Positions 1 through 64,000 of a DNA stretch of 64,000 nt are shown here, piece after piece. The position numbers and the translations under genes were made by a program. The stretch is taken from positions 558,001 through 622,000 of the forward strand of contig NC_007516.1 in NCBI RefSeq assembly GCF_000012625.1. Direction: 5' to 3'. The notes under the pieces are model-generated. The model ran no database searches and was not told where the DNA came from. It worked only from the letters and a program-made list of their open reading frames with translations. The number at the start of each line of letters is the position of its first letter. The first letter of the stretch is position 1. Source of the stretch: Synechococcus sp. CC9605 (GTDB lineage Bacteria; Cyanobacteriota; Cyanobacteriia; PCC-6307; Cyanobiaceae).

Positions 1-133
1 TGATCAGGGCTGGGCCAAAGCCAATGGAAAAGCCGCTGACGTGAATTCCCTGGAGTGTCGCAGCGAGGAAATGGCCGGCCTCATGCACCACGATCAGCAG
101 GGCTAGCACCAAAAGGGCGGCCAACACGTTCAT
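1..133 (-). CDS. rseP: Site-2 protease RseP family, N-terminal part (cut by window edge)
   Basis: Only the first 44 codons lie in the window. The translation opens with a hydrophobic segment followed at once by HEAGH (residues 17-21), the zinc-binding and catalytic motif of M50 site-2 metalloproteases, and then a glycine-rich GFSIGFGP stretch typical of the RseP branch. Such enzymes sit in the membrane and cleave transmembrane segments of regulatory proteins. The ATG at 133 lies 24 bp beyond the serS stop on the same strand, so co-transcription with serS is likely. PDZ domains and the second active-site motif would lie outside the window, so orthology to RseP rather than another M50 protease is inferred. 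Confidence 0.85.
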
Positions 134-157
134 ATGTCCATCAGGAATCCAGTCGGG

Positions 158-1435
158 TCATTCTGGCTGGAGTCGCTCGCGGCCGACGTAGGGCACCAGA
201 GCTTTGGGCAGCAGGACGCTGCCGTCGGACTGTTGGCCGTTCTCCAACAGAGCCGCCATGGTTCTGCCGACGGCCAGGCCACTTCCATTCAGGGTGTGCA
301 CCAATTTCGTGGCCTTGCCTTCTTTGGTGCGGATTGAGGACCGTCGTGCCTGAAAATCGCCACAGACGCTGCAACTGGAGATTTCCCGGTAAGCCCCTGC
401 TCCCGGCAGCCACACCTCGAGGTCGTAGGTCCGGCGGGCGGAAAAGCCGAGGTCGGCGGTGCAAAGGTCCAAGACCCGATAAGGAAGCTCCAGCGCCTGA
501 AGCACGGCTTCTGCATCGGCCGTGATCCGTTGGTGCGCCTCGTCGGAGTGATCGGGGTGCACAAACCAGTACAGCTCCACCTTGTTGAACTGGTGCAGGC
601 GGATCAAGCCACGGGTGTCGCGGCCGTAGCTGCCGGCCTCACGGCGGAAGCAGGGGCTGTAGGCGGCATAACGGAGGGGCAGTTGGTCTGCCGGGATGAT
701 TTCGTCCCGGTGCAGGGAGGTCACCGGCACCTCAGCGGTTGGAGTTAGCCAGAGGTCGTCCTCCGCGCACCGGAAGCTTTCCTCGGCGAACTTGGGCAGC
801 TGCCCTGATCCGGTGAGGCTGGCGCTGTTCACCAGCACCGGGGGCAGCACCTCGCGGTAACCCTTGCTCGTGTGGAGGTCGAGCATGAAATTGATCAGGG
901 CACGCTCCAGCCGTGCCCCTTGCCCCATCAGCGTGACGAAACGGCTCTGCGCAATGCGGACGGAGCGTTCGGTGTCGAACAGCTGCAGCCTCTCGGCGAT
1001 CTGCCAGTGCTCGTAGAGGCCGTCATCAACCCGGGGGGTTCCCCAGCGGCGCACTTCAACGTTGTCGTCTTCACTCCGCCCATCCGGGCAGGCTTCTGAA
1101 GGCAGGTTGGGGAACCCCAGCAGCTGCTGCTTGAGCTCACTGGAAAGCTGCTTTTCCTCCTCCTCCAGCACCGCCACCTTCTGCTTGATGGCATTGCCCT
1201 GCTGGCGGAGTTCGGCGACCTCGTCGCCTTTGGGATCGGCGCCCGACTTAATGCGTTGGCCAACCTCCTTGCCGATCCGGTTGCCTTCCGCCTGCAGGCC
1301 GCTGCGTTGTTGCTCTAGATCGCGCTGCTGCTGGGCAATCAGCTGCAGTTTGGTGAGATCAACTGCCTTACCTCGACGCCCCAGTTGCTGGGCGATCGTT
1401 TCGGGGTTGTCACGCACAAGGCGCTGATCGAGCAC
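158..1435 (-). CDS. serS: Seryl-tRNA synthetase
   Basis: Class II synthetase that charges tRNA-Ser in the cytoplasm. The 425-residue product has the usual family length. Residues about 1-110 form the charged, heptad-rich N-terminal arm ([12 protein letters not shown] onward) that contacts the tRNA variable arm. Class II motif 2 is seen as [14 protein letters not shown] around residues 263-276, and motif 3 as [16 protein letters not shown] near the C-terminus. The start at 1435 fits the conserved MLD opening. A 53-codon membrane-protein gene lies just upstream and the rseP-like gene follows 24 bp downstream, all on the minus strand. Confidence 0.97.
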
Positions 1436-1477
1436 GGTTTCAGGGGCGTCAGCGCCGGCAGCCTATGGCAGTCCGTT

Positions 1478-1639
1478 TCAGAGCACTTGGCCAACCATCA
1501 CCGCAGCAATGCCTGAGAACAGGGTGATGCCAAGGGCAGTGAGGGGGCTTTGCCCCTGGGCCACGGCCATGGTCGTGATCACACCGGCACCAAGGCAGGC
1601 CACGCAGAGCTGAGTGGCGATGTCGTTGCGGCTCTCCAC
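1478..1639 (-). CDS. Small membrane protein, 53 aa, unknown function
   Basis: Short open frame between ycf46 and serS on their strand. It starts with GTG at 1639 (VESRNDIATQ) and ends with TGA at 1478-1480. AGGA lies five bases before the GTG, a reasonable ribosome-binding site. An in-frame stop about 26 codons upstream and the absence of an in-frame ATG favour this start. The product has two hydrophobic segments, about residues 11-27 and 34-53, separated by AQGQSPLT, suggesting a two-helix hairpin membrane protein. I do not recognise a family. Position in a co-directional gene string and coding-like codon use support a real gene, but length keeps confidence moderate. Confidence 0.6.
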   Translation of the reverse strand: MESRNDIATQLCVACLGAGVITTMAVAQGQSPLTALGITLFSGIAAVMVGQVL

Positions 1640-1717
1640 ATTGGTCCTGCTGTTGATGGGACCGTAGGGAGCGCGCCGGCCAGCGACTTGCCCAAGGCTG
1701 GCGTTCGTTACGCCGCG

Positions 1718-3208
1718 TCAGGCTTCGTTACCTGCAGCAACAGAGGCGGGGCGGGCGCGGCCGCCGGCAGCCCACTGCTTTAGCCGCTCGAGCTGTTCGC
1801 TTGCGGTGCGGGAGAGGGGGATGAGCTGGGAGGCCGCTCCAATCAGATCCGGCTCCGTCAACTCACGGTTGTCGGCGAAGGCCAAGTGCATCGCTTCGAT
1901 CACGGTCTGCTCCAGCTCTGCTCCGGAGAAGCCCTCACTGCGGCTCACCACCGTGTCCAGGGGAAGCTTCAGCCCCGGGCGTCTCCGTTCCAGATGCAGC
2001 TCAAGAATGCTGTGGCGCTCAGAGCTGCTGGGCAGATCGAGCATGAAGATCTCATCGAAACGTCCCTTGCGCAGCAGCTCAGGTGGCAGCTTCTCAACGC
2101 CGTTGGCGGTCGCCACGACGAACACCGGGGACTGCTTCTCAGCCATCCAGGTGAGCACGTTGGCCAGAACCCGCTGGGTGGTGCCGCCGTCACTGCGGCC
2201 ATCCCCCCCGAAGCCCTTGTCGATCTCATCGATCCAGAGCACGCAGGGGGCCATGGCTTCAGCCCGTTGGATCATCTCGCGGGTGCGTGCCTCGCTGGCC
2301 CCCACCAAGCCCGCAAACAGACGCCCCACATCCAGCCGCAGCAGGGGCATCGACCAACTGCAGGCGATGGCCTTGGCGGTGAGTGATTTGCCTGTGCCTT
2401 GAGGCCCCACGAGCAAAACGCCACGGGGCAGAGGCAGTCCGAAACGGCGTGCATCTTCCGAGAAGGCTCGGTGCCGTTGGTTCAGCCAGGTCTTGAGACC
2501 GTCGAGGCCTCCAATGGCTTCCGTGCCCGCATCGCAGCGGCAGAACTCCAGCACCTCGCTGCGGGCAATCGTCTGGCGTTTTTCGTCCAGAACGTCCTGC
2601 AGATCATCTGATCCCAACTGGCCGCGGCGGGCCAGGGCCCGCGCGGCCACCTGGCGCACCCGCATCTCGCTGAGCCCGCTGCAGGCCTGAGCCAATTCAT
2701 CCAGGACAGGAGCTGGCAGGGGGCTGCCGCTGCTGGTGCCGATGCTGCTGATCAGCCGGCGCAGGTCGTTGTTGTCGGGAAGGGGGAGATCCAGCAACGT
2801 CAGGCTCTCTTCCAGATCACCGGGGGGTGTCCATTGCCCGCAACACAGCACCAGGGTGTGTGGGGTGCTGCGCAGGGATGCCTCGAGATTGCGCAGCATC
2901 CGGGCCACACCGGGGTCATCGCAGAAACGATGAAAATCCTTGGCAAGCAGCAGGGTTGGGCTGCCTGCATCCCGTTGCTGGAGCCACTGCAGCATGGCCA
3001 TCGGTTGACGGCTTCCCTGGCCATCGGCATTCACCGGCCCGCTGATGCCATCGATGAAATTCCAGCAGACCAGCTGGCGTGCAAGCCGTTGAGCGGCCTC
3101 TCCGAGCAGGCTTTCCACCCGAGCTTCCTCATTGCTGCGCACCCAGATCAAAGGTGTGCGAGCACGCACCAGAAGGTCGAGCTGGTGTCCCCAGGCTGCA
3201 CTGCTCAT
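1718..3208 (-). CDS. ycf46: Ycf46-like AAA+ ATPase
   Basis: AAA+ protein of 496 residues matching the Ycf46 family of cyanobacteria and plastids. The N-terminal half (about 1-230) lacks an ATPase motif but holds the characteristic opening with VRARTPLIWVRSNEEARVE. The AAA module has Walker A GPQGTGKS at about 269-276 and Walker B with CVLWIDEIDKGFGG at about 322-335, followed by an arginine-finger region (LLRKGRFDEIF). Published work on a Synechocystis homologue links the family to inorganic carbon use; that is family knowledge, not visible here. The start overlaps the stop of the upstream YceD-like gene by four bases (ATGA). Confidence 0.9.
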   Translation of the reverse strand: MSSAAWGHQLDLLVRARTPLIWVRSNEEARVESLLGEAAQRLARQLVCWNFIDGISGPVNADGQGSRQPMAMLQWLQQRDAGSPTLLLAKDFHRFCDDPGVARMLRNLEASLRSTPHTLVLCCGQWTPPGDLEESLTLLDLPLPDNNDLRRLISSIGTSSGSPLPAPVLDELAQACSGLSEMRVRQVAARALARRGQLGSDDLQDVLDEKRQTIARSEVLEFCRCDAGTEAIGGLDGLKTWLNQRHRAFSEDARRFGLPLPRGVLLVGPQGTGKSLTAKAIACSWSMPLLRLDVGRLFAGLVGASEARTREMIQRAEAMAPCVLWIDEIDKGFGGDGRSDGGTTQRVLANVLTWMAEKQSPVFVVATANGVEKLPPELLRKGRFDEIFMLDLPSSSERHSILELHLERRRPGLKLPLDTVVSRSEGFSGAELEQTVIEAMHLAFADNRELTEPDLIGAASQLIPLSRTASEQLERLKQWAAGGRARPASVAAGNEA

Positions 3209-3741
3209 GGCTGGTCGATCTGCTGCTGGAGCTGTTGCAGGGCCTGCCAGCGGGGATCGACGTCCTTCGGCTTGGCGTCTGAGGTCACAGGCTGCTGCTG
3301 GAGGCCTGGTGGGCCTGGGCAGTGGTCACCGCAGTGGTTAACGACAGGCAACAGCAGGTTGAGCTGTTCGAAGGCCCATTGCTGGGGGTCAAATTGACCG
3401 CGTGGATCGAGAACATCCGCCAGGCCTTCCATCTCGGCAACCTCTCCGGACAGCTCCAGCTCGTCGGCCGTCGGTTGCTCCTCTCCCAGCCAGATCAGTT
3501 CCGCAGGCGTGCAGCTGAGGCTCTGATTGAACTGATTCAGGCAGCGATCGCAGCAGAGCGTCACGATCGTGCTGAGCTTCCCCTCAACCGCCAAGACGTT
3601 GCCGCGATGCTCTGCGGAGACATGGCCTCGCACGGGTGTGAGCGAGGGGAGCTCATAGAGCTCACCCTCAACGTCCCAGACTTTCGCGGTGCCGAGGGCC
3701 CGGAGCTCCTGGAGGGGGACAGGCTCCAGTGCCTCGATCAC
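3205..3741 (-). CDS. YceD/DUF177 family protein
   Basis: A 178-residue DUF177 (YceD) protein. The family is linked to 23S rRNA accumulation and ribosome assembly in bacteria and plants. The diagnostic core is the cysteine pair CDRC at residues 64-67 after a beta-rich stretch ([18 protein letters not shown]). A second pair, C137 and C141 (CGDHC), lies near the C-terminus, so a bound metal is plausible. The tail is rich in Gln and Pro. The gene overlaps yidC upstream and ycf46 downstream by four bases each, so the three are probably translated as a coupled set. Confidence 0.87.
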
Positions 3742-4868
3742 TTGCCCTTCGGTTCAAAGGGCAGCCGTGAGCCGCCTGAAGTGGCGGAGACCGTCACCGT
3801 TTTCTGGGCCATTTGCTGGTCCAGAATTTTCTGGAGATTGTCGGGAAGTGCCTCTTTGGTGAGGATGAAAGTCTGCAGCCCTTGGAAAATGTTGGCGATC
3901 AGCATGTAGAGCAGAACGCCGGCAGGGAGTGGGAAGAACAAAAACATCCCTGTGATCATCACCGGAGTGATTTTGTTGGCCGTAGCCTGCTGAGGGTTGG
4001 CAGGCATGCCCATGCCCGACAGCAGTTGGGAAATGAACAAGGTGATGCCGAATCCGGCAACGAGAATGGCGATGTCCCAGTTGATGGCGCCATCGGCGTA
4101 GAAGCCCACCTGGCCCAGGGCCTTGATGAACAGGAAGCCGCTGCGGGCTGCCAAGCCAGGAATCTTGGCTTCAACGGTGGCATCACCAGTGGCGAGGGCC
4201 GTGATCGTGCCGTCCTCACTGACGCTGACAATGTCATCGCCCTTGGTCACTGCCCATGTGGGGGCAAAGCGTCCAGGGTTTTCAACATCCGTGAGCACGT
4301 CGCTGAAAACGCGGCCGTCCTTCGTGTGAAGGTTCACAGTGGCGCTGTCACCGACGCCGATCTTTGTACCCCGCGGCAGGCTGGCGATCACCGGCACATG
4401 GTCGGTTTCACCGATGAAGATGGAATGGCTGGCGCTGTTGAACGGTTTGGGTTCAACGGCGGCGATCTGGTCCGCAGGCAACACCTTCATGTTCAAGGTG
4501 TAGGGGACGTCGGCGAACGGTGATCCCCGCAGGGTTGCAAACAGAGCAAAGAGGATCGGCATCTGCACCAGCAGCGGCAGGCATCCCGCCAAGGGACTGC
4601 CGAATTCCTTCATCACATTGCCCAGCTCCTCCTGAAGTTTCTGAGGATTGTTGGCGTAACGGCTTCTGATCTCAGCCTGGCGTTTCTGGATCACCGGTTG
4701 GGCAATGCGCATGCGCCGAGCGCTGCGAATTGATCCTGCGCTCAGGGGGTAGAGCGCGATCCGGATCACGAGGGTGAGGGCGACGATGGCCAGGCCATAG
4801 CTCGGAACCAATCCATAGAAGAAGTCCAGGATTGGAATCAGCAGGTTGTCGGAGATGTATCCGATCAC
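3738..4868 (-). CDS. yidC: Membrane protein insertase YidC/Oxa1/Alb3
   Basis: Inserts proteins into plasma and thylakoid membranes. The 376-residue product has the Oxa1/YidC core: TM1 around residues 20-40 with a conserved Arg in [13 protein letters not shown], a cytoplasmic helical hairpin at about 50-92 ([17 protein letters not shown]), and further helices at about 95-113, 263-284 and 302-332. Residues about 130-250 form a long insertion. Within it, [18 protein letters not shown] followed by [18 protein letters not shown] resembles a bacterial Ig-like Big_2 domain. From memory, Synechocystis YidC has a similar insertion. Four-base overlap with yceD downstream; rnpA and rpmH lie upstream as in many bacteria. 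Confidence 0.96.
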
Positions 4869-4924
4869 GTTGAAGAAACGGGGGGGCGGGACGTTGTGAG
4901 GCCAGTGTGCATGAACAGCTGCAC

Positions 4925-5332
4925 TCAGGCGGCGAAACCTTCAGTGGTTTTCTGTTGGGCTTTGGCCGCACGGGTGCTGATGCGTTCGAGGATGTAGGCC
5001 TCCACTTCCCGGAATCGAGGCATCGAGCGCAGTTCGAGCCTGGCCCCGTCCTTGAGCACCAACACCATGTCTCCCCAGGCACCGAAGCCCCGGGGCACGG
5101 TGCGCACCTCGCTGATCTGCGAATACACCACCTGGGTTTTGTCTTTGCCCATCCAGCCACCCGTCACCGAAATGCGACGACTGGTGATGCGGAAGCGCAG
5201 CCAAAGGGCCCGAACAACGGCCCCGATGGTGAAGGGAAGGCCGACCAGCGTGAAGCCAAGCAGGATGTTGAAGATCAGATCCCCGCGGGCTGGGCCGCCG
5301 TCGTAGTGGACATCTTCCTGAATGCTGGTCAT
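4925..5332 (-). CDS. PH-domain (bPH_2-like) membrane protein
   Basis: The 135-residue product begins [15 protein letters not shown]. It has a hydrophobic region at about 16-45 ([19 protein letters not shown]) followed by a beta-rich domain with [18 protein letters not shown] and [20 protein letters not shown], the pattern of bacterial PH domains of the YdbS/YdbT type. Function is not known. The ATG at 5332 overlaps the rnpA stop by four bases, which fixes the start; a longer in-frame reading back to 5431 would overlap rnpA heavily and is rejected. Lying between rnpA and yidC, it is probably co-expressed with them. Confidence 0.85.
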
Positions 5333-5718
5333 GGATCCAGTCCGGCGCTTCTCAGAAGACTGTCGCATTCTTCGAGCAACTGTGTGGGTTCGGCTTCCGC
5401 GGCTTCCGGGCGAAGGCTGATCAACAACCACCGGCCCGCCAAGTCGTTTCGCTGTTCAAAACGTCGACGCAGGTGGTCATGCAGAAGCCGTCTGAGCCGG
5501 TTCCGCTTAACAGAACGCTTGCTCACCTTGTTGCTGATCACCAGGGCGCAACGGCAGGTTCTCTCCTGTATGCCCCGCAACTCCCGGCGAAGCAAGTTCG
5601 AGTCCCCTGCTGCAACTCGCAGGACCATCAAGGTTCCGTGCTGGCGCTTGGAAGATCGGTGCAAGCGGTTGAAGCATCGATGCCCGCGCAATCTCATGGA
5701 GGCGGGAAGGACCATCAA
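5329..5718 (-). CDS. rnpA: Ribonuclease P protein component
   Basis: Protein subunit that helps RNase P RNA cleave 5' leaders from pre-tRNAs. The 129-residue product has the family's basic signature with KRSVKRNRLRRLLHDHLRR, and an N-terminal MRLRGHRCFNRLHR stretch matching the substrate-binding start. MMVLPAS precedes MRL, so translation may start at 5718, 5715 or the internal Met; the first is used here. rpmH lies 58 bp upstream on the same strand, the classic rpmH-rnpA order, and the downstream PH-domain gene overlaps by four bases. The C-terminal half is more acidic and variable. Confidence 0.93.
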   Translation of the reverse strand: MMVLPASMRLRGHRCFNRLHRSSKRQHGTLMVLRVAAGDSNLLRRELRGIQERTCRCALVISNKVSKRSVKRNRLRRLLHDHLRRRFEQRNDLAGRWLLISLRPEAAEAEPTQLLEECDSLLRSAGLDP

Positions 5719-5776
5719 CCAATCCTGTTTGGAAGTTATGAGGAGGGGATAAATCCTCTGGATTCATGCCGCACCA

Positions 5777-5914
5777 TCAAGCGGCCAGGCGGGCGCGGCC
5801 GCGCTTGCGGCGCGTGCGGATCACGCGACGGCCGGTGTGCGAGCGCATCCGTACTCGGAAACCCGAAACGCGCTTCCTCTTGCGGTTTGTTCCCCCGAGG
5901 GTGCGCTTGGTCAT
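5777..5914 (-). CDS. rpmH: 50S ribosomal protein L34
   Basis: A 45-residue, very basic protein beginning [15 protein letters not shown] and ending in [13 protein letters not shown], a clear L34 of the large ribosomal subunit. ATG at 5914 and TGA at 5777-5779. It starts a gene string running rpmH, rnpA, PH-domain, yidC, yceD-like, ycf46 toward lower coordinates. GGAG-type bases lie just upstream of the ATG (AGGAGACGTCC read on the minus strand), giving a good ribosome-binding site. Confidence 0.98.
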
Positions 5915-5960
5915 GGACGTCTCCTGGCTACCGGCCGATCTGAATCTGGGATTTTATCAG

Positions 5961-6536
5961 TCAGTCCACATCGATTAGCCAGCTGCCGCGGTAGCCGGAC
6001 ATCGGCACATCACCGGGGGCCTGCACCAGGGCATTGAACTGATACATGCGCTTCCCCTGGGGGTTAAACAGCTTGATGTGGAGCGAGTAATCCCCGTCTG
6101 AAGGCAGCGGCGTGTCGGGGAAGACCACGATTTCTGTTTGGTCTTTGTTGACTTCGATCAACGACGGGATCTCTTCGAGGCACTTGGTCCGGCTCATCAT
6201 GCTGCCAACGCTGGTGCGGCAAATGCGCATGCGGTGAGGCTTGAGCTTGGAGTCGAAGTAGTCCGGCACGGTGACGGTGAGTTTGAGAATCGCGGTCTTG
6301 CGGTCCTTTTCGCGCAGGGTGAGATACCACTCCGAGCGGTCGTTCTCGATGCTGGAGGTCTGGTAGTAATACAGCTTCCGGTAGTCACGATCGTTGTCCC
6401 ACCGGAATTCCATCAGTCCTGGTGTGCCCTGGGCGTGTGCGATCTGCTCGGGAGCTCCGCTGAATGCTGAGCCAAGCAACAGAGCTGCAGCGGTGCCGGC
6501 TCCAGCAAGCAAGCGTCTGATGGTGGAACGGGCCAT
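5961..6536 (-). CDS. DUF2808 family secreted protein
   Basis: A 191-residue protein with an N-terminal signal peptide: MARSTIRRLL, a hydrophobic AGTAAALLLGSAFSG core, and a likely cleavage after AHA near residue 35. The mature part includes LMEFRWDNDRDYRKLYYYQTS, TVTVPDYFDSKLKP and a GDYSLHIKLFNPQGKRMYQF ending, which match the cyanobacterial DUF2808 family of predicted exported beta-rich proteins. Biological role unknown. It lies upstream of rpmH with a 46-bp gap and downstream of aroH with a 75-bp gap, so it may be its own unit. Confidence 0.85.
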   Translation of the reverse strand: MARSTIRRLLAGAGTAAALLLGSAFSGAPEQIAHAQGTPGLMEFRWDNDRDYRKLYYYQTSSIENDRSEWYLTLREKDRKTAILKLTVTVPDYFDSKLKPHRMRICRTSVGSMMSRTKCLEEIPSLIEVNKDQTEIVVFPDTPLPSDGDYSLHIKLFNPQGKRMYQFNALVQAPGDVPMSGYRGSWLIDVD

Positions 6537-6611
6537 AGGAAGAATCTTGATGATGGGATTCTCCTGAGTCCAACCACGGGGCGGTGATCTCAGGGGTCGG
6601 AGGCTGATCTG

Positions 6612-6995
6612 TCAGTTGTGACCAGATCGGTCTGGACGCAGCCGCTGCGCGTCGCCTTGGTAGGGATGCACAGGTTGCTGCTCCTGCGGGATCCAGGCGT
6701 GGGCCAGCACACGGATGCAGCGGGGGAGGTCGCCTTGAACAGCCATTTGCTGGCAATCCAGCAAGGCCACCGTGTCCCAGCCGGGCCGCCGCCGGGCAAT
6801 GGCAGCTGGAAAACAGGCGTCGAGATCGGCGGTGACCGAGAAGGTCACCGACACCAGATGGTCGGAGCTCAGATCATTGCTATCGACGAGGGCATCCATC
6901 AGCGCGCTGACCGCCGCTTCGATGGCCTCCGTGCTGTTCTCTGTGCAGGTGGTAGCCCCGCGCAGGCCTCTCAGAACAAGGGGTGAGCTGGTCAT
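6612..6995 (-). CDS. aroH: Chorismate mutase, AroH type
   Basis: Converts chorismate to prephenate for phenylalanine and tyrosine synthesis. The 127-residue product begins MTSSPLVLRGLRGATT and contains the AroH-class pattern: RGLRGATTCTENSTEAI, TADLDACFPAAIAR and a DTVALLDCQQMAV stretch, ending in a short variable tail. The ATG at 6995 overlaps the sppA stop by four bases (ATGA), so this start is preferred over an in-frame ATG 15 bases upstream. Coupling to sppA looks organisational rather than metabolic. Confidence 0.93.
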   Translation of the reverse strand: MTSSPLVLRGLRGATTCTENSTEAIEAAVSALMDALVDSNDLSSDHLVSVTFSVTADLDACFPAAIARRRPGWDTVALLDCQQMAVQGDLPRCIRVLAHAWIPQEQQPVHPYQGDAQRLRPDRSGHN

Positions 6996-7804
6996 GGGCG
7001 GTACAGCCAAAGCACCTGGCCGCTTCCCATCAATTCAATCGAGAGGCGCTGCTGCAGTTGATGCAAGAGCTGGGATCCCGGCAGCAAGCCACTGAGCTTG
7101 CGGCGTTGCTTGCCCAGAGTGACGGGACGGATGTCGTCCGTGTCGAGGTCGGCCAGCTGCGCTGCGAGACGACGGGCATGGTCTTCGTCGCCGAGTTCAT
7201 CCACCAAGCCCAATGCCTGTGCCTGTTCTCCGCTGAACACCCGTCCATCGGCGAAGCGCTTCACCGTTTCCAGCTCAAGATTTCGCCCCTGCGCCACAAC
7301 ACCAACGAATTGGCCGTAGCTGCTGTCGATCAGCTCCTGAAGCAATGCACGTTCGGCATCGCTCAGCGGACGATCCGGGGACAGGATGTCCTTGAACGGA
7401 CCGCTCTTCACCGTGTCGAAGCGAATCCCGATCTTTTCGAACACCCGCGAGAGGTCGTTCCCTCGCAGGATCACCCCGATGGAACCGGTGATCGTTCCGG
7501 GATTGGCGACGATTTTCTCGGCAGCTACGCCGATGTAGACCCCCCCTGATGCGGAGATGTTGCCGAAGCTGGCCACCACGCGACAGCCCTGTTCCCGGAG
7601 CCGCAGCAGGGCTGCATGAATTTCCTGGCTGTCTCCAACCGTGCCGCCGGGGCTGTCAATGCGCAGCAGCAGTGCTGGAAATTCCCTCTGCTTCACCTCC
7701 CTCAGCGCATTTAGCACCCGCTTCCGTGTGGCACCGGTAATGGGGCCATCAACAACGATGCGCGCCATCCGTCGTCGGGATTTTCGCCGCAAGGGCCAGA
7801 TCAT
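6992..7804 (-). CDS. sppA: Signal peptide peptidase SppA (S49 protease)
   Basis: Membrane-associated serine protease that degrades cleaved signal peptides; in cyanobacteria SppA-type enzymes are also linked to light acclimation (family knowledge). The product (about 270 residues from MIWPLRRKSRRRMARIVVDG) has RIDSPGGTVGDSQE, the catalytic serine region GNISASGGVYIGVAA, and the lysine region DTVKSGPFKDILSP. This is the short single-domain form. In-frame Met codons at 7813 and 7819 could also start it. An EamA-type gene diverges 53 bp away, and aroH overlaps the stop by four bases. Confidence 0.93.
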   Translation of the reverse strand: MIWPLRRKSRRRMARIVVDGPITGATRKRVLNALREVKQREFPALLLRIDSPGGTVGDSQEIHAALLRLREQGCRVVASFGNISASGGVYIGVAAEKIVANPGTITGSIGVILRGNDLSRVFEKIGIRFDTVKSGPFKDILSPDRPLSDAERALLQELIDSSYGQFVGVVAQGRNLELETVKRFADGRVFSGEQAQALGLVDELGDEDHARRLAAQLADLDTDDIRPVTLGKQRRKLSGLLPGSQLLHQLQQRLSIELMGSGQVLWLYRP

Positions 7805-7857
7805 GTTGCGCATCTGCATCGCCCCAGATCTTAAAAAGAGCACCCAAGCGTCCATCC

Positions 7858-8799
7858 ATGCCGTCATTGCGACTCTGGTTTCTGATGGTGTTGCCCTTTG
7901 CGCTCTGGGGCACGGCGATGACCGCCATGGCGCCATTGCTTGCCAGCGCAGGGCCTTGGCTGGTTGCTGGCTTGCGCCTCGTGCCCGCCGGTTTGGCTCT
8001 CTTGCTCTGGGGTCAGTGCACCGGCCGTGGCCTGGCGATCGATTCCCGTGATCGACTTTGGTTCCTCCTGTTCACCGTGGTGGATGCCACCTTGTTTCAA
8101 GGCCTTCTGGCGCTGGGCTTGGAGGGCACAGGCGCGGGTCTCGGTTCCGTCCTGATTGATTGCCAACCTCTGTTGGTGGCCCTGATGGCACGCGCTCTGT
8201 TCATGGAGTCGATCAATCCCATCGGCTGGATGGGCTTGGCCATCGGTTTGGCGGGGATCGTCTGCATTGGTCTGCCCGCTGAGCTGTTGGGACATTGGTG
8301 GTTGCTGGCTGATCCTCCGGTGGTGCAGCAGTTGTTTCAGCCCGGTGAGGGCTGGATGTTGCTGGCGGCCGTCGCCATGGCGGCTGGGACGGTGTTGATC
8401 CGCTTTGCATCACGCCACAGCGATCCGGTCAGCGTCACGGCATGGCACATGGTGCTGGGGGGACTTCCCCTGCTCGGGGTTCATGCCCTGCAGCGCACCG
8501 ATGCCGGCTTGGGCTGGACGGCAACTGACTGGGCGCGGATGGGGTACGCAAGCCTGCTTGGAAGTGCCCTGGCCTACGGATTGTTCTTCTGGTTCGCCAA
8601 TCAGCGCGATCTCACCAGTTTCAGCAGCCTTGGATTTCTCACCCCTGTGTTTGCCTTGGCCACCGGTGGGTGGTTGCTGGGAGAGCGCCTTGATCTGCTC
8701 CAGTGGATCGGTGTCGTGATGGTGCTTGTGTCGGTGATTTTTGTGAGTCAACGTCGACGGTTCTGGGAGCCACTGTCTCTTGCGGACCCCTCTTCATGA
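7858..8799 (+). CDS. EamA/DMT-family transporter
   Basis: A 313-residue membrane protein with about ten hydrophobic segments in two similar halves, the EamA (drug/metabolite transporter) layout. The first half opens MPSLRLWFLMVLPFALWGTAMTAMAPLL and has GWMGLAIGLAGIVCIGLP. The second half has MASA-type helices and a YGLFFWFANQRDLTSFSSLGFLTPVFAL segment typical of the second EamA repeat. Substrate cannot be read from sequence; the two glycosyltransferase genes that follow hint at a surface-sugar or lipid context (inference). The stop overlaps the next start by ATGA. Confidence 0.88.
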   Translation: MPSLRLWFLMVLPFALWGTAMTAMAPLLASAGPWLVAGLRLVPAGLALLLWGQCTGRGLAIDSRDRLWFLLFTVVDATLFQGLLALGLEGTGAGLGSVLIDCQPLLVALMARALFMESINPIGWMGLAIGLAGIVCIGLPAELLGHWWLLADPPVVQQLFQPGEGWMLLAAVAMAAGTVLIRFASRHSDPVSVTAWHMVLGGLPLLGVHALQRTDAGLGWTATDWARMGYASLLGSALAYGLFFWFANQRDLTSFSSLGFLTPVFALATGGWLLGERLDLLQWIGVVMVLVSVIFVSQRRRFWEPLSLADPSS

Positions 8800-9905
8800 C
8801 GCTGTCACCGCTTCATCTCGTCATCGTCAACACGCCCATCGGGGCCCTCGGCAGTGGCGAGGGTGGAGGTGTGGAGCTCACCCTCCGATCCTTGGTGCAG
8901 GGGTTGGTGCGGCGCGGCCACAGGCTCACGGTTGTGGCCGCCAAGGGCTCCACGCTTCCCGCCGACTGCAGCGGAGTTGAGTTGCTGGAGGTGGAGGGTG
9001 TGAACCAGCCCAGCTGGCAGCACGCCGACGAGCATGCGCCGGTCGAAATTCCCCGCAACGGTCTTCTGCCGGCTCTCTGGGAAGCCGCGCTCGATGTAGG
9101 TCAGTCCGCCGACGCCGTGATTAACGGTGGGTACGACTGGTTGCCCCTGTGGCTAACGCAGCAGGTAAGCGCCAGGCTCTTTCACCTCGTGAGCATGGGG
9201 GATGTGGCTGCGGTTATGCGTGACGTGATTGAAGCCGTCGCCGCTTGGGATTCCCGTCGTCTTGCTTTTCACACGCACCGCCAGGCCGCTGATTTCCAGC
9301 TCCCTTCCCCCGCCAACGTTGTGGGTAACGGATTTGATCTCAGCATTTACACCTTTCAGCGCCCGACCGATGGCCCCCTGGGTTGGGCAGGCCGCATCGC
9401 TCCGGAAAAGGGTCTGGAGGATGCAGCAGCAGCAGCAGCAGCGTTGGGAGAACAGCTTCTGGTTTGGGGGTTGCGTGAGGACGACGCCTATGCGCGCCAG
9501 GTGGAGTCGAGTGTTCCCAAGGGCACGATCGACTGGCGTGGATTTCTATCCACCCAGGAGCTGCAGCAGGAGATGGGCCACTGCCGCGCTCTGATCAACA
9601 CACCCAAATGGAACGAGGCCTACGGCAATGTTGTGGTTGAAGCCCTCGCCTGTGGTGTTCCGGTAGTCGCCTATGACCGCGGTGGACCGGGGGAGCTGAT
9701 CTGTTCGGGGCGCACAGGCTGGTTGGTGCCGCCCGACGATGTCGCTGCTCTCACGGAGGCTCTTCGTCGCGTTGACAGCATCGAGCGTTCCTACTGCCGC
9801 AGCTGGGCTGAGGAGTATGCCTCCTGTGAGGTCTTCAGTCAGCGAGTTGAATCGTGGGTTCGAACAGGACTGATGGCAGATGTCAGCATCAACCCCAGGA
9901 GCTGA
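8796..9905 (+). CDS. GT4-family glycosyltransferase
   Basis: The 369-residue product begins MTLSPLHLVIVNTPIGALGSGEGGGVE, a GT-B nucleotide-sugar transferase opening in which a glycine-rich loop meets the donor. The C-terminal domain carries NEAYGNVVVEALACGVPVVAYDRGGPGEL, the E-x7-E catalytic and donor-binding motif of GT4 retaining enzymes. An Ala run around residues 210-216 is encoded by six CAG repeats read as GCA. The start is set by the four-base overlap with the transporter gene; a longer frame upstream is rejected. Acceptor unknown. Confidence 0.88.
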   Translation: MTLSPLHLVIVNTPIGALGSGEGGGVELTLRSLVQGLVRRGHRLTVVAAKGSTLPADCSGVELLEVEGVNQPSWQHADEHAPVEIPRNGLLPALWEAALDVGQSADAVINGGYDWLPLWLTQQVSARLFHLVSMGDVAAVMRDVIEAVAAWDSRRLAFHTHRQAADFQLPSPANVVGNGFDLSIYTFQRPTDGPLGWAGRIAPEKGLEDAAAAAAALGEQLLVWGLREDDAYARQVESSVPKGTIDWRGFLSTQELQQEMGHCRALINTPKWNEAYGNVVVEALACGVPVVAYDRGGPGELICSGRTGWLVPPDDVAALTEALRRVDSIERSYCRSWAEEYASCEVFSQRVESWVRTGLMADVSINPRS

Positions 9906-11721
9906 GGGTCCCTTGTCGGTCAATGTTTCAGGACGCCAGCGACGCCAGGTTCTGGCGCTTGTGCTGACCCTGGGACTCGTCATCACCTGCTGGCGTTTGG
10001 GATCCACCGGCGTGGTGGATGAAACTCCGCCGTTGTTTGCCGCAGCCGGGCGGGCCATGGCTGACACCGGCGACTGGCTGACGCCTCGGGTGAACGGCTT
10101 GCCCCGTTACGACAAACCGCCCCTGGTGTACTGGCTGATGGGGTTCGGCTATGCCTTGCCCGGACGCGAGGTTTGGGATCCTCTCGGCAGTTGGGCGGCA
10201 CGGTTTCCTTCCGCCCTGGCCACGGTCGGGCTGATGCTTGGCCTCGCCGATACCGTGCTGCGTTGGCCGTTTTCCGGCGATGCGCGTCCGCGTTTAACGG
10301 CACTAATTGCGCCGCTGGCGTTTGCCTTCTCGCCCCTGGTGCTCGTCTGGAGCCGCACCGCAGTGAGTGATGCTCTGCTGTGCGGCCTGCTGGGTCTCAG
10401 CCTGTTGTTGCAGTGGCGGCGTTTTGCTGCCCCCCAAGAGGTGGCCTGGTGGCCGGCCTGGGTGATCCTCGGATTTGCAGTACTGGCCAAGGGGCCTGTC
10501 GCTGTAGTGCTGTCAGGACTCGCTCTGCTGATGTTCGGAGCGTTGCGACGGGATCTCGTTCAGCCTTGGCTGAGGCTGCGCCCGCTGCCCGGGTTGCTGC
10601 TCACCGCTCTGATCAGCCTTCCCTGGTACGCACTGGAGTTGCTGGTGGAAGGACAGCCCTTCTGGGACAGCTTTTTCGGCTATCACAACCTTCAACGCTT
10701 CACCTCCGTTGTGAACGATCACCTCCAGCCCTGGTGGTTTTTCGGGCCGGTGATGCTCTTGGCTGCCCTGCCCTTCACGCCTTATCTGCTGTTGGGGCTG
10801 GCGCGGGTACCCCAATCACGGATCGCTCCTGAGCATTCGTTGCATCAATTCGCAGCTTGCTGGCTGTTGGCGGTGCTGCTTCTGTTCACCACCGCAGCCA
10901 CCAAGCTCCCCAGTTATTGGTTGCCCGCCACCCCCGCGGCGGCTCTGTTGGTGGCCCAGGCCACTGTGAGCTCCACGGTGGGCTCATCGCGCTGGCAACG
11001 GATGGCCTGGGGCGCCTGCCTGATGCTGATCGCGGTCCTGGCCGCTGGGTTTTGGCTGGGATCGCTTTGGGTTCCCCTGATCGACGATCCGGAGATGCCG
11101 ACGCTGTCGGTGGATTTGCTGGCCAGTGGTTTGTTGAAGTGGGCTGCGGTCTGGTTCAGCGCTGCCGCCGCCCTTGGAGCCGTTCTCTTGCTTCAGCGCC
11201 GTGCTGCCGCTCAGGCCTTGCTGGCCCTGCAGGGCTGTCTGCTCGGATTTCATCTCACGGCACTGATCCCCATCGCCGAACTCGCCGATCGTCTGCGTCA
11301 GCAACCGGTGCGCGACGCGTCCTCACTGATGCTGTTGCAACAGCGCAGTGGAGAGCCCATGGTCATGGTTGGCGCCATGAAGCCTTCGCTGCACTTCTAC
11401 ACAGGGCAGGTGATTCTCTACGAAGGCCAATCCGATGGGGCGTTGGTCAACATTGCGGATCGCCTGGCCCATGAACAGCGACGCGGCTGGAGTGGATACC
11501 CCCTCGGGAGTCCTGGTGCATCAAGCACTGTGCTGGTGCTGATCGATCGCGGCACGGCCGCTCGGGATCACTGGAGCGACCTACAGCCTTTGCTCCTCGG
11601 CCAGATCGGGATCTACGACGTGTGGCGTCTGGACCGCAGTCGCCTTGAGCAACGGGCACAAAACCTCAAGGCCGATGGCGTGGATGCCGACTGGCGGGAG
11701 CCGCGTCCGGAGCGGTACTGA
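9880..11721 (+). CDS. ArnT/PMT-like membrane glycosyltransferase (GT83 type)
   Basis: A 613-residue protein with about a dozen hydrophobic helices. Early in the sequence is DETPPLFAAAGRAMADTGDWLTPRVNG followed by PRYDKPPLVYWLMGFGYA, matching the acidic first extracytoplasmic loop of ArnT-type transferases, which move a sugar from a polyprenyl carrier onto lipid A or other acceptors. The frame overlaps the preceding gene by 26 bases if the ATG at 9880 is used; a TTG at about 9913 is another option. It is followed convergently, three bases away, by the dciA-like gene. Confidence 0.85.
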   Translation: MSASTPGAEGPLSVNVSGRQRRQVLALVLTLGLVITCWRLGSTGVVDETPPLFAAAGRAMADTGDWLTPRVNGLPRYDKPPLVYWLMGFGYALPGREVWDPLGSWAARFPSALATVGLMLGLADTVLRWPFSGDARPRLTALIAPLAFAFSPLVLVWSRTAVSDALLCGLLGLSLLLQWRRFAAPQEVAWWPAWVILGFAVLAKGPVAVVLSGLALLMFGALRRDLVQPWLRLRPLPGLLLTALISLPWYALELLVEGQPFWDSFFGYHNLQRFTSVVNDHLQPWWFFGPVMLLAALPFTPYLLLGLARVPQSRIAPEHSLHQFAACWLLAVLLLFTTAATKLPSYWLPATPAAALLVAQATVSSTVGSSRWQRMAWGACLMLIAVLAAGFWLGSLWVPLIDDPEMPTLSVDLLASGLLKWAAVWFSAAAALGAVLLLQRRAAAQALLALQGCLLGFHLTALIPIAELADRLRQQPVRDASSLMLLQQRSGEPMVMVGAMKPSLHFYTGQVILYEGQSDGALVNIADRLAHEQRRGWSGYPLGSPGASSTVLVLIDRGTAARDHWSDLQPLLLGQIGIYDVWRLDRSRLEQRAQNLKADGVDADWREPRPERY

Positions 11722-11724
11722 GCC

Positions 11725-12249
11725 TTAAGACCGTGACAAGGTCTGTCGATGGCAAAAACCGCATTGCCCCCAGAGCTTGATTTCTCCGTTGGGCGCTGGT
11801 CTGCTGCAGTCCGGGCATGTCCCCATGCCATGCACATCGGTGCGGCTCGGATGCTGGGCCCAAATGCTGGCTTCGCTCTCCAATACTGCTGATTGAAGGG
11901 GGTGGTGTTGCTGAATGCGCAGATCACGCACCGCGTGGCCGGCTTGATGCAGGGCGCTGATCAGTTGAGGCTTGTTGTAAAGGAGAGCCTGGCGCCATTG
12001 GGGATGACTTGCTCCCACGGTCAGTACCCCGCGTTGCAGCGATAGGGGGCGGCAGTGCGGTGCCAGTTGGGCTCCCGCAACTCTCGGCCAGTCCTGCCAA
12101 AGCGCCGCCAAGTGGTCATCCTTGCGCCACTCTTTCTGCAGCGCGTTCAGGCAGGTTTGCAAGGGTTCCGCTGGCGCTGGTGCAGCTGACTGGAGCAGCT
12201 CCAGGCCCGGTAGGCGACGACGTTGTGACTCAGGTGCAACGCCCATCAA
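11725..12249 (-). CDS. DUF721/DciA-like protein with C-terminal zinc-ribbon pattern
   Basis: The 174-residue product has a DUF721 core: LQTCLNALQKEWRKDDHLAALWQDWPRVAGAQLAPHCRPLSLQRGVLTVG followed by a WRQALLYNK helix. DUF721 proteins include DciA, the DnaB helicase-operator of many bacteria. After about residue 145 come CPDC and then CGFC with about 18 residues between the pairs, the spacing of a zinc ribbon, which classical DciA proteins lack. A role in replication is inferred from the family. It converges on the GT83-like gene. Confidence 0.75.
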   Translation of the reverse strand: MMGVAPESQRRRLPGLELLQSAAPAPAEPLQTCLNALQKEWRKDDHLAALWQDWPRVAGAQLAPHCRPLSLQRGVLTVGASHPQWRQALLYNKPQLISALHQAGHAVRDLRIQQHHPLQSAVLESEASIWAQHPSRTDVHGMGTCPDCSRPAPNGEIKLWGQCGFCHRQTLSRS

Positions 12250-12310
12250 TCAATCTTAGGCAGAACTGCTGCGGGAACCTCGCTAATCTCAGCGCGTCTA
12301 AGGCCAAGTC

Positions 12311-13084
12311 ATGGGTTTCTTTGATCGGCTGAGCAGGTTGGTTCGTGCCAACGCCAACGCTGCTGTTAGCAGCATGGAGGACCCAGCCAAGATCCTCGAT
12401 CAATCCGTCGCAGACATGCAGGCGGACCTGGTCAAGTTGCGTCAGGCCGTCGCCCTGGCGATTGCGAGTCAGAAGCGTCTGACCAGCCAGGCTGAGCAGG
12501 CTGCAGCTCAATCCAAGACCTGGTACGAGCGTGCCGAGTTGGCTCTGAAAAAGGGTGAGGAATCCCTGGCTCGGGAAGCATTGACCCGTCGCAAGACGTT
12601 CCAGGAGACGGCGACCTCGCTGACAGCCCAGGTGCAGGCCCAAGACGGCCAAGTGGAGTCGCTCAAGAAGAGTCTGGTAGCCCTCGAAGGAAAGATCGCT
12701 GAGGCCAAGACCAAGAAGGACATGCTCAAGGCCAGGGCCCAGGCGGCCAAGGCTCAGCAGCAGTTGCAGAGCACCGTCGGCAGCATCGGCACCGATTCCG
12801 CCATGGCGGCCTTCGAGCGGATGGAGGAAAAGGTTGAGGCCCTGGAAGCCACCGGTCAGGCTGCGGCTGAGCTGGCTGGATCTGATCTGGAGAGTCAGTT
12901 CGCGGCTTTGGAAAGCGGTGGCGGCGTTGATGATGATCTCGAGGCGTTGCGTGCTCAGCTGAAGGGAGGCCCGGAAGCCGTTGCTCTCCCCGCATCCGAG
13001 GCCTCTGAGGCCGTGAAGCCCGTGCAGGTGGAAGAGGTGGATGCCGAACTCGAAGACTTGAAGCGATCCATCGACAAGCTCTGA
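12311..13084 (+). CDS. PspA/IM30 (Vipp1-type) membrane-remodelling protein
   Basis: A 257-residue, strongly helical protein beginning MGFFDRLSRLVRANANAAVSSMEDPAKIL, the amphipathic first helix and opening of the PspA/Vipp1 (ESCRT-III-like) family. Long coiled-coil segments follow (KLRQAVALAIASQKRL, ALKKGEESLAREAL). The acidic C-terminal stretch ending in DAELEDLKRSIDKL resembles the extra helix of Vipp1, which supports thylakoid membrane integrity, but I cannot separate PspA from Vipp1 firmly. An independent promoter is expected because the neighbour upstream is divergent. Confidence 0.9.
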   Translation: MGFFDRLSRLVRANANAAVSSMEDPAKILDQSVADMQADLVKLRQAVALAIASQKRLTSQAEQAAAQSKTWYERAELALKKGEESLAREALTRRKTFQETATSLTAQVQAQDGQVESLKKSLVALEGKIAEAKTKKDMLKARAQAAKAQQQLQSTVGSIGTDSAMAAFERMEEKVEALEATGQAAAELAGSDLESQFAALESGGGVDDDLEALRAQLKGGPEAVALPASEASEAVKPVQVEEVDAELEDLKRSIDKL

Positions 13085-13131
13085 ACAAGCGGGGAAAGTC
13101 ATCCGGCTTTCCATAGGATCGGTTCAGTCAT

Positions 13132-13467
13132 TTGAGTGCCTTGGCTGGAGCTGTTGCCGATTTCACCGATGCTGGTTTTAAACGTGAAGTCCTCAAGGCT
13201 TCCGGCACGGTCCTTGTTGATTTCTGGGCTGCCTGGTGTGGTCCCTGCCGACTGATCGCCCCTTTGATGGATTGGGTCGCCAGTGATTACGGCGATCGTG
13301 TCAGCGTTGGCAAGCTTGAGGTGGATGCCAATCCCCAGACCCGTGATGCCTATGAGGTGCAGGGCATTCCCACGCTCATCCTCTTCCGCAACGGTGAAGT
13401 GGTGGCGCGGCATGAAGGTGCCATCGCCAAACCGCAGCTGCAGTCCTTCTTGGATGCCAACCTCTAA
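13132..13467 (+). CDS. Thioredoxin
   Basis: A 111-residue thioredoxin fold protein with the active site WCGPC at about residues 34-38 in VLVDFWAAWCGPCRLIAPLMD, followed by the cis-proline region IPTLILFRNGEVV. Disulfide reductase acting in the cytoplasm with thioredoxin reductases. No ATG is available; TTG at 13132 is the start used, and TTG at 13141 is a possible alternative. It lies 47 bp after the PspA gene and its 3' end overlaps the following aminotransferase frame by 14 bases. Confidence 0.93.
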   Translation: MSALAGAVADFTDAGFKREVLKASGTVLVDFWAAWCGPCRLIAPLMDWVASDYGDRVSVGKLEVDANPQTRDAYEVQGIPTLILFRNGEVVARHEGAIAKPQLQSFLDANL

Positions 13468-14644
13468 GCGGCTTGCCTCGCTGGGCAACGCTGTTTTTGC
13501 CCGTGTTGACGCTGCCAAGCAGGCTTATCGGCTCGAGGCCTCTTCTTTAGAGCGACCGGGTCTGGTGGATCTCTCCATTGGATCGTCTGATCTCCGTCCG
13601 CCCACGACATTGTTGGACACCATGGCCTCAGCGGTCATGGCGTTCGACAGCAGCTCCTATTGCCTTCAGGCCGGACTGAGGCCTTTCCATGCCGCAGTCG
13701 CGGACTGGTGTCGCCATCGCTTCGACGTCGCGGTGGATCCTGATCATGAGGTCCAGTTGTTGGTGGGATCCCAGGAAGGAACCGCCCACCTGCCGCTGGC
13801 GTTGCTTGATTCCGGTGATGCTGCTCTGCATTTGGACCCCTGTTATCCGTCCCACACCGGTGGATTGCACCTTGCAGGAGCCCGGACCAAGGCCTTGGCC
13901 CTCTCCCCCGATAACGACTGGCGGCCGGATCTGTCGACCATCAGCCCCCAGCTCTGGGATCAACTGAAGCTGTTTGTTTTGGGGTACCCCCACAACCCTT
14001 CAGCCCGGGTGGGGGATCAGGAGGATCTCAATCGCATCACGGCGATCGCGGCTCGGCACGACGTGGTGATCGCTCACGACAATCCCTATGTGGATCTCGC
14101 CCTGGATGGAGAGCCTCCCGCTCTTCTGAAGGCTCCGAGCTGGAGGGAGTGCGGCATTGAATTCTTTTCCCTCTCGAAGGGCTGGTGCCTTGGGGGATTC
14201 AGGCTCGGTTTCGCGGTTGGTGCTGCACCGCTGATTGCCGCCCTGCGTCGCGCCAAGGCCGTCATCGATTTCAACCAGAGCCTGGCACTGCAGCAGGGTG
14301 CGATCCAGGCCTTGCAATCCTTCCCCGATTGGCCGCGGCAACTGCATCCGACCTATCGCGAACGACGGGATCGAGTGGTTGAGACCCTCAGGGCACGCGG
14401 TTGGTCAGTCCCTTGTCCAGAGATGGCGATGTACCTCTGGTTCCCCTTGCCTGATGCGGCCCATCGTCGGGGGTGGAGTGATGAAGATGCCGCTAGGGAA
14501 CTGCTTCAGCGCAGTGGTGTCGCCTTGACCCCTGGGTCTGGGTTTGGTGACGGCGGTCGTCAGTGGCTGCGCATGGCGCTGGTGCGGCCGGTGAATGAGT
14601 TGGTAGAGGTTGCAGAGCGTCTGGCGGATGCAATGGATGACTGA
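13454..14644 (+). CDS. PLP-dependent aminotransferase, class I/II
   Basis: A 396-residue fold-type I aminotransferase. Visible family features are the ligand loop GSQEGTAHLPLALLDSGDAAL, YPHNPSARV (an N-P-T/S-G-like region), AHDNPYVDL with the conserved Asp that pairs with the cofactor, and the lysine motif FFSLSKGWCLGGFRLGF. The sequence resembles the LL-diaminopimelate/succinyl-DAP aminotransferase branch, but substrate cannot be assigned from sequence. The ATG at 13454 overlaps the thioredoxin stop by 14 bases; a longer frame from 13283 would lie inside that gene. Confidence 0.85.
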   Translation: MPTSKRLASLGNAVFARVDAAKQAYRLEASSLERPGLVDLSIGSSDLRPPTTLLDTMASAVMAFDSSSYCLQAGLRPFHAAVADWCRHRFDVAVDPDHEVQLLVGSQEGTAHLPLALLDSGDAALHLDPCYPSHTGGLHLAGARTKALALSPDNDWRPDLSTISPQLWDQLKLFVLGYPHNPSARVGDQEDLNRITAIAARHDVVIAHDNPYVDLALDGEPPALLKAPSWRECGIEFFSLSKGWCLGGFRLGFAVGAAPLIAALRRAKAVIDFNQSLALQQGAIQALQSFPDWPRQLHPTYRERRDRVVETLRARGWSVPCPEMAMYLWFPLPDAAHRRGWSDEDAARELLQRSGVALTPGSGFGDGGRQWLRMALVRPVNELVEVAERLADAMDD

Positions 14645-15419
14645 TCCACGGCTGCCGCAATATCGAGGCCCACACCGTGGTGGTGGCCGGTTGGTGGCGA
14701 TGTATCGCCGCCTCGCTGGTGCCTCGGCACGCTGTTGGGCCATCCGACACGTGCCTGTGTGCAGCAGCACGGAGGAGCTGCTGGGGACCTGGTTGCGCGA
14801 TCAGCCGTCGTTGATGGGGCCTCGCGCCGTCATTGCCACCCACCAACGCCGGGGAGTCGGCCAGTCGGGGCGCGCCTGGGTTTCTCCGCCAGGTGGTGTC
14901 TGGATCAGTGCTGCCTTGCCCTGGCGGGGCCATGGGTCTGGTCAGGCCGGCTTGCTTGGCTTGGCGCTGGCCCTGTCGGTGCTGCAACGGCTTGAGCAGC
15001 GGGGCCTTTCGGTTCAGATCAAATGGCCCAACGACCTGTTCGTGAACGGCCGCAAATTGGCGGGCCTTCTGCCAGGGGTGGTGCAGCGGGGCTCTCAGCT
15101 GCGTTTGCTGCGCATCGGCCTGGGCCTGAATGTGCGGAATGCAGTTCCTGGCCATGCCATTGCCCTGAGAAGGCTTGAAGGGCAGCTGGCTGCGGATCCG
15201 ATCCGGTGGACGGCGGAGGTTTTGCTGGCCTTCGATCACTGTCACGGCATCGGAGGCGATGGGGCCTGGTGCCTCGATGGCGTTCAGGCCCGGCTCTGGT
15301 CCGATCAGCTCGTCCATCCTCAAGACGGTCAGATTTGGAGAATTGCTGGCCTTGAACGCGATGGAGGGCTGCGGTTGCGTCAGGGTTCAAGGACTGAAAC
15401 CTGGCGCCGCTGGCCCTGA
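14637..15419 (+). CDS. birA: Biotin--[acetyl-CoA-carboxylase] ligase
   Basis: Attaches biotin to the carrier domain of acetyl-CoA carboxylase. The 260-residue product has the catalytic features: CSSTEELLGTWL, the biotinyl-AMP loop RRGVGQSGRAWVSPPGGVWIS, and KWPNDLFVNGRKLAGLLPG. It lacks the N-terminal helix-turn-helix of bifunctional BirA, so it should be the non-regulatory form. ATG at 14637 overlaps the aminotransferase stop; a Met at 14700 just before YRRLAG is an alternative start. Confidence 0.92.
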   Translation: MTDPRLPQYRGPHRGGGRLVAMYRRLAGASARCWAIRHVPVCSSTEELLGTWLRDQPSLMGPRAVIATHQRRGVGQSGRAWVSPPGGVWISAALPWRGHGSGQAGLLGLALALSVLQRLEQRGLSVQIKWPNDLFVNGRKLAGLLPGVVQRGSQLRLLRIGLGLNVRNAVPGHAIALRRLEGQLAADPIRWTAEVLLAFDHCHGIGGDGAWCLDGVQARLWSDQLVHPQDGQIWRIAGLERDGGLRLRQGSRTETWRRWP

Positions 15420-15444
15420 GTTGGTGTCCCATCCATAGGATTTC

Positions 15445-16341
15445 TTGGCACAACCGTCTTGTCCCTTGCTGGCTTGGTTCGCGCTGATCTGGATGTTGGT
15501 TCCAGCCGCGGCTGCGCAGGGTTTTGATCAGTCGCTCGATGGTCTGGTTCGCCAACGGGTGATCACGTCCCAGGAGCGCAAGCTGCTCCGGGGCGGTGGC
15601 GTGGCGGTTCCCATGGAACGGAGCCGTTTCGAGGAGGCCTGTCGCACCGGTGCTCTGTCCCGGCAGGACTGCGCTTCCAGGGTGGCCAGGCGTTCGCCGG
15701 GGGCACCGGCTTCAGCACGGGTTCGCTTGATCCCCTCCCGCCAACCGTTGCGTGTTCCCGTGTCAGCGCTTCTCGCCCGCGATGGCGGCACCTTTCGGCT
15801 CGAATCCGTCTTTGCGGTCACGCCCCGTCCGCTGCCCGCCCCCGGCAATGGTGACCGTCAACTGCTCTTCCCGGTGGTTGGAGACGCTTTTAAAAGCAGT
15901 GGGTTTGGTTGGCGTCTGCATCCGATCCTGGGGAGCTGGCTGATGCATGCCGGGCGGGACTTTGCAGCACCGGAGGGCACGCCGGTGGTGGCTGCTCTTT
16001 CAGGGCAGGTCTTAAGCAGTGGTCTTGCCGGTGGCTATGGCGTCGCCATCGAACTGGAACACACCCAGCCTTTGCGCCGCACGCTCTATGGCCATCTCTC
16101 GGAGATCTATGTGCGACCCGGTCAGCCGGTGCGCCAGGGAGAGGTGATTGGCCGCGTCGGCAGCACAGGTCTCAGCACAGGGCCACACCTGCATTTCGAG
16201 TTGCGCACACCATTGCGGGCCGGTTGGCAGGCCGTTGATCCAGGGGATCTGGATCTTTCCGCCGTGATGCGTGCCAACAACGATCCTGTTTCGCTGCTGC
16301 TGGGCCAGGTGTTGCGCAGCCTTGAACGGGATCAGCCCTAG
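15445..16341 (+). CDS. M23-family (LytM) peptidase, exported
   Basis: A 298-residue protein with a signal peptide (hydrophobic LLAWFALIWMLVPAAAA, cleavage after AAA near residue 24). The C-terminal domain is M23: SGFGWRLHPILGSWLMHAGRDFAAPEGTPVVAA contains the first zinc ligands (His and Asp of HxxxD), and GPHLHFELRTPL contains the HxH pair. These enzymes cut peptidoglycan crosslinks or peptide stems. The stretch at about residues 25-75 is a separate helical region. Translation begins at TTG 15445. It lies on the other strand from the damaged two-component genes that follow. Confidence 0.9.
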   Translation: MAQPSCPLLAWFALIWMLVPAAAAQGFDQSLDGLVRQRVITSQERKLLRGGGVAVPMERSRFEEACRTGALSRQDCASRVARRSPGAPASARVRLIPSRQPLRVPVSALLARDGGTFRLESVFAVTPRPLPAPGNGDRQLLFPVVGDAFKSSGFGWRLHPILGSWLMHAGRDFAAPEGTPVVAALSGQVLSSGLAGGYGVAIELEHTQPLRRTLYGHLSEIYVRPGQPVRQGEVIGRVGSTGLSTGPHLHFELRTPLRAGWQAVDPGDLDLSAVMRANNDPVSLLLGQVLRSLERDQP

Positions 16342-16371
16342 CCCACAGCTACGTCGAGCGAAACAGAGACG

Positions 16372-16812
16372 TCAGTTCGTCTGTTCCCTGAGGATGAATC
16401 CAACACCGCGCACGGTGTGGATGAGGGTGGGCGCATCATCCAGTTCGACTTTTTGACGCAGGTAGCTGATATAGACGTCGAGAAGATTGTCGTCCCCACA
16501 AAAATTTTCTCCCCAAACACCGTGCATGATTTCCTGGCGTTCAAGCACGCGGCCTGCGCCCCGCATCAGGAAATTCAGCAGGTCGTATTCTTTCACCGAC
16601 AGTCGGATCGCACGATCTCCCCGCATCACATCCCGGGTTCGCGTGTTCATGCTGAGGTCGGCGACCTTGAGAATTTCGTTGACGTCTGGGCCGCCTACGA
16701 GGCCTGAGAATGTTTCAGCGCGGCGGTGCATTGCCCGCAGGCGCGCCATTAATTCGTCGATGGAAAATGGCTTGATCAGGTAATCATCAACGCCGGCTTC
16801 GAGAGCCTTGAC
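16372..16812 (-). pseudogene. OmpR-type response regulator remnant: receiver end and DNA-binding domain only
   Basis: Read on the minus strand this segment gives the end of a receiver domain, KALEAGVDDYLIKPF followed by SIDELMARLRAMHRR, and then a complete winged-helix output domain (AIRLSVKEYDLLNFLM, RVLERQEIMHGVWG, VDVYISYLRQK and TVRGVGFILRE). The phospho-acceptor Asp and the first roughly 85 residues of the receiver are missing. Upstream of V-K-A-L-E-A-G the frame turns into the antisense of a histidine kinase fragment. The full gene has therefore lost its 5' part near 16,812. An open frame does continue to 16,965, so a fused product cannot be excluded. Confidence 0.8.
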
Positions 16813-17076
16813 GCTCCTGTGGCTTCGGAGGATCTGGAACGCTGGTCTGCGCCGTTTGTCCGGGGCAAGCCCGAACGGGATGGCGAAAGGGTGGAGGGCC
16901 CTGGTTTGGGGCTCGCCTTGGCGCGCGAACTGGTGAGGGGGTGTGGAGGAACGCTGGAGCTCCACCAGAAGCCCTCATCGGAAGGAACCACCACGATTGT
17001 TCGGTTGCGACTGAAAGTCAGAACATCGAACGGGTCTGGAGCAGTTGTGGCAACTGTTCGAACAGATCCGGCTTGA
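16810..17076 (+). pseudogene. Histidine kinase remnant: C-terminal ATPase end only
   Basis: On the plus strand the frame reads PVASEDLERWSAPFVRG followed by a charged stretch and GPGLGLALARELVRGCGG, then LELHQKPSSEGTTTIVRLRL. This is the F-box/G2-box part of a HATPase_c domain. The dimerisation and phospho-His domain, the N-box and the first ATP-binding motifs are absent. The kinase sequence begins at about the same base where the response-regulator remnant on the other strand ends. The last 59 bases overlap the receiver gene on the minus strand. GTG at 16819 could start a short product, but it could not phosphorylate. Confidence 0.8.
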
Positions 17077-17404
17077 GCACGTAGGCCTCCGCTCCATTCG
17101 CCAGAGCTTCGTGTTTCTTGTCGGCGTCATTGAGAGCCGTCACGATGACCACCCTCAACGCAGGCTGGGAAGCGGCCTGGAGCTGCAGCTGTTTCAGGCA
17201 GGCCAAGCCGTCCATGCCGGGCAGCATCAAGTCCAGCAGCAGCAGATCGAAACGATCAGAGCCGGCTTCGTCGAGAAAGTCTTCTGCGGATCCGAAGCGG
17301 ATGCAGGTGTGCCCCTCATCGGTGATCTCAGCACTGATCAGCTGCTGGATGCGCGGGTCATCCTCCACGACTGCAACACGAAGAGCCTTGGGGGTCTCCT
17401 CCAT
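17018..17404 (-). CDS. Receiver-only response regulator
   Basis: A 128-residue single receiver domain beginning MEETPKALRVAVVEDDPRIQQLI. It has the acidic pair (EDD), the phospho-acceptor in LLLLDLMLPGMDGL, the Thr in VVIVTALNDADKK and the Lys in AEAYVLKPD. No output domain follows, so it would act by protein contact, as in CheY-like or phosphorelay regulators. The ATG at 17404 matches a normal receiver start; an open frame back to 17503 would overlap the ABC ATPase gene. Its 3' end faces the kinase remnant, so it may have been that kinase's partner (inference). Confidence 0.88.
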   Translation of the reverse strand: MEETPKALRVAVVEDDPRIQQLISAEITDEGHTCIRFGSAEDFLDEAGSDRFDLLLLDLMLPGMDGLACLKQLQLQAASQPALRVVIVTALNDADKKHEALANGAEAYVLKPDLFEQLPQLLQTRSMF

Positions 17405-17423
17405 TAGCGCAGGGGCACTGCAC

Positions 17424-18122
17424 TCATTGTGGGCATCCTGTGAGCGCTCGACCATCCTGGAAGCGAGCAATGCGTTGAGCTCGGGCCGCCACATCGTCTT
17501 CATGGGTCACCATCACCAGGGTGATGCCCTGTTGGTGGAGTTCATCAAACAGTTCCAGCACTTCGGCGGTGGTGTTGGAATCCAGGGCCCCTGTGGGTTC
17601 GTCCGCCAGCAGCAGACTGGGGCGGTTGATGATGGCCCGGGCGATGGCCACCCGTTGTTGCTGGCCTCCGGAGAGCTGATTGGGCTTGTTCTCCAAACGC
17701 TGCGCCAGACCAACGCGGCGCAGGGCCGATTGGGCCCGCTCGATCCGTTCCTCTCTGGGCACTCCCGCATAGATCATCGGGAGCATCACGTTCTCCATGG
17801 CGCTGGCGTGGCCGAGCAGATGGAACTGCTGAAAGACAAATCCGAGCGAGCGGTTGCGCACGTCGGCTAAGGCATCGTCATCCAACTGTTCAACGGCCAT
17901 GCCATTGAGCCGGTATGTCCCGCTGGTGGGCCGGTCGAGGCAGCCAAGGATGTTCATTGCCGTGCTCTTGCCTGAGCCGCTGGCCCCCATCACCGCCAGG
18001 TAATCCCCCTCTTGGACGGTGAGATTCAGTTGGTCAAGGGCTTTGACTTCGAGATCACCAGACCCATAGATCTTGCTGATCCCCTTGAGCTCAGCAACCG
18101 GCTGCTGCACAGCCTCAGCCAA
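17424..18122 (-). CDS. ABC transporter ATP-binding protein, MacB/LolD/DevA type
   Basis: A 232-residue ATPase subunit. Walker A is GASGSGKST, the signature motif is [14 protein letters not shown], and Walker B is [12 protein letters not shown], with the H-loop in [10 protein letters not shown]. The overall sequence, including [26 protein letters not shown], matches the MacB/LolD/DevA subgroup that works with FtsX-like permeases to export lipoproteins, glycolipids or peptides. No permease is next to it. TTG at 18122 overlaps ndhB by eight bases; GTG at 18110 is an alternative that removes the overlap. Confidence 0.9.
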
Positions 18123-19686
18123 GACCCTTCAGGCTGGACAGGGCTATGGCCTGCTGAAGCAATGGCGTTCCTGCAACAGCTGTATTGGCCCACTGGAACA
18201 GGGGATTGGAAAGGATTCCGCCAACTGCGGTAATCGCTACACATCCAATCAGGGCAACCCGAAGCGGCTGCATGCCCATCAACGACCAGTTCACGTCCGG
18301 ATAGGCCTTGACCACATCGGAGGCTTCCTGAGGCTCCTTCACCACCATCATCTTGATAACGGAGATGTAGTAATAGATCGACACCACGGAGGTGACCAGG
18401 CCAACCACTACCAGCAGATATTCGTGGTTCGCCCAACCGGCAAAGAACAGGTAGATCTTTCCGAAGAAACCCAGCATTGGCGGAATGCCACCCAGAGAAA
18501 GCAGGCAAAGACTCAGGCCTAGGGTGATCAGGGGATCCTTCTGGTAAAGCCCGGCGTAATCAGAGATTCGATCGCTTCCTGTGCGGATCGAGAAGAGGAT
18601 GATGCAGGCGAAGGCCCCCAGGTTCATGAATAGGTAGGCCGCCATGTACAGAACCATGGCCGCGAAACCGTCCTCGGTGCCGCAGACCATGCCGATCATC
18701 ACGAAGCCGGCCTGGCCGATCGAGCTGTAGGCCAGCATGCGCTTCATCGAGGTCTGGGCGAGGGCAACAACGTTGCCCAGGGTCATGCTCAACACCGCCA
18801 GAACGGTGAACAGCAATTTCCATTGATCGTCGAAGGCACCAAAGCAACCCACCAGGATGCGAAGAGCCAGAGCGAATCCGGCTGCTTTGGAACCCACTGA
18901 AAGGAACGCCACCACAGGGGTTGGTGAGCCTTCGTAGACGTCAGGCGTCCACTGGTGGAAGGGAACGGCTGCGATCTTGAATGCAACGGTGGCCAAGACG
19001 AACACCAGGGCCAAAGCAGCCAGAGGTGTGGTGCTGGTTTGGAGAGCCAGGCCGATGGTGTCGAGGCTGGTGCTGCCGCTTAGGCCGTACAGCAGGGAGG
19101 AGCCATAGAGGAAAACAGCAGCGGCTGCCGATCCCACGAGCAGATATTTGAGTGCTGCTTCCGAGCTGCGGGCATCCCGCTTCATGTAGCCCGACAGCAG
19201 ATAGCTGGCGACGGAGAGCGTCTCCAGCGAGATAAATACACTCACCAGATCCGTTGCCCCGCAGAGGAGCATGGCGCCGAGTGTTGCTGCGAGAAGGATG
19301 GCTGCGTACTCGCCAACGGGTGTGCCGCTCTTCACCGCGTAACGCCAGCTGATCAGCAGCGACAGAAGCGTGGAGAGTGCAATCACAGCCCGGAACGCCA
19401 CTGCCAAGTTGTCGGCGAGGAAGGCTCCAAGGAACGAGGGCTCCAGAGGTGCGTTCCACTGCAGGGCGAGTAGCACCAGGGAGGTGCCCAGGCCCGCATA
19501 GCAAATCGGCGGCACCCAACGTGTTGCGACCTTTTCGCCGGCCAGGTCCACCAAGAGGGTGGCGATCATCGCCAGCAGAACTGCCCCTTCTGGCAGTACG
19601 GCGGAGGCGTTGAGAGAGAGATTCAGCAGCTCACCAGGGGCAGCCGTGGCCTGGGTGGCGAGAAGGAAAGCACCCATGTCGGGCAT
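18115..19686 (-). CDS. ndhB: NAD(P)H-quinone oxidoreductase subunit 2 (NdhB)
   Basis: Antiporter-like membrane subunit of the photosynthetic NDH-1 complex, which takes electrons from ferredoxin to plastoquinone and pumps protons in respiration, cyclic flow and CO2 uptake. About 523 residues from [13 protein letters not shown]. It shows some fourteen hydrophobic helices, including the conserved [23 protein letters not shown] and the proton-channel region [26 protein letters not shown]. An upstream in-frame ATG at 19746 would add 20 residues, but the shorter start matches the family. topA diverges with a 111-bp gap that must hold both promoters. Confidence 0.95.
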
Positions 19687-19797
19687 GGCAGCCTGGAACC
19701 GTTGAGCTGGGGTGACTGTAGCGGCGCTTGACGCGCCGACGGTCATGCAGAGCGCTGCTCGGTGCGATAAAGAAGGGGAACGGTTTACCTGCCGCTA

Positions 19798-22497
19798 GTG
19801 GCGCACACCCTCGTCATCGTTGAGAGCCCCACGAAGGCCAAGACCATCCGTGGCTTCCTTCCCAAGGGATTCAAGGTCGAAGCCTCCATGGGGCATGTCC
19901 GTGACCTTCCCAACAACGCCAGCGAGATTCCGGCATCAGCCAAGGGGCAGAAATGGGCCAACCTCGGTGTGAACATCGAAGCGGATTTCGAGCCGCTTTA
20001 CGTAGTCCCGAAGGACAAGAAGAAAACGGTTCGCGAACTCAAGGACGCCCTCAAGGGTGCTGATCAGTTGCTGTTGGCGACGGACGAAGACCGGGAGGGT
20101 GAAAGCATCAGTTGGCATCTGCTCCAGCTGCTGGCGCCGAAGGTGCCGGTGAAGCGCATGGTGTTTCACGAGATCACCAAGGAGGCCATCGGCAAGGCCC
20201 TGGATCAGACCCGCGATCTGGACATGGAGCTGGTCCATGCCCAGGAAACCCGGCGCGTTTTGGATCGCCTTGTGGGGTACACCCTGTCCCCTCTCCTCTG
20301 GAAAAAGGTGGCCTGGGGACTCTCCGCCGGGCGGGTGCAGTCCGTTGCGGTTCGTCTCCTGGTTCAACGGGAACGGGCCCGCCGCGCCTTCCGCAGCGGC
20401 AGCTACTGGGACCTCAAGGCCCAGCTTGAACAGTCGGGCAGTGCCTTTGAGGCCAAGCTCACCCATGTGGGTGGCCAGCGAATCGCCACCGGCAACGATT
20501 TCGACGAGAGCACCGGCGGGCTGAAGGCGGGCAGTGCTGTGCGGCTGCTCAGCGAGAGCGAGGCCAAGGCGTTGGCTGAATCCGTGCGATCCAGCGCCTG
20601 GACTGTGGATGCGGTGGAGGAGAAGCCCACCGTGCGCAAGCCGGTGCCTCCCTTCACCACCAGCACCCTCCAACAGGAGGCGAATCGCAAGCTGCGCCTC
20701 TCAGCCCGGGAAACCATGCGCTGTGCCCAGGGGCTCTATGAACGCGGTTTCATCACCTACATGCGGACCGACTCGGTTCACTTGTCGGATCAGGCGATCA
20801 ACGCATCCCGCAACTGCGTGGAGACCCTCTACGGCAAGGAGTATCTGAGCAAAGGGCCGCGGCAGTTCAGCACCAAAGCCCGCAATGCCCAGGAGGCCCA
20901 TGAAGCGATTCGTCCATCGGGCGAAAGCTTCCGAACCCCCGGTGAGACCGGACTTGATGGGCGAGATCTGGCGGTCTACGAGCTGATTTGGAAGCGCACC
21001 GTGGCCAGCCAGATGGCTGAAGCCAGGCTCACCATGCTGTCGGTAGATCTCAGCTCAGGTGAGGCCAGTTTCCGGGCCAGCGGCAAGCGCATCGACTTCC
21101 CCGGTTTCTTCCGCGCCTACGTGGAGGGCAGTGATGATCCCGACGCGGCCCTCGAGGGTCAGGAAGTGCTGCTGCCGGCGTTGAGCGTTGGCGATGCACC
21201 GGAGCCGAAGACCGTTGAGCCCCTCGGCCATCAAACCCAGCCCCCGGCACGCTTCAGTGAGGCATCGCTGGTGAAGATGCTGGAAAAGGAAGGAATCGGC
21301 CGGCCGTCGACCTACGCCTCGATCATTGGAACGATCGTGGATCGCGGCTACGCCACGCTGCTGGGTAATGCCCTGACCCCCAGCTTCACCGCCTTTGCGG
21401 TGACGGCGCTGCTCGAGGAGCATTTCCCTGAACTGGTTGACACCAGCTTCACCGCCCGGATGGAGAACACCCTTGATGAGATCTCCCACGGCAAGGTGCA
21501 GTGGCTGCCGTACCTCGAGGGCTTCTACAAGGGTGACGAGGGTCTTGAAAACCAGGTGCAGCAGCGGGAGGGAGACATCGATCCCGGTGCATCCCGCACC
21601 ATCGATCTGGAGGGCTTGTCCTCCGTGGTTCGTATCGGCCGGTTTGGCGCTTACCTGGAGGCCAAACGGGTCAGCGACGACGGTGAGGAAGAGCTGATCA
21701 AGGCCACCTTGCCCCGGGAGATCACTCCGGCTGATCTGGATGAAGAGCAGGCCGAACTGATTCTCAAACAGAAGGCCGACGGCCCCGAAGCCATCGGTGA
21801 GGATCCGGAAACGGGGGATTTGGTCTACCTGCTCTCCGGTCAGTACGGCCCTTATGTGCAGCGGGGGCAGGTGAGTGATGAGAATCCCAAGCCCAAACGC
21901 GCGTCTCTGCCCAAGGGGCAGAAGCCCGAAGATCTCACCCTGGAGGATGCCCTCGGACTGCTCCGCTTGCCGCGTCTTCTCGGCGAACATCCCGAAGGTG
22001 GTCGCATTCAGGCGGGGCTGGGTCGCTTTGGCCCCTATGTCGTCTGGGACAAGGGCAAGGGCGATAAGGATTACCGATCGCTCAAGGGGGATGACGATGT
22101 TCTGGCGGTGGGGCTGAGCCGAGCCATCGAGCTGCTGGCCATGCCCAAACGGGGTCGGGGTGGACGCACCGCCCTAAAGGATCTCGGTAAGCCGGAGGGC
22201 AGTGATGAAACGATTCAGGTCTATGACGGCCCCTACGGCCTGTACGTCAAACAGGGCAAGGTGAATGCCTCCCTGCCGGAAGGCAAGGGTGCTGACGATG
22301 TGACCCTTGAGGAGGCGGTGGAACTTCTTGTCGCCAAGGCAGCATCGAAGAAGGGCGGTCGTAAAACCGCTGCGAAAAAACCGGCGGCCAAGAAGCCAGC
22401 TGCCAAAAAACCAGCCGCCAAGAAACCTCCTGCCACCACCAAGACCGGTCGGCTCAGGGCCAGTGCGGTGCGGGTGATCAAGCCGGCTGACAATTGA
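19798..22497 (+). CDS. topA: DNA topoisomerase I
   Basis: Type IA enzyme that relaxes negative supercoils. The 899-residue protein has the TOPRIM start ([19 protein letters not shown]) with [17 protein letters not shown], and the catalytic tyrosine region [13 protein letters not shown]-terminal topoisomerase repeats follow ([36 protein letters not shown]). The tail has Lys/Ala/Pro-rich repeats ([10 protein letters not shown] type), likely a nonspecific DNA-binding extension. GTG start at 19798. No zinc-finger cysteines are evident, as in other cyanobacterial forms. It leads a five-gene overlapping string. Confidence 0.97.
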
Positions 22498-22925
22498 TGG
22501 TCCGTTTGCTTTGGCTGCTGCCTGTGGGGCTCCTGCAGGCCTGTGCCGGTACACCGGTCGCCGAGCAGTTGGAGCGATCCTTCGCGGTGCCTGAAGCCAG
22601 GCCCGCCCAAGCCGCTGAGCCCATGCCGGCTGTGAAGACCAGCCCAAGAGTTGTCAGCCCATCGGTTGCCAGCCCCATTGCTGAGCGCCCCTCCACGCCG
22701 GAGGCCGAACCTGTTTCCTTGCCTGAGGCAACGGATGCTCCTGAGCCTGATCCGCAGCCGAAACCGCAGACGGTGTCATCCCAGCGTCAGCCCCAGGAGC
22801 CTTACCGGATCACCATCCGTTTGGCCGGAGCCGACCCTGCCGCTCCTGCTGAAGCCGTCACCCGCGCTCTGCGTGAGGCGGATGTTGGATTCGCGGTGGA
22901 ACGGATTGAGCGGGTCGAACCATGA
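22497..22925 (+). CDS. Small lipoprotein, Pro/Glu/Ala-rich, unknown
   Basis: The 142-residue product starts [23 protein letters not shown] is a lipobox, so the protein should be lipidated on Cys16 by Lgt. The next 80 residues are low-complexity, rich in Pro, Glu, Ala and Ser, with a short ordered end (EPYRITIRLAGADPAAPAEAVTRALREADVGFAVERIERVEP). That end has the shape of a small alpha/beta unit. No function is known to me. It shares one base with the topA stop and four with the following DUF2232 gene. Confidence 0.75.
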   Translation: MVRLLWLLPVGLLQACAGTPVAEQLERSFAVPEARPAQAAEPMPAVKTSPRVVSPSVASPIAERPSTPEAEPVSLPEATDAPEPDPQPKPQTVSSQRQPQEPYRITIRLAGADPAAPAEAVTRALREADVGFAVERIERVEP

Positions 22926-23575
22926 CCGACGCGAACCCCCGGTTGAGCCGCCAGCAGGCTCTGAGGCTGATTGAGGGGGCGTATCTGGCGGCCGCGACGG
23001 GGCTGATCTGGTTGGCTCTCTACTACTTACCGGTGGGTGGGGCGCTGTTCCGTCTGGCCCTCCCCCTGCCCCTGATTCTTCTGCAGTTGCGTCGCGGCAG
23101 CCGTTCCGGTGTCGAGGGACTCCTGCTCTCTGTGCTGCTGCTCACGGCCTTGATGGGCCCCTTGCGTGGGCCGCTGCTGCTGTTTCCCTACGGGCTTTTG
23201 TCGCTTTGGCTGGGCTGGAGCTGGTGCCGGGGGATCAGCTGGTGGCTGAGCTGGTCAGGGGGCGTCGTTCTTGGTACTGCAGGGTTCTTGGTGCGGGTTC
23301 TCGTGCTCTCGTTGCTGGTGGGAGAAAACCTCTGGGTGGTGATCACCCGGGCCGGTTCCGCTCTCCTGGACCGCTTGATCGCGGCCCTGCATCTGCCGAT
23401 CACACCAGATCTCACCCAGGTGCAGTTGATGGCGCTGCTGTTGGTGGTGGTTCAGGAGGTCATTTATGTCCTGTCCCTTCATGCGTTGGCGTATTGGATC
23501 TTTCCCCGCCTGAAATCACCGATTCCGGAGCCCCCGAGGCTGCTGCATGGACTCGTTGCCCTCGATCCCCTCTGA
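22922..23575 (+). CDS. DUF2232 integral membrane protein
   Basis: A 217-residue protein made almost wholly of hydrophobic helices, about six to seven. Its N-terminus is LSRQQALRLIEGAYLAAATGLIWLALYYLPVGG. The pattern matches the DUF2232 family of predicted membrane proteins. In cyanobacteria such genes often sit by cobalamin-like genes, and here a UPF0284/CobT-like gene follows with a 29-base overlap. That hints at a role in export or uptake of a related small molecule (inference). Starts on ATGA overlap with the lipoprotein gene. Confidence 0.8.
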   Translation: MTDANPRLSRQQALRLIEGAYLAAATGLIWLALYYLPVGGALFRLALPLPLILLQLRRGSRSGVEGLLLSVLLLTALMGPLRGPLLLFPYGLLSLWLGWSWCRGISWWLSWSGGVVLGTAGFLVRVLVLSLLVGENLWVVITRAGSALLDRLIAALHLPITPDLTQVQLMALLLVVVQEVIYVLSLHALAYWIFPRLKSPIPEPPRLLHGLVALDPL

Positions 23576-24746
23576 AGCCTCGATGTTTCCTGAGGGCTGT
23601 CAGCAGCTGGGACGTCTCGGCGCAAGCGTTCTGGATGCAGCGGCACTGCGTCCCTGGACCTCCAGCGCTCAACCCCTGGATCTGTTGCTCGTTCTGGCGG
23701 CCACACGAACGGCCGAGCATGAGGGGATTTCCGCCGCTGGCTCAACCGTGGCTTCGCGGCGCTACACCGCCCTGGCTGATGCGGAGCTCCTGATCCAAGG
23801 GCCGGCCCGGAAGCGTCGTTGGCCTCTGCCGCCTCTGCCCGCTGGAGTCTCCCCTGCTCTGCTCAGCCATGTTGCGGCGCGACGTCTGAATTTGACGCCG
23901 CAGGTGGCGGCCCTCGGCTTGGTCCAGAAACCCGATTTTCCCCACCTGGACATTGAGCCCCTGGATCAAGGCCCCTCGGCTTGTCTGTCCAGTGGTGCGG
24001 CAATGCCATTGCCGCGGGTGCAGCAGTTGTGGCGACAGGGAGAACGGCTGGGGAGGCGGTTGAAACGCCCCCTGGTGGTGGCGGAGTGCGTTCCAGGAGG
24101 CACCACAACCGCTCAAGCGGTGTTGACAGCCCTCGGTGTGGAGGTGGGCCATCTGATCAGCGGTAGCGCCCTTCATCCGCCGCAGCAGCTCAAGCAGGAG
24201 CTTGTGATCGAAGGGCTTCAGCGGGCCTCCCTTGGTGCGCATCCTTCGGCCGAACAGATCCTGGCCGCTCTGGGTGACCCTTTTCAGGCCTTCACTGCAG
24301 GGGTGTTGGTGGGTTCGGTGTCCACGGGACAACCGTTGTTGCTGGGGGGCGGTTGCCAGATGCTGGCTGTTCTGGCTTTGGCGATGCAGGCTTTGCCGGC
24401 CGCTCAGCGGGACCACCTGGCGGCACAGGTGTTGATCGGCACCACCGGCTGGCTCGCTGATGAGGGAGCGGATGCTGCAGGTCAGTCCCCTTTCGGCGGG
24501 TTGGTGGATGCCACCGCGAGCCACCTGGCTGCCGCACTGTCGGTTCTGGCCTGTGGGGTGCGTTTTCATGGCAGCACCCATCAACCCTTACGGGACTACG
24601 AACGCGGCTATGTGAAAGAGGGGGTGGGGGCGGGCGCTCTTTTGCTGCTTGCCCAGCTGCGTGGATGCTCTTGTGCCGAGCTGGTGCTGGATTGTGAGCA
24701 TGCCCTGGAGCAGCTGCTCAGTCGCCCCGTAACGTCAAGCCCATGA
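23547..24746 (+). CDS. UPF0284 / CobT-like phosphoribosyltransferase
   Basis: A 399-residue protein of the UPF0284 family, distantly related to CobT, the nicotinate-nucleotide:base phosphoribosyltransferase that activates the lower ligand of cobamides. Features include VVAECVPGGTTTAQAVLTALGV and a glycine-rich FTAGVLVGSVSTGQPLLLGGGCQM stretch. A VERGYVKEGVGAG-like segment lies near the end. Marine Synechococcus are known to make pseudocobalamin, so a role in base attachment is possible (inference). ATG at 23547 overlaps the membrane gene; ATG at 23583 is an alternative start. Confidence 0.78.
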   Translation: MDSLPSIPSEASMFPEGCQQLGRLGASVLDAAALRPWTSSAQPLDLLLVLAATRTAEHEGISAAGSTVASRRYTALADAELLIQGPARKRRWPLPPLPAGVSPALLSHVAARRLNLTPQVAALGLVQKPDFPHLDIEPLDQGPSACLSSGAAMPLPRVQQLWRQGERLGRRLKRPLVVAECVPGGTTTAQAVLTALGVEVGHLISGSALHPPQQLKQELVIEGLQRASLGAHPSAEQILAALGDPFQAFTAGVLVGSVSTGQPLLLGGGCQMLAVLALAMQALPAAQRDHLAAQVLIGTTGWLADEGADAAGQSPFGGLVDATASHLAAALSVLACGVRFHGSTHQPLRDYERGYVKEGVGAGALLLLAQLRGCSCAELVLDCEHALEQLLSRPVTSSP

Positions 24747-25756
24747 ACCTCTGGAGTGAGCGGTTGGGTCCCCTGAGCCGGCGCCATGTGCTCCAGATGA
24801 TCGGGGCGACGGGTACCGCGCTGCTGGCGGGCTGTCGTCCGACGACTTCCGCCCCAACCCTGATGGCTCCGGCTGGGGTTTTGCCGAAACCGTGGGCTGA
24901 TGCCTTGCCCAAGCCCTGGCGCCTAACACTGGCTCCAGCCCAGCAGGATTGGACGCCGGCGGATCAGGCGCGTGCCGATGTTTTGGTGATTGGTGATGGA
25001 TGGCTCGATTCCCATCCAGCGGACACGCTCCAGCCCATTGCCTCTGAACCGCTCGTCAGCCAGTTGGATGGTCAGGCCAAGGCTCTGCTGGCCAGCCTCG
25101 GTGCCCTGCAGGATCGGGTGTTGCCGCTGGCCGTCAGCCCCTGGGTGATGCTGTTGCGGGATGACCCGGCCATGACCCAGCAGGGGTGGCCCCTGTTGCT
25201 GGATTCCTCCTTGGCAGGGCGTGTGGTGCTTCCTGCCAGCCCACGCCTGGTCATGAGCCTGGCGGACCATTTGGGCGGAGGCCAGGCTTTGCCTGCGTTG
25301 CGTCGCCAGGCCCTCACCTATGACGATCGTCAAGTCACCAACTGGCTGCTCAAGGGTGAGGCCAAGGTGGTGGTGCTTCCGCTGAGCCGCTGTATCGCTT
25401 TGTTGGGGCGGGACCCCCGTCTTCGGGCGATCCTGCCTGCCTCCGGTGCCCCCTTGCACTGGACTGTTCTGCTCAGGCCAGAGGCCAGTCGTGAACCGGT
25501 TCCCCAGAGCTGGGTTGAGCAGGGATGGCGGGATCCCCTGCGTCGCCGCTTGGTGCAGCAGGGATGGCGGGCGCCGATTGCATCGTCAGGGGCGATCGTG
25601 GATCAGAACGCCCTTTCGGCGCGCCTGCGGCCTCTGCTCTTTCCGTCCGCAGACACCTGGTTGCGTTGCTGGTCGCTGCCCCCGCTGTTGCCCGAAGACC
25701 GGAGTGGATTGGAAGAGCGCTGGCGTGATTCAGCTCCAGAGCCGCCGTCGCGGTGA
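24743..25756 (+). CDS. Twin-arginine lipoprotein, solute-binding-like
   Basis: A 337-residue exported protein. The N-terminus has SRRHVLQMIGATGTALLAGC, a twin-arginine motif joined to a lipobox, so it is probably Tat-exported and lipidated at Cys31. The mature part includes VLVIGDGWLDSHPADTLQPIASEPLVSQLDGQ and WVMLLRDDP, resembling PotD-type periplasmic binding proteins. A ligand cannot be named. Start fixed by the four-base overlap with the UPF0284 gene. Its 3' end overlaps the convergent aldo/keto reductase by 27 bases. Confidence 0.75.
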   Translation: MNLWSERLGPLSRRHVLQMIGATGTALLAGCRPTTSAPTLMAPAGVLPKPWADALPKPWRLTLAPAQQDWTPADQARADVLVIGDGWLDSHPADTLQPIASEPLVSQLDGQAKALLASLGALQDRVLPLAVSPWVMLLRDDPAMTQQGWPLLLDSSLAGRVVLPASPRLVMSLADHLGGGQALPALRRQALTYDDRQVTNWLLKGEAKVVVLPLSRCIALLGRDPRLRAILPASGAPLHWTVLLRPEASREPVPQSWVEQGWRDPLRRRLVQQGWRAPIASSGAIVDQNALSARLRPLLFPSADTWLRCWSLPPLLPEDRSGLEERWRDSAPEPPSR

Positions 25757-26851
25757 AGCCTTCAAGCGTTGGTGGGTGTCCGCCAACAGATCAGGAATGG
25801 GCAAGTGATGCGGGCAACGGGGAAGGCACGCCCCACAGCGTTCACAGTCGGAGGCATCGTGCTCTTCCCACCAGTGGCCAGCACGGCCGATGAGGTTGTA
25901 GCGCTCCTGTGCAAATTCGTTGAGCCCATGCCCGATGGCCAGATTGCGCAGGCGCAAGAGTTCGGGGATCGGAACCTCGTTCGGACAGGGAATGCAGGCC
26001 TGACACTGTTTGCAATGCTCCTGGCCGAGCCGTTCCTGCTGCCGCCTTTCTGCCGTGATCAGAGCCTGTTGCTCGGCCTGACTGAGGGGGCCATCCGCCT
26101 GCGCCAGGGTTGCGGCGAGTTGAAGATCGCCTGCAACTGCGGCACCAACGGTCAGGGTGCTGATGCCCTGTGCCAGCAGGAACCGGTAGGCCAGCTCGAG
26201 GGGGACAAAGGGGGTGCAGTCGTCCATCAGTGTGGGGCTGGGAGCCTGCAGGCGACCGCCTTTGTCGGCAGGGGAGATCGCCATCACACCGAGGCCGTGT
26301 TCCAGGGCCCAACGGGCCAGGGGCAGGCGCTGGGGATCCAGCCAATGCAGGTGCAGGCTGCAGAAACTGAAGCGTTGGCTGCGCAGCGCCCGATCGATCA
26401 GCGGGTTGCTGCCATGGCTGCTGAAGCCCACCTGGCTGACACGGCCACTGCTGAGGGCCCAGTCCAGAAGCTTTGATCCATCGCCCCCCAGGGCCCAGTC
26501 CAGATGCTCCTCCCGGTTGATGCCATGGATGGCGAGGTTGTCGAGCTGTGGACAGCCCAGCCGCTCCAGAATCTGATCAAGGCGGCGTTGTCCCTCCTCG
26601 AAACTCAGCACTGGCAGCAGTTTGCTGGTGATCACCCAGTTGTCTGATCCTGTGCTGCTGTTCTGGCGAAGGGCCTCTCCCAGAAATCGTTCCGCAGGTC
26701 CGTAGGCCGGGGCGGTTTCCAGATGATTGATCCCAGCTTCCGCTGCTGCATCCAGCACCTCGGCCATCTGCGCCGCTGAGTTCAGGGCGCGCATCGTGCC
26801 GAGGGTGAACAGGCTGACGGGGCGGCCGCTGCCGAAGGAGCGGGTGTTCAC
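25730..26851 (-). CDS. Aldo/keto reductase with C-terminal 4Fe-4S domain
   Basis: A 373-residue protein: an AKR barrel (residues about 1-275; LGTMRALNSAAQMAEVLDAAAEAGINHLETAPAYGPAE, where the catalytic Asp/Tyr region is NHLETAPAYG) fused to a ferredoxin-like tail. The tail has CKQCQACIPCPNEVPIPE and CERCGACLPRCPHHLPIPD, two cysteine clusters suited to iron-sulfur centres. The reductase substrate is unknown. The ATG at 26851 overlaps the bifunctional nuclease stop by four bases, so the pair is probably translationally coupled. Confidence 0.9.
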   Translation of the reverse strand: MNTRSFGSGRPVSLFTLGTMRALNSAAQMAEVLDAAAEAGINHLETAPAYGPAERFLGEALRQNSSTGSDNWVITSKLLPVLSFEEGQRRLDQILERLGCPQLDNLAIHGINREEHLDWALGGDGSKLLDWALSSGRVSQVGFSSHGSNPLIDRALRSQRFSFCSLHLHWLDPQRLPLARWALEHGLGVMAISPADKGGRLQAPSPTLMDDCTPFVPLELAYRFLLAQGISTLTVGAAVAGDLQLAATLAQADGPLSQAEQQALITAERRQQERLGQEHCKQCQACIPCPNEVPIPELLRLRNLAIGHGLNEFAQERYNLIGRAGHWWEEHDASDCERCGACLPRCPHHLPIPDLLADTHQRLKASPRRRLWS

Positions 26852-27396
26852 TCCTCCGAGGGCGCCTCGCTGTCTTCGTTGCGCAAATGGCGCACCAAGG
26901 CGGCAGGGCTGAGGTCGTCAACGAAACGGCTGAAGGCACTTTGATCTTCAGCATCCGCCTCCGCATCCACTGGAATCGAGGCTTCCGCCACCACCTCTTC
27001 CAGCATCCAGATGCCGCTGCCCGTACGGATCGCCAGGGCAATGGCATCGCTGGGTCGGGCATCCACTTCGATCAGTTCCAGCACTTCGTTCTCGGCCAAC
27101 TCCGCTTCGTCCAGATCGGGTCGCAGCTTCAACACCGCATGAAAGGTGCTGTCCTCAATCGCGTGGACGATCACGCGCTCCAGTTCGAGCCCCCCAGCCA
27201 CCAACAGTGCTGCCATCAGGTCATGACTGAGGGGGCGTGGTGGTGCTCCCCCCTGCAGTCCGGCCATGATGTTGTGGGCTTGCGCCTGATCGATCCAGAT
27301 CGGCACCTGACGTCGACCGCTGGGATCCCGCAGCAGCACCATGGGTGTGCGGCTGGCGGCATCGAGGGCAATTCCGGCGACGCTCATTTCGACCAT
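26848..27396 (-). CDS. Bifunctional nuclease (DUF151) family protein
   Basis: A 182-residue DUF151/BFN protein. It begins MVEMSVAGIALDAASRTPMVLLRDPSGRRQVPIWIDQAQAH, and the family core continues with LQGGAPPRPLSHDLMAALL and DARPSDAIALAIRTG, a strongly conserved signature. Family members have been reported to have DNase and RNase activity; the cellular role in cyanobacteria is not settled. An acidic tail (EADAEDQSAF) follows. Start is the second ATG-region Met; a shorter Met four residues later is possible. ribE diverges 49 bp away. Confidence 0.9.
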   Translation of the reverse strand: MVEMSVAGIALDAASRTPMVLLRDPSGRRQVPIWIDQAQAHNIMAGLQGGAPPRPLSHDLMAALLVAGGLELERVIVHAIEDSTFHAVLKLRPDLDEAELAENEVLELIEVDARPSDAIALAIRTGSGIWMLEEVVAEASIPVDAEADAEDQSAFSRFVDDLSPAALVRHLRNEDSEAPSEE

Positions 27397-27445
27397 GTCG
27401 GCGGCGCAGCTTTATCCGATTATGGCCAGAGAGCTGCTGCGAGCG

Positions 27446-28114
27446 ATGTTCACGGGGCTGGTGCAGTCAGTGGGAAGAATCGAGCGCCGTGCCGGCGCGG
27501 TGGTGGTTTGGGGTTGTGCTCCCTTTGCCCCCCTAGCCCTCGGCGACAGTGTTGCTGTGGATGGCGTCTGCCTCACGGCGGCAGAGCTGATGGCGGATGG
27601 TTTCCGCGCCGATGTGAGTGAGGAGACCCTGCGCCGTACCACGTTGGGACGCAAGGCGGACCGTGGGGGAGCGGTGAACCTCGAGCCGGCGCTTCGGCTG
27701 AGCGACCGCCTTGGTGGTCATCTGGTGAGCGGTCACGTGGATGCCACCGGTGAAGTCACCCACCTGGAGAGCCTCCCTCACTCCTGGGCCGTGTCGATCC
27801 GCTGGTCGGATCCCCGATTCGGCCGTTACGTCTGTGAGAAGGCCAGCATCGCGGTGGATGGAATCAGCCTCACGGTGGCCGAATGTTCGGCCGATGGAAC
27901 GACGTTCAGCCTCGCCGTCATCCCCCACACCTGGGAGGAGACGACCCTGAAACAACTGGCGGTCGGGGACACTGTGAACCTGGAGGCCGATCAACTGGCC
28001 CGCTATGCCGAGCGGCTGTTGCATGCCACTGCTGCCGATGCCGGAAACGCCGATGGCCAATACAAGAATGAGACTCTGTCAGCCAGCTGGCTGGCGGCTC
28101 ATGGCTGGTCTTGA
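27446..28114 (+). CDS. ribE: Riboflavin synthase alpha chain
   Basis: Dismutates two 6,7-dimethyl-8-ribityllumazine molecules to riboflavin. The 222-residue product starts MFTGLVQSVGRIERR, the invariant MFTG opening, and shows the two homologous halves: GDSVAVDGVCLTA with LSDRLGGHLVSGHVDATG, and VDGISLTVAECSADGTTF with IPHTWEETTLKQL. The ATG at 27446 is chosen over a longer frame because of the MFTG start. No FMN riboswitch fits in the 49-bp gap. The 3' end overlaps the convergent AbrB-type gene by 16 bases. Confidence 0.97.
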   Translation: MFTGLVQSVGRIERRAGAVVVWGCAPFAPLALGDSVAVDGVCLTAAELMADGFRADVSEETLRRTTLGRKADRGGAVNLEPALRLSDRLGGHLVSGHVDATGEVTHLESLPHSWAVSIRWSDPRFGRYVCEKASIAVDGISLTVAECSADGTTFSLAVIPHTWEETTLKQLAVGDTVNLEADQLARYAERLLHATAADAGNADGQYKNETLSASWLAAHGWS

Positions 28115-28470
28115 TCCATCTGTTGAAGAACGATCATTCCGGAGTCCCGCTGAAGCTCGATCTTGAACTCCTGGCCCGGTTCCAGGCCGAGCCGACGGGT
28201 GTAGGCGTGGCCGATCAGCAGGTTGCCGTTGCCATGCACACGGGTGCGGAATTCGGCCTGGCGACCGCGGCTGCCGCCCGAGGAACTGCTGCTGCTTTTC
28301 GGCAGTTGCCATCCTTGGGCCGCCGCTTTGGCCTCCACCAGGGCCCGATAAAAACTCTTCTTGAGCAGACGACCACTCGGGCCCACATAGCCGCAGCCGC
28401 GGGCGATGTCATCTTCCGGCCGATTGCTGAGCGATCTGGCCTTGTCCAGCAGTTCCTTGCCGACCAGCAT
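28099..28470 (-). CDS. cyAbrB-type transcriptional regulator
   Basis: The 123-residue product starts MLVGKELLDKARSLSNRPEDDIARGCGYVGPSGRLLKKSFYRALVEAK, the conserved N-terminal region of cyanobacterial AbrB-like regulators. After a Ser-rich linker comes a swapped-hairpin domain (RTRVHGNGNLLIGHAYTRRLGLEPGQEFKIELQ). cyAbrBs control nitrogen and carbon metabolism genes in other cyanobacteria. ATG at 28470 fits the conserved start; an in-frame ATG at 28515 is possible. ctaE ends upstream at 28525 in the same direction. Confidence 0.88.
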   Translation of the reverse strand: MLVGKELLDKARSLSNRPEDDIARGCGYVGPSGRLLKKSFYRALVEAKAAAQGWQLPKSSSSSSGGSRGRQAEFRTRVHGNGNLLIGHAYTRRLGLEPGQEFKIELQRDSGMIVLQQMDQDQP

Positions 28471-28524
28471 TTCAGGAGTTGATTCAACTGAATTCTGGCC
28501 ACGCTCGCCAATCAAGGCAAGGGA

Positions 28525-29130
28525 TCAGAGCAGATAAAGGATCACGAAAAGAATCACCCAGATCCCATCTACAAAGTGCCAGTACAACTCAGCTGCTTCC
28601 AGTGGGAAGTGGTCGGCTGCAGTCACACGGCCCTGTGGCTGCCTCGCCTGCCACCAGACGATCAGGGTCATCAGGGCACCGAGGGTCACGTGGAGACCAT
28701 GAAATCCCGTGGCGGCAAAGAAGGTGCTGGCATAAAGGTTGTCGGTGAGGCCGAAGGGGAGTGTGAAGTACTCCACCATTTGGCTCACCAGAAAGGCCAG
28801 GCCGAGCCCTGCGGTGATCAGCAGCCAGCGTCGACAGCGGCCGTGGTCGTTCTGTCGGATCGCCTGGCCGGCCCGGTGGAAGGTGGCACTGCTCACCAGG
28901 AGCAAAATGGTGTTGAGGATGGGCAGGGGCAGCTCCAGTTCATAGATGGCTCCATCCGGGAGGGGGTTCACCGCTTTAAAGGTGAGGTAAGCCGCAAAGA
29001 AGCCAGCGAAGGTCATGGCGTCCGCCACCAGAAACGTGGCCAGGCCGAACATGCGGTGATCGGGATGCTCGGCATGCTCCCCGTGGCTGTGGTTCTGATC
29101 CTGATCCTTCGTGGGAACTGTGGTGGTCAT
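28525..29130 (-). CDS. ctaE: Cytochrome c oxidase subunit III
   Basis: Third subunit of the aa3-type oxidase, 201 residues with five to seven helices. Conserved segments are FGLATFLVADAMTFAGFFAAYLTF, a STFFAATGFHGLHVTLGALM stretch and WHFVDGIWVILFVILYLL at the end. It binds lipid and supports the catalytic subunit I. Its ATG overlaps the ctaD stop by four bases, and ctaD-ctaC precede it, giving the standard ctaCDE operon on the minus strand. Confidence 0.96.
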   Translation of the reverse strand: MTTTVPTKDQDQNHSHGEHAEHPDHRMFGLATFLVADAMTFAGFFAAYLTFKAVNPLPDGAIYELELPLPILNTILLLVSSATFHRAGQAIRQNDHGRCRRWLLITAGLGLAFLVSQMVEYFTLPFGLTDNLYASTFFAATGFHGLHVTLGALMTLIVWWQARQPQGRVTAADHFPLEAAELYWHFVDGIWVILFVILYLL

Positions 29131-30794
29131 TTGCCGCTGCTCCAGAGATCACGACCGCTGGCAGCGGTCAGGTCCAGCTCGTCCGGCGGGACGCCGTAGC
29201 CGTAGGGCTCTTCCACCAGAGGGGCCTCACCAATCCAGTTCTCGACTGGTGGCGGAGAACTGGTCAGCCATTCGGGCGTCAGTGCTTTCCAGGGGTTGTC
29301 GCCTGCGACTGGGCCACTGAGGGCGCTGTGGATCACATTCCACAGGAACGGCAGGGTGCTGATGGCCATCAGCAGGGCTCCAACGGAGCTGATCTGATTG
29401 ATCAGGGTGAATTGGGGGTCGTATTCAGCAACGCGTCGCGGCATCCCATTGAGGCCCAGCCAGTGCTGAGGGCCGAAGCACATGTTGAAGCCGATGAAGG
29501 TGAGGGCACAGTGCAGGCGGCCGAGATCTTCGTTGAGCATCCGGCCGGTGAACTTGGGATACCAGTGGTAGATCGAGGCGAAGATCACGAACACCGATCC
29601 ACCGAAGACGATGTAGTGGAAGTGGGCGACGACGAAGTAGGTGTCGTGCACATGAATGTCGAATGGCACCTGCGCCAAGGCGACCCCTGTGATGCCTCCG
29701 AGCACGAAGTTCACAATGAAGCCGCAGGAAAACAGCATGGCGCTGTTGAGGCTGATGCGTCCGCCCCAGAGTGTTGCCAACCAGTTGAAGAATTTGATTC
29801 CGGTGGGAACGGCGATGAATGCAGTTGCAATGGTGAAGAACAGGCGCATCCAGGGAGGTGTCCCGCTGGTGAACATGTGGTGCGCCCACACAATCAGGCC
29901 CAACACAACGATGGCCATAATCGAATAGACCATCGTCACGTAGCCAAACAGCGGCTTGCGGGCATGAACCGGCAGGATTTCGCTCACCAAGCCGAAGGCC
30001 GGCAAGACCATGATGTAAACGGCTGGGTGGGAATAGAACCAGAACAGATGCTGGTAAACCACCACATTTCCCCCAAGGGTGGGGTTGAAGAAGCCTGTAT
30101 GGGCAACGATATCGAAACTCAGTAACACCAACGTTCCCGCCAGAACAGGTGTTGAGAGAACTACAAGAATGCTGGTGCCCAGCATCGCCCAGCAATACAT
30201 GGGGAGTTGCATCAATTTCAAACCGGGGCGACGCAGTTTGAGAATGGTTGCGATGAAGTTGATGCCTCCGAAGATCGAACTTCCGCCCAGGAGCAGCACG
30301 CTCAGGATCCAGATGATCTGGCCAGTTGCTGGTGTTGTGATGCTGAGAGGTGGATAGGCCGTCCAGCCCGATTGCGCAGCTCCTGTGAGGAAATAGCTGG
30401 TGATCAGCATCAAACCTGCTGGTGGGATCAGCCAGAACGCCACGGCATTGAGGCGTGGGAAGGCCATGTCACGAGCACCCACATAAAAGGGGATCAAATA
30501 GTTCCCAAAAGCACCATTCACCACGGGAACGATCCAGAGAAAGATCATCACCGTGCCGTGGAGGGTCAGCACCTGGTTGTAGACATCTCGTGCCATGAAG
30601 TCGGACACGGGACTGGTGAGTTCCGTACGAATGGCACCGGCTAGCGCGCCGCCAATCAGATAAAAAACAAAGCCGCAGACGAGGTACTGCAGCCCGATCA
30701 CCTTGTGATCAACGCTGAAGCTGAAATACCGCAACCAGCTACTGGGTTGAAGCCGTGGAGGGCTGGATGTTTCCGGGGGCAAGCTGATGGTCAT
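29127..30794 (-). CDS. ctaD: Cytochrome c oxidase subunit I
   Basis: Catalytic heme-copper subunit that reduces oxygen and pumps protons. The 555-residue product starts MTISLPPETSSPP, with twelve helices. The heme and CuB ligand regions are seen in NQVLTLHGTVMIFLWIVP, FWFYSHPAVYIMVLPAFG, and VVAHFHYIVFGGSVFVIF, all with conserved histidines. The start at 30794 is preferred over an upstream frame; it sits one base after the ctaC stop. The C-terminal tail (EEPYGYGVPPDELDL) is hydrophilic. Confidence 0.97.
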   Translation of the reverse strand: MTISLPPETSSPPRLQPSSWLRYFSFSVDHKVIGLQYLVCGFVFYLIGGALAGAIRTELTSPVSDFMARDVYNQVLTLHGTVMIFLWIVPVVNGAFGNYLIPFYVGARDMAFPRLNAVAFWLIPPAGLMLITSYFLTGAAQSGWTAYPPLSITTPATGQIIWILSVLLLGGSSIFGGINFIATILKLRRPGLKLMQLPMYCWAMLGTSILVVLSTPVLAGTLVLLSFDIVAHTGFFNPTLGGNVVVYQHLFWFYSHPAVYIMVLPAFGLVSEILPVHARKPLFGYVTMVYSIMAIVVLGLIVWAHHMFTSGTPPWMRLFFTIATAFIAVPTGIKFFNWLATLWGGRISLNSAMLFSCGFIVNFVLGGITGVALAQVPFDIHVHDTYFVVAHFHYIVFGGSVFVIFASIYHWYPKFTGRMLNEDLGRLHCALTFIGFNMCFGPQHWLGLNGMPRRVAEYDPQFTLINQISSVGALLMAISTLPFLWNVIHSALSGPVAGDNPWKALTPEWLTSSPPPVENWIGEAPLVEEPYGYGVPPDELDLTAASGRDLWSSGK

Positions 30795-30795
30795 G

Positions 30796-31626
30796 TCAGG
30801 CGTTCGCGATGGTGAGCGTTTCGTCTTCAGGTGTGGCTTTGGCGTTGTCCCTGTACCAGCTATCCCAGTCCTCCGGGCTTTCCACCACAACGGTGGAGCG
30901 CATTCCACCGTGGTAGGGCCCACAGAGTTCGGCACACACAATTGGATAACGGCCGGTGCGTGTGGGGGTGAAGCTCAGCTGGGTTGGCTGGCCTGGAATG
31001 ACGTCCTGCTTCAAGCGAAATTCAGGAACCCAGAAGGCGTGAATCACATCTTTTGCTTCCATCCGCAGGGTGATAGGCCGGTCGGCTGGAACATGAAGCT
31101 CACCTGATGTGATGTCTCCCTCTGGGTAATGAAAGAGGAAAGCGAATTGCATGGCTGTCACTTCAACGGGCAAAACATTTGTTGCTGCCGCTGATTCAAT
31201 TGAGCCTGAACTGATGCCTCCCCAGATCTGTTCTTCATGGGCTTCTCCCATGTGGTCGTGGGCCAGAGGCACCATGCCACCCATGCGGTCGTAAATGTCG
31301 TAGCTGTACAAGCCAACAAACAGCACTACAACAGCAGGAACAGCTGTCCAGAAAATTTCAAGGGGCAGATTTCCCTCGATGGCCACGCCGTCGCCAAGCT
31401 GACCGTTGCGTCGCCGAAAGCGAATCAAGCTGAAGACGAGAAGACCAACGATCCCGATAAACAGAATGCTGCCAATCGTGAATAGAACCTTAAAAAGTTC
31501 GTCGTAAATCGGCGCGTTGGCGCTCGCATCGATGGGGAGAAGGTTGATGTTCTGGCCGATCCAAAGACCGCCCAGAGCAAGGACCATCCCGATCACCAAC
31601 GTGAGAATGGCGGATGGGATCTGCAC
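30796..31626 (-). CDS. ctaC: Cytochrome c oxidase subunit II
   Basis: Electron-entry subunit. The 276-residue product begins with two hydrophobic helices (ILTLVIGMVLALGGLWIG and VLFTIGSILFIGIVGLLVF). A periplasmic/lumenal cupredoxin follows with FHYPEGDI and the CuA site CAELCGPYHGGM, all ligands intact. GTG at 31626 is the start used. It opens the ctaCDE operon. The 200-bp gap to the divergent ctaA should contain the promoters. Confidence 0.95.
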   Translation of the reverse strand: MQIPSAILTLVIGMVLALGGLWIGQNINLLPIDASANAPIYDELFKVLFTIGSILFIGIVGLLVFSLIRFRRRNGQLGDGVAIEGNLPLEIFWTAVPAVVVLFVGLYSYDIYDRMGGMVPLAHDHMGEAHEEQIWGGISSGSIESAAATNVLPVEVTAMQFAFLFHYPEGDITSGELHVPADRPITLRMEAKDVIHAFWVPEFRLKQDVIPGQPTQLSFTPTRTGRYPIVCAELCGPYHGGMRSTVVVESPEDWDSWYRDNAKATPEDETLTIANA

Positions 31627-31827
31627 CTGATCAATCCCAGGTTTTCAACAGCGTATGGGTCTGGCTGCGGTTCTCCATGAAGTGATTGTTAAGGCCTTAT
31701 TTCTGTCAGGAAAAGGGGATGATTTTTTTCTCATTTGTGTTGCAGACATCCACACAGCGTGACGTCATCTTCTGCATCGCTACGGTCCAAGCAATCCCTT
31801 TTGGGTGCATCGGATGGAGCTTGTTCG
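31627..31827. promoter_or_regulatory. Divergent ctaC/ctaA intergenic region
   Basis: About 200 bp separate the oxidase operon (minus) from the heme a branch (plus), and this is the longest clearly non-coding gap in the window. A patch at about 31,680-31,745 is AT-rich compared with the neighbours and contains runs of T. I could not fix convincing -10/-35 pairs. Bidirectional control of ctaCDE and ctaAB from here is inferred from layout only. Confidence 0.5.
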
Positions 31828-32754
31828 ATGATGCTTTCTTCAATGTCGACATTGCGTCGACGTCTTGGGTTGTTATCGGCTCACCTTGTGGTTGCCGTGA
31901 TCGCTTTGGTAGTGATCGGTGGGGCAACCCGTGTGATGGAGGCCGGCTTGGCTTGCCCGGACTGGCCCCTGTGCTTCGGCTCGTTGTTACCGGGGCGCCA
32001 GATGAATGTTCAGGTGTTCCTTGAATGGTTTCACCGCCTCGATGCATTCGTCATCGGCATTGCCCTGGTGGTGATGGCCGTGGCGACGACGCTTCAGCGG
32101 CGTCAGCTGCCGCGATGGCTGCCCTGGCTGGCCGTCGGTCTGATGGCTCTGGTGGCGATGCAGGGAGGTTTGGGTGCGCTGACGGTGACCCGGTTGCTGC
32201 CTTCCGGTGTGGTGACAGCCCACCTGGCACTCGCTCTCACCCTTGTGGCGCTTCTGAGTGGGCTGACCCAACGCTTGCTTCATCCCAATGCCGTCGTCGC
32301 GCCGCTCTGGTGGCGCATCGGGGCATCGCTTGGCCTGATGTCGGTGTTCGTGCAGTGCCTGCTCGGAGGTCGCATGGCCACCGCCTGGGCAGGGCAGCGT
32401 TGCCTGGCTGGAGGAGAGGCCTGCCAGCTGGTTCTCTCCCATCGCCTGACGGCGATGCCGGTGGTCGTTGTTGTGCTCGGCTTCGCCGGGGCAGCAGTCC
32501 TGGCGGGTGGTTGGGCGCGCCAGCAGTGGCCCTGGCTGGGTGGGGCCGTGCTCCTGGTGCTGATTCAGGTGGCCCTTGGCGTTTTCACCCTTCGTCTTGG
32601 CTTGTCGCAACCGGTAGTGACCGTTGCCCATCAGCTCGTGGCGGCCCTGTTGATCGCTCTGTTGTCGGCGCTTCTGGTCCGCTCGCCCGACCGCCCCTCA
32701 CCGTCCCGTTCCGTCGTCCTCGACGACACCTCGTTGGAGGCCTGTCATGGCTGA
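31828..32754 (+). CDS. ctaA: Heme A synthase (COX15/CtaA)
   Basis: Converts heme O to heme A for the aa3 oxidase. The product of about 308 residues has eight hydrophobic helices and the family stretch [29 protein letters not shown], followed by EWFHRLDAF with a heme-ligand His. A second His region is LSHRLTAMP, and a third is [11 protein letters not shown]. ATGs at 31828, 31831 and 31843 are all plausible starts. The stop lies eight bases inside ctaB, so the two heme a enzymes are co-expressed. Confidence 0.93.
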
Positions 32755-33730
32755 AATCACTGCAACCGTTCGTCCGACCCGTGAGGAGGTGGTGCCCTCC
32801 CGCAAGCGGGTGAAACTTCCGGCCTGGCTGGAAGTTGCCAAACCCCGCCTCATCCCTCTGCTGCTGGCCACCACCCTCGGTGGAATGGCTCTCAGTGAAG
32901 GCTGGCCTCTCTCATCGCCTCGGCTCGTCTGCACCCTGGGGGGAGGCGCGCTTGCCTCCGCTGCTGCAGGGGTTCTGAACTGCTTGTGGGAGCAGGATCT
33001 CGATGGCCGGATGGCCCGCACCAGCGGTCGCGCACTCCCCTCCGGTCGGCTGTCGCCCACCAGTGCATTCATCGGCGCCATCGCCTGCACCCTGGCGGCG
33101 GCGATGCTTCTGGTGAGCGGTGTGAACTGTCTCGCTGCTGGGTTGTCCCTGCTCGGCCTCTGCAGTTACGTGCTGCTCTACACAGCGTTGCTCAAGCCGC
33201 GCACGTCCCAGAACATCGTCATCGGTGGGGTCGCCGGGGCCATCCCCCCCCTTGTTGGGGCGGCTGCCGCCACGGGCCATGTTGGCCTCGGGGGCTGGTG
33301 GCTGTTCGCTCTGGTGATGGTTTGGACGCCCGCCCATTTCTGGGCTTTGGCCCTGTTGTTGCGTGAGGACTATCGCGCTGTCGGGATCCCCATGCTGCCC
33401 GTGGTGAAGGGTCCTGTGGTGACGGCACGGGCGATCAAGACCTACGGCTGGATCACCGTTCTTCTCAGTAGTTTGGGCGTGTTTGCCTTGCCTTCAGGTG
33501 GCGCCTTCTATGGCGTGATGCTGCTTCCTTACAACGCTCGGTTGCTGCAGCTCGTCGATCGGCTTTCGCTGGATCCCGACAGCCTTGTGAATGCCAAGGC
33601 TCTGTTCCGTTGGTCGATCCTTTATCTCTTTGGTGTCTGCCTGCTGCTGATTCTCAGCCGGACGGATCTGGCCTCAGGCTTCACCCACCAGGTGATTCAG
33701 CTTCTCTCCCTGCCAACGGGGGTGCATTGA
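32747..33730 (+). CDS. ctaB: Heme O synthase (protoheme IX farnesyltransferase)
   Basis: UbiA-fold prenyltransferase that adds a farnesyl chain to protoheme, the step before CtaA. The 327-residue protein has the first Asp-rich motif in [23 protein letters not shown] and the second in the loop after RAIKTYG. Conserved segments [16 protein letters not shown] and [12 protein letters not shown] are present. It overlaps ctaA by eight bases. Downstream, after 50 bp, an ABC-2 exporter pair starts. Confidence 0.96.
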
Positions 33731-33780
33731 GCACTCTCTAGATTCACTGAATTGGCCGAGCAAGTCCCTGACGGTGCCTG

Positions 33781-34794
33781 ATGGCGTTGATTCAACTGCG
33801 GAAGATCTCCAAGGCCTACGGCGCGGTACCGGCCCTGCGTGAGCTTGATCTCACCGTTCCGGAAGGGTGCCTTTACGGGCTTCTTGGACCGAATGGTGCC
33901 GGCAAAACAACGGCCATGCGCATCCTGGCCACCCTGCTAGCCCCCGACAGCGGCTCAGTTGTCGTTGGCGGTGTTGACGGTCTGGCCCAGCCACGAGACG
34001 TGCGCCAGCTCATGGGCTATGTGGCCCAGGAGGTGGCCATTGACAAGATCCTGAGTGGCCGGGAACTGCTGCAATTGCAAGGTGATCTCTATCACTTGCC
34101 GCGGAATGATCGCGATAGCCGCATCGCTGATCTGATTGATCGCCTCGCCATGGGCGACTGGATTGATCGCCGCTGCGGTACCTACTCCGGTGGCATGAGG
34201 CGGCGTCTGGATCTAGCCGCCGGACTGCTGCACCGCCCCCGGTTGCTCGTGCTCGATGAACCCACGGTGGGGCTGGATATCGAGAGCCGCAGTGCCATCT
34301 GGCAGCTGCTGCGTCAGCTGGTTGAAGAGGGCACCACTGTTCTGCTGAGCAGTCACTACCTCGAAGAGGTGGAGGCTCTTGCGGATCAGATGGCGATCAT
34401 TGATGCCGGTCGTGTGATTGCCGAAGGCAGCCCCGACCAGCTCAAACAACGGCTTGGGGGTGATCGCGTGACTTTGCGAATCCGAGAGTTCAGCAGTGCC
34501 GATGAGGCGACCCAGGTGCGTGCCCTTCTCGAACCCTTGGATGGGGTGCGTCAGGTGGTGGTGAACCGCTCCCAGGGGTTTTCCCTCAACCTTGTGATTG
34601 AGGGTGGGGCCGTGATCGATCAGCTGCGTCAGACCCTCGAGGCTGCAGGTTTGCCTGTGTTTGCCCTGGCCCAGAGTCGTCCCAGCCTGGATGATGTCTA
34701 CCTTCAAGCCACAGGACGCACCCTGATGGACGCTGAACTGGCCATCGCAGGCCAGCGCGACGTCAAACAGGAAAAGCGTCAATCCATGCGTTGA
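33781..34794 (+). CDS. ABC-2 exporter ATPase subunit (DrrA/CcmA-like)
   Basis: A 337-residue ATP-binding subunit: Walker [10 protein letters not shown], signature [12 protein letters not shown], Walker [13 protein letters not shown], then the H-loop [11 protein letters not shown]. An additional C-terminal domain at about residues 230-330 ([24 protein letters not shown]) is typical of the DrrA-type subunits that pair with ABC-2 permeases. It starts at ATG 33781 and is followed after nine bases by the permease gene, so the two form one exporter; substrate unknown. Confidence 0.92.
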
Positions 34795-34803
34795 GTGCCA
34801 ACG

Positions 34804-35658
34804 ATGACTTCCCCAACAGCATCTGTTGCCCTTCAGCAGCAGCAATCCGGAGCTTTCGCCGAGCTCAGCCAGGAGACGTTGGCCCTCACACGGCGCTTGT
34901 TTCTTCAGTTGATGCGTCGCCCTTCAACCTTGATCGCCGGGGTTCTGCAACCCCTGATCTGGTTGATTCTCTTTGGTGCACTGTTCGCCAATGCCCCTGA
35001 GGGTCTGTTGCCAGGGGGCATGAGCTACGGACGTTTTCTTGGTGCCGGAGTGATTGTCTTCACGGCCTTCAGCGGTGCTTTGAATGCCGGCCTGCCGGTG
35101 ATGTTTGACCGCGAATTCGGTTTCCTCAATCGGCTGCTGGTGGCACCGCTGCGAAGCCGCAGTTCCATCGTGCTGGCGTCGGTGATCTACATCACGGCGC
35201 TGAGTCTGTTGCAGAGCCTGGCCATCATGGCCACGGCAGCTCTGCTCGGTTACGGATGGCCCGGCATCAGCGGTCTGGCCCTGGTTCTGGTGACGTTGCT
35301 GCTGCTGGTTTTTGCTGTGACGGCCCTCAGCCTCGGACTGGCCTTCGCTTTGCCGGGGCACATCGAGTTAATCGCTGTGATTTTCGTGGCCAACTTGCCG
35401 TTGCTGTTTGCCAGCACGGCCTTGGCTCCGCTGTCGTTCATGCCGACCTGGCTGGGCTGGCTTGCGGCCTTGAATCCCCTTACCTTCGCGATAGAACCCA
35501 TTCGAGCCGCTTACCAGGGTCCATTGGATCTTTCGGCCGTTCTGCTGGAGGCCCCCTATGGGGATGTCACCGGCACCAGTTGCCTGCTGATCCTTCTGCT
35601 CCTCACCATCGCGCTGTTTCTTGCGATTCGGCCTCTGCTCAACCGCAAACTTTCCTGA
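34804..35658 (+). CDS. ABC-2 type permease
   Basis: A 284-residue permease, partner of the ATPase before it. It has six hydrophobic segments with the ABC-2 pattern: TLIAGVLQPLIWLILFGALFANAPEG, GVIVFTAFSGALNAGLPVMFDREFGFLNRLLVAPLRS, and a C-terminal PLSFMPTWLGWLAALNPLTFAIEPIRA stretch, characteristic of DrrB-type permeases. ATG at 34804 is the start used; GTG at 34795 is also in frame. The following acidic-repeat gene starts five bases after its stop. Confidence 0.9.
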   Translation: MTSPTASVALQQQQSGAFAELSQETLALTRRLFLQLMRRPSTLIAGVLQPLIWLILFGALFANAPEGLLPGGMSYGRFLGAGVIVFTAFSGALNAGLPVMFDREFGFLNRLLVAPLRSRSSIVLASVIYITALSLLQSLAIMATAALLGYGWPGISGLALVLVTLLLLVFAVTALSLGLAFALPGHIELIAVIFVANLPLLFASTALAPLSFMPTWLGWLAALNPLTFAIEPIRAAYQGPLDLSAVLLEAPYGDVTGTSCLLILLLLTIALFLAIRPLLNRKLS

Positions 35659-35662
35659 ATCC

Positions 35663-36211
35663 GTGCTTTCTTCTCCGTTCCAGCAGCCGTCACCCCGACA
35701 GAACGCTCTGGCCCTTCAGATCCAGGAGGCCAGAACCTCTGGTGATGAGGCCTTGCTGGTGGGTCTGATCAGTCAGTGGGTTCACCGTTACGGCTTTGAA
35801 GGAGCAGCTGAGCTTGATCTGAGCTTGCCGGAGCCTTCAGCTTCGAAGCATGGGTTCAGTTCTGCGCCGATGTCTGTCATCGAGGAAGAGATTGCTCCTG
35901 AAGACGATGTTTTGGTTGAAAACGAGGTGGTTGTTCAGGACGAGGTGGCTGCTGAGGACGAGATGGTCGTTGAAGAAGAGGTCCAGATTGTGGCTGAAGA
36001 CGACCTTTTGACTGAGAGCGAGGTGATGGAGAACGGGTTGGTCGCTGAAGAAGAAACGATCGTCGAACAGGATGAGATCGCAGCTGAAGAAACGCCGCTT
36101 CAACGCAGCTTCCCTGCTGTTCCTGTGCCGGCCCCACCGATTAGCACGCCCCGTTCGCTGCGGCGTTGGCTCCCCCGCCGCGAGGATGACGCTTTCCCCA
36201 AGGCGTCCTGA
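35663..36211 (+). CDS. Acidic Glu/Val-repeat protein, unknown
   Basis: A 182-residue product from GTG 35663 (VLSSPFQQPSPRQN). Residues about 20-60 look ordered (ALQIQEARTSGDEALLVGLISQWVHRYGFEG), then a stretch of about 70 residues is almost all Glu, Asp, Val and Ala in a rough alternating pattern (EDDVLVENEVVVQDEVAAEDE onward). A basic end follows with PRSLRRWLPRREDD. The gene fits between the ABC permease (five-base gap) and nanE. I do not recognise a family. The alternation suggests an extended acidic linker or scaffold (inference). Confidence 0.65.
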   Translation: MLSSPFQQPSPRQNALALQIQEARTSGDEALLVGLISQWVHRYGFEGAAELDLSLPEPSASKHGFSSAPMSVIEEEIAPEDDVLVENEVVVQDEVAAEDEMVVEEEVQIVAEDDLLTESEVMENGLVAEEETIVEQDEIAAEETPLQRSFPAVPVPAPPISTPRSLRRWLPRREDDAFPKAS

Positions 36212-36216
36212 TCACC

Positions 36217-36906
36217 ATGATTCCCAACCCTGAATCCCTGGATCAGGGGCTGATCGTTTCGGTGCAGGCCCCCCAGGGTTCGCCGATGCGCGATCCCGAT
36301 GTGATCGCTGCCATGGCGGATGCCTCCCTGCGCAATGGGGCTGTGGGTGTGCGCTTGGAAAGCCCTGAACACATCGGTGCCGTGCGTCGGCGTTGTCAGG
36401 ATGCCTTGATCATCGGCCTCTGGAAATGCACGTTCCCGGAAAGCTCGGTGTACATCACCCCGGGCTGGAAAGAAATTCAGGCTGTCTGGTCGGCGGGGGC
36501 CGACGTGATCGCGATCGATGCCACAGCCCGTCCGCGGCCTGAAGGTCAGGATTTGGCCGCGTTAATCCAGCGCAGCCGTGATGAGCTGAGGGCTCCGCTG
36601 ATGGCTGATGTGGATTCGCTCGCGAATGGTGTGCGGGCAGCAGAACTGGGCTGTGACTGGGTTGGGACCACGCTCTACGGCTACACGGAAGACACCGCGC
36701 AGCAGCACCCCCCTGCGTTTGATCTGCTTCCCCAACTTCGCGCTGAGCTTCCCAGCTCGGTTCGTCTGATCTGTGAGGGGGGAATTGCTTCTCCAGCGGA
36801 TGCACGTTTGGCACTACAGGCCGGAGCCGACACCGTTGTGGTGGGGACGGCGATCACTGGGGTGGATCTCCAAGTGACCGCCTATCGCCAGGGAATGGTC
36901 AGCTGA
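36217..36906 (+). CDS. nanE: Putative N-acetylmannosamine-6-phosphate 2-epimerase
   Basis: A 229-residue TIM-barrel protein of the NanE family, which interconverts ManNAc-6-P and GlcNAc-6-P. Conserved parts are LIVSVQAPQGSPMRDPDVIAAMADASLRNGAVGVR, IGLWKCTFPESSVYITP, ADVIAIDATARPRP, MADVDSLANG and ICEGGIASPADARLALQAGADTVVVGTAITG. No other sialic acid genes are in the window; the wecB gene at about 57 kb also handles HexNAc epimerisation. It converges on groL with no bases between the stop codons. Confidence 0.88.
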   Translation: MIPNPESLDQGLIVSVQAPQGSPMRDPDVIAAMADASLRNGAVGVRLESPEHIGAVRRRCQDALIIGLWKCTFPESSVYITPGWKEIQAVWSAGADVIAIDATARPRPEGQDLAALIQRSRDELRAPLMADVDSLANGVRAAELGCDWVGTTLYGYTEDTAQQHPPAFDLLPQLRAELPSSVRLICEGGIASPADARLALQAGADTVVVGTAITGVDLQVTAYRQGMVS

Positions 36907-38586
36907 TCACATCATCCCGGGCATGCCCATGCCGCCCATTCCGGGCATGCCCATGCCACCCATTCCGCCCATGCCACCCATGGGGTCTCCGTCTCCGGCG
37001 GGAGCCGGTGCAGGGGGTTCCGGCTTGTCGGCAATCACAACTTCAGTGGTGATCAGGAGAGAAGCGATCGAAATTGAATCCTGCACGGCCAAGCGCACCA
37101 CCTTGGCGGCATCAACGATGCCAGCAGCCATGAGGTCTTCATAGACACCACTTAGGGCATTGAATCCCTGGCCGCTGCTGCGCATGCCCGCGATCACAAC
37201 GTCACCGTTCTGACCGGCATTGGTGGCGATCTGATGAATCGGCGCCGTCAGTGCCCGCTGCACGATCTCCACGCCGGTGCGCTGGTCACCGTTCAGGGAT
37301 GAAGCCAGGGCGTCAAGGCTGTCGGCGAGTTGCAGCAAGGTGCTGCCGCCTCCCGCAACGATACCCTCCTCGACGGCGGCACGGGTGGCATTCAGGGCAT
37401 CCTCGATCCGCAGTTTGCGGTTCTTCAGTTCCGTTTCCGTCGGTGCACCGACCTTGATCACAGCCACGCCGCCGGCCAGTTTGGCGATCCGCTCCTGGAG
37501 CTTTTCCCTGTCGTAGTCGGATTCAGTGGCCTCCAGTTCACGTCGGATCGCGCTGACGCGCTCGCTCACTGCCTGGCGATGGTCGTCGTTGGCGACGATC
37601 GTGGTGTTCTCCTTGCTGATGGTGACGCGGCGTGCTTTGCCGAGATCCTCGAGGGTCACTTTGTCGAGGGTCATCGCCTTGTCTTCGCTGATCAGCGTTC
37701 CGCCCGTGAGGATGGCGATGTCGGCCAGGGCTGCCTTGCGACGTTCGCCGAAGGAGGGTGCGCGAACAGCGGCCACTTGCAGAACCCCACGGCTCTTGTT
37801 CATCACCAGGGTGGCCAGGGCCTCACCTTCCACTTCTTCAGAAAGGATGAGCAGGGGAGAGCCGCTCTTCTGAACGGTTTCCAGCACGGGGACAAGATCG
37901 GTGATCGTGCTGATCTTGCGGTCCGTCAGCAGGATCAGAGGATTGTCGAATTCACAGACCTGACGGTCAGCATCCGTGACGAAGTAGGGGGAGCTGTAGC
38001 CCCGGTCGAAGGCCATGCCTTCGGTGATTTCCAGTTCCGTTGCCAGAGACTTCGATTCCTCAACCGTGATCACCCCATCGGTGCTCACCTTGTCCATCGC
38101 CTCCGCAATCATCCGACCGACTTCTTCATCACCCCCGGAGCTCACGGTGGCTACCTGACGAATGGCATCGCCGGCGATGGCCTGGCTCCGCTCGCTCAGG
38201 CCCGCCACGATATGTGCAGCGGCCTTCTCCATGCCTCGGCGGAGTTCCACAGGACTCGCTCCAGCAGCGGTGTTGCGCAGACCTTCCCGCACCATGGCCT
38301 GAGCCAACACGGTTGCCGTCGTGGTGCCGTCTCCGGCTTTGTCTTTGGTCTTCGAGGCCACCTGCTGCATCAGCTTGGCGCCAAGGTTTTCGAACGGGTC
38401 GTCCAGTTCGATTTCACGGGCGATTGAGTCGCCGTCATTGACGATGTCGGGTGCGCCGAATTTCTTTTCGAGCACGACGTTGCGACCGCGCGGGCCGATC
38501 GTGACGCGCACCGCATCGGCGAGTGCATCTACACCCCGCTCGAGGGCGCTGCGGGATTCGTCAGAGAAGGAAAGGAGTTTGGCCAT
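36907..38586 (-). CDS. groL: Chaperonin GroEL
   Basis: ATP-dependent 60-kDa chaperonin, 559 residues from [55 protein letters not shown]-site motif [13 protein letters not shown] is present. The C-terminus carries the GGM-type repeat ([19 protein letters not shown] onward). No groES lies next to it, so this is probably the second, groES-independent copy common in cyanobacteria. No CIRCE inverted repeat is seen upstream. The ATG at 38586 is chosen over a longer frame by the MAK start. Confidence 0.97.
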
Positions 38587-38717
38587 AGTCGCGGGCACGC
38601 CGTTGGTCACTGTCCCATAGCGATGTGGTGCTCGTGGAGAGGCGATGTGGTGGGGAAAGCCGAATGGTTGGAGGCTGCCTGGATGCCGCCCCCAAATGAA
38701 CTGATTAGGGTCCGGTA

Positions 38718-38894
38718 ATGGGTGAATCCGGAGCACTCTTCTTTGTTCTGATGGCAGGCCTGGCCGGTTCGATGGCCTTGGTTTACGTGCCCCTGCGCAT
38801 CTTTCTCACCGCCACTGCCCGCAGCCGACGGTTACGCCTGCTCCAGCGCATCCGCCGCCTGCGGGATGAATTGGCGCAACCCCTTGATTCCTGA
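38718..38894 (+). CDS. Small membrane protein, 58 aa
   Basis: A short open frame on the plus strand between groL and fabG, with ATG at 38718 and TGA at 38892-38894. The product is [20 protein letters not shown] followed by a second hydrophobic stretch ([12 protein letters not shown]) and a basic, Arg-rich tail ([18 protein letters not shown]). This looks like a single-span protein with a cytoplasmic basic end. No family recognised. It fills the gap between divergent/convergent neighbours without overlap, which supports it. Confidence 0.6.
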
Positions 38895-38903
38895 TCCTGG
38901 GGC

Positions 38904-39656
38904 TCAGGCCATCACCATGCCGCCATCCACCTGCAGCACCTGGCCTGTGATGTAGGCCGCTGCTGGGTCGGCCGCAAGGAAGCGCACAGCGCCGGCCACC
39001 TGCTCCTGGGTGCCAAAGGTCCCCAGAGGGATGTCTTTGAGGATGGCCTCCGCATCGAGGTCTTTGGTCATGTCCGTGGCGATGAAACCCGGAGCCACGG
39101 CGTTCACGGTGATGCCACGGCTGGCAAGCTCTTTGGCGGTGCTGCGGGTGAGACCGATGACGCCGGCTTTGGCGGCGGCGTAGTTGGCCTGTCCCGCATT
39201 GCCCATCAGCCCCACGACGGAGGTGATGTTGATGATCCGACCGCTCTTCTGCTTCAGCATTGGGCGTGACACCGCTCGCGTGCAGAGGAACACACCACTC
39301 AGGTTGAGGTCGATTACCGATTGCCAATCGTCGGTTTTCATCCGCATCAGCAGGCCGTCACGGGTGATGCCGGCATTGTTGACCAGAACATCAAGACGGC
39401 CGCTGCGCTCCAACACTGTCTTGATGAGGCCATCCACCTCGGTCTCGACCGAAACACTGGCTTGCAGGGCGTAGGCCTTGCCCCCTGCCGTGGTGATGGC
39501 AGCGACCACTTCATCTGCTGCCGCGGCGGAGCTGGAGTAGTTCACAACCACTTCTGCACCCGCTTCACCCAGGGCGAGAGCGATGGCACGGCCGATGCCA
39601 CGCCCTCCTCCCGTCACCAGGGCGGTCTGTCCGGCAAGAGAAGCGCTGGGAGACAT
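38904..39656 (-). CDS. fabG: 3-oxoacyl-[ACP] reductase
   Basis: NADPH-dependent reductase of fatty acid synthesis, 250 residues from MSPSASLAGQTALVTGGGRGIGRAIA. The Rossmann TGGGRGIG motif, the NNAG motif (VLVNNAGITRDGLLMRM) and the Ser-Tyr-Lys triad (NITSVVGLMGNAGQANYAAAKAG) are all present. An upstream in-frame extension of 17 residues back to 39707 is possible but the shorter start matches the family and leaves a 47-bp gap after the K+ channel gene. Confidence 0.95.
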   Translation of the reverse strand: MSPSASLAGQTALVTGGGRGIGRAIALALGEAGAEVVVNYSSSAAAADEVVAAITTAGGKAYALQASVSVETEVDGLIKTVLERSGRLDVLVNNAGITRDGLLMRMKTDDWQSVIDLNLSGVFLCTRAVSRPMLKQKSGRIINITSVVGLMGNAGQANYAAAKAGVIGLTRSTAKELASRGITVNAVAPGFIATDMTKDLDAEAILKDIPLGTFGTQEQVAGAVRFLAADPAAAYITGQVLQVDGGMVMA

Positions 39657-39703
39657 GAGGGCACCGTTGATCGCAGGATCGTACGGAGCCATCGACATCC
39701 CGC

Positions 39704-40759
39704 TCAACCCGGCATGCTTTCAATCGTGTCGACCGCCTCACCGAGCAACCTCTGAAAGGTGGTGAGTTGGGTCTTGCTCCCCAGCACGATCAGGAGCTGC
39801 CCCGCTGCCATCTGGGTGGCGCCGCCTGGATTGGCGATCAGCTTTCCGTTGTCCCTGATCGCCAGCACAATGGCTCCACTGCGACGGCCCAGCTCAAGTT
39901 CAGACAGGCTTTTTCCTTCGATCTCCTTGAGAAGCAGGGGGTTCTGACTCAGCTGGAATTCCTCGATTTCATAGTCGGAGCCCGCCAGCAAATCCATGAA
40001 GTTGAGGGCCAGTGGTCGCAGCGCCGAAGCCGCCATCACCCGTCCACCGGCTACGTAGGGACTGACCACCACAGTGGCGCCGGCCAGCCGCAATTTAGAC
40101 GCAGCCTCATCACTGTTGGCGCGGGCAATCAAGCGGCAATCCGGTCGTAAATCCTTGGCGCTGAGGATCACGTACAGATTTGAGGCATCGCTGGGTAGGG
40201 CGGCCACGAGGCTGCAGCAGCGTTCCAGACCTGCGTCCAGCAGGGTTTCATCGAGGGTTGCATCGGCCTGAAGCACCCAGAAGCCATTCTCGTCTGCCAC
40301 GGCCTTTCGTTCTGGATCGGTTTCGATCACCACGAGGGGCACCGCGTCCCGTTGCAGTTGGGCTGCAATCTCCTGTCCGATCCGGCCGTAGCCGCAAAGA
40401 ATCACGTGGTCGTGAAGGCCTTCCAGCATGCGGAGAAAGCGGAACTCCCGCAGTCTGCGGAAATATCCCGACTCCTTCAGCCCGAGAACGCGTTGGATGG
40501 CCAGTTGCACAACCACCAAGCCACCCACCACGATCAAGACGGTGACCAGGCGGCCTGGTGGTGAAAGCGGGGCGACTTCTCCAAAACCGATGGTGCTGAT
40601 GGTGATCAGCACCATCCAGAGGCAATCGCCCCAGTCCCATCCCTCCGTGATCCGATAACCGAGGGCACCCGCGAAGATCACAGCACTGAGGGCACTGATG
40701 GGCCCCCGCCATGGGGCCGTGATCAGCTTCAGCTGTCCCCTGGCTCGGCGCCGCCTCAT
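39704..40759 (-). CDS. Potassium channel with RCK (TrkA-N) domain
   Basis: A 351-residue protein. Two membrane helices flank a pore loop whose filter reads TIGFGE (ISTIGFGEVAPLSPPGR), a variant of TVGYGD. A Rossmann RCK domain follows (HVILCGYGRIGQEIAAQL) with a DPER region, then a C-terminal regulatory part (LIANPGGATQMAAGQLLIVLGSKTQL). This is a typical MthK-like prokaryotic K+ channel layout. It starts with ATG at 40759, 11 bp after the upstream GT9-like gene on the same strand. Confidence 0.9.
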   Translation of the reverse strand: MRRRRARGQLKLITAPWRGPISALSAVIFAGALGYRITEGWDWGDCLWMVLITISTIGFGEVAPLSPPGRLVTVLIVVGGLVVVQLAIQRVLGLKESGYFRRLREFRFLRMLEGLHDHVILCGYGRIGQEIAAQLQRDAVPLVVIETDPERKAVADENGFWVLQADATLDETLLDAGLERCCSLVAALPSDASNLYVILSAKDLRPDCRLIARANSDEAASKLRLAGATVVVSPYVAGGRVMAASALRPLALNFMDLLAGSDYEIEEFQLSQNPLLLKEIEGKSLSELELGRRSGAIVLAIRDNGKLIANPGGATQMAAGQLLIVLGSKTQLTTFQRLLGEAVDTIESMPG

Positions 40760-40770
40760 CGGACGTCTCC

Positions 40771-41604
40771 TCAGAAACCGAGAGCCGTCAGCACATCACT
40801 GCTCTGCAGCGTGGCGAGCTCCTGCGAGCGGCCGAGGCAGCGGATCTCCTGGCGCTCCGGAAGGTCTTCGGCCTCGGCTCCGAGGGCAACCAGGGGGGTG
40901 CCGCAGTAGGTCGCCAGGCGCTGGGATACCGGGCAGCTGCTGAGAACCACATCGGCATTGGCCACCAAGGCCGCCCGCTTGGTCAGGCTGAGCCCCGTTG
41001 GCAGCACCATGCTGCGCAGCGCTGGCAGGCGGCTTTTGATCGTCTCAGGCAGCTTGTGCCACTCCGCGGCAGGCCAGTCATCCCCCTGGCCGGATGGAGA
41101 CAGCAGCAGAAGGGGGCCGTCACCGCTAGGCAGTGCTTCACGGGCTTCCTCAAGAGCCTCTGCCGCCAGGGGCAGGCGGAACTGATCGGCCTCGAGTTCA
41201 AGCCCCAGGGCCTGGAGAAAAGGGTTGAGACGCTGGGGCCTCCAGCCGGGGCCAAAGCTGACCTGGTCGGTGCAGGCAAATCCCTCAACGGCCAAGCGTT
41301 TGGGGATGTGGCTCATCGACAGCATCAGGTTCACCTGTTGCCCTTCAGCGAAGTTGATGCAGATCTGAAAGTCGGGTTCGCGCACGCAGCCGAGCAGGTT
41401 GGCCCAATCCGCCAGCGTGGGGTTGGCCTTGAAGCTGAATGGCACCAGCTTCTCCAGGCACGGCAGAAGCTTCCATGGGGCTGCCTGCTGGGGGTCACAG
41501 GCCACCTGCAGGGTGGCGTTGAGTTTCTGACAGGTATCGGCCAGAGCCGGTAGGCGGTCCAGCTGCTCTTCGAGCGAACCCGGGCTCAGGGCAAGAACTC
41601 GCAT
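40771..41604 (-). CDS. Glycosyltransferase family 9-like protein
   Basis: A 277-residue protein beginning MRVLALSPGSLEEQLDRLPALADTC. It resembles ADP-heptose:LPS heptosyltransferase (GT9) proteins: a GT-B fold with LLLLSPSGQGDDWPAAEWHKLPETIK as the donor-side region and NADVVLSSCPVSQRLATYCGTPLVALGAEAEDL near the end. The donor and acceptor are not known. The frame stays open to 42189 on the minus strand, but that part is antisense to ispD and is not counted. ispD diverges 72 bp away. Confidence 0.8.
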   Translation of the reverse strand: MRVLALSPGSLEEQLDRLPALADTCQKLNATLQVACDPQQAAPWKLLPCLEKLVPFSFKANPTLADWANLLGCVREPDFQICINFAEGQQVNLMLSMSHIPKRLAVEGFACTDQVSFGPGWRPQRLNPFLQALGLELEADQFRLPLAAEALEEAREALPSGDGPLLLLSPSGQGDDWPAAEWHKLPETIKSRLPALRSMVLPTGLSLTKRAALVANADVVLSSCPVSQRLATYCGTPLVALGAEAEDLPERQEIRCLGRSQELATLQSSDVLTALGF

Positions 41605-41676
41605 GCAGCGCCGCCTTCTATGGTGCGAGCTGATTGTATGGAGGTCGTTTAAGCCTGTCCGGGGCAGGAGTCGCTT

Positions 41677-42357
41677 GTGCATCTGTTGATTGCTGCGGCG
41701 GGAAGCGGTCGGCGTATGGGTGCGGATCGCAACAAGCTGCTGCTGCCGTTGGCCGGACGCCCCGTCATTGCCTGGACCATTGAGGCGGCCCTGCGGTCTG
41801 AGCGGATTGAATGGATCGGGATCGTTGGCCAGGAGGTTGATCGAGAGGCCATCCTTGCGGTGCTGGATGAGCCCAGCAAGCCGGTGCACTGGATCCAGGG
41901 CGGCAGCACGCGGCAGGAGTCGGTTCTGTGTGGTCTGGCCGGGTTGCCTGAGCAGGCTCGCCACGTCTTGATTCATGACGGCGCCCGTTGTCTGGCTGAA
42001 CCGAAGTTGTTTGATCGCTGTGCAGCTGTGGTGGAGGACGGCACGGCGCTGATTGCTGCAACGCCGGTGAGCGACACGATCAAGCGTGTGGGATCCGACG
42101 GTGTGATTCGCGATACGCCGGATCGATCGGAGCTCTGGGCGGCGCAGACGCCGCAGGGCTTTGCTGTTGATCAGCTGCGTCGCGGCCACGCTGAGGCGGT
42201 TGCCCAGGGCTGGACGGTCACCGACGATGCGTCGTTGTATGAGCGTCTGGGTTGGCCTGTGCAGGTCTTGGATGCCGGCCCGGCCAACATCAAGGTCACC
42301 ACACCGTTTGACCTCACCGTTGCGGAAGCGGTTCTCGCCCTCAGGTCAGCAGGCTGA
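41677..42357 (+). CDS. ispD: 2-C-methyl-D-erythritol 4-phosphate cytidylyltransferase
   Basis: Third enzyme of the MEP isoprenoid pathway. The 226-residue product has the CTP-binding start [41 protein letters not shown] and the [10 protein letters not shown] region. Start is GTG at 41677, with GGAG seven bases before it. The stop overlaps the convergent LD-carboxypeptidase gene by 17 bases. The ubiA and ctaB prenyltransferases in this window would use its downstream products. Confidence 0.96.
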
Positions 42358-43237
42358 GCCTGCCGCTCTGCCCGTCGAGGCGTGCCATCGCCCCCATGGG
42401 TAGGGCTGCGTTGCCGGATCGGTGACCAACGGGCAGGTCCATCACTCTGGGAATGCCGAGATCGGCCGTGCGTTCTTCAAGAACCTGCTCAAGGTTGAAG
42501 CATTCGGAGGCGTCTCTGGTTTCGTCGGCGCATCCCTCGAAATTGCCAAACGCCAGACCCGCCAACCCCTGCAAACTGCCATTCAGCCTCCATTGAGTGA
42601 GCATCCGATCAAGGCGGTAGGGGGCTTCGCCCACGTCCTCCAGCACCAGAACGGCTCCTTTGAGGGGGGGCACGAAAGGGCTGCCCAACAGGTGGGTGGC
42701 CACGGTCAGATTGGCCACAAGCAGAGGACCGCTCCCCACACCGCCGCCGCCACTACGACCTTGCAGGTCAGGGACGGCGTTGCCGAAGAGCAGGTTGCGC
42801 AAACGGTCACGGCTCCAATGCGGCTCCTCCGCAAGCGTTGTGAGCAAGGGGCCATGGATGCCCCCTGCGAACCCTGCTGCCTGGCGGGCCCAGAGCAGAG
42901 CTGTCACGTCGGAAAAGCCCAGCAGCCAGCCGCTCTGCCAGCGGATGGGCTGCTCCAGCAGTCGAGCAGCCCCCCATCCACCGCGGGCACAGGCCAGCAG
43001 GGCTGCGGGTTCGGCCGGATGCAGATCGGCATGGCGCGTGTCATCGCCCCCAGCGAAGTAGCCCCAACGTCGGCTGGCCAAGGTCTGGGGCTGAACATCG
43101 AGGCCCCAGCTCTGCAGAACCGCAATGCCCTCCTGCAGCTTGATGTCGTCCTGCAGGGCTGAGCTGGCGGCCACACAGGCCACACGGTCTCCAGTTTTGA
43201 GCGGTGGAGCCGGGGTGATCCGCATCAGGCTCCCCAT
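42341..43237 (-). CDS. LD-carboxypeptidase (S66 family)
   Basis: The 298-residue S66 peptidase cleaves the D-Ala from tetrapeptides in peptidoglycan recycling (LdcA type) or resists microcin C7 (MccF type); the two cannot be separated here. Seen features: [33 protein letters not shown], the nucleophile region [14 protein letters not shown], and a C-terminal catalytic Glu/His region. Met codons at 43237 and 43225 can start it; the second gives the exact adjacency seen with ubiA. ispD converges at the 3' end. Confidence 0.88.
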
Positions 43238-44118
43238 CCCCTGGCCAGAACTAGGCCGAGCCAGAGCAGCGTTCCCGCCTGCACTTGCTGGGCAAAATGC
43301 TTCCCGTAGGTGCTCATGGGTGCATCCTGTTGGTTCAACGGGTTGCAGCTGAGCTGCATGAAGACGGTGGCAAGCAACCAGAGAAGCCAGAACGGAGCCG
43401 GGATCTGAGCCGACCAGGCCGCCATGGCAAGGGTGATGGCTGTCACGAGGTAGCAGCCCCGCACCACAGGCACCACACTGGATCCGAGGCTCAGGGCGCT
43501 GCTGCGCAGGCCGAGGCTTGCATCGTCACGTCGGTCGGCCATGGCATAGACGGTGTCGAAGCCGAAGGTCCACACCACGGTTGCCACCCAACTGCACACC
43601 AGGACAGGACTCCAGCTCAAGGAGGCCGTTGCAGCGGCCCATGGGATCAGCACTGCGAAGCCCCAGCACAGCGCCAAGATCACCTGGGGGAAGGCGAACC
43701 ACCGCTTTGCTGATGGATAGCCGAGGATCGGCAGCACGGCCGTGCAGGCCAAGGCGAGACAGAGCCTGAGGCTGTCGGCTGGAAGACTCAGCACGACAGC
43801 CAGGCTGAGGCCCAACAGGGTCAGCAGCAGAGCGAAGGCTGGGCCTCGCTGCAGAGCACCCCGGGCTAGAGGCCGACGTTTTGTGCGTTCCACCTTGCCG
43901 TCGAAGCGCTGGTCCCAGAGATCATTGGCGATGCAACCCGCTCCGCTCACCGCCAGCCCCCCCAGCAGAATCTGCAGGATCAGCACAAGACTGGGGGGAG
44001 CGGTTGGATTCAGCCAGAGGGCCCAGCCTGCTGGGATCAGCAGGATCAGCCGGCCGGTGGGTTTGTTCCAGCGGAGCAGTTCGATCCAGGGCTGAAGACG
44101 GGCAGAGCTGCTGATCAC
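43225..44118 (-). CDS. 4-hydroxybenzoate polyprenyltransferase-like (UbiA)
   Basis: A 297-residue UbiA-family prenyltransferase with about eight helices and two Asp-rich motifs: NDLWDQRFDGKVERTKRRPLARG and DTVYAMADRRDD. In cyanobacteria this group acts early in plastoquinone synthesis. The start is GTG at 44118 (VISSSARLQPWIELLRWNKP), because the longer frame would overlap the divergent ppx gene. It overlaps the LD-carboxypeptidase gene by 13 bases if that starts at 43237. Confidence 0.9.
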   Translation of the reverse strand: MISSSARLQPWIELLRWNKPTGRLILLIPAGWALWLNPTAPPSLVLILQILLGGLAVSGAGCIANDLWDQRFDGKVERTKRRPLARGALQRGPAFALLLTLLGLSLAVVLSLPADSLRLCLALACTAVLPILGYPSAKRWFAFPQVILALCWGFAVLIPWAAATASLSWSPVLVCSWVATVVWTFGFDTVYAMADRRDDASLGLRSSALSLGSSVVPVVRGCYLVTAITLAMAAWSAQIPAPFWLLWLLATVFMQLSCNPLNQQDAPMSTYGKHFAQQVQAGTLLWLGLVLARGWGA

Positions 44119-44154
44119 AATCAACGGGATTTGAAGAACCCTAGTCAGGGTCTG

Positions 44155-45843
44155 ATGGCCCCGGCCATCAGTGGCAGAGTGGATTTCATTGCCGCTCTGA
44201 CGTTGATGCTGGATGCCAAGGCCCCAGCCCAGCCAACGGAACAGACCAACGGTGTGCCTCAGGCAGTGAACGCCGATCTGCGTCGGATCGCCGCCATCGA
44301 TATCGGGACCAATTCCTTTCACCTTCTAGTGGCAGCCGTTGATCCGAAACTGCGCACGTTTCGGATCATCCAGGCCGAAAAGGCCACCACGCGTCTGGGG
44401 GAGCGTGATCCTGAGACCGGTGAGCTGACCGAGGCGGCGATGCAACGGGGGCTGGAAACCCTTCGCCAGTTCCGAGATCTCGCCGCCAGTCACCGGGTTG
44501 AGCAGATCGTCACAGCGGCAACGAGTGCCGTTCGGGAAGCACCCAATGGTCGCGATTTCCTCCAGACCATCCTTGACGATCTGGGGATGGAGGTGGATTT
44601 GGTCAGTGGCCCTGAGGAGGCCCGGCTGATCTACCTGGGCGTCCTCTCAGGAATGCCGTTTGGAGATCGTCCGCATCTTCTGCTCGACATCGGCGGTGGC
44701 TCCACGGAACTGATCCTGGCCGATGGTCGTGATGCCCGCGCCCTGACCAGCACCCGTGTGGGGGCTGTGCGACTTCAGCGGGACTTTGTTCGGGATGATC
44801 CGATGCCCCCCCAACGGCGATCGTTCCTGCGGGCCTTCATTCAGGGGTCTCTTGAACCTGCGGTCGACAAAGTCCGTCGCAGGATTAAACCCGGTGAAAT
44901 CCCAGTTTTGGTGGCCACCAGTGGCACAGCGATGGCCATTGGCTCCCTTGCCGCGAGTGAGGAGGAGCGCCCACCCCGCAAATTGCATGGCTACCGCGTC
45001 ACACGGCAGTGCCTGGACAAGGTGGTTGATCGGTTGATCACGATGACCCCTGCTCAGCGACGGGAGTTGGCGTCCATCAATGATCGTCGGGCCGAAATCA
45101 TTGTTCCCGGCGCGCTGATCCTGCAAACCACCATGAAGATGCTGGGGGTGGAGGATTTCGTGCTCAGTGAGCGGGCGCTCAGGGAGGGTCTGATCGTTGA
45201 TTGGATGCTTCGTCAGGGTCTTCTGGAAGACCGCTTCAGCTTTCAAAGCAGCATCAGGCAACGCACCGTGATCCATCAGGTGCAGCGCTTTGCGGTGAAC
45301 CAGAGCAGGGCTGAACGGGTCGCCAGCCATGCCCTCAGCCTCTACGACGCCACGCGAGGCGTGATGCATGACGACAGTGGCGAAGGGCGCGAACTGCTTT
45401 GGGCTGCAGCCATGCTCCATTCCTGTGGCCAGCACATCAACATCAGCGCTTACCACAAGCACACCTGGTACTTGATTCGTCATGGTGAGCTGCTGGGTTA
45501 TTCCGAGGCGGAGCATCTGATGGTGGCGGCGATTGCTCGCTATCACCGCCGCAGCCTGCCGAAGAAACGCCATGAGTCCTGGCAGCTTGTGGCCACCCGA
45601 GACAACCGCCGTTGTGTTCAGCAGATGGCCCTGCTGCTGCGCTTGGCCGCGGCATTGGATCGCAGGCCTGAGCCTGTGATCTCAGCACTGCGCATTCACG
45701 CGGTGAATGGAACTCTGGATCTGGAGATCGTCCCTGAGCGGATCAATCAGAACGTCAGCCTTGAACAGTGGAGCTTGGAGAGCTGCGCTGAGGTGGTGAA
45801 AGAGGCGGTCGGGGTGGAGCTGCGCGTCAGCGTTCAGGGTTGA
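44155..45843 (+). CDS. ppx: Exopolyphosphatase / pppGpp phosphohydrolase (Ppx/GppA)
   Basis: Releases phosphate from polyphosphate ends. The product of about 562 residues has the ASKHA start IAAIDIGTNSFHLLVAAVDP, the second phosphate loop LLLDIGGGSTELIL, and a C-terminal HD-type helical region (HINISAYHKHTWYLIRHGELLGYSEAEH). ATG at 44155 has AGGG before it; TTG 44131 and ATG 44206 also fit. The promoter region is shared with ubiA. Its stop overlaps the convergent RodZ-like gene by 17 bases. Confidence 0.93.
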   Translation: MAPAISGRVDFIAALTLMLDAKAPAQPTEQTNGVPQAVNADLRRIAAIDIGTNSFHLLVAAVDPKLRTFRIIQAEKATTRLGERDPETGELTEAAMQRGLETLRQFRDLAASHRVEQIVTAATSAVREAPNGRDFLQTILDDLGMEVDLVSGPEEARLIYLGVLSGMPFGDRPHLLLDIGGGSTELILADGRDARALTSTRVGAVRLQRDFVRDDPMPPQRRSFLRAFIQGSLEPAVDKVRRRIKPGEIPVLVATSGTAMAIGSLAASEEERPPRKLHGYRVTRQCLDKVVDRLITMTPAQRRELASINDRRAEIIVPGALILQTTMKMLGVEDFVLSERALREGLIVDWMLRQGLLEDRFSFQSSIRQRTVIHQVQRFAVNQSRAERVASHALSLYDATRGVMHDDSGEGRELLWAAAMLHSCGQHINISAYHKHTWYLIRHGELLGYSEAEHLMVAAIARYHRRSLPKKRHESWQLVATRDNRRCVQQMALLLRLAAALDRRPEPVISALRIHAVNGTLDLEIVPERINQNVSLEQWSLESCAEVVKEAVGVELRVSVQG

Positions 45844-46648
45844 GGGGGATCCAGCGGATGTCATTAACAGCGCCCAGGGTTCGTGTCTCGGCGTTGGGTG
45901 AACTCAGCTGAACCAGATCAGGCCGGCCGGCGTAGATCTCCACCAGTTCAGGATTCTCAACCCTGCGTTCGCCGTTCAGGAGTCCTTCGAATTCCACAAT
46001 TCCCTCACGCCGTAAGGCGATCCAGCTGGGTTCCCTGCTGCTGATTGTGAGCCCCAGTTCTGCAGTCGGTGGCGCCGGAACGATGAGGGCATCGCTTTCA
46101 TCTGAAACCTCGGCCACCTCGAGATTGGCTTCGCTTGGCTCGAGATTGGCTTCGCTTGGCTCGAGATTGGCTTCGCTTGGCTCGAGGGTTGGATTGGCAG
46201 GTCTCAAGCTCTGGGCGAAGCGTTTGAACTCGGAGGCGTTGCTCCACACAACAAACCCAAGCCCAGCAAGCCCGGCGAGGGCCACAAGGGGAAGCGGATT
46301 GACTGCTCTCTGGAGTTGTGGAGTGATGCCCCGCGTTGTTGCCCTGGGATCTGGCCGTTTGGGCTCGCTGGTGTTGAGCGGGCCGAGGGCCTGAACCATG
46401 GCATCAGCATCCAAACCCAGGTGGGAGCTGAGCCGGCGCACCATGGCCTTGATGAACACGGGTTCAGGCAGTTCGGCTTGATCGCCGCGTTCCAGTGCCG
46501 CCAGTTGCTCTTCGCCCATGTGCATCTGGCTGGCGAGCTGGTTCTGGGTCAGGCCCGCCGCAGCTCGTGCTTCGGCCAATTGTCGTCCTGCTTCGACCAG
46601 CCCCGTGGCTTTGCCTTGGTCGTCCACAAGACTCGGCTCGTTCATCAA
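45827..46648 (-). CDS. RodZ-like HTH membrane protein
   Basis: A 273-residue protein with an N-terminal XRE-type helix-turn-helix (residues about 20-65; LAEARAAAGLTQNQLASQMHMGEEQLAALERGD), one membrane helix at about 118-134 (PLVALAGLAGLGFVVWS), a repeat linker, and a C-terminal DUF4115-type beta domain (LTISSREPSWIALRREG). That is the layout of RodZ, which links MreB to the membrane in rod-shaped cells. The linker holds three perfect PSEANLE units. The stop overlaps ppx. Confidence 0.88.
   Translation of the reverse strand: MMNEPSLVDDQGKATGLVEAGRQLAEARAAAGLTQNQLASQMHMGEEQLAALERGDQAELPEPVFIKAMVRRLSSHLGLDADAMVQALGPLNTSEPKRPDPRATTRGITPQLQRAVNPLPLVALAGLAGLGFVVWSNASEFKRFAQSLRPANPTLEPSEANLEPSEANLEPSEANLEVAEVSDESDALIVPAPPTAELGLTISSREPSWIALRREGIVEFEGLLNGERRVENPELVEIYAGRPDLVQLSSPNAETRTLGAVNDIRWIPLNPER
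46118..46192 (-). repeat. 21-bp tandem repeat within the RodZ-like gene
   Basis: Three identical 21-bp units, starting at 46118, 46139 and 46160, are followed by a partial fourth unit (to 46192). In the reading frame each unit gives PSEANLE, so copy number changes would not shift the frame. The repeat lies in the linker between the membrane helix and the DUF4115 domain. Confidence 0.97.
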
Positions 46649-46747
46649 TGGGTAGGTCGACCTAATTCAGGTCTGAACCTAAGCCCATTCCACAGTGCAG
46701 TCAGCACTTGGTGAACACTGTGTGTGGCTAAATGCCACCAAAAAACA

Positions 46748-46819
<72 letters not shown>

Positions 46820-46844
46820 GCACAAATCGATCTTAAACCACTGC

Positions 46845-47606
46845 CTATTGGGCCATCGGACGGAAGAGATGGTCATGGTCAGGCGAGTAAAGACGTGAGC
46901 GCTGAGGACCACCGGCGAGGGCCGGACTCACCACGTAGAGCGTTGTTCGAATCAGATTGCGTTCCCGGCTAACAGCAGCCATCTCCCTGAGAGGGACCAC
47001 GGTCAGCATCTGATCGGGCCAGCTCACTCGATGTCCGATGGCGACGGGCGTGTCGGCGGGGTAGTGCTGCAGAAGAGTGGTTTGCACCTCTTCAACGTGT
47101 CGTGCACTTAGATAGATGCAAAGGCTGGCGCGCAGGGCTGCCAGCCGATCCAGCTGTTCCCGTTCCGGCACGCCGGTGCGACCTCCAGCGCGACTGAGAA
47201 CAATGGTCTGCACCACGCCTGGAAGGGTGAGTTCGCTGGCAAGTCCGGCGGCTGCTGCTTGATAAGCGCTGATCCCAGGGATCACTTCCACAGGGATTTC
47301 GGCGTCACTCAAGGCGCAGATCTGCTCGTTAATGGCGCTGTAGAGCGCCGTGTCTCCGTCATGGAGCCGCACCACCCGTTTGCCTTGGCGCTGTCGATCG
47401 ATCAGCAACGGGATCAGGTCTTCGAGCGTGGTCGTGCTGGTACGGATCCTTTCGCAAGAAGCCGGAGCCAGATCTGCGATGGCAGGACAGACCAGGGAAT
47501 CCGTCCAGACCAGCACATCGGCCTTGTTCAGACGTTCAGCCGCGCGAAGGGTGAGCAGGTCTGGAGCACCCGGGCCTGCTCCGACGAAACTGACAACGTG
47601 ACTCAA
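46845..47606 (-). CDS. cobM: Precorrin-4 C11-methyltransferase
   Basis: SAM-dependent step of the cobamide pathway. The 253-residue product has the tetrapyrrole methylase signature [26 protein letters not shown], the [17 protein letters not shown] region that contacts the substrate, and [22 protein letters not shown]. Its four-base overlap with lgt upstream is organisational. Together with the UPF0284 gene it hints that cobamide synthesis is active in this organism, which is consistent with marine Synechococcus. Confidence 0.95.
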
Positions 47607-48481
47607 CTGCGTTGGCCTGATGGATCAGGCAAGGGTTGCTTTCGTCCGTATAGCCACCAAAGCCCGATCATGCCCAGCGCCACCAAGGTGCAACTCATCA
47701 ACTGTGCAATGCGGATTCCCCCATCGCATGCCGGTGGAAGCGATCCGATGCAGAGGGGATCAATGCGCAGACCTTCGATCCAGACGCGGCCGAGGCTGTA
47801 CCCCACCAAATACACACAACTCATGGCCCCAGATGGGAGCATCCCTGGAGCTTTCAGTCCGCGGCGAAAGAGCAGCACCAGCAGTCCGAAGAGCAGCAGG
47901 TTCCAGATCGATTCGTAGAGGAACGTCGGGTGGAAGAACTCCAATGTGCCGTAGATCACCGGGCGGCTCTGCGCCTGGATGAACAGCTTCCACGGCAGAT
48001 CCGTTGGAACCCCGAAGGCCTCTGAATTGAAGAAATTCCCCCAGCGCCCGATGGCCTGCCCCAAGGCCACGGAAGGAACCAGAACATCCAGCACATCCCA
48101 GAAGGGTTGCCGGCGCCAGCGGCAGAACAGGATCAGCGTGAGTGTTCCCGCCAGCAGAGCACCGTGGATGGCAATGCCTCCTTCCCAGATCGCCAGGGCC
48201 TTGAGCGGGTGGGAGGCGTAGTTGTGCCATTCGAAGGCCACGTAGTAGATACGTGCTCCGATGACGGCGAACAGCACGAGCAATGGCAGCAGGTCGCTGA
48301 TCAGGCCGTTTTCCAGCTGTCGCAGCTTGGCCAGGCGGCTGGAGAGGTTCAGTCCAATCAACACGGCTGTTGCAATGAGCAGCCCGTACCAACGGAGAGG
48401 AAGGAACCAGTTTTCGGTATGAGGCAAAAATTCCCCTGGCGACTGGAAGGTCGCCAGGGGAAACAGGGCTTCAACAGCCAT
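47603..48481 (-). CDS. lgt: Prolipoprotein diacylglyceryl transferase
   Basis: Adds diacylglycerol to the lipobox Cys of lipoprotein precursors. The 292-residue product has about seven helices, [23 protein letters not shown]-like opening, [55 protein letters not shown] (the family signature) and [15 protein letters not shown]. The ATG at 48481 is five bases from the petA stop. A strong terminator hairpin lies within codons about 7-19, so either lgt is transcribed separately or from readthrough, or the true start is further in (a TTG follows at about codon 20). Confidence 0.93.
48426..48462 (-). terminator. Rho-independent terminator of petC-petA, inside lgt 5' codons
   Basis: On the minus strand a perfect 13-bp stem (arms 48450-48462 and 48431-48443, 6-nt loop) is followed at once by five T's (48430-48426). 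The stem is GC-rich with TTCCCCTGGCGAC as one arm. It lies 25 bases after the petA stop and inside lgt as annotated. Confidence 0.85.
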
Positions 48482-48486
48482 AGCGA

Positions 48487-49419
48487 TCAGACGCCCTCAG
48501 CTGCCTGAACTTTTTCGATCTGCCTCTTCTTCAGAACCAGCATGATCTGAGCCAAAGCCACAGCCGCGAAGAAGGCGAGCAAGCCATAGATCCGAACGGG
48601 GTTCTGAAGAACGATCTCTGCGTCGACCTGGCCGAAGCCGCCCACGTTGGGGTCGTTGGTCAGGGCAGTACCAGCTTCGATGCTGTCGCCAACGCTGACC
48701 AGAACCTCAGGTCCCACAGGAATGGTCTCGCTCACGCTGCTGCCGTCAGCAGCCTTGATGCTGACCACGCTCGCGCCGTTGTCGCCGGGTTCGATCGAGG
48801 CAATGGTGCCGCTGGCAGGAGCAGTGTAAATAGTGTTGTTGCTTTTATCGCCGGTGGGATACACCTGGCCACGGCCGCGGTTGCCACCCACGTGGATTTG
48901 GTATTTGCCGAAGTGGATGTTGCTGTCGGTGGCGGGATCAGGAGAGAGAACAGGGAAGACGATCTCTTGGTGCTCGTCACCAGGAATTGGTCCCACCAGC
49001 AGGATGTTGGGCTGCTCGTCGCTGTACTGGGTGAAGTAAACCCCTTCGGTCTCTTCCTTGATCTCGTCGGTCCAGCGGTCCTGAGGAGCCAGGGTGAATC
49101 CGTCAGGAAGCATCACAACAGCGCCCACCTGAAGACCCACATCGCTGCCGTCAGCACCGATCTCCTGGAGACCGTTCTCATAGGGAACCCTCACGCTGGC
49201 GGTGAAGACGCTGTCGGGGAGGACCGATTGAGGAACTTCAGCCTGGGTGAGCTTTTTGGCCAGGTGGCAGTTGGCGCAAACAATCTTGCCGGTGGCTTCC
49301 CGGGGGCTGTCGTAGTTCTGTTGAGCCCAGAAGGGGTAGGCCCAGCTTGCAGCTGGGGCAATCAGCAGAGCCAGTCCGATGACCAGTGATCCAAGGAAAA
49401 GCGAAAGGTGACGACGCAT
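48487..49419 (-). CDS. petA: Cytochrome f
   Basis: Heme-bearing subunit of cytochrome b6f that passes electrons to plastocyanin or cytochrome c6. The 310-residue precursor has a signal peptide ([19 protein letters not shown], cleaved before [12 protein letters not shown], where the Tyr supplies a heme ligand), the c-type site CANCH in [13 protein letters not shown], and a C-terminal anchor ([21 protein letters not shown]). ATG at 49419 is the correct start. petC lies 38 bp upstream on the same strand. Confidence 0.98.
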
Positions 49420-49457
49420 GGGACGGTGAGGGGATGCAGGCGTAGGGAAGGGAAAAA

Positions 49458-49994
49458 TCAGGCCCACCAGGGCTTATCACCAGTTCGGAAGTCGGTCTCG
49501 GTCCACTGGCTTACGAACACGTTGTCGTTCTCCACGCTGACGTTGGCCAGGGCCAGAGAGAGAGGGGCAGGGCCACGAACCACCTTGCCGGTGGAGTCGT
49601 ACTGACTGCCATGGCAAGGACACATGAACTTGTTAGCACCGCTGTTCCAGGGAACGACGCAACCGAGGTGGGTGCAGATGGCGTTGATGCCATAGCTGCC
49701 GATGGCGTCCTCGCCTTCGACGATCAGATAGGTGGGATCACCCTTGAGGCCCTGTACAAGGCTGCGATCGCCCTCGGGGTGGCTGGAGAGCCAACCGCTG
49801 GCTGTGATGGGATTGCCCAGCTCATCTTTGGCACTGGTCCCACCGCCGCTGCCGGCGGCCTTGGGGGGAATGAAGTAGTTGGCCACCGGGTAGAGGGCTC
49901 CCAGGGCGACACCAGTGACGGAGCCGAACGTCAGCAGATTCATGAACTGCCGACGACCCATTCCGGGCACATCGCTCGAGGAAAGTTGGGTCAT
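49458..49994 (-). CDS. petC: Rieske iron-sulfur protein of cytochrome b6f
   Basis: A 178-residue protein with a twin-arginine anchor ([29 protein letters not shown]) and the 2Fe-2S box 1 CTHLGC and box 2 CPCHGS. Electron donor to cytochrome f. Tat export fits the tatC gene 0.4 kb away. Upstream (minus strand) TTGACA at 50052-50047 and CATAAT follow, but the 14-base spacing is short for a standard promoter. Confidence 0.98.
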
Positions 49995-50041
49995 GGCGGA
50001 CGTTCATCCAGCTCGGAATGACATTCATTATGGATGCTTAA

Positions 50042-50458
50042 GTGCCTGTCAAGCTTTGCAACGACTGGTGTCTTCCTGTCCCTGCCTCTTCTGCTTCTGT
50101 GCTTGAAATCGCCAAGCCCGTGCCCGAGCCGCCGCTCAGTGTCGATGAGGTGATCGCCTGTTTACGCCAGCGCTGGCGGGCGACTTACGACCTACAGCTG
50201 GTGGTTCGACGCCGTCGTTTATACCTCCAGGTGATGTGGGCCTATCTCGAGCAACAGTCGTTTCCGATGGACCTTGAGGCCTATCGCCAGCATCTCGGTG
50301 AAGTGCTGGATGTTGTGAATCGTCTTGGTTTGGCGGGTGAAGTGCGCCAATGGCTGGGTTCCACCCGTGATAAACCCCGTCTCGGCAAGGCGTTGAGTCT
50401 TCCGCTTGAGGCGACGGGGCCGGAGGCGGAAACGCTGATCAAAGAGTTTCTGGTCTGA
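50042..50458 (+). CDS. DUF3067 family protein
   Basis: A 138-residue product with the DUF3067 core: PLSVDEVIACLRQRWRATYDLQLVVRRRRLYLQVMWAYLEQQSFPM and LEAYRQHLGEVLDVVNRLGLAGEVRQWLG, found in cyanobacteria and plants. Function is not known to me. GTG at 50042 or GTG at 50099 may start it; the second begins VLEIAKPVPEP. The stop overlaps the convergent tatC gene by 20 bases. Confidence 0.85.
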   Translation: MPVKLCNDWCLPVPASSASVLEIAKPVPEPPLSVDEVIACLRQRWRATYDLQLVVRRRRLYLQVMWAYLEQQSFPMDLEAYRQHLGEVLDVVNRLGLAGEVRQWLGSTRDKPRLGKALSLPLEATGPEAETLIKEFLV

Positions 50459-51242
50459 AGGATTCGGTCAGGGCCACCAGGCCGACTCCGATCAGGAACA
50501 GTGCCGTGATGGCTCCAGCCAGCAGCAACATCGTGATCGGATCGGTGGATGGCGTCAGCACAGCGCCAGCCAGGGCTGAGCCCAACACAACCCAGCGCCA
50601 GGCCCCAAGCATCGGCCTCCAGCGCACCAGCCCCAGGGCCCCGAGGAGCAGCTGCAGCACGGGGAGCTGAAATGCCAGCCCGGTGGCCAGCATCAGCAGC
50701 AGAACAAAATCCAGGTAGCGCTCGATCGACCAGAGCGGCTCCACCACATCGGCGCCGTAACTCACCAGAAAACGCAGGGCGGCTGGAACTAAGGCCCACC
50801 AGGCAAAGGCCAGGCCCGTCATGAACAGCACTGCGGAGCCGGCGACGGCAGGGGCAATCAGGCGTCGTTCGCGGATCGTCAGGCCCGGCAGCACGAAGGC
50901 CAGGATCTGGAACAGCACGTAGGGCAGGGCCAGGGTGAGGCCGGCGTAGCCGGCCACCTTCAGCGAGACGAACAGAAACTCACCCGGCGCGAGTTGAAGA
51001 AAATGAATTCCGCTGGCTGGCGCTTCCAGCAGGCGCACCAGCGGTTTAACCCCCAGCAGGCAGGTCAGCGCTGCAACGACAACGGCCAGCAAGCTGCGCA
51101 GAACCCGTTGACGCAGTTCCTCAAGGTGATCCACCAGAGGCATCTCCACCTCATTGGGTAGATCGGCATCGCCAGGTGGCCTCCCAATGCGAATGGGTGG
51201 TGGTGGTTGCAGAGCTGGGGGACCTTCGGGGCGCTCAGACAC
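50439..51242 (-). CDS. tatC: Twin-arginine translocase subunit TatC
   Basis: Receptor subunit of the Tat pathway, which exports folded proteins including the Rieske protein. The 267-residue product has an N-terminal Pro-rich tail, then MPLVDHLEELRQRVLRSLLAVV (the family opening) and six helices, with FVSLKVAGYAGLTLALPYVLFQILAFVLPGL and AFAWWALVPAALRFL. The start at 51242 gives a longer Pro-rich N-terminus than some homologues. No tatA in the window. Confidence 0.95.
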   Translation of the reverse strand: MSERPEGPPALQPPPPIRIGRPPGDADLPNEVEMPLVDHLEELRQRVLRSLLAVVVAALTCLLGVKPLVRLLEAPASGIHFLQLAPGEFLFVSLKVAGYAGLTLALPYVLFQILAFVLPGLTIRERRLIAPAVAGSAVLFMTGLAFAWWALVPAALRFLVSYGADVVEPLWSIERYLDFVLLLMLATGLAFQLPVLQLLLGALGLVRWRPMLGAWRWVVLGSALAGAVLTPSTDPITMLLLAGAITALFLIGVGLVALTESFRPETL

Positions 51243-51268
51243 GGACGCGGGTCGGGCGGCGCAACAGG

Positions 51269-52948
51269 TCAGCCCGAATGTGGGCTCAGGCTAGGGGCAA
51301 GCAGCCGCTCTTCCGCGCCCTGGGGATCCCCCCAGCGGATTTCAGCCTGACCATGGCGCACGGTGCCCGGGCCGGCACCAGGAATGCGCTGCAGCTGATC
51401 GGTGGGCACCATCACAACCGCCACCCGCGTGTTGCCCCGAGCGCGGCTGAAATAGGCCGCCAGATCCGTTGCCATCGACAGGTCGGATTCCTCGGCCAAC
51501 CCGTTGGAACTCTTCAGCACCACATGGCTTCCTGGGCATTCCTGGGCGTGAAACCAGAGGTCACCACTGCGGGCTTGCCGCAGCGAGATCCAATCGTTCT
51601 GGCGGTGGTTCCGCCCCACCTGCACCTTGAGACCTCCCGGAGTGGTCAGTTCCAGCGGCTTGGGCTGGTCCCGTTGACGCTGCTGTCGCGTGGAGCGACG
51701 GCGTTCCTTGGGCTGCAACAGCTCATCGAGTTCCTCCCGCAGATCATTCAGGGCGGAGAGGCGCGCCGAGCCGTCCTGCCAGGTCGCGCTCAGTTGATCC
51801 TCGATGAAGGTTTCGCTCTCACTGATCAGCTCAAGACGTTGCTGATGGTGCTCTAGCCGCTGCTCGAGGATCGGGCGCGATCTCCGCAGTTTTTTGGCCC
51901 GGCGATAGAGCGACTGGGCTTCATCGACCTGGTCGCGGCTTGGATTGCCAAGGCAGAGGAGAGCGTCCGCCTGGCGTTGAAGGGCCCCGTGCCCGTCAGT
52001 GGCGCTCAGGCGCTGGTGTTGGTCTTCCTGGGCGGACTGTTCTTTGCTGCGCCACCGCTCCAAGCGTTGACGCAGGTCATGGCTGACCCGTGCCAGGGCC
52101 CGTTGCTCTTGGCAGTGCTGGTGCAGGGATCCCAGCGTGAGCGCCAGAGCGGGTTGTGGATGCACCTCGCCACGGGGAGATCCCCAGACCCGGTAACGAC
52201 CATCGTTCTCCACCACGAGGGCGAACTGCTCACGTTCGAGCTGGTCTAACCAGAGAGACCAGCGCTCAAAGAGATGGTTCCAGTGGCGTGCATCCAGGCT
52301 GTCCACCGGGGTATTCACGTGGTCACCGGCGAGCTGTAGAGCCAGGGCTGGGCTGATCCCCTGATAGGTCTGCTGCAGGGCCTTGCGCAGGGGGATCGGA
52401 ACGAGAGAAAGCCGCTCCCTCCAGCGTTCAAAGCCCTCCGTTCGATCTGGTGCCAACCCCTGCAGCATCGGCGGTGGGCTGTAGGAATCACCGGTGGACA
52501 GAGGGCGCACGCGGGACTGATGGTCCCGGACCTGTCGCCCCAGGGCAATGATCCGGCGCTGCTCATCGAGCAGCAGCAGGTTGCTGTGCCGTCCCATCAG
52601 CTCCAGCACGAGAACCCGCTGGATCGGTTCCCCAGGGCGTTGGGCAAACCGGAATTCCACCACCCGTTCAAAGCCGCTTTGGTGGAGCTCTACCAGAGCC
52701 AGTTGGCGGAGGCTGTGTTGCAACTGTTGGGCGAAGGTGCTGCCGCTGCCGCTGCGCGGGGGAGGGTTGACCTCCACCAGCCGAGGTGCGTCGGCTTGCC
52801 AGCTCAGTTCCAGCCACACCATCCCCTCGAGGCTGCGGCATCCCAGTTGAATCGTTGCCGGGCCCGGTTGTTGGGCCTTCTCGAAGCGGCTGGGCAACAG
52901 CTTCGGGCGCAGATCCCAGAGCACCGCGCGAAGCGTGGTGAGATCCAT
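51269..52948 (-). CDS. rqcH: RqcH/NEMF-like NFACT protein
   Basis: Ribosome quality-control factor that adds C-terminal Ala tails to peptides on stalled large subunits in bacteria. The 559-residue product has an NFACT-N domain ([29 protein letters not shown]), a helical coiled-coil middle and a C-terminal NFACT-R domain ([38 protein letters not shown]). ATG at 52948 is preferred to an extension back to 52996 into gmk territory. gmk diverges 86 bp away. Confidence 0.9.
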
Positions 52949-53034
52949 TGGCTGCAGGCTGGTGGAAGCGTTCACCTGGAGCACCGAGCGGGGCAATGGG
53001 GCTTCCTACTCTGCTGACCCACGCAGACGCCGCG

Positions 53035-53592
53035 ATGTCCACCAGTGGAAAGCTCACCTTGATCACCGGCCCCAGTGGCGTCGGCAAGGGAACCCTGGTG
53101 AACCAGCTGCTGGAACGGCATCCCCAGATCTGGCTGTCGGTGTCGGCCACCACCCGTTCGCCGCGCCAGGGGGAGCAGGACGGCATCAACTACTTCTTCC
53201 ACAGCCGTGCGGGGTTTGAGGCCTTGGTGGAGCAGGGAGGTTTTCTTGAGTGGGCGGAATTTGCGGGGAATTGCTACGGCACCCCCCGAGGTCCCGTTGA
53301 GCAACAGATGGCGGCGGGGCGCCCCGTGCTGCTGGAGATTGAGCTTGAAGGTGCCCGTCAGGTGCGTCGCAGTTTTCCGGACGGTTTTCAGATTTTTCTG
53401 GCTCCCCCCAGCTTTGATGAGTTGGAGCGCCGGATTCGGGGGCGCGGAACCGATTCAGAGGACGCCATTCAGCGCCGCCTGACTCGCGCTCGCGAAGAAC
53501 TCGAGGCCCAACAGGAATTCGACGCTGTCGTGATCAATGACGATCTCGAATCAGCGTTGAACCAGGTGGAGACCCTGATGGGGCTGGGATGA
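53035..53592 (+). CDS. gmk: Guanylate kinase
   Basis: Phosphorylates GMP to GDP. The 185-residue product starts [21 protein letters not shown] with the P-loop, followed by [21 protein letters not shown] (GMP-binding) and [19 protein letters not shown] at 53035 is chosen because upstream in-frame codons overlap the rqcH promoter region. Its 3' gap runs into the psaJ terminator area. Confidence 0.97.
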
Positions 53593-53657
53593 CGCGGAGC
53601 TGAGCTTCGCAACACCGATCGACGCAACATTGATCGTCGGCAAGGTGGTGCAGTCAC

Positions 53658-53684
53658 AAAAAAAAGGGAACGCGAGGTTCCCTT
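53658..53684 (-). terminator. Rho-independent terminator of psaF-psaJ
   Basis: On the minus strand an 8-bp stem (arms 53677-53684 and 53664-53671) with a 5-base loop is followed by T's (53665-53658 are A on the plus strand). It lies 24 bases after the psaJ stop. Confidence 0.85.
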
Positions 53685-53707
53685 GACTCTTAAAGTTCAC
53701 CCCAGAT

Positions 53708-53824
53708 TCACATCGGGTGGAAGAGGAGATCTGGGAAGAAGCGGTTCCACTCGATCAGGATTCCTGCGGTGGCGGTGAACCAGATGGCTGCAACCACTGG
53801 AGCTGCGGTCAGAAACTTGTTCAT
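53708..53824 (-). CDS. psaJ: Photosystem I subunit IX (PsaJ)
   Basis: A 38-residue single-span protein [21 protein letters not shown] followed by [17 protein letters not shown], the known PsaJ pattern; it stabilises PsaF in photosystem I. ATG at 53824, TGA at 53708-53710. Paired with psaF 32 bp upstream. Confidence 0.98.
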
Positions 53825-53856
53825 TGTTGAGGGAGCAATGGTTGAAGTCGTCGGAA

Positions 53857-54333
53857 TCAGCGTGGTGAAACGGTCACCTTGCTGTCGTCTTCGAGCAGCT
53901 TGCCGCTGGTGAATTCACCGAAAGCAGCCAGAGGCCAGGTGGCAGCAGCCAGAAGGCTCTTGATGGCGATGCTGCGATCGATAAAGATTTCGTATTGGGC
54001 AGCATTCTTGCCGCGAGTTGCTTTCAAGTACTCACGACCAGCCCAGCCGATGCAGCCGGCGACGTACAGGAACATGATCCCGGGATAGACAAAATCACCG
54101 GCATGGCTCCAGCGGCCATCGACGATCAGGTGGGGAAGGCCATCGTCACCACAGGAGGCCTGGCTGTACATCTCGAAGCGAGCTTTGGCCTGAGGCGTGG
54201 TGGCAGCGGCAGCACGTTGCTGGAAGCGGGCACTTTCTGAGCAGGGTGTGAGGCCAGCCACATCCGCCTTGGCGACGGGGGCGAAGCCGAACACCAGGAG
54301 TGCTGAAAGCACGACGGCGAAGAGACGACGCAT
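53857..54333 (-). CDS. psaF: Photosystem I subunit III (PsaF)
   Basis: A 158-residue precursor with signal peptide ([23 protein letters not shown]), mature start [20 protein letters not shown], and the hydrophobic [19 protein letters not shown] helix. Binds the plastocyanin/cytochrome c6 docking side of PSI. Start at 54333; the frame upstream is rejected. AGAGGAAT lies before the ATG. tsaD diverges 77 bp away. Confidence 0.98.
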
Positions 54334-54410
54334 CGGAACAATTCCTCTGAACGGTGCCCCGAAAGGGCAAGATGTCACAAGTTGGACAGTAGGGGAGGCG
54401 CATCGCTTCG

Positions 54411-55484
54411 ATGCATGCAGTGCTTGCCCTCGAAACAAGTTGTGACGAGTCCGCTGCAGCGGTCCTGCGCCGTCACGCTGATGGGCGAATCGACGTTCTG
54501 GCCTCGCGGATTGCATCTCAGGTTGAGGAGCATGCCCGTTGGGGTGGTGTGGTGCCCGAAATCGCTTCGCGCCGCCACGTTGAGGCCCTGCCGGGGCTGG
54601 TGGAGGCCGTGGTTGACGAGGCGGGCGTCACTCTGGGGCAGCTGGATGCCATCGCGGCCACGATCACTCCAGGTCTGGCAGGGGCTCTGATGGTGGCCTC
54701 GGTGACCGGCCGAACCCTTGCCGCGCTGCATCAGCGCCCCTTCCTCGGCGTTCATCATCTGGAGGGCCATCTGGCCTCTGTGATGCTTGGAGATGTTCCA
54801 CAGCAAGCTCCTTATCTGGTGTTGCTGGTGAGTGGGGGCCACACCGAGCTGATTCTTGTGGCTGAGGACGGCGGGATGACGCGGCTCGGCCGAAGCCATG
54901 ACGATGCCGCTGGAGAGGCTTTCGACAAGGTGGCCCGCCTGCTCGGTTTGGGATATCCCGGGGGTCCTGCCATCCAGGCTGTAGCCGAAACGGGTGATGC
55001 AACGCGCTTTCGCCTGCCCAAGGGGCGGATTTCATTGCCGGGCGGCGGTTTTCACCCCTACGACTTTTCCTTCAGTGGTCTGAAGACCGCCATGCTCCGC
55101 ACCGTGGAAACCCTGCGGCAAACCACCGATTCGCTGCCTCTTGCCGACCTGGCCGCCAGTTTCGAACAGGTGGTGGCCGATGTTCTGGTGCAGCGCAGCC
55201 TTCGCTGTGCCGCAGACCATGGTGTTCAGCAACTGGTGATGGTCGGCGGTGTCGCCGCGAACCGTCGCTTGCGTCAAAGCATGCTCGAACAGGGAAATCA
55301 GCGGGGCATAGCGGTTTCCATCGCTCCGCTGGCCTTCTGCACCGACAACGCCGCCATGATCGGAGCTGCGGCCTTGATGCGTCTGGGCCAGAACGCCGCT
55401 TGCACCTCTTTTGAATCAGGCGTTGCAGCCCGCTGGCCTCTGGATCAGGCCAATGCGCTTTACACACCGGACCCACCCTTTTAG
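54411..55484 (+). CDS. tsaD: tRNA N6-adenosine threonylcarbamoyltransferase TsaD
   Basis: Transfers threonylcarbamoyl to A37 of ANN-decoding tRNAs. The 357-residue protein starts [19 protein letters not shown], with the metal-binding [11 protein letters not shown] (HxxxH), [13 protein letters not shown], and [23 protein letters not shown]. Essential in most bacteria. The 77-bp gap to psaF carries both promoters. Confidence 0.97.
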
Positions 55485-55499
55485 GAAAGCCTTTTAGGC

Positions 55500-55703
55500 T
55501 TGGACGCACTGTTCGGTCTCTGCGTCGTGGTCCAACCGGAAACCAGATCAGATGCTCCAGAGCCCGTTGAGGCTGATGAGCTGAACGCCTGGAAGCGTGG
55601 CTTCACCCCACAGGCCGAAATCTGGAATGGCCGTCTGGCGATGATCGGCCTCTCCGCAGGGATCGCTGTTGTGTTGTTGGTGCGTGTGTTCAGCGGTGGC
55701 TGA
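55500..55703 (+). CDS. High-light-inducible protein (HLIP/SCP)
   Basis: A 67-residue protein with one chlorophyll-binding helix. The CAB/ELIP signature AEIWNGRLAMIGLSAGIAVV is near its C-terminus, preceded by an acidic Pro-rich stretch (APEPVEADELNAWKRGF). HLIPs bind chlorophyll and protect photosystems under strong light. No ATG: TTG at 55500 or GTG at 55527 starts it. It lies 15 bp downstream of tsaD. Confidence 0.93.
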   Translation: MDALFGLCVVVQPETRSDAPEPVEADELNAWKRGFTPQAEIWNGRLAMIGLSAGIAVVLLVRVFSGG

Positions 55704-56942
55704 TCAGCTTCGGCCCCGCAGGGCCTGAGCCAGCTCGTTGGGCTTGAGGCTGGCGGCCACCGCTTGATCGCCGTCAATGCGATCCGCCTCCACCAGGGCC
55801 AGCAGCGATTGATTTGTGGTCACCATCCCATCGAATCCGCTGCGTTCCATGATTTCCTCCACCTCATCGAGAGCCCCCCGCTGGATGTAGTCCTTGCAGG
55901 CATCGGTGCTGATCAGGATGTCGTGATACGCAGCCCGTTTTCCATCTGTTGTCTTGATCAAGCCCTGGGCGATCACCCCCAACAGCGACTCGGACAACGA
56001 ACGGCGAACAGTCTCCTGCTCTTCAGGCGGATACATGCCGAGGACCCGTTCCATGGTTTTCACCGCTGAATTGGTGTGCAGGGTCCCGAACACCAGGTGG
56101 CCGGTCTGGGCCGCTTCAAGGGCCGTGGAGAGGGTTTCCTGATCCCGGATTTCGCCCACCAGAATCACATCGGGATCCTCCCGCAGGGCGGCCCTCAGGG
56201 CGTTGTGGAACTTGAGAGTGTGCAACCCCACTTCCAGGTGCCGGATGAGGGATCTGCGGCTCTCATGCACGAACTCGACGGGATCCTTGATCGTGAGGAT
56301 GTGGCGTGCCTCATTGCGGTTGATCCAATCGATCATCGCCGCCAGGGTTGTGCTCTTGCCGGACCCTGTCGGTCCGGTGACCAGGATCAGTCCCTTCGGC
56401 CGGGCCGCGAGGCTCTGCAGCACGCTGGGGAGATGCAGCTGCTCCATGGTGAGGATCGTCTGCGGAATGAGGCGCAGCACCATGGCCGGGCCCCGCAGGG
56501 AATCCATCAGGTTGATGCGCACGCGCACGAAGCGGAAGGCATGGGAGCCGTCAAATTCCTTGTCGCGGTTGAAGCCATCGATCTGCTGTGGCGTCAGGAT
56601 TTCCTGGAGCCATCCCTGAAAGACCTCGGCGCGGGTGACCGGCCATTCCGTGCCCTGCATGTCTCCCCGGGCCCGGTAGCGCGGGACTTTCCCCACTCCG
56701 AGGTGGACATCGGAATGGCCGGCATCATGGGCGATGCGCACGATGTCCTCGAGGCTTGGAGAGCCAGAGCCATCCGCAGCGGCCCTGGGCCCTGGGTTGT
56801 GAACCTCCCGAGATCGACCTGAACTTTGGCCGGAGGTTGGGCGCGGCGGGAAGCTGGGGGGAAAAACCGGCTGAGCCACGTTGATGGCGAGTGATCTGTC
56901 TTCAGGATCGTCTCGATGCTGGAACTGACAAGGATTTCTCAC
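55704..56942 (-). CDS. PilT-like secretion/twitching ATPase
   Basis: A 412-residue hexameric ATPase of the PilT/GspE superfamily. Residues about 65-170 form the N2 domain. Walker A is GPTGSGKST at about 190-198, Walker B is DVILVGEIRDQET, and the His box is GHLVFGTLHTNSA. The Asp box reads IKDPVEF instead of the usual ED form, and the C-terminal AIRNLIRE-type retraction motif reads ACKDYIQRG. GTG at 56942 or GTG at 56879 may start it. wecB diverges 50 bp away. No pilB or pilC is seen nearby. Confidence 0.87.
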   Translation of the reverse strand: MRNPCQFQHRDDPEDRSLAINVAQPVFPPSFPPRPTSGQSSGRSREVHNPGPRAAADGSGSPSLEDIVRIAHDAGHSDVHLGVGKVPRYRARGDMQGTEWPVTRAEVFQGWLQEILTPQQIDGFNRDKEFDGSHAFRFVRVRINLMDSLRGPAMVLRLIPQTILTMEQLHLPSVLQSLAARPKGLILVTGPTGSGKSTTLAAMIDWINRNEARHILTIKDPVEFVHESRRSLIRHLEVGLHTLKFHNALRAALREDPDVILVGEIRDQETLSTALEAAQTGHLVFGTLHTNSAVKTMERVLGMYPPEEQETVRRSLSESLLGVIAQGLIKTTDGKRAAYHDILISTDACKDYIQRGALDEVEEIMERSGFDGMVTTNQSLLALVEADRIDGDQAVAASLKPNELAQALRGRS

Positions 56943-56992
56943 TGTTCTCTCCGGGTTGACGCCCGTAAACTCCAGCGGTCCGTCTGGATGGA

Positions 56993-58105
56993 ATGGCTGA
57001 ACAGCCCCGCGTCACGATCGTTCTGGGAACGCGTCCGGAGGCGATCAAGCTGGCTCCGGTCATCCGGACGTTTCAAGCCTGTGATGCATTGCAGACCCGT
57101 GTCGTCCTGACCGGTCAGCACCGCGAAATGGTGGGCCAGGTGATGGATCTGTTCCATCTCCAGGCGGATCAGGATCTCAATCTGATGACACCCCGTCAGA
57201 CCCTGACACATGTCACCTGTGCTGCGCTGCAGGGGCTGCGGGAAGACTTTCAGGCCTATCTACCTCAATTGGTCCTGGTGCAGGGCGACACCACCACGGC
57301 GTTTGCCGCTGGTTTGGCTGCGTTTTACGAGCAGATCCCGGTTGGTCATGTGGAGGCCGGTCTGCGCACCGACAATCTTCTGGATCCCTTCCCGGAGGAA
57401 GCCAACCGCCGGCTCCTCTCCCAGATCGCGACCCTTCATTTCGCGCCGACGCTCAAGGCCCAATCCAACCTGAAAGCATCCGGTGTGGTCGGGGAGATCT
57501 TCGTGACAGGTAACACCGTGATCGATGCGCTGTTGTTGATGGCGGAATCGGCGCCGGATGTTCGGTTTGACGGCCTCGACTGGGACCAACAGAGGGTGAT
57601 CCTCGCCACGGTGCATCGCCGTGAAAACTGGGGTGAGCGGCTGAACGACATCGCTGCAGGAATGCTGCAGGTGCTTGAGCGCTATCCCGACACGGCGCTG
57701 CTGCTGCCGATGCACCGCAACCCGACGGTGCGTGAACCGCTGCAGGCCCTGCTTGGAAGCCATCCCCGTGTCGTTTTGACCGAACCTCTCGACTACGACC
57801 GTCTCGTTGCAGCGATGAAAGGCTGCTCCCTGTTGCTCACCGATTCCGGTGGTCTCCAGGAGGAAGCCCCTGCGCTCGGCAAACCCGTGCTGGTTCTGCG
57901 GCGCACCACAGAGCGGCCAGAGGCTGTTGATGCGGGAACGGCCCGGTTGGTGGGTACCGATCCCGATGTGATCCTGGAAGAGACCTCGCGGCTGCTTGGG
58001 GATGCCACGGCCTATCAAGAGATGTCCCGCGCCGTTAACCCCTTCGGCGATGGTCACGCGAGCGAACGCATCCTTGAGCTCTGTCGCCGACAGCTCGGCG
58101 TCTGA
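56993..58105 (+). CDS. wecB: UDP-N-acetylglucosamine 2-epimerase (non-hydrolysing)
   Basis: Converts UDP-GlcNAc to UDP-ManNAc for surface polysaccharides. The 370-residue GT-B-like enzyme has TIVLGTRPEAIKLAPVIR, LVQGDTTTAFAAGLAAFYEQIPVGHVEAGLRT, PFPEEANRRLLSQIA, THRRENWG-like ATVHRRENWGERL, and LLTDSGGLQEEAPALGKPVLVLR. All key residues of the family are present. The following DUF1643 gene overlaps its 3' end. Confidence 0.96.
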   Translation: MAEQPRVTIVLGTRPEAIKLAPVIRTFQACDALQTRVVLTGQHREMVGQVMDLFHLQADQDLNLMTPRQTLTHVTCAALQGLREDFQAYLPQLVLVQGDTTTAFAAGLAAFYEQIPVGHVEAGLRTDNLLDPFPEEANRRLLSQIATLHFAPTLKAQSNLKASGVVGEIFVTGNTVIDALLLMAESAPDVRFDGLDWDQQRVILATVHRRENWGERLNDIAAGMLQVLERYPDTALLLPMHRNPTVREPLQALLGSHPRVVLTEPLDYDRLVAAMKGCSLLLTDSGGLQEEAPALGKPVLVLRRTTERPEAVDAGTARLVGTDPDVILEETSRLLGDATAYQEMSRAVNPFGDGHASERILELCRRQLGV

Positions 58106-58676
58106 AGCGTCCCTCAGCAGCGATGGCTTCTACCGCTGGTGGCTGCGGCGCCGCCTGGGTACGGGCGAAGGGTGTCTGCTTTTCGTGGGTCTGAATCCCT
58201 CGAGAGCAGATGGCCAGCATGATGACCCGACCCTGCGCCGTTTGATCGGCTTCGCCAGGCATTGGGGATATCGGGAGTTGCTGGTGCTGAATCTGTTCGC
58301 CCGGATGTCGCCGTCTCCGGCGGCGCTGCTGCGGGTCAAGGACCCCATCGGAGGGCTGAACGACGCGATCTTGAACCGCTGGTTCAACCACTGGTCCCGG
58401 ACCTCTGGGGTCGATCTCTGGTGTGGGTGGGGGGCGAATGGGGCGCGATGGGACCGGACTCAGCTGGTTCTTGGAAACATTCAGCGTTTGCTGCCGCAAC
58501 GCCGACGCTCCGTTCCCAACTCGCCGCATCCGCTGATGCTGGGGCAGACGGCCTCGGGCCAACCGCGCCATCCGCTTTATGCCCTGGGCAATGCCTGTCT
58601 TCACCCTTTTCTCTGGGCAGACCCGGAACCGATCCGTCATCCTGTGGGGACCATGGCGGATGTCCTTCCTCGCTGA
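58050..58676 (+). CDS. DUF1643 family protein
   Basis: A product of about 208 residues. The DUF1643 core includes CLLFVGLNPSRADGQHDDPTLRRLIGFARHWGYRELLVLNLFARMSPSPAALL, a stretch with two conserved Asp pairs, and a later WGANGARWDR segment. Function unknown. ATG at 58050 overlaps wecB by 56 bases; a later, less typical start near 58107 would remove the overlap. Its stop shares one base with the next gene (TGATG). Confidence 0.82.
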   Translation: MVTRANASLSSVADSSASEASLSSDGFYRWWLRRRLGTGEGCLLFVGLNPSRADGQHDDPTLRRLIGFARHWGYRELLVLNLFARMSPSPAALLRVKDPIGGLNDAILNRWFNHWSRTSGVDLWCGWGANGARWDRTQLVLGNIQRLLPQRRRSVPNSPHPLMLGQTASGQPRHPLYALGNACLHPFLWADPEPIRHPVGTMADVLPR

Positions 58677-58921
58677 TGTCCCGTACGCCCCGCCGTTACG
58701 CCGTCCATCTCCACCTTGTGGGAGGCCAAACCGAACGGGTGTTTTTTCCGAAACTCGAGACCTTTCAGGAGTCGTATCAAGGCGTTGTTAATGCCGAGAA
58801 CCAGGGCGGTTTCGTCAACGTGCCCCTCAGTGATCTGGAGGGCGAGTATCTGGTCGTGAGCCCCCAAGCCGTGATCGGCGTGCGAGTGGAACCTCAGTTC
58901 TCCTCTGTCGATGACGCCTGA
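58676..58921 (+). CDS. Conserved small protein, 81 aa
   Basis: ATG at 58676 shares one base with the DUF1643 stop. The 81-residue product begins MSRTPRRYAVHLHLVGGQTERVFF and ends [21 protein letters not shown]; it looks beta-rich and soluble, with a repeated hydrophobic pattern. No family recognised. It overlaps the antiporter start by 11 bases, so it sits tightly in the wecB-DUF1643-antiporter string. A longer frame upstream is antisense noise of the DUF1643 gene. Confidence 0.75.
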   Translation: MSRTPRRYAVHLHLVGGQTERVFFPKLETFQESYQGVVNAENQGGFVNVPLSDLEGEYLVVSPQAVIGVRVEPQFSSVDDA

Positions 58922-60176
58922 GCGTCTGGGCCTCCTCTGGGGCGTCACGGTCTCCTCGGGTGCTGCGGCCCGCTTTCTGGCGGCCAAGTCGGAATTTCCT
59001 GGGGTGGTGTTGCTGCTCCTGTCGGGGCTGCTGATCGGCCGCTCTGGTCTGGGTTGGGTGGAACCTCTTGATCTCGGCTCAGGGCTTGGAACTGTTGTGG
59101 GTCTTCTCGTCAGCCTGGTGCTGTTCGACGGCGGCCTGAATCTGCGTCTGCCTGGGGACACGATCAAGGCCACGGTGCAGCGCATCGCAGCCCTGCGTTT
59201 GTTGATCTCCCTGGGAGGCGGTCTGTTGGCGGCCCATTGGCTTGCCGGCCTCAGCTGGTCGCTTGCGGCTGTGTTCAGTGCCATCGTGCTGGCTACGGGG
59301 CCAACGGTGGTCACACCACTGGTGCGTCAGATTCGGCTTGCACCACCTCTGGGCGAAGTCCTGGAGGCTGAAGGTCTGGTGCTTGAGCCCATCGGCGCCG
59401 TTTTAGCCCTGCTGCTGTTGGAGCTTGTCCTTGGCAACCTGCACGGCTGGCGTGAAGTGATGCTCGGCCTGCTGTATCGATTGGGCGGTGGTGTGCTGAT
59501 TGGCGCGAGCGTCGGCTGGCTGCTGTCTGAGCTGCTGCGACGGCTCAAACCCGATCAGTTGAAAGGGCTGCCGCTTCAGCTCAGTCTGGGTTTGCTGTTT
59601 CTGATGTACGGCGTCAGTGAGTGGATGCTGCCGGAATCCGCCCTACCTGCTTCGGTGGCGGCGGGAATCGTTGTAGGTCGACGTCCAGGCCCCCACACCG
59701 CTGAATTGGATAGCCTGATTCAGGAACTGGCGCAGTTGGCGATCACGATGCTGTTTCCGCTGCTGGCTGCTGACGTTTCCTGGGCTGAACTCAGTCCGCT
59801 GGGGTGGGGCGGCATCCTTTGCGTGCTGTCGTTGATGCTCGTGGTGCGTCCGATCGGCGTGGGTTTGGCCACCATCGGGTTGCCCTACAAGCTTGAGCAA
59901 CGGCTCTTTCTGGGTTGGCTTGCGCCGCGAGGCATCGTCACCGCAGCGGTGGCCTCTCTCTTCGCGATTCGTTTGGAGCAGGCCGGCATCCTGGGGGCAG
60001 GACGCCTTCAGGGGTTGGTGTTCCTAACAATCCTGATGACCGTTGGCCTCCAGGGCCTCACGGCCCAGCCGTTGGCTCGGGCTCTTGGCCTGGTCGAAGC
60101 CGACGATGACGAGCCTGCCTCAGCCGAGGCAGCGGCGCAGTCGCGGCAGGTCCTCACCGATTCGGGCCAGCAATGA
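58911..60176 (+). CDS. Monovalent cation/proton antiporter (CPA1/NhaP-like)
   Basis: A 421-residue transporter with about twelve helices: [79 protein letters not shown] (the family's GPT/P and E-containing core) and a late [22 protein letters not shown] helix. Exchanges Na+ or K+ for H+, important in seawater (inference). The 3' end overlaps convergent gltX by 57 bases. Confidence 0.92.
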
Positions 60177-61553
60177 CCATGTGGTGATCAAATCGGGCCC
60201 TTGAAGGCGCCCCAGCAGAGCGGCCCGCAGGGATTTCATCACCACCCCTTTCTTCACATCGGCTGCTTTGGCGGCATCCCCCAGCCAAGCCTTGGCTTGA
60301 TCGACGTCGCTGCCATCCCAAGGGTTGTTCTCGAGCCGTTGAAGCAGGTCGGCCATGGCCGCTTTGGCTCCTTCGATCCCGAGTTGCTTGAGCGCATCCT
60401 CCTGGAGGTCCGGACGATCAAAGAACGGTTCCGCCTGATCGACGCCATCTTTGAGCAGGGTGAGGGAGGGGCCCAGCAAGGCGCAGAGGTCCAGGCACCA
60501 GCTCTTCTCGCTGGGAGGAGTCCAACCGCGTTCGGCCCAGAGGGGCGTCAGCTCCTCAAGAAGATGGTCCGCCGTCCAGCCGTGCAGAACTTGGGCATTC
60601 AGCCAGTTGAGCTTGTCCCAGTCGAAACGCGCCCCGGCTTTGTTGACCCGATCGAAACCAAAGACGGCCGCGGCCTCACATAAGCTGAACTGTTCCTCCA
60701 TGCCCTCCGGCACGGACCACCCCAATAACGTCATGTAGTTGGCGATGGCGTCAGGGGTGTAGCCCATGGCGCGGAAATCGTTGATGGAGGTCACCCCATC
60801 CCGTTTGGAAAGCTTGCGTCCCTCGGCATTGAGGATGAGAGGAGCGTGGGCAAAGGTCGGCAAGGGCAGGCCCAGCGCTTCGTAGAGGAGCAGTTGCTTG
60901 GCGGTGTTGGCAATGTGATCTTCACCGCGGATCACATGGGTGATTTCCATGGAGGCGTCATCCACCACCACAACAAGGTTGTAGAGGGGGTCGCCGATTT
61001 GATCCGCCGGAGCACGACGGGCGATCACCATGTCACCGCCAAGGTCAGACCCCCGCCAGCTCATGGCCCCACGCACCAGATCATTCCAGCGAATTTCGGC
61101 AGCGTCATCAATGCGGAAGCGGATCACCGCTTCACGGCCTTCGGTCTGAAACGCCTGCTCCTGCTCGGGCGTCAGAGTTCTGTGGCGGTTGTCGTAGCGC
61201 GGCGCTTGATTGGCTGCTTTCTGCGCATCGCGCATGGCCGTGAGTTCCGTTTCGCTGGCATAGCAGCGGTAGGCCAATCCCCGATCGAGCAGGGTCTGGA
61301 TCGCTTCACGATGCTGCGCCACCCGTTCGCTCTGGATTACGGGCTCCTCGTCCCAGTTGATCCCGAGCCACTGCAAGCCTTCGAGAATGTTCTGGGTGTA
61401 CTCGGGTTTGGACCGCTCCTTGTCGGTGTCTTCAATCCGCAGCACGAATGCCCCTTGCTCGTGCTTGGCATAAAGCCAGTTGAAAACAGCGGTTCGCGCC
61501 GTTCCAATATGAAGCGTGCCCGTCGGGCTGGGGGCCAATCGAACGCGCACCAT
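60120..61553 (-). CDS. gltX: Glutamyl-tRNA synthetase
   Basis: Class I synthetase; in cyanobacteria also mischarges tRNA-Gln and supplies Glu-tRNA for tetrapyrroles (family knowledge). The 477-residue product starts [30 protein letters not shown] (HIGH), with KMSKS-type [13 protein letters not shown] at 61553; the frame upstream to 61601 reads through the tRNA-Asp flank and is rejected. Confidence 0.98.
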
Positions 61554-61574
61554 CGAGGCTTTTGGTGGTGAAAA

Positions 61575-61648
61575 CGGGACCGACGGGATTCGAACCCGCA
61601 ACTTCCGCCGTGACAGGGCGGTGCTCTAACCGGTTGAACTACGGTCCC
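61575..61648 (-). tRNA. tRNA-Asp (GTC)
   Basis: Complete cloverleaf: acceptor GGGACCG/CGGTCCC, anticodon stem CCGCC/GGCGG with loop CTGTCAC (anticodon GTC), T-loop GGTTCGAATCC, discriminator G. No encoded CCA. It lies 21 bp before the gltX start and is likely co-transcribed with it. Confidence 0.97.
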
Positions 61649-61716
61649 AGATCTGATTCAGAACTCGCGAGACGCGCTCGGAAGAATCTGATCTGTGTCG
61701 CCTGTGCGACCTGATC

Positions 61717-61746
61717 AGTATCAACTGTTGCCCTGCCCTCCGTCAA
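61717..61746 (-). promoter_or_regulatory. Candidate promoter for tRNA-Asp-gltX
   Basis: On the minus strand, TTGACG at 61746-61741 and TGATACT (-10 hexamer GATACT at 61722-61717) are separated by 18 bases, a good sigma-70-type pair. About 60 bp of leader with a GTCGC/GCGAC hairpin precedes the tRNA. Confidence 0.45.
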
Positions 61747-61790
61747 CAACTGAGGGTGGATCCTCCCTGTTTTGTCATCCGTGTGATGCC

Positions 61791-61825
61791 AAAAAAAATT
61801 CCCGGTGACATGGTCGCCGGGAATT
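61791..61825 (-). terminator. Rho-independent terminator after small SH3-like gene
   Basis: On the minus strand a 13-bp stem (arms 61813-61825 and 61797-61809, one T/G wobble, 3-base loop) is followed by six T's (61796-61791). It ends the rplS-tRNA-Trp-small gene run. Confidence 0.9.
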
Positions 61826-61862
61826 GAGGGAAGCATCGGTTCATCACCGAGTTTTCAAGGGA

Positions 61863-62051
61863 TCAGGGACGGAATCCTGCAGGCTCTATGAGTCGAACCT
61901 GATTGCCGCGGGCAGTGAATTCACGACCTTGATCGCTTTGTACGACCACACGGCCGCCGGACTTGACGCGTATCACTCGGGCGCGGACCCAGCCGAGGGC
62001 GGCTGACTCCAACACCTTCACAACATCACCAGGTTGAAGATCCAACTCCAT
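61863..62051 (-). CDS. Small SH3-like protein, 62 aa
   Basis: The product starts MELDLQPGDVVKVLESAALGWVRARVIRVKSGGRVVVQSDQGREFT and ends RGNQVRLIEPAGFRP. The beta-strand/turn pattern suggests an SH3 or KOW-like fold. No exact family recognised. ATG at 62051; the upstream frame reaches into tRNA-Trp's flank and is not used. A strong terminator follows. Confidence 0.75.
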   Translation of the reverse strand: MELDLQPGDVVKVLESAALGWVRARVIRVKSGGRVVVQSDQGREFTARGNQVRLIEPAGFRP

Positions 62052-62088
62052 GCTCAGAACCGGGAAAGTGCACGAGGGGAACATCGGA

Positions 62089-62161
62089 CGCGCCGTGGAG
62101 GACTCGAACCCCCGACATCAGGTTTTGGAGACCTGCGTTCTACCAACTGAACTAACGGCGC
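62089..62161 (-). tRNA. tRNA-Trp (CCA)
   Basis: Complete cloverleaf: acceptor GCGCCGT/ACGGCGC, anticodon stem CAGGT/ACCTG with loop CTCCAAA (anticodon CCA), T-loop GGTTCGAGTCC, discriminator G. No encoded CCA. It lies 60 bp downstream of rplS on the same strand. Confidence 0.97.
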
Positions 62162-62221
62162 AAAGCGATGTACCCCTCAGCCAACGTTGAAGTTGGCAAC
62201 TGATTGAACGAGGTCGAAACC

Positions 62222-62698
62222 TCAGCGATCGAAGCGCTGCTTCACGCGGGTGGCCTTGCCCACCCGTTCCCGCAGATAGAAAAGCTTCGCCCTACGCACT
62301 TTACCGCGCCGTTCCACCTTGATGGAAGCCACCTGGGGGCTGTGCAGCATGAACACCCGCTCAACGCCGATGCCCTGGAAAATCCGGCGCACCGTGATGG
62401 TCTGGTTGAGACCGCCATGGCGCTTGGAAATCACCACGCCCTCGTAGGGCTGAACGCGCTCCTTGTTGCCCTCGCTGATGCGAACGCCAACGCGCACGGT
62501 GTCACCCACATAGATCTCAGGAAGATCATCCTTCTGCTGAGACGACTCAAAGGAGCGAATCAGAGCTTCGGGGCTCAGTTTCTTGGCAGCAGCACTTGAA
62601 GCCTTGCTGGACTTCGCCACTGTGGCCTCTGGTGCTGCTTCCACAGCCGTTTCGGTGTTCTCGTCGGTCACCGCTGTGTCCTTCGAATCGGCTGCCAT
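62222..62698 (-). CDS. rplS: 50S ribosomal protein L19
   Basis: The 158-residue product ends in the L19 core ([72 protein letters not shown]). It is preceded by about 40 extra residues rich in Ala, Glu, Thr and Lys. ATG at 62698 ([10 protein letters not shown]). L19 lies at the 30S-50S interface. The extension makes it longer than the usual 115 residues. Confidence 0.96.
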
Positions 62699-62723
62699 CC
62701 CAGCTCCGCGTTGTATCGCCAAA

Positions 62724-63020
62724 CTATGAGTGTACCTTTCGACGCCATCGCTCTATTAAGAGCACCATCCCTGTGATCAGCATCCACAGCAGGCCGATGG
62801 CGTTGAGAAGAACAACCATCGGTTCCAGCGTGGAACCGAGCCATTCCCCTTCATGCACCACCATTAACCAGTGAACTTGTTCCCGACTGGCTCCGAACCA
62901 GTCCCGGGCTAGGCGGTAACTGACACCGGAGAACACCGTCACCAGCAAAGGCGCCAGAACGAAAGGTGCAACGCTCCGATGCAGTTCACGCAAGCGCACA
63001 AGCAGCGACATGACCGGCAT
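62724..63020 (-). CDS. PepSY-associated membrane protein
   Basis: A product of about 98 residues from [43 protein letters not shown], with helices at both ends, a [19 protein letters not shown] loop, and [24 protein letters not shown] at the C-terminus. This is the PepSY transmembrane pattern found in flavoreductase-like and cyanobacterial small proteins. A Met at 63011 is also possible. map diverges 44 bp away. Confidence 0.8.
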
Positions 63021-63064
63021 CAATTCGGTTGCTGTTGATAGCGTGACGGATATTGGGTTGAGCC

Positions 63065-63910
63065 ATGAATCTGTTTGCTGATCTTCTGGCATCCACCCAG
63101 GCAGCGCAGGGGCAGGTGACGGCGACCGGTCCGCGCATTCAGAAGCGTCGCGGTGTTGAGATCAAATCAGCCCGTGAAGTCAAGATCATGCGCAAGGCCA
63201 GCCACATCGTCGCCACCGTGCTGCGCGAGGTGATGGGAATGGTGGAGCCCGGCCAGACAACGGGAGATATTGATGCCTATGCCGAAAAACGCATCCGCGA
63301 AATGGGGGCGACCCCAAGTTTCAAGGGCTATCACGGTTTTCCGGCAAGCATCTGCGCCAGCATCAACAACGAAGTGGTGCATGGCATTCCGAGCCCGAAG
63401 CGTGTGATCCGCCAGGGCGATCTTCTGAAGGTGGATACCGGCGCCTACTTCGAGGGCTACCACGGCGATAGCTGCATCACGATCTGCGTTGGAAACGCGC
63501 CCCAGGAAGCACAGACCCTGAGCCGCGTTGCTAAGGAAGCCTTGATGGCTGGCCTGAGCCAGGTCAAAGCAGGCAACACATTGCTGGACATCGCTGGAGC
63601 CGTTGAAGACCACGTCAAGGCCAACGGTTTCAGTGTTGTGGAGGACTACACCGGCCACGGAGTTGGCAGGAACCTGCACGAAGAACCTTCCGTGTTCAAT
63701 TTCCGTACCGATGAGCTTCCCAACGTCACCCTGCGTCCTGGCATGACCCTGGCGATTGAGCCCATCCTCAATGCCGGCAGCAAGGCATGCCGCACCTTGC
63801 GAGACCAGTGGACCGTTGTGACCCGCGATGGCTCCCTCTCGGCGCAGTGGGAGCACACCGTTCTGGTGACGAGTGATGGATGCGAAATCCTCACGGATCG
63901 GGGCGACTGA
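63065..63910 (+). CDS. map: Methionine aminopeptidase, type I
   Basis: Removes the initiator Met from nascent proteins. The 281-residue protein has an N-terminal extension ([16 protein letters not shown]) and the pita-bread fold with metal ligands: [16 protein letters not shown] (Asp, Asp), [12 protein letters not shown] (His), [10 protein letters not shown] (Glu) and WEHTVLV (Glu). All five ligands are present. The 3' end overlaps the next convergent gene by 20 bases. Confidence 0.97.
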
Positions 63911-64000
63911 GGATTCGGCTGTAGACCCGCCGTCCAAGCTCGGTTAGAGGCATCAAAACATAGGTCAGGGGGTTTGGCGTCACGATCACCAGGCGAAATC
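63891..64000 (-). CDS. 3' part of an unidentified gene (cut by window edge)
   Basis: The frame ends at TGA 63891-63893 and runs off the window: last residues [20 protein letters not shown] and [13 protein letters not shown]. It overlaps map by 20 bases at the 3' end, like other convergent pairs here. A short-chain dehydrogenase-like protein is one possibility, but too little is in view for a family call. Confidence 0.45.

Follow-up and report, generated by a model that had tools for sequence, protein, structure and literature searches.

Scar of a 1.7-kb deletion in a divergent regulator/kinase pair at a recurrently eroding locus of marine Synechococcus

The window studied here, i.e., the whole 64,000-nt stretch at bases 558,001-622,000 of the 2,510,659-bp genome of Synechococcus sp. 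CC9605 (label G000; one contig, rated 100% complete), holds the remains of a two-component system. We consider it very probable that a single deletion of about 1,702 bp in a divergent response regulator/histidine kinase pair left the scar seen at this site, that both remnants are probably dead, and that this is one of several independent losses within the genus. The deletion scar is authentic, and it lies at a locus that erodes recurrently; the type of event is already known, and the case is ordinary but well documented. The features around the junction are as follows.

15445..16341, plus strand: M23 peptidase, neighbour gene and left synteny anchor
16372..16812, minus strand: response-regulator remnant, equivalent to codons 97-242 of the 242-codon G021 regulator
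16372..16965, minus strand: chimeric open frame of 197 codons with GTG start, antisense kinase followed by the regulator C-terminus
16802..16812, strand not given: deletion junction of 11 bp, matching the G023 kinase copy in 11/11 and the G021 regulator copy in 10/11 positions
16802..17076, plus strand: histidine kinase remnant, about codons 309-396 of 396
17018..17404, minus strand: receiver-only gene, 128 aa, with an ATG common to relatives
17424..18122, minus strand: ABC transporter ATPase, neighbour gene and right synteny anchor

The kinase remnant and the receiver-only gene lie on opposite strands, and their 3' ends share 59 bp (17018-17076).

The ancestral locus and the deletion junction

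The genus search comprised the window genome and 33 others; some DNA match was obtained in 33 of the 34, and stretches were taken from 30 relatives. We scored 27 genomes, again including the window's; G008 (no match), G015 and G017 (weak matches only), G014 (a stretch without the orthologous locus) as well as G009, G010, and G018 (contig breaks) were left unscored. An intact divergent pair, in which regulator and kinase are both matched over their full or nearly full length, lies between the same flanks in 11/27 genomes (G001, G004, G005, G007, G011, G021, G022, G025, G026, G030, G033; among these, G025, G026, and G033 are metagenome-assembled). The other 16/27 are damaged (G000, G002, G003, G006, G012, G013, G016, G019, G020, G023, G024, G027, G028, G029, G031, G032). 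None of the regulator matches of the 11 intact genomes contains a stop codon; for the kinase, the stop check of the search tool covers G001, G021, G022, and G030.

The gene order of the intact locus is exemplified by G021: M23 peptidase (plus), regulator of 242 aa (minus), 487 bp of intergenic sequence, kinase of 396 aa (plus), receiver (minus), and ABC ATPase (minus). That is, the receiver-only gene is the third member of the locus in intact relatives. The G021 regulator combines Response_reg and Trans_reg_C domains, while its kinase is composed of PAS, HisKA, and HATPase_c. Judging from domain content and position, the intact locus would provide a PAS-containing kinase that phosphorylates a PhoB-like regulator and perhaps also the receiver-only protein. 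With 487 bp, the divergent intergenic region of G021 is long (stretch L044, 2375-2861). An RNA element at the locus was rejected after an Rfam scan of L044, L006, and L051, where no family reached its gathering score. Beyond the genus, kinase matches with E-values of 1e-45 or better and 33-38% identity were observed in 8 genomes from a draw of 151 of the family.

When the window is aligned with six intact relatives (G021, G026, G030, G033, G022, G007), exactly two collinear blocks are found, which overlap by the 11 bases 16802-16812. In 6/6 of these comparisons, regulator homology reaches 16812 and kinase homology begins at 16802. The preliminary description of the site had noticed a regulator C-terminus (minus) meeting a kinase C-terminus (plus) near 16,812; this meeting point is real and the alignments place the junction at 16802-16812. 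It had also explained the arrangement by a single deletion that removed the promoters and both 5' parts of a divergent pair. Indeed, the loss of a single continuous stretch of about 1.7 kb accounts for the window: compared to the six intact relatives, 1,700-1,747 bp are missing, comprising regulator codons 1-96, the intergenic promoter region, and kinase codons 1-308. The longer, intact divergent pair is present at the same locus in related genomes, and no relatives were found among them that carry just the same short genes without a longer ancestor.

The junction sequence (16802-16812) reads AGAGCCTTGAC. This is identical to the kinase copy of G023 (AGAGCCTTGAC) and agrees in 10/11 positions with the regulator copy of G021 (AGAGCTTTGAC). 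The kinase copy of G021 carries one further change, i.e., the two copies within G021 itself agree in 9/11 positions. The ancestral copies are 1,702 bp apart in 4/6 relatives, 1,747 bp in G033, and 1,700 bp in G007. The same short sequence (11 bp) is thus found at both ancestral ends and in a single copy at the junction, as a short-homology deletion predicts. For comparison, among the 843,448 regulator/kinase position pairs of G021, 10 have at least 10 of 11 bases in common and 164 have at least 9.

Two nearly identical 11-bp sequences, one within the regulator gene and the other within the kinase gene, most likely gave rise to the deletion through recombination that does not require RecA, i.e., by replication slippage or end joining. 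Such a single event of about 1,702 bp would take the 5' parts of both divergent genes together with their common promoter region. A phage origin was considered and rejected, given that positions 15500-18500 have no megablast match in phage records and that peptide patterns revealed no kinase relative in viral_contigs. The junction 30-mer has no match in viral_contigs.

Independent losses across the genus

The nearest relative of the window genome is G023, its sister on the flank tree (support 100/96), a placement that depends on the right-hand flank. G023 is damaged as well, with different deletion ends: it retains regulator codons 162-242 and the kinase from about codon 175, joined at CGGA. 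Regulator codons 97-161 are therefore present in G000 and lost in G023, while kinase codons 175-308 are present in G023 and lost in G000. Since these ends are non-nested, neither loss can have given rise to the other (barring restoration by transfer), and the two are separate events. Left of the junction, G000 is 95.1% identical to G012 (16000-16390) and 93.9% to G023 (16000-16614); on the right, the respective values are 94.7% for G012 and 97.0% for G023. G000 is thus slightly nearer to G012 on the left and nearer to G023 on the right, which makes local recombination possible.

Other deletion end points were found in G003, G012, G027/G028, G002, G013, G024, and G019. Eleven genome pairs were compared, which yielded nine distinct junctions with overlaps of 11, 4, 10, 6, 5, 7, 6, 7, and 10 bp. 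G028 seems to share the deletion of G027, with an overlap of 0 in the automatic alignment; for the junctions of G024 and G019, the reference was G020, which is itself damaged. G006, with 74-76% identity to its reference, shows no overlap and 101 unaligned bases. The comparison set leaves aside G016, G031, G032, and G029. As a background model, we placed artificial random deletions in intact loci. Here, with 400 draws in each of five donor/reference pairs, overlaps of at least 4 bp made up 9.5-17.5%. In sets of nine overlaps sampled from three such pairs combined, the mean reached the observed value in 0.0185% of the sets. The junctions do not provide a strict count of events, since larger deletions may overlie older small ones.

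On the flank tree (two flank genes, 28 rows, 8/25 inner branches weakly supported), 7 changes between the intact and the damaged state are needed, 6 of which are forced by well-supported branches. Such a count is silent on gain versus loss; the direction is given by the remnants. Given at least 6 forced changes and 4-11 bp of end homology at nine resolved junctions, we conclude that the erosion is recurrent. These numbers treat G020 as damaged, based on an in-frame stop in its regulator and a kinase match that extends only to residue 274; calling it intact would give 8 changes, 7 of them forced. G029 was counted as damaged too; neither M23 peptidase nor regulator, kinase, or receiver is detectable there, and it may never have had the pair.

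A partial state is visible in G006, G016, G031, and G032 (two tree groups), which retain the receiver and match the regulator over its full length, with the kinase absent at the locus. No full-length close kinase relative was found elsewhere in these four genomes, where the assemblies of G016, G031, and G032 are incomplete (77, 57, and 87%). Together with G020, these kinase-less genomes with a regulator indicate that the kinase was lost first in some lineages. G016 (L066) and G020 (L054) both show full-length regulator matches with a single in-frame stop codon each, which may be real or a sequencing error. The M23 peptidase is also truncated or missing in G003 (L052), G024 (L059), G027 (L060), G028 (L061), G013 (L067), and G019 (L072).

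We also looked for a second, relocated, or replacing copy. Within the window genome no close second copy was found. Identity is 25-31% for other kinases; for other regulators, it does not exceed 40% when whole proteins are compared and 44% when the comparison is limited to the C-terminal part. Such values would be expected of paralogs. Relocation of the kinase was rejected for 14 damaged genomes (G002, G003, G006, G012, G013, G016, G019, G023, G024, G027, G028, G029, G031, G032), in which no full-length close relative was found and, besides the remnants at the locus, identity is at most 34% among the matches listed. Relocation of the regulator found no support either: ten damaged genomes besides G000 show the G023 remnant and otherwise matches of at most 42%.

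State of the remnants and rival explanations

What is left of the regulator is its output half. The minus-strand frame 16372-16965 encodes an OmpR-type winged-helix C-terminus (Pfam Trans_reg_C, PF00486, 2.9e-24), and with profile positions 2-77 of 77 this output domain is complete. The DNA-binding half reported to survive by the preliminary description is thereby recovered. Lys110 is retained along with the DNA-binding domain. A receiver domain is not found in the regulator remnant, where Pfam reports Trans_reg_C only: codons 1-96 are gone, and with them Asp15/16, Asp60, and Thr88. The plus-strand frame 16819-17076 encodes a kinase C-terminus (HATPase_c profile positions 51-110 of 111, 4.5e-07) that retains the G2 box; neither H box nor N box is found in this remnant, since His160 and Asn275 lie within the deleted codons 1-308, and the PAS domain is gone as well. 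Given a regulator without phospho-acceptor Asp, a kinase without His and N box, and the loss of the promoter region, both remnants are probably dead and would presumably no longer be expressed.

Both remnants are still open frames. This is uninformative, since neutral simulations (substitutions only, no indels) often retain them: at 2, 5, and 8% change, the frame stays open in 81, 60, and 43% of regulator remnants and in 85, 69, and 54% of kinase remnants, respectively. The claim that reading frames remain open through the scar holds for the minus strand, where the frame runs far, but not for the kinase, where a stop 18 codons ahead of the junction region bounds the open frame and the first ATG/GTG/TTG is at 16819. 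The chimeric product proposed from it (antisense kinase plus regulator C-terminus) found no support. From its sequence, the 197-codon frame shows no sign of being a gene, and its openness is about what chance predicts for a young scar.

To assess constraint, we counted private changes within the remnant stretches that G000 and G023 have in common (80 regulator and 68 kinase codons). G000 and G023 show 8 nonsynonymous and 2 synonymous private changes, while five intact relatives have 21 and 36, respectively (Fisher p 0.016, based on ten changes that are mutually non-independent). For the regulator alone, 5 and 2 compare with 6 and 18 in intact relatives (p 0.067). The dN/dS between G000 and G023 is 0.17 for the regulator (intact pairs 0.01-0.07) and 0.07 for the receiver, while the kinase value of 0.37 stems from six differences and is inside the range of intact pairs (0.12-0.39), i.e., shows no relaxation signal. 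With regard to G021, dN/dS is below 1 for both genes of G000 (regulator 0.12, kinase 0.24), and much of this divergence may predate the loss. With small numbers, this suggests a relaxed regulator next to a receiver that would still be constrained at equal divergence. Two regulator changes, Y201C and R212S, are found only in G000 among 21 regulator sequences; the 20/20 others have an aromatic residue and Arg, respectively. An inactivating role of R212S is weakened by the Ser at this position in solved chains of PhoP (Gly in PrrA), both of which we take to be mycobacterial proteins, and the change by itself is no proof of lost DNA binding.

The receiver-only gene (17018-17404, minus), which had been described as a full gene adjoining the remnants, is indeed whole (Response_reg 1.5e-21 on frame 17018-17503) and retains the phospho-acceptor Asp, Thr, and Lys motifs. 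It is full-length or nearly full-length in several kinase-less genomes (G000, G023, G006, G031, G032). Since it is retained without the kinase and looks constrained in the comparison of G000 with G023, a different phosphate donor may serve it; if used, the protein would have to draw its phosphate from such a source. In the window strain, the kinase-regulator circuit would thus be cut, while the receiver-only gene has been kept and seems to remain in use.

A deletion scar could be mimicked by an assembly error: if the strain has an intact pair, 1.7 kb may have been collapsed during assembly between the ends that have the 11-bp word in common. A common word of this length is far too short to mislead normal shotgun overlap, which counts against such an error, and the genome forms one contig rated 100% complete. 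Moreover, relatives that were assembled independently have lost these genes through deletions of their own, with short homology at the ends, such that a misassembly is unlikely. The excess of private nonsynonymous changes in the G000 and G023 remnants also disagrees with it, albeit in small numbers. Altogether, we give this reading very little chance. Even less credible is that the short genes are ancestral and the long genes of the relatives are fusions or gains. No support for it was found, and it is already contradicted: the long forms contain all domains typical of two very large families and lie between the same flanks in 11/27 genomes on several tree branches, and the remnants match long-gene interiors, with the regulator cut inside its receiver domain. 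We thus consider its probability negligible.

If the deletion is accepted, the regulator remnant might still work as a phosphorylation-independent, free-running DNA-binding protein, made from the 197-codon chimeric frame or from an internal ATG. This would fit the complete winged-helix domain (PF00486 positions 2-77 of 77) and the frame that is open through the scar. The latter is expected by chance, though, and both promoter region and native start are gone. Furthermore, G023 lost part of what G000 retained, and Y201C and R212S are private changes at conserved positions, notwithstanding the Ser at the second one in solved PhoP chains. We therefore judge such activity to be very improbable. 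A bolder version holds that the pair was lost repeatedly because its loss is favored in open-ocean niches and that the receiver-less protein still binds the old targets, which would be regulatory rewiring instead of a dead gene; this, too, is a long shot. Loss by deletion with probably dead remnants is thus the reading we retain.

Meaning and comparison with known systems

The site provides a sequence-level case of marine Synechococcus shedding a sensory system, with the lineage states side by side: intact pair, regulator without kinase, both 5' halves gone, and everything gone. Close relatives that differ in state are material for testing the function of the kinase/regulator/receiver locus. 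Caution is advised with automatic annotation, where the two fragments may appear under the names of a response regulator and an ATPase-domain protein. In a literature search we noticed no papers on this exact locus.

With Response_reg and Trans_reg_C as well as PAS, HisKA, and HATPase_c in the intact relative, the pair resembles an OmpR/PhoB-family regulator with a PhoR-like kinase. It differs from the named systems of this type in that its scores reach none of the NCBIfam cut-offs shown (the 25 best of 98 and of 41 families), for which reason we assign it to no named system. PhoB was rejected with a score of 204.7 versus a cut-off of 296.2, and NblR, RpaB, and RppA were also below the NCBIfam cut-offs shown.

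A close parallel for the event is known from Streptococcus agalactiae ST260-261, where, according to passages of PMC3637634, repeats, most of them short, are found at indel ends and are attributed to RecA-independent recombination. Two-component systems are a main casualty there (13/21 inactivated, some in one sublineage only). Short repeats at deletion ends and two-component loss are what both cases have in common. In contrast, S. agalactiae is host-adapted, while we describe an oceanic cyanobacterium and one locus across a genus; furthermore, these passages do not state all 13 inactivations to be short-repeat losses.

Within marine picocyanobacteria, the part of PMC1906773 that deals with the phosphate pair SphS/SphR lists sphR as absent in CC9311, CC9902, and CCMP1375 and sphS as frame-shifted in MIT9313. 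As for our locus, regulator genes of a two-component pair are missing in some marine strains. SphS/SphR is, however, a different pair: the same part predicts sphS and sphR within one operon in CC9605, whereas the pair of the window is divergent and broken. Finally, low two-component gene numbers are given for the open-ocean Synechococcus clades II, III, and IV in the respective section of PMC2441476, whose Table 1 places CC9605 (complete genome, 2.51 Mb) in clade II. The scar can be seen as one concrete step of this reduction. That section reports gene counts and describes no scar or junction.
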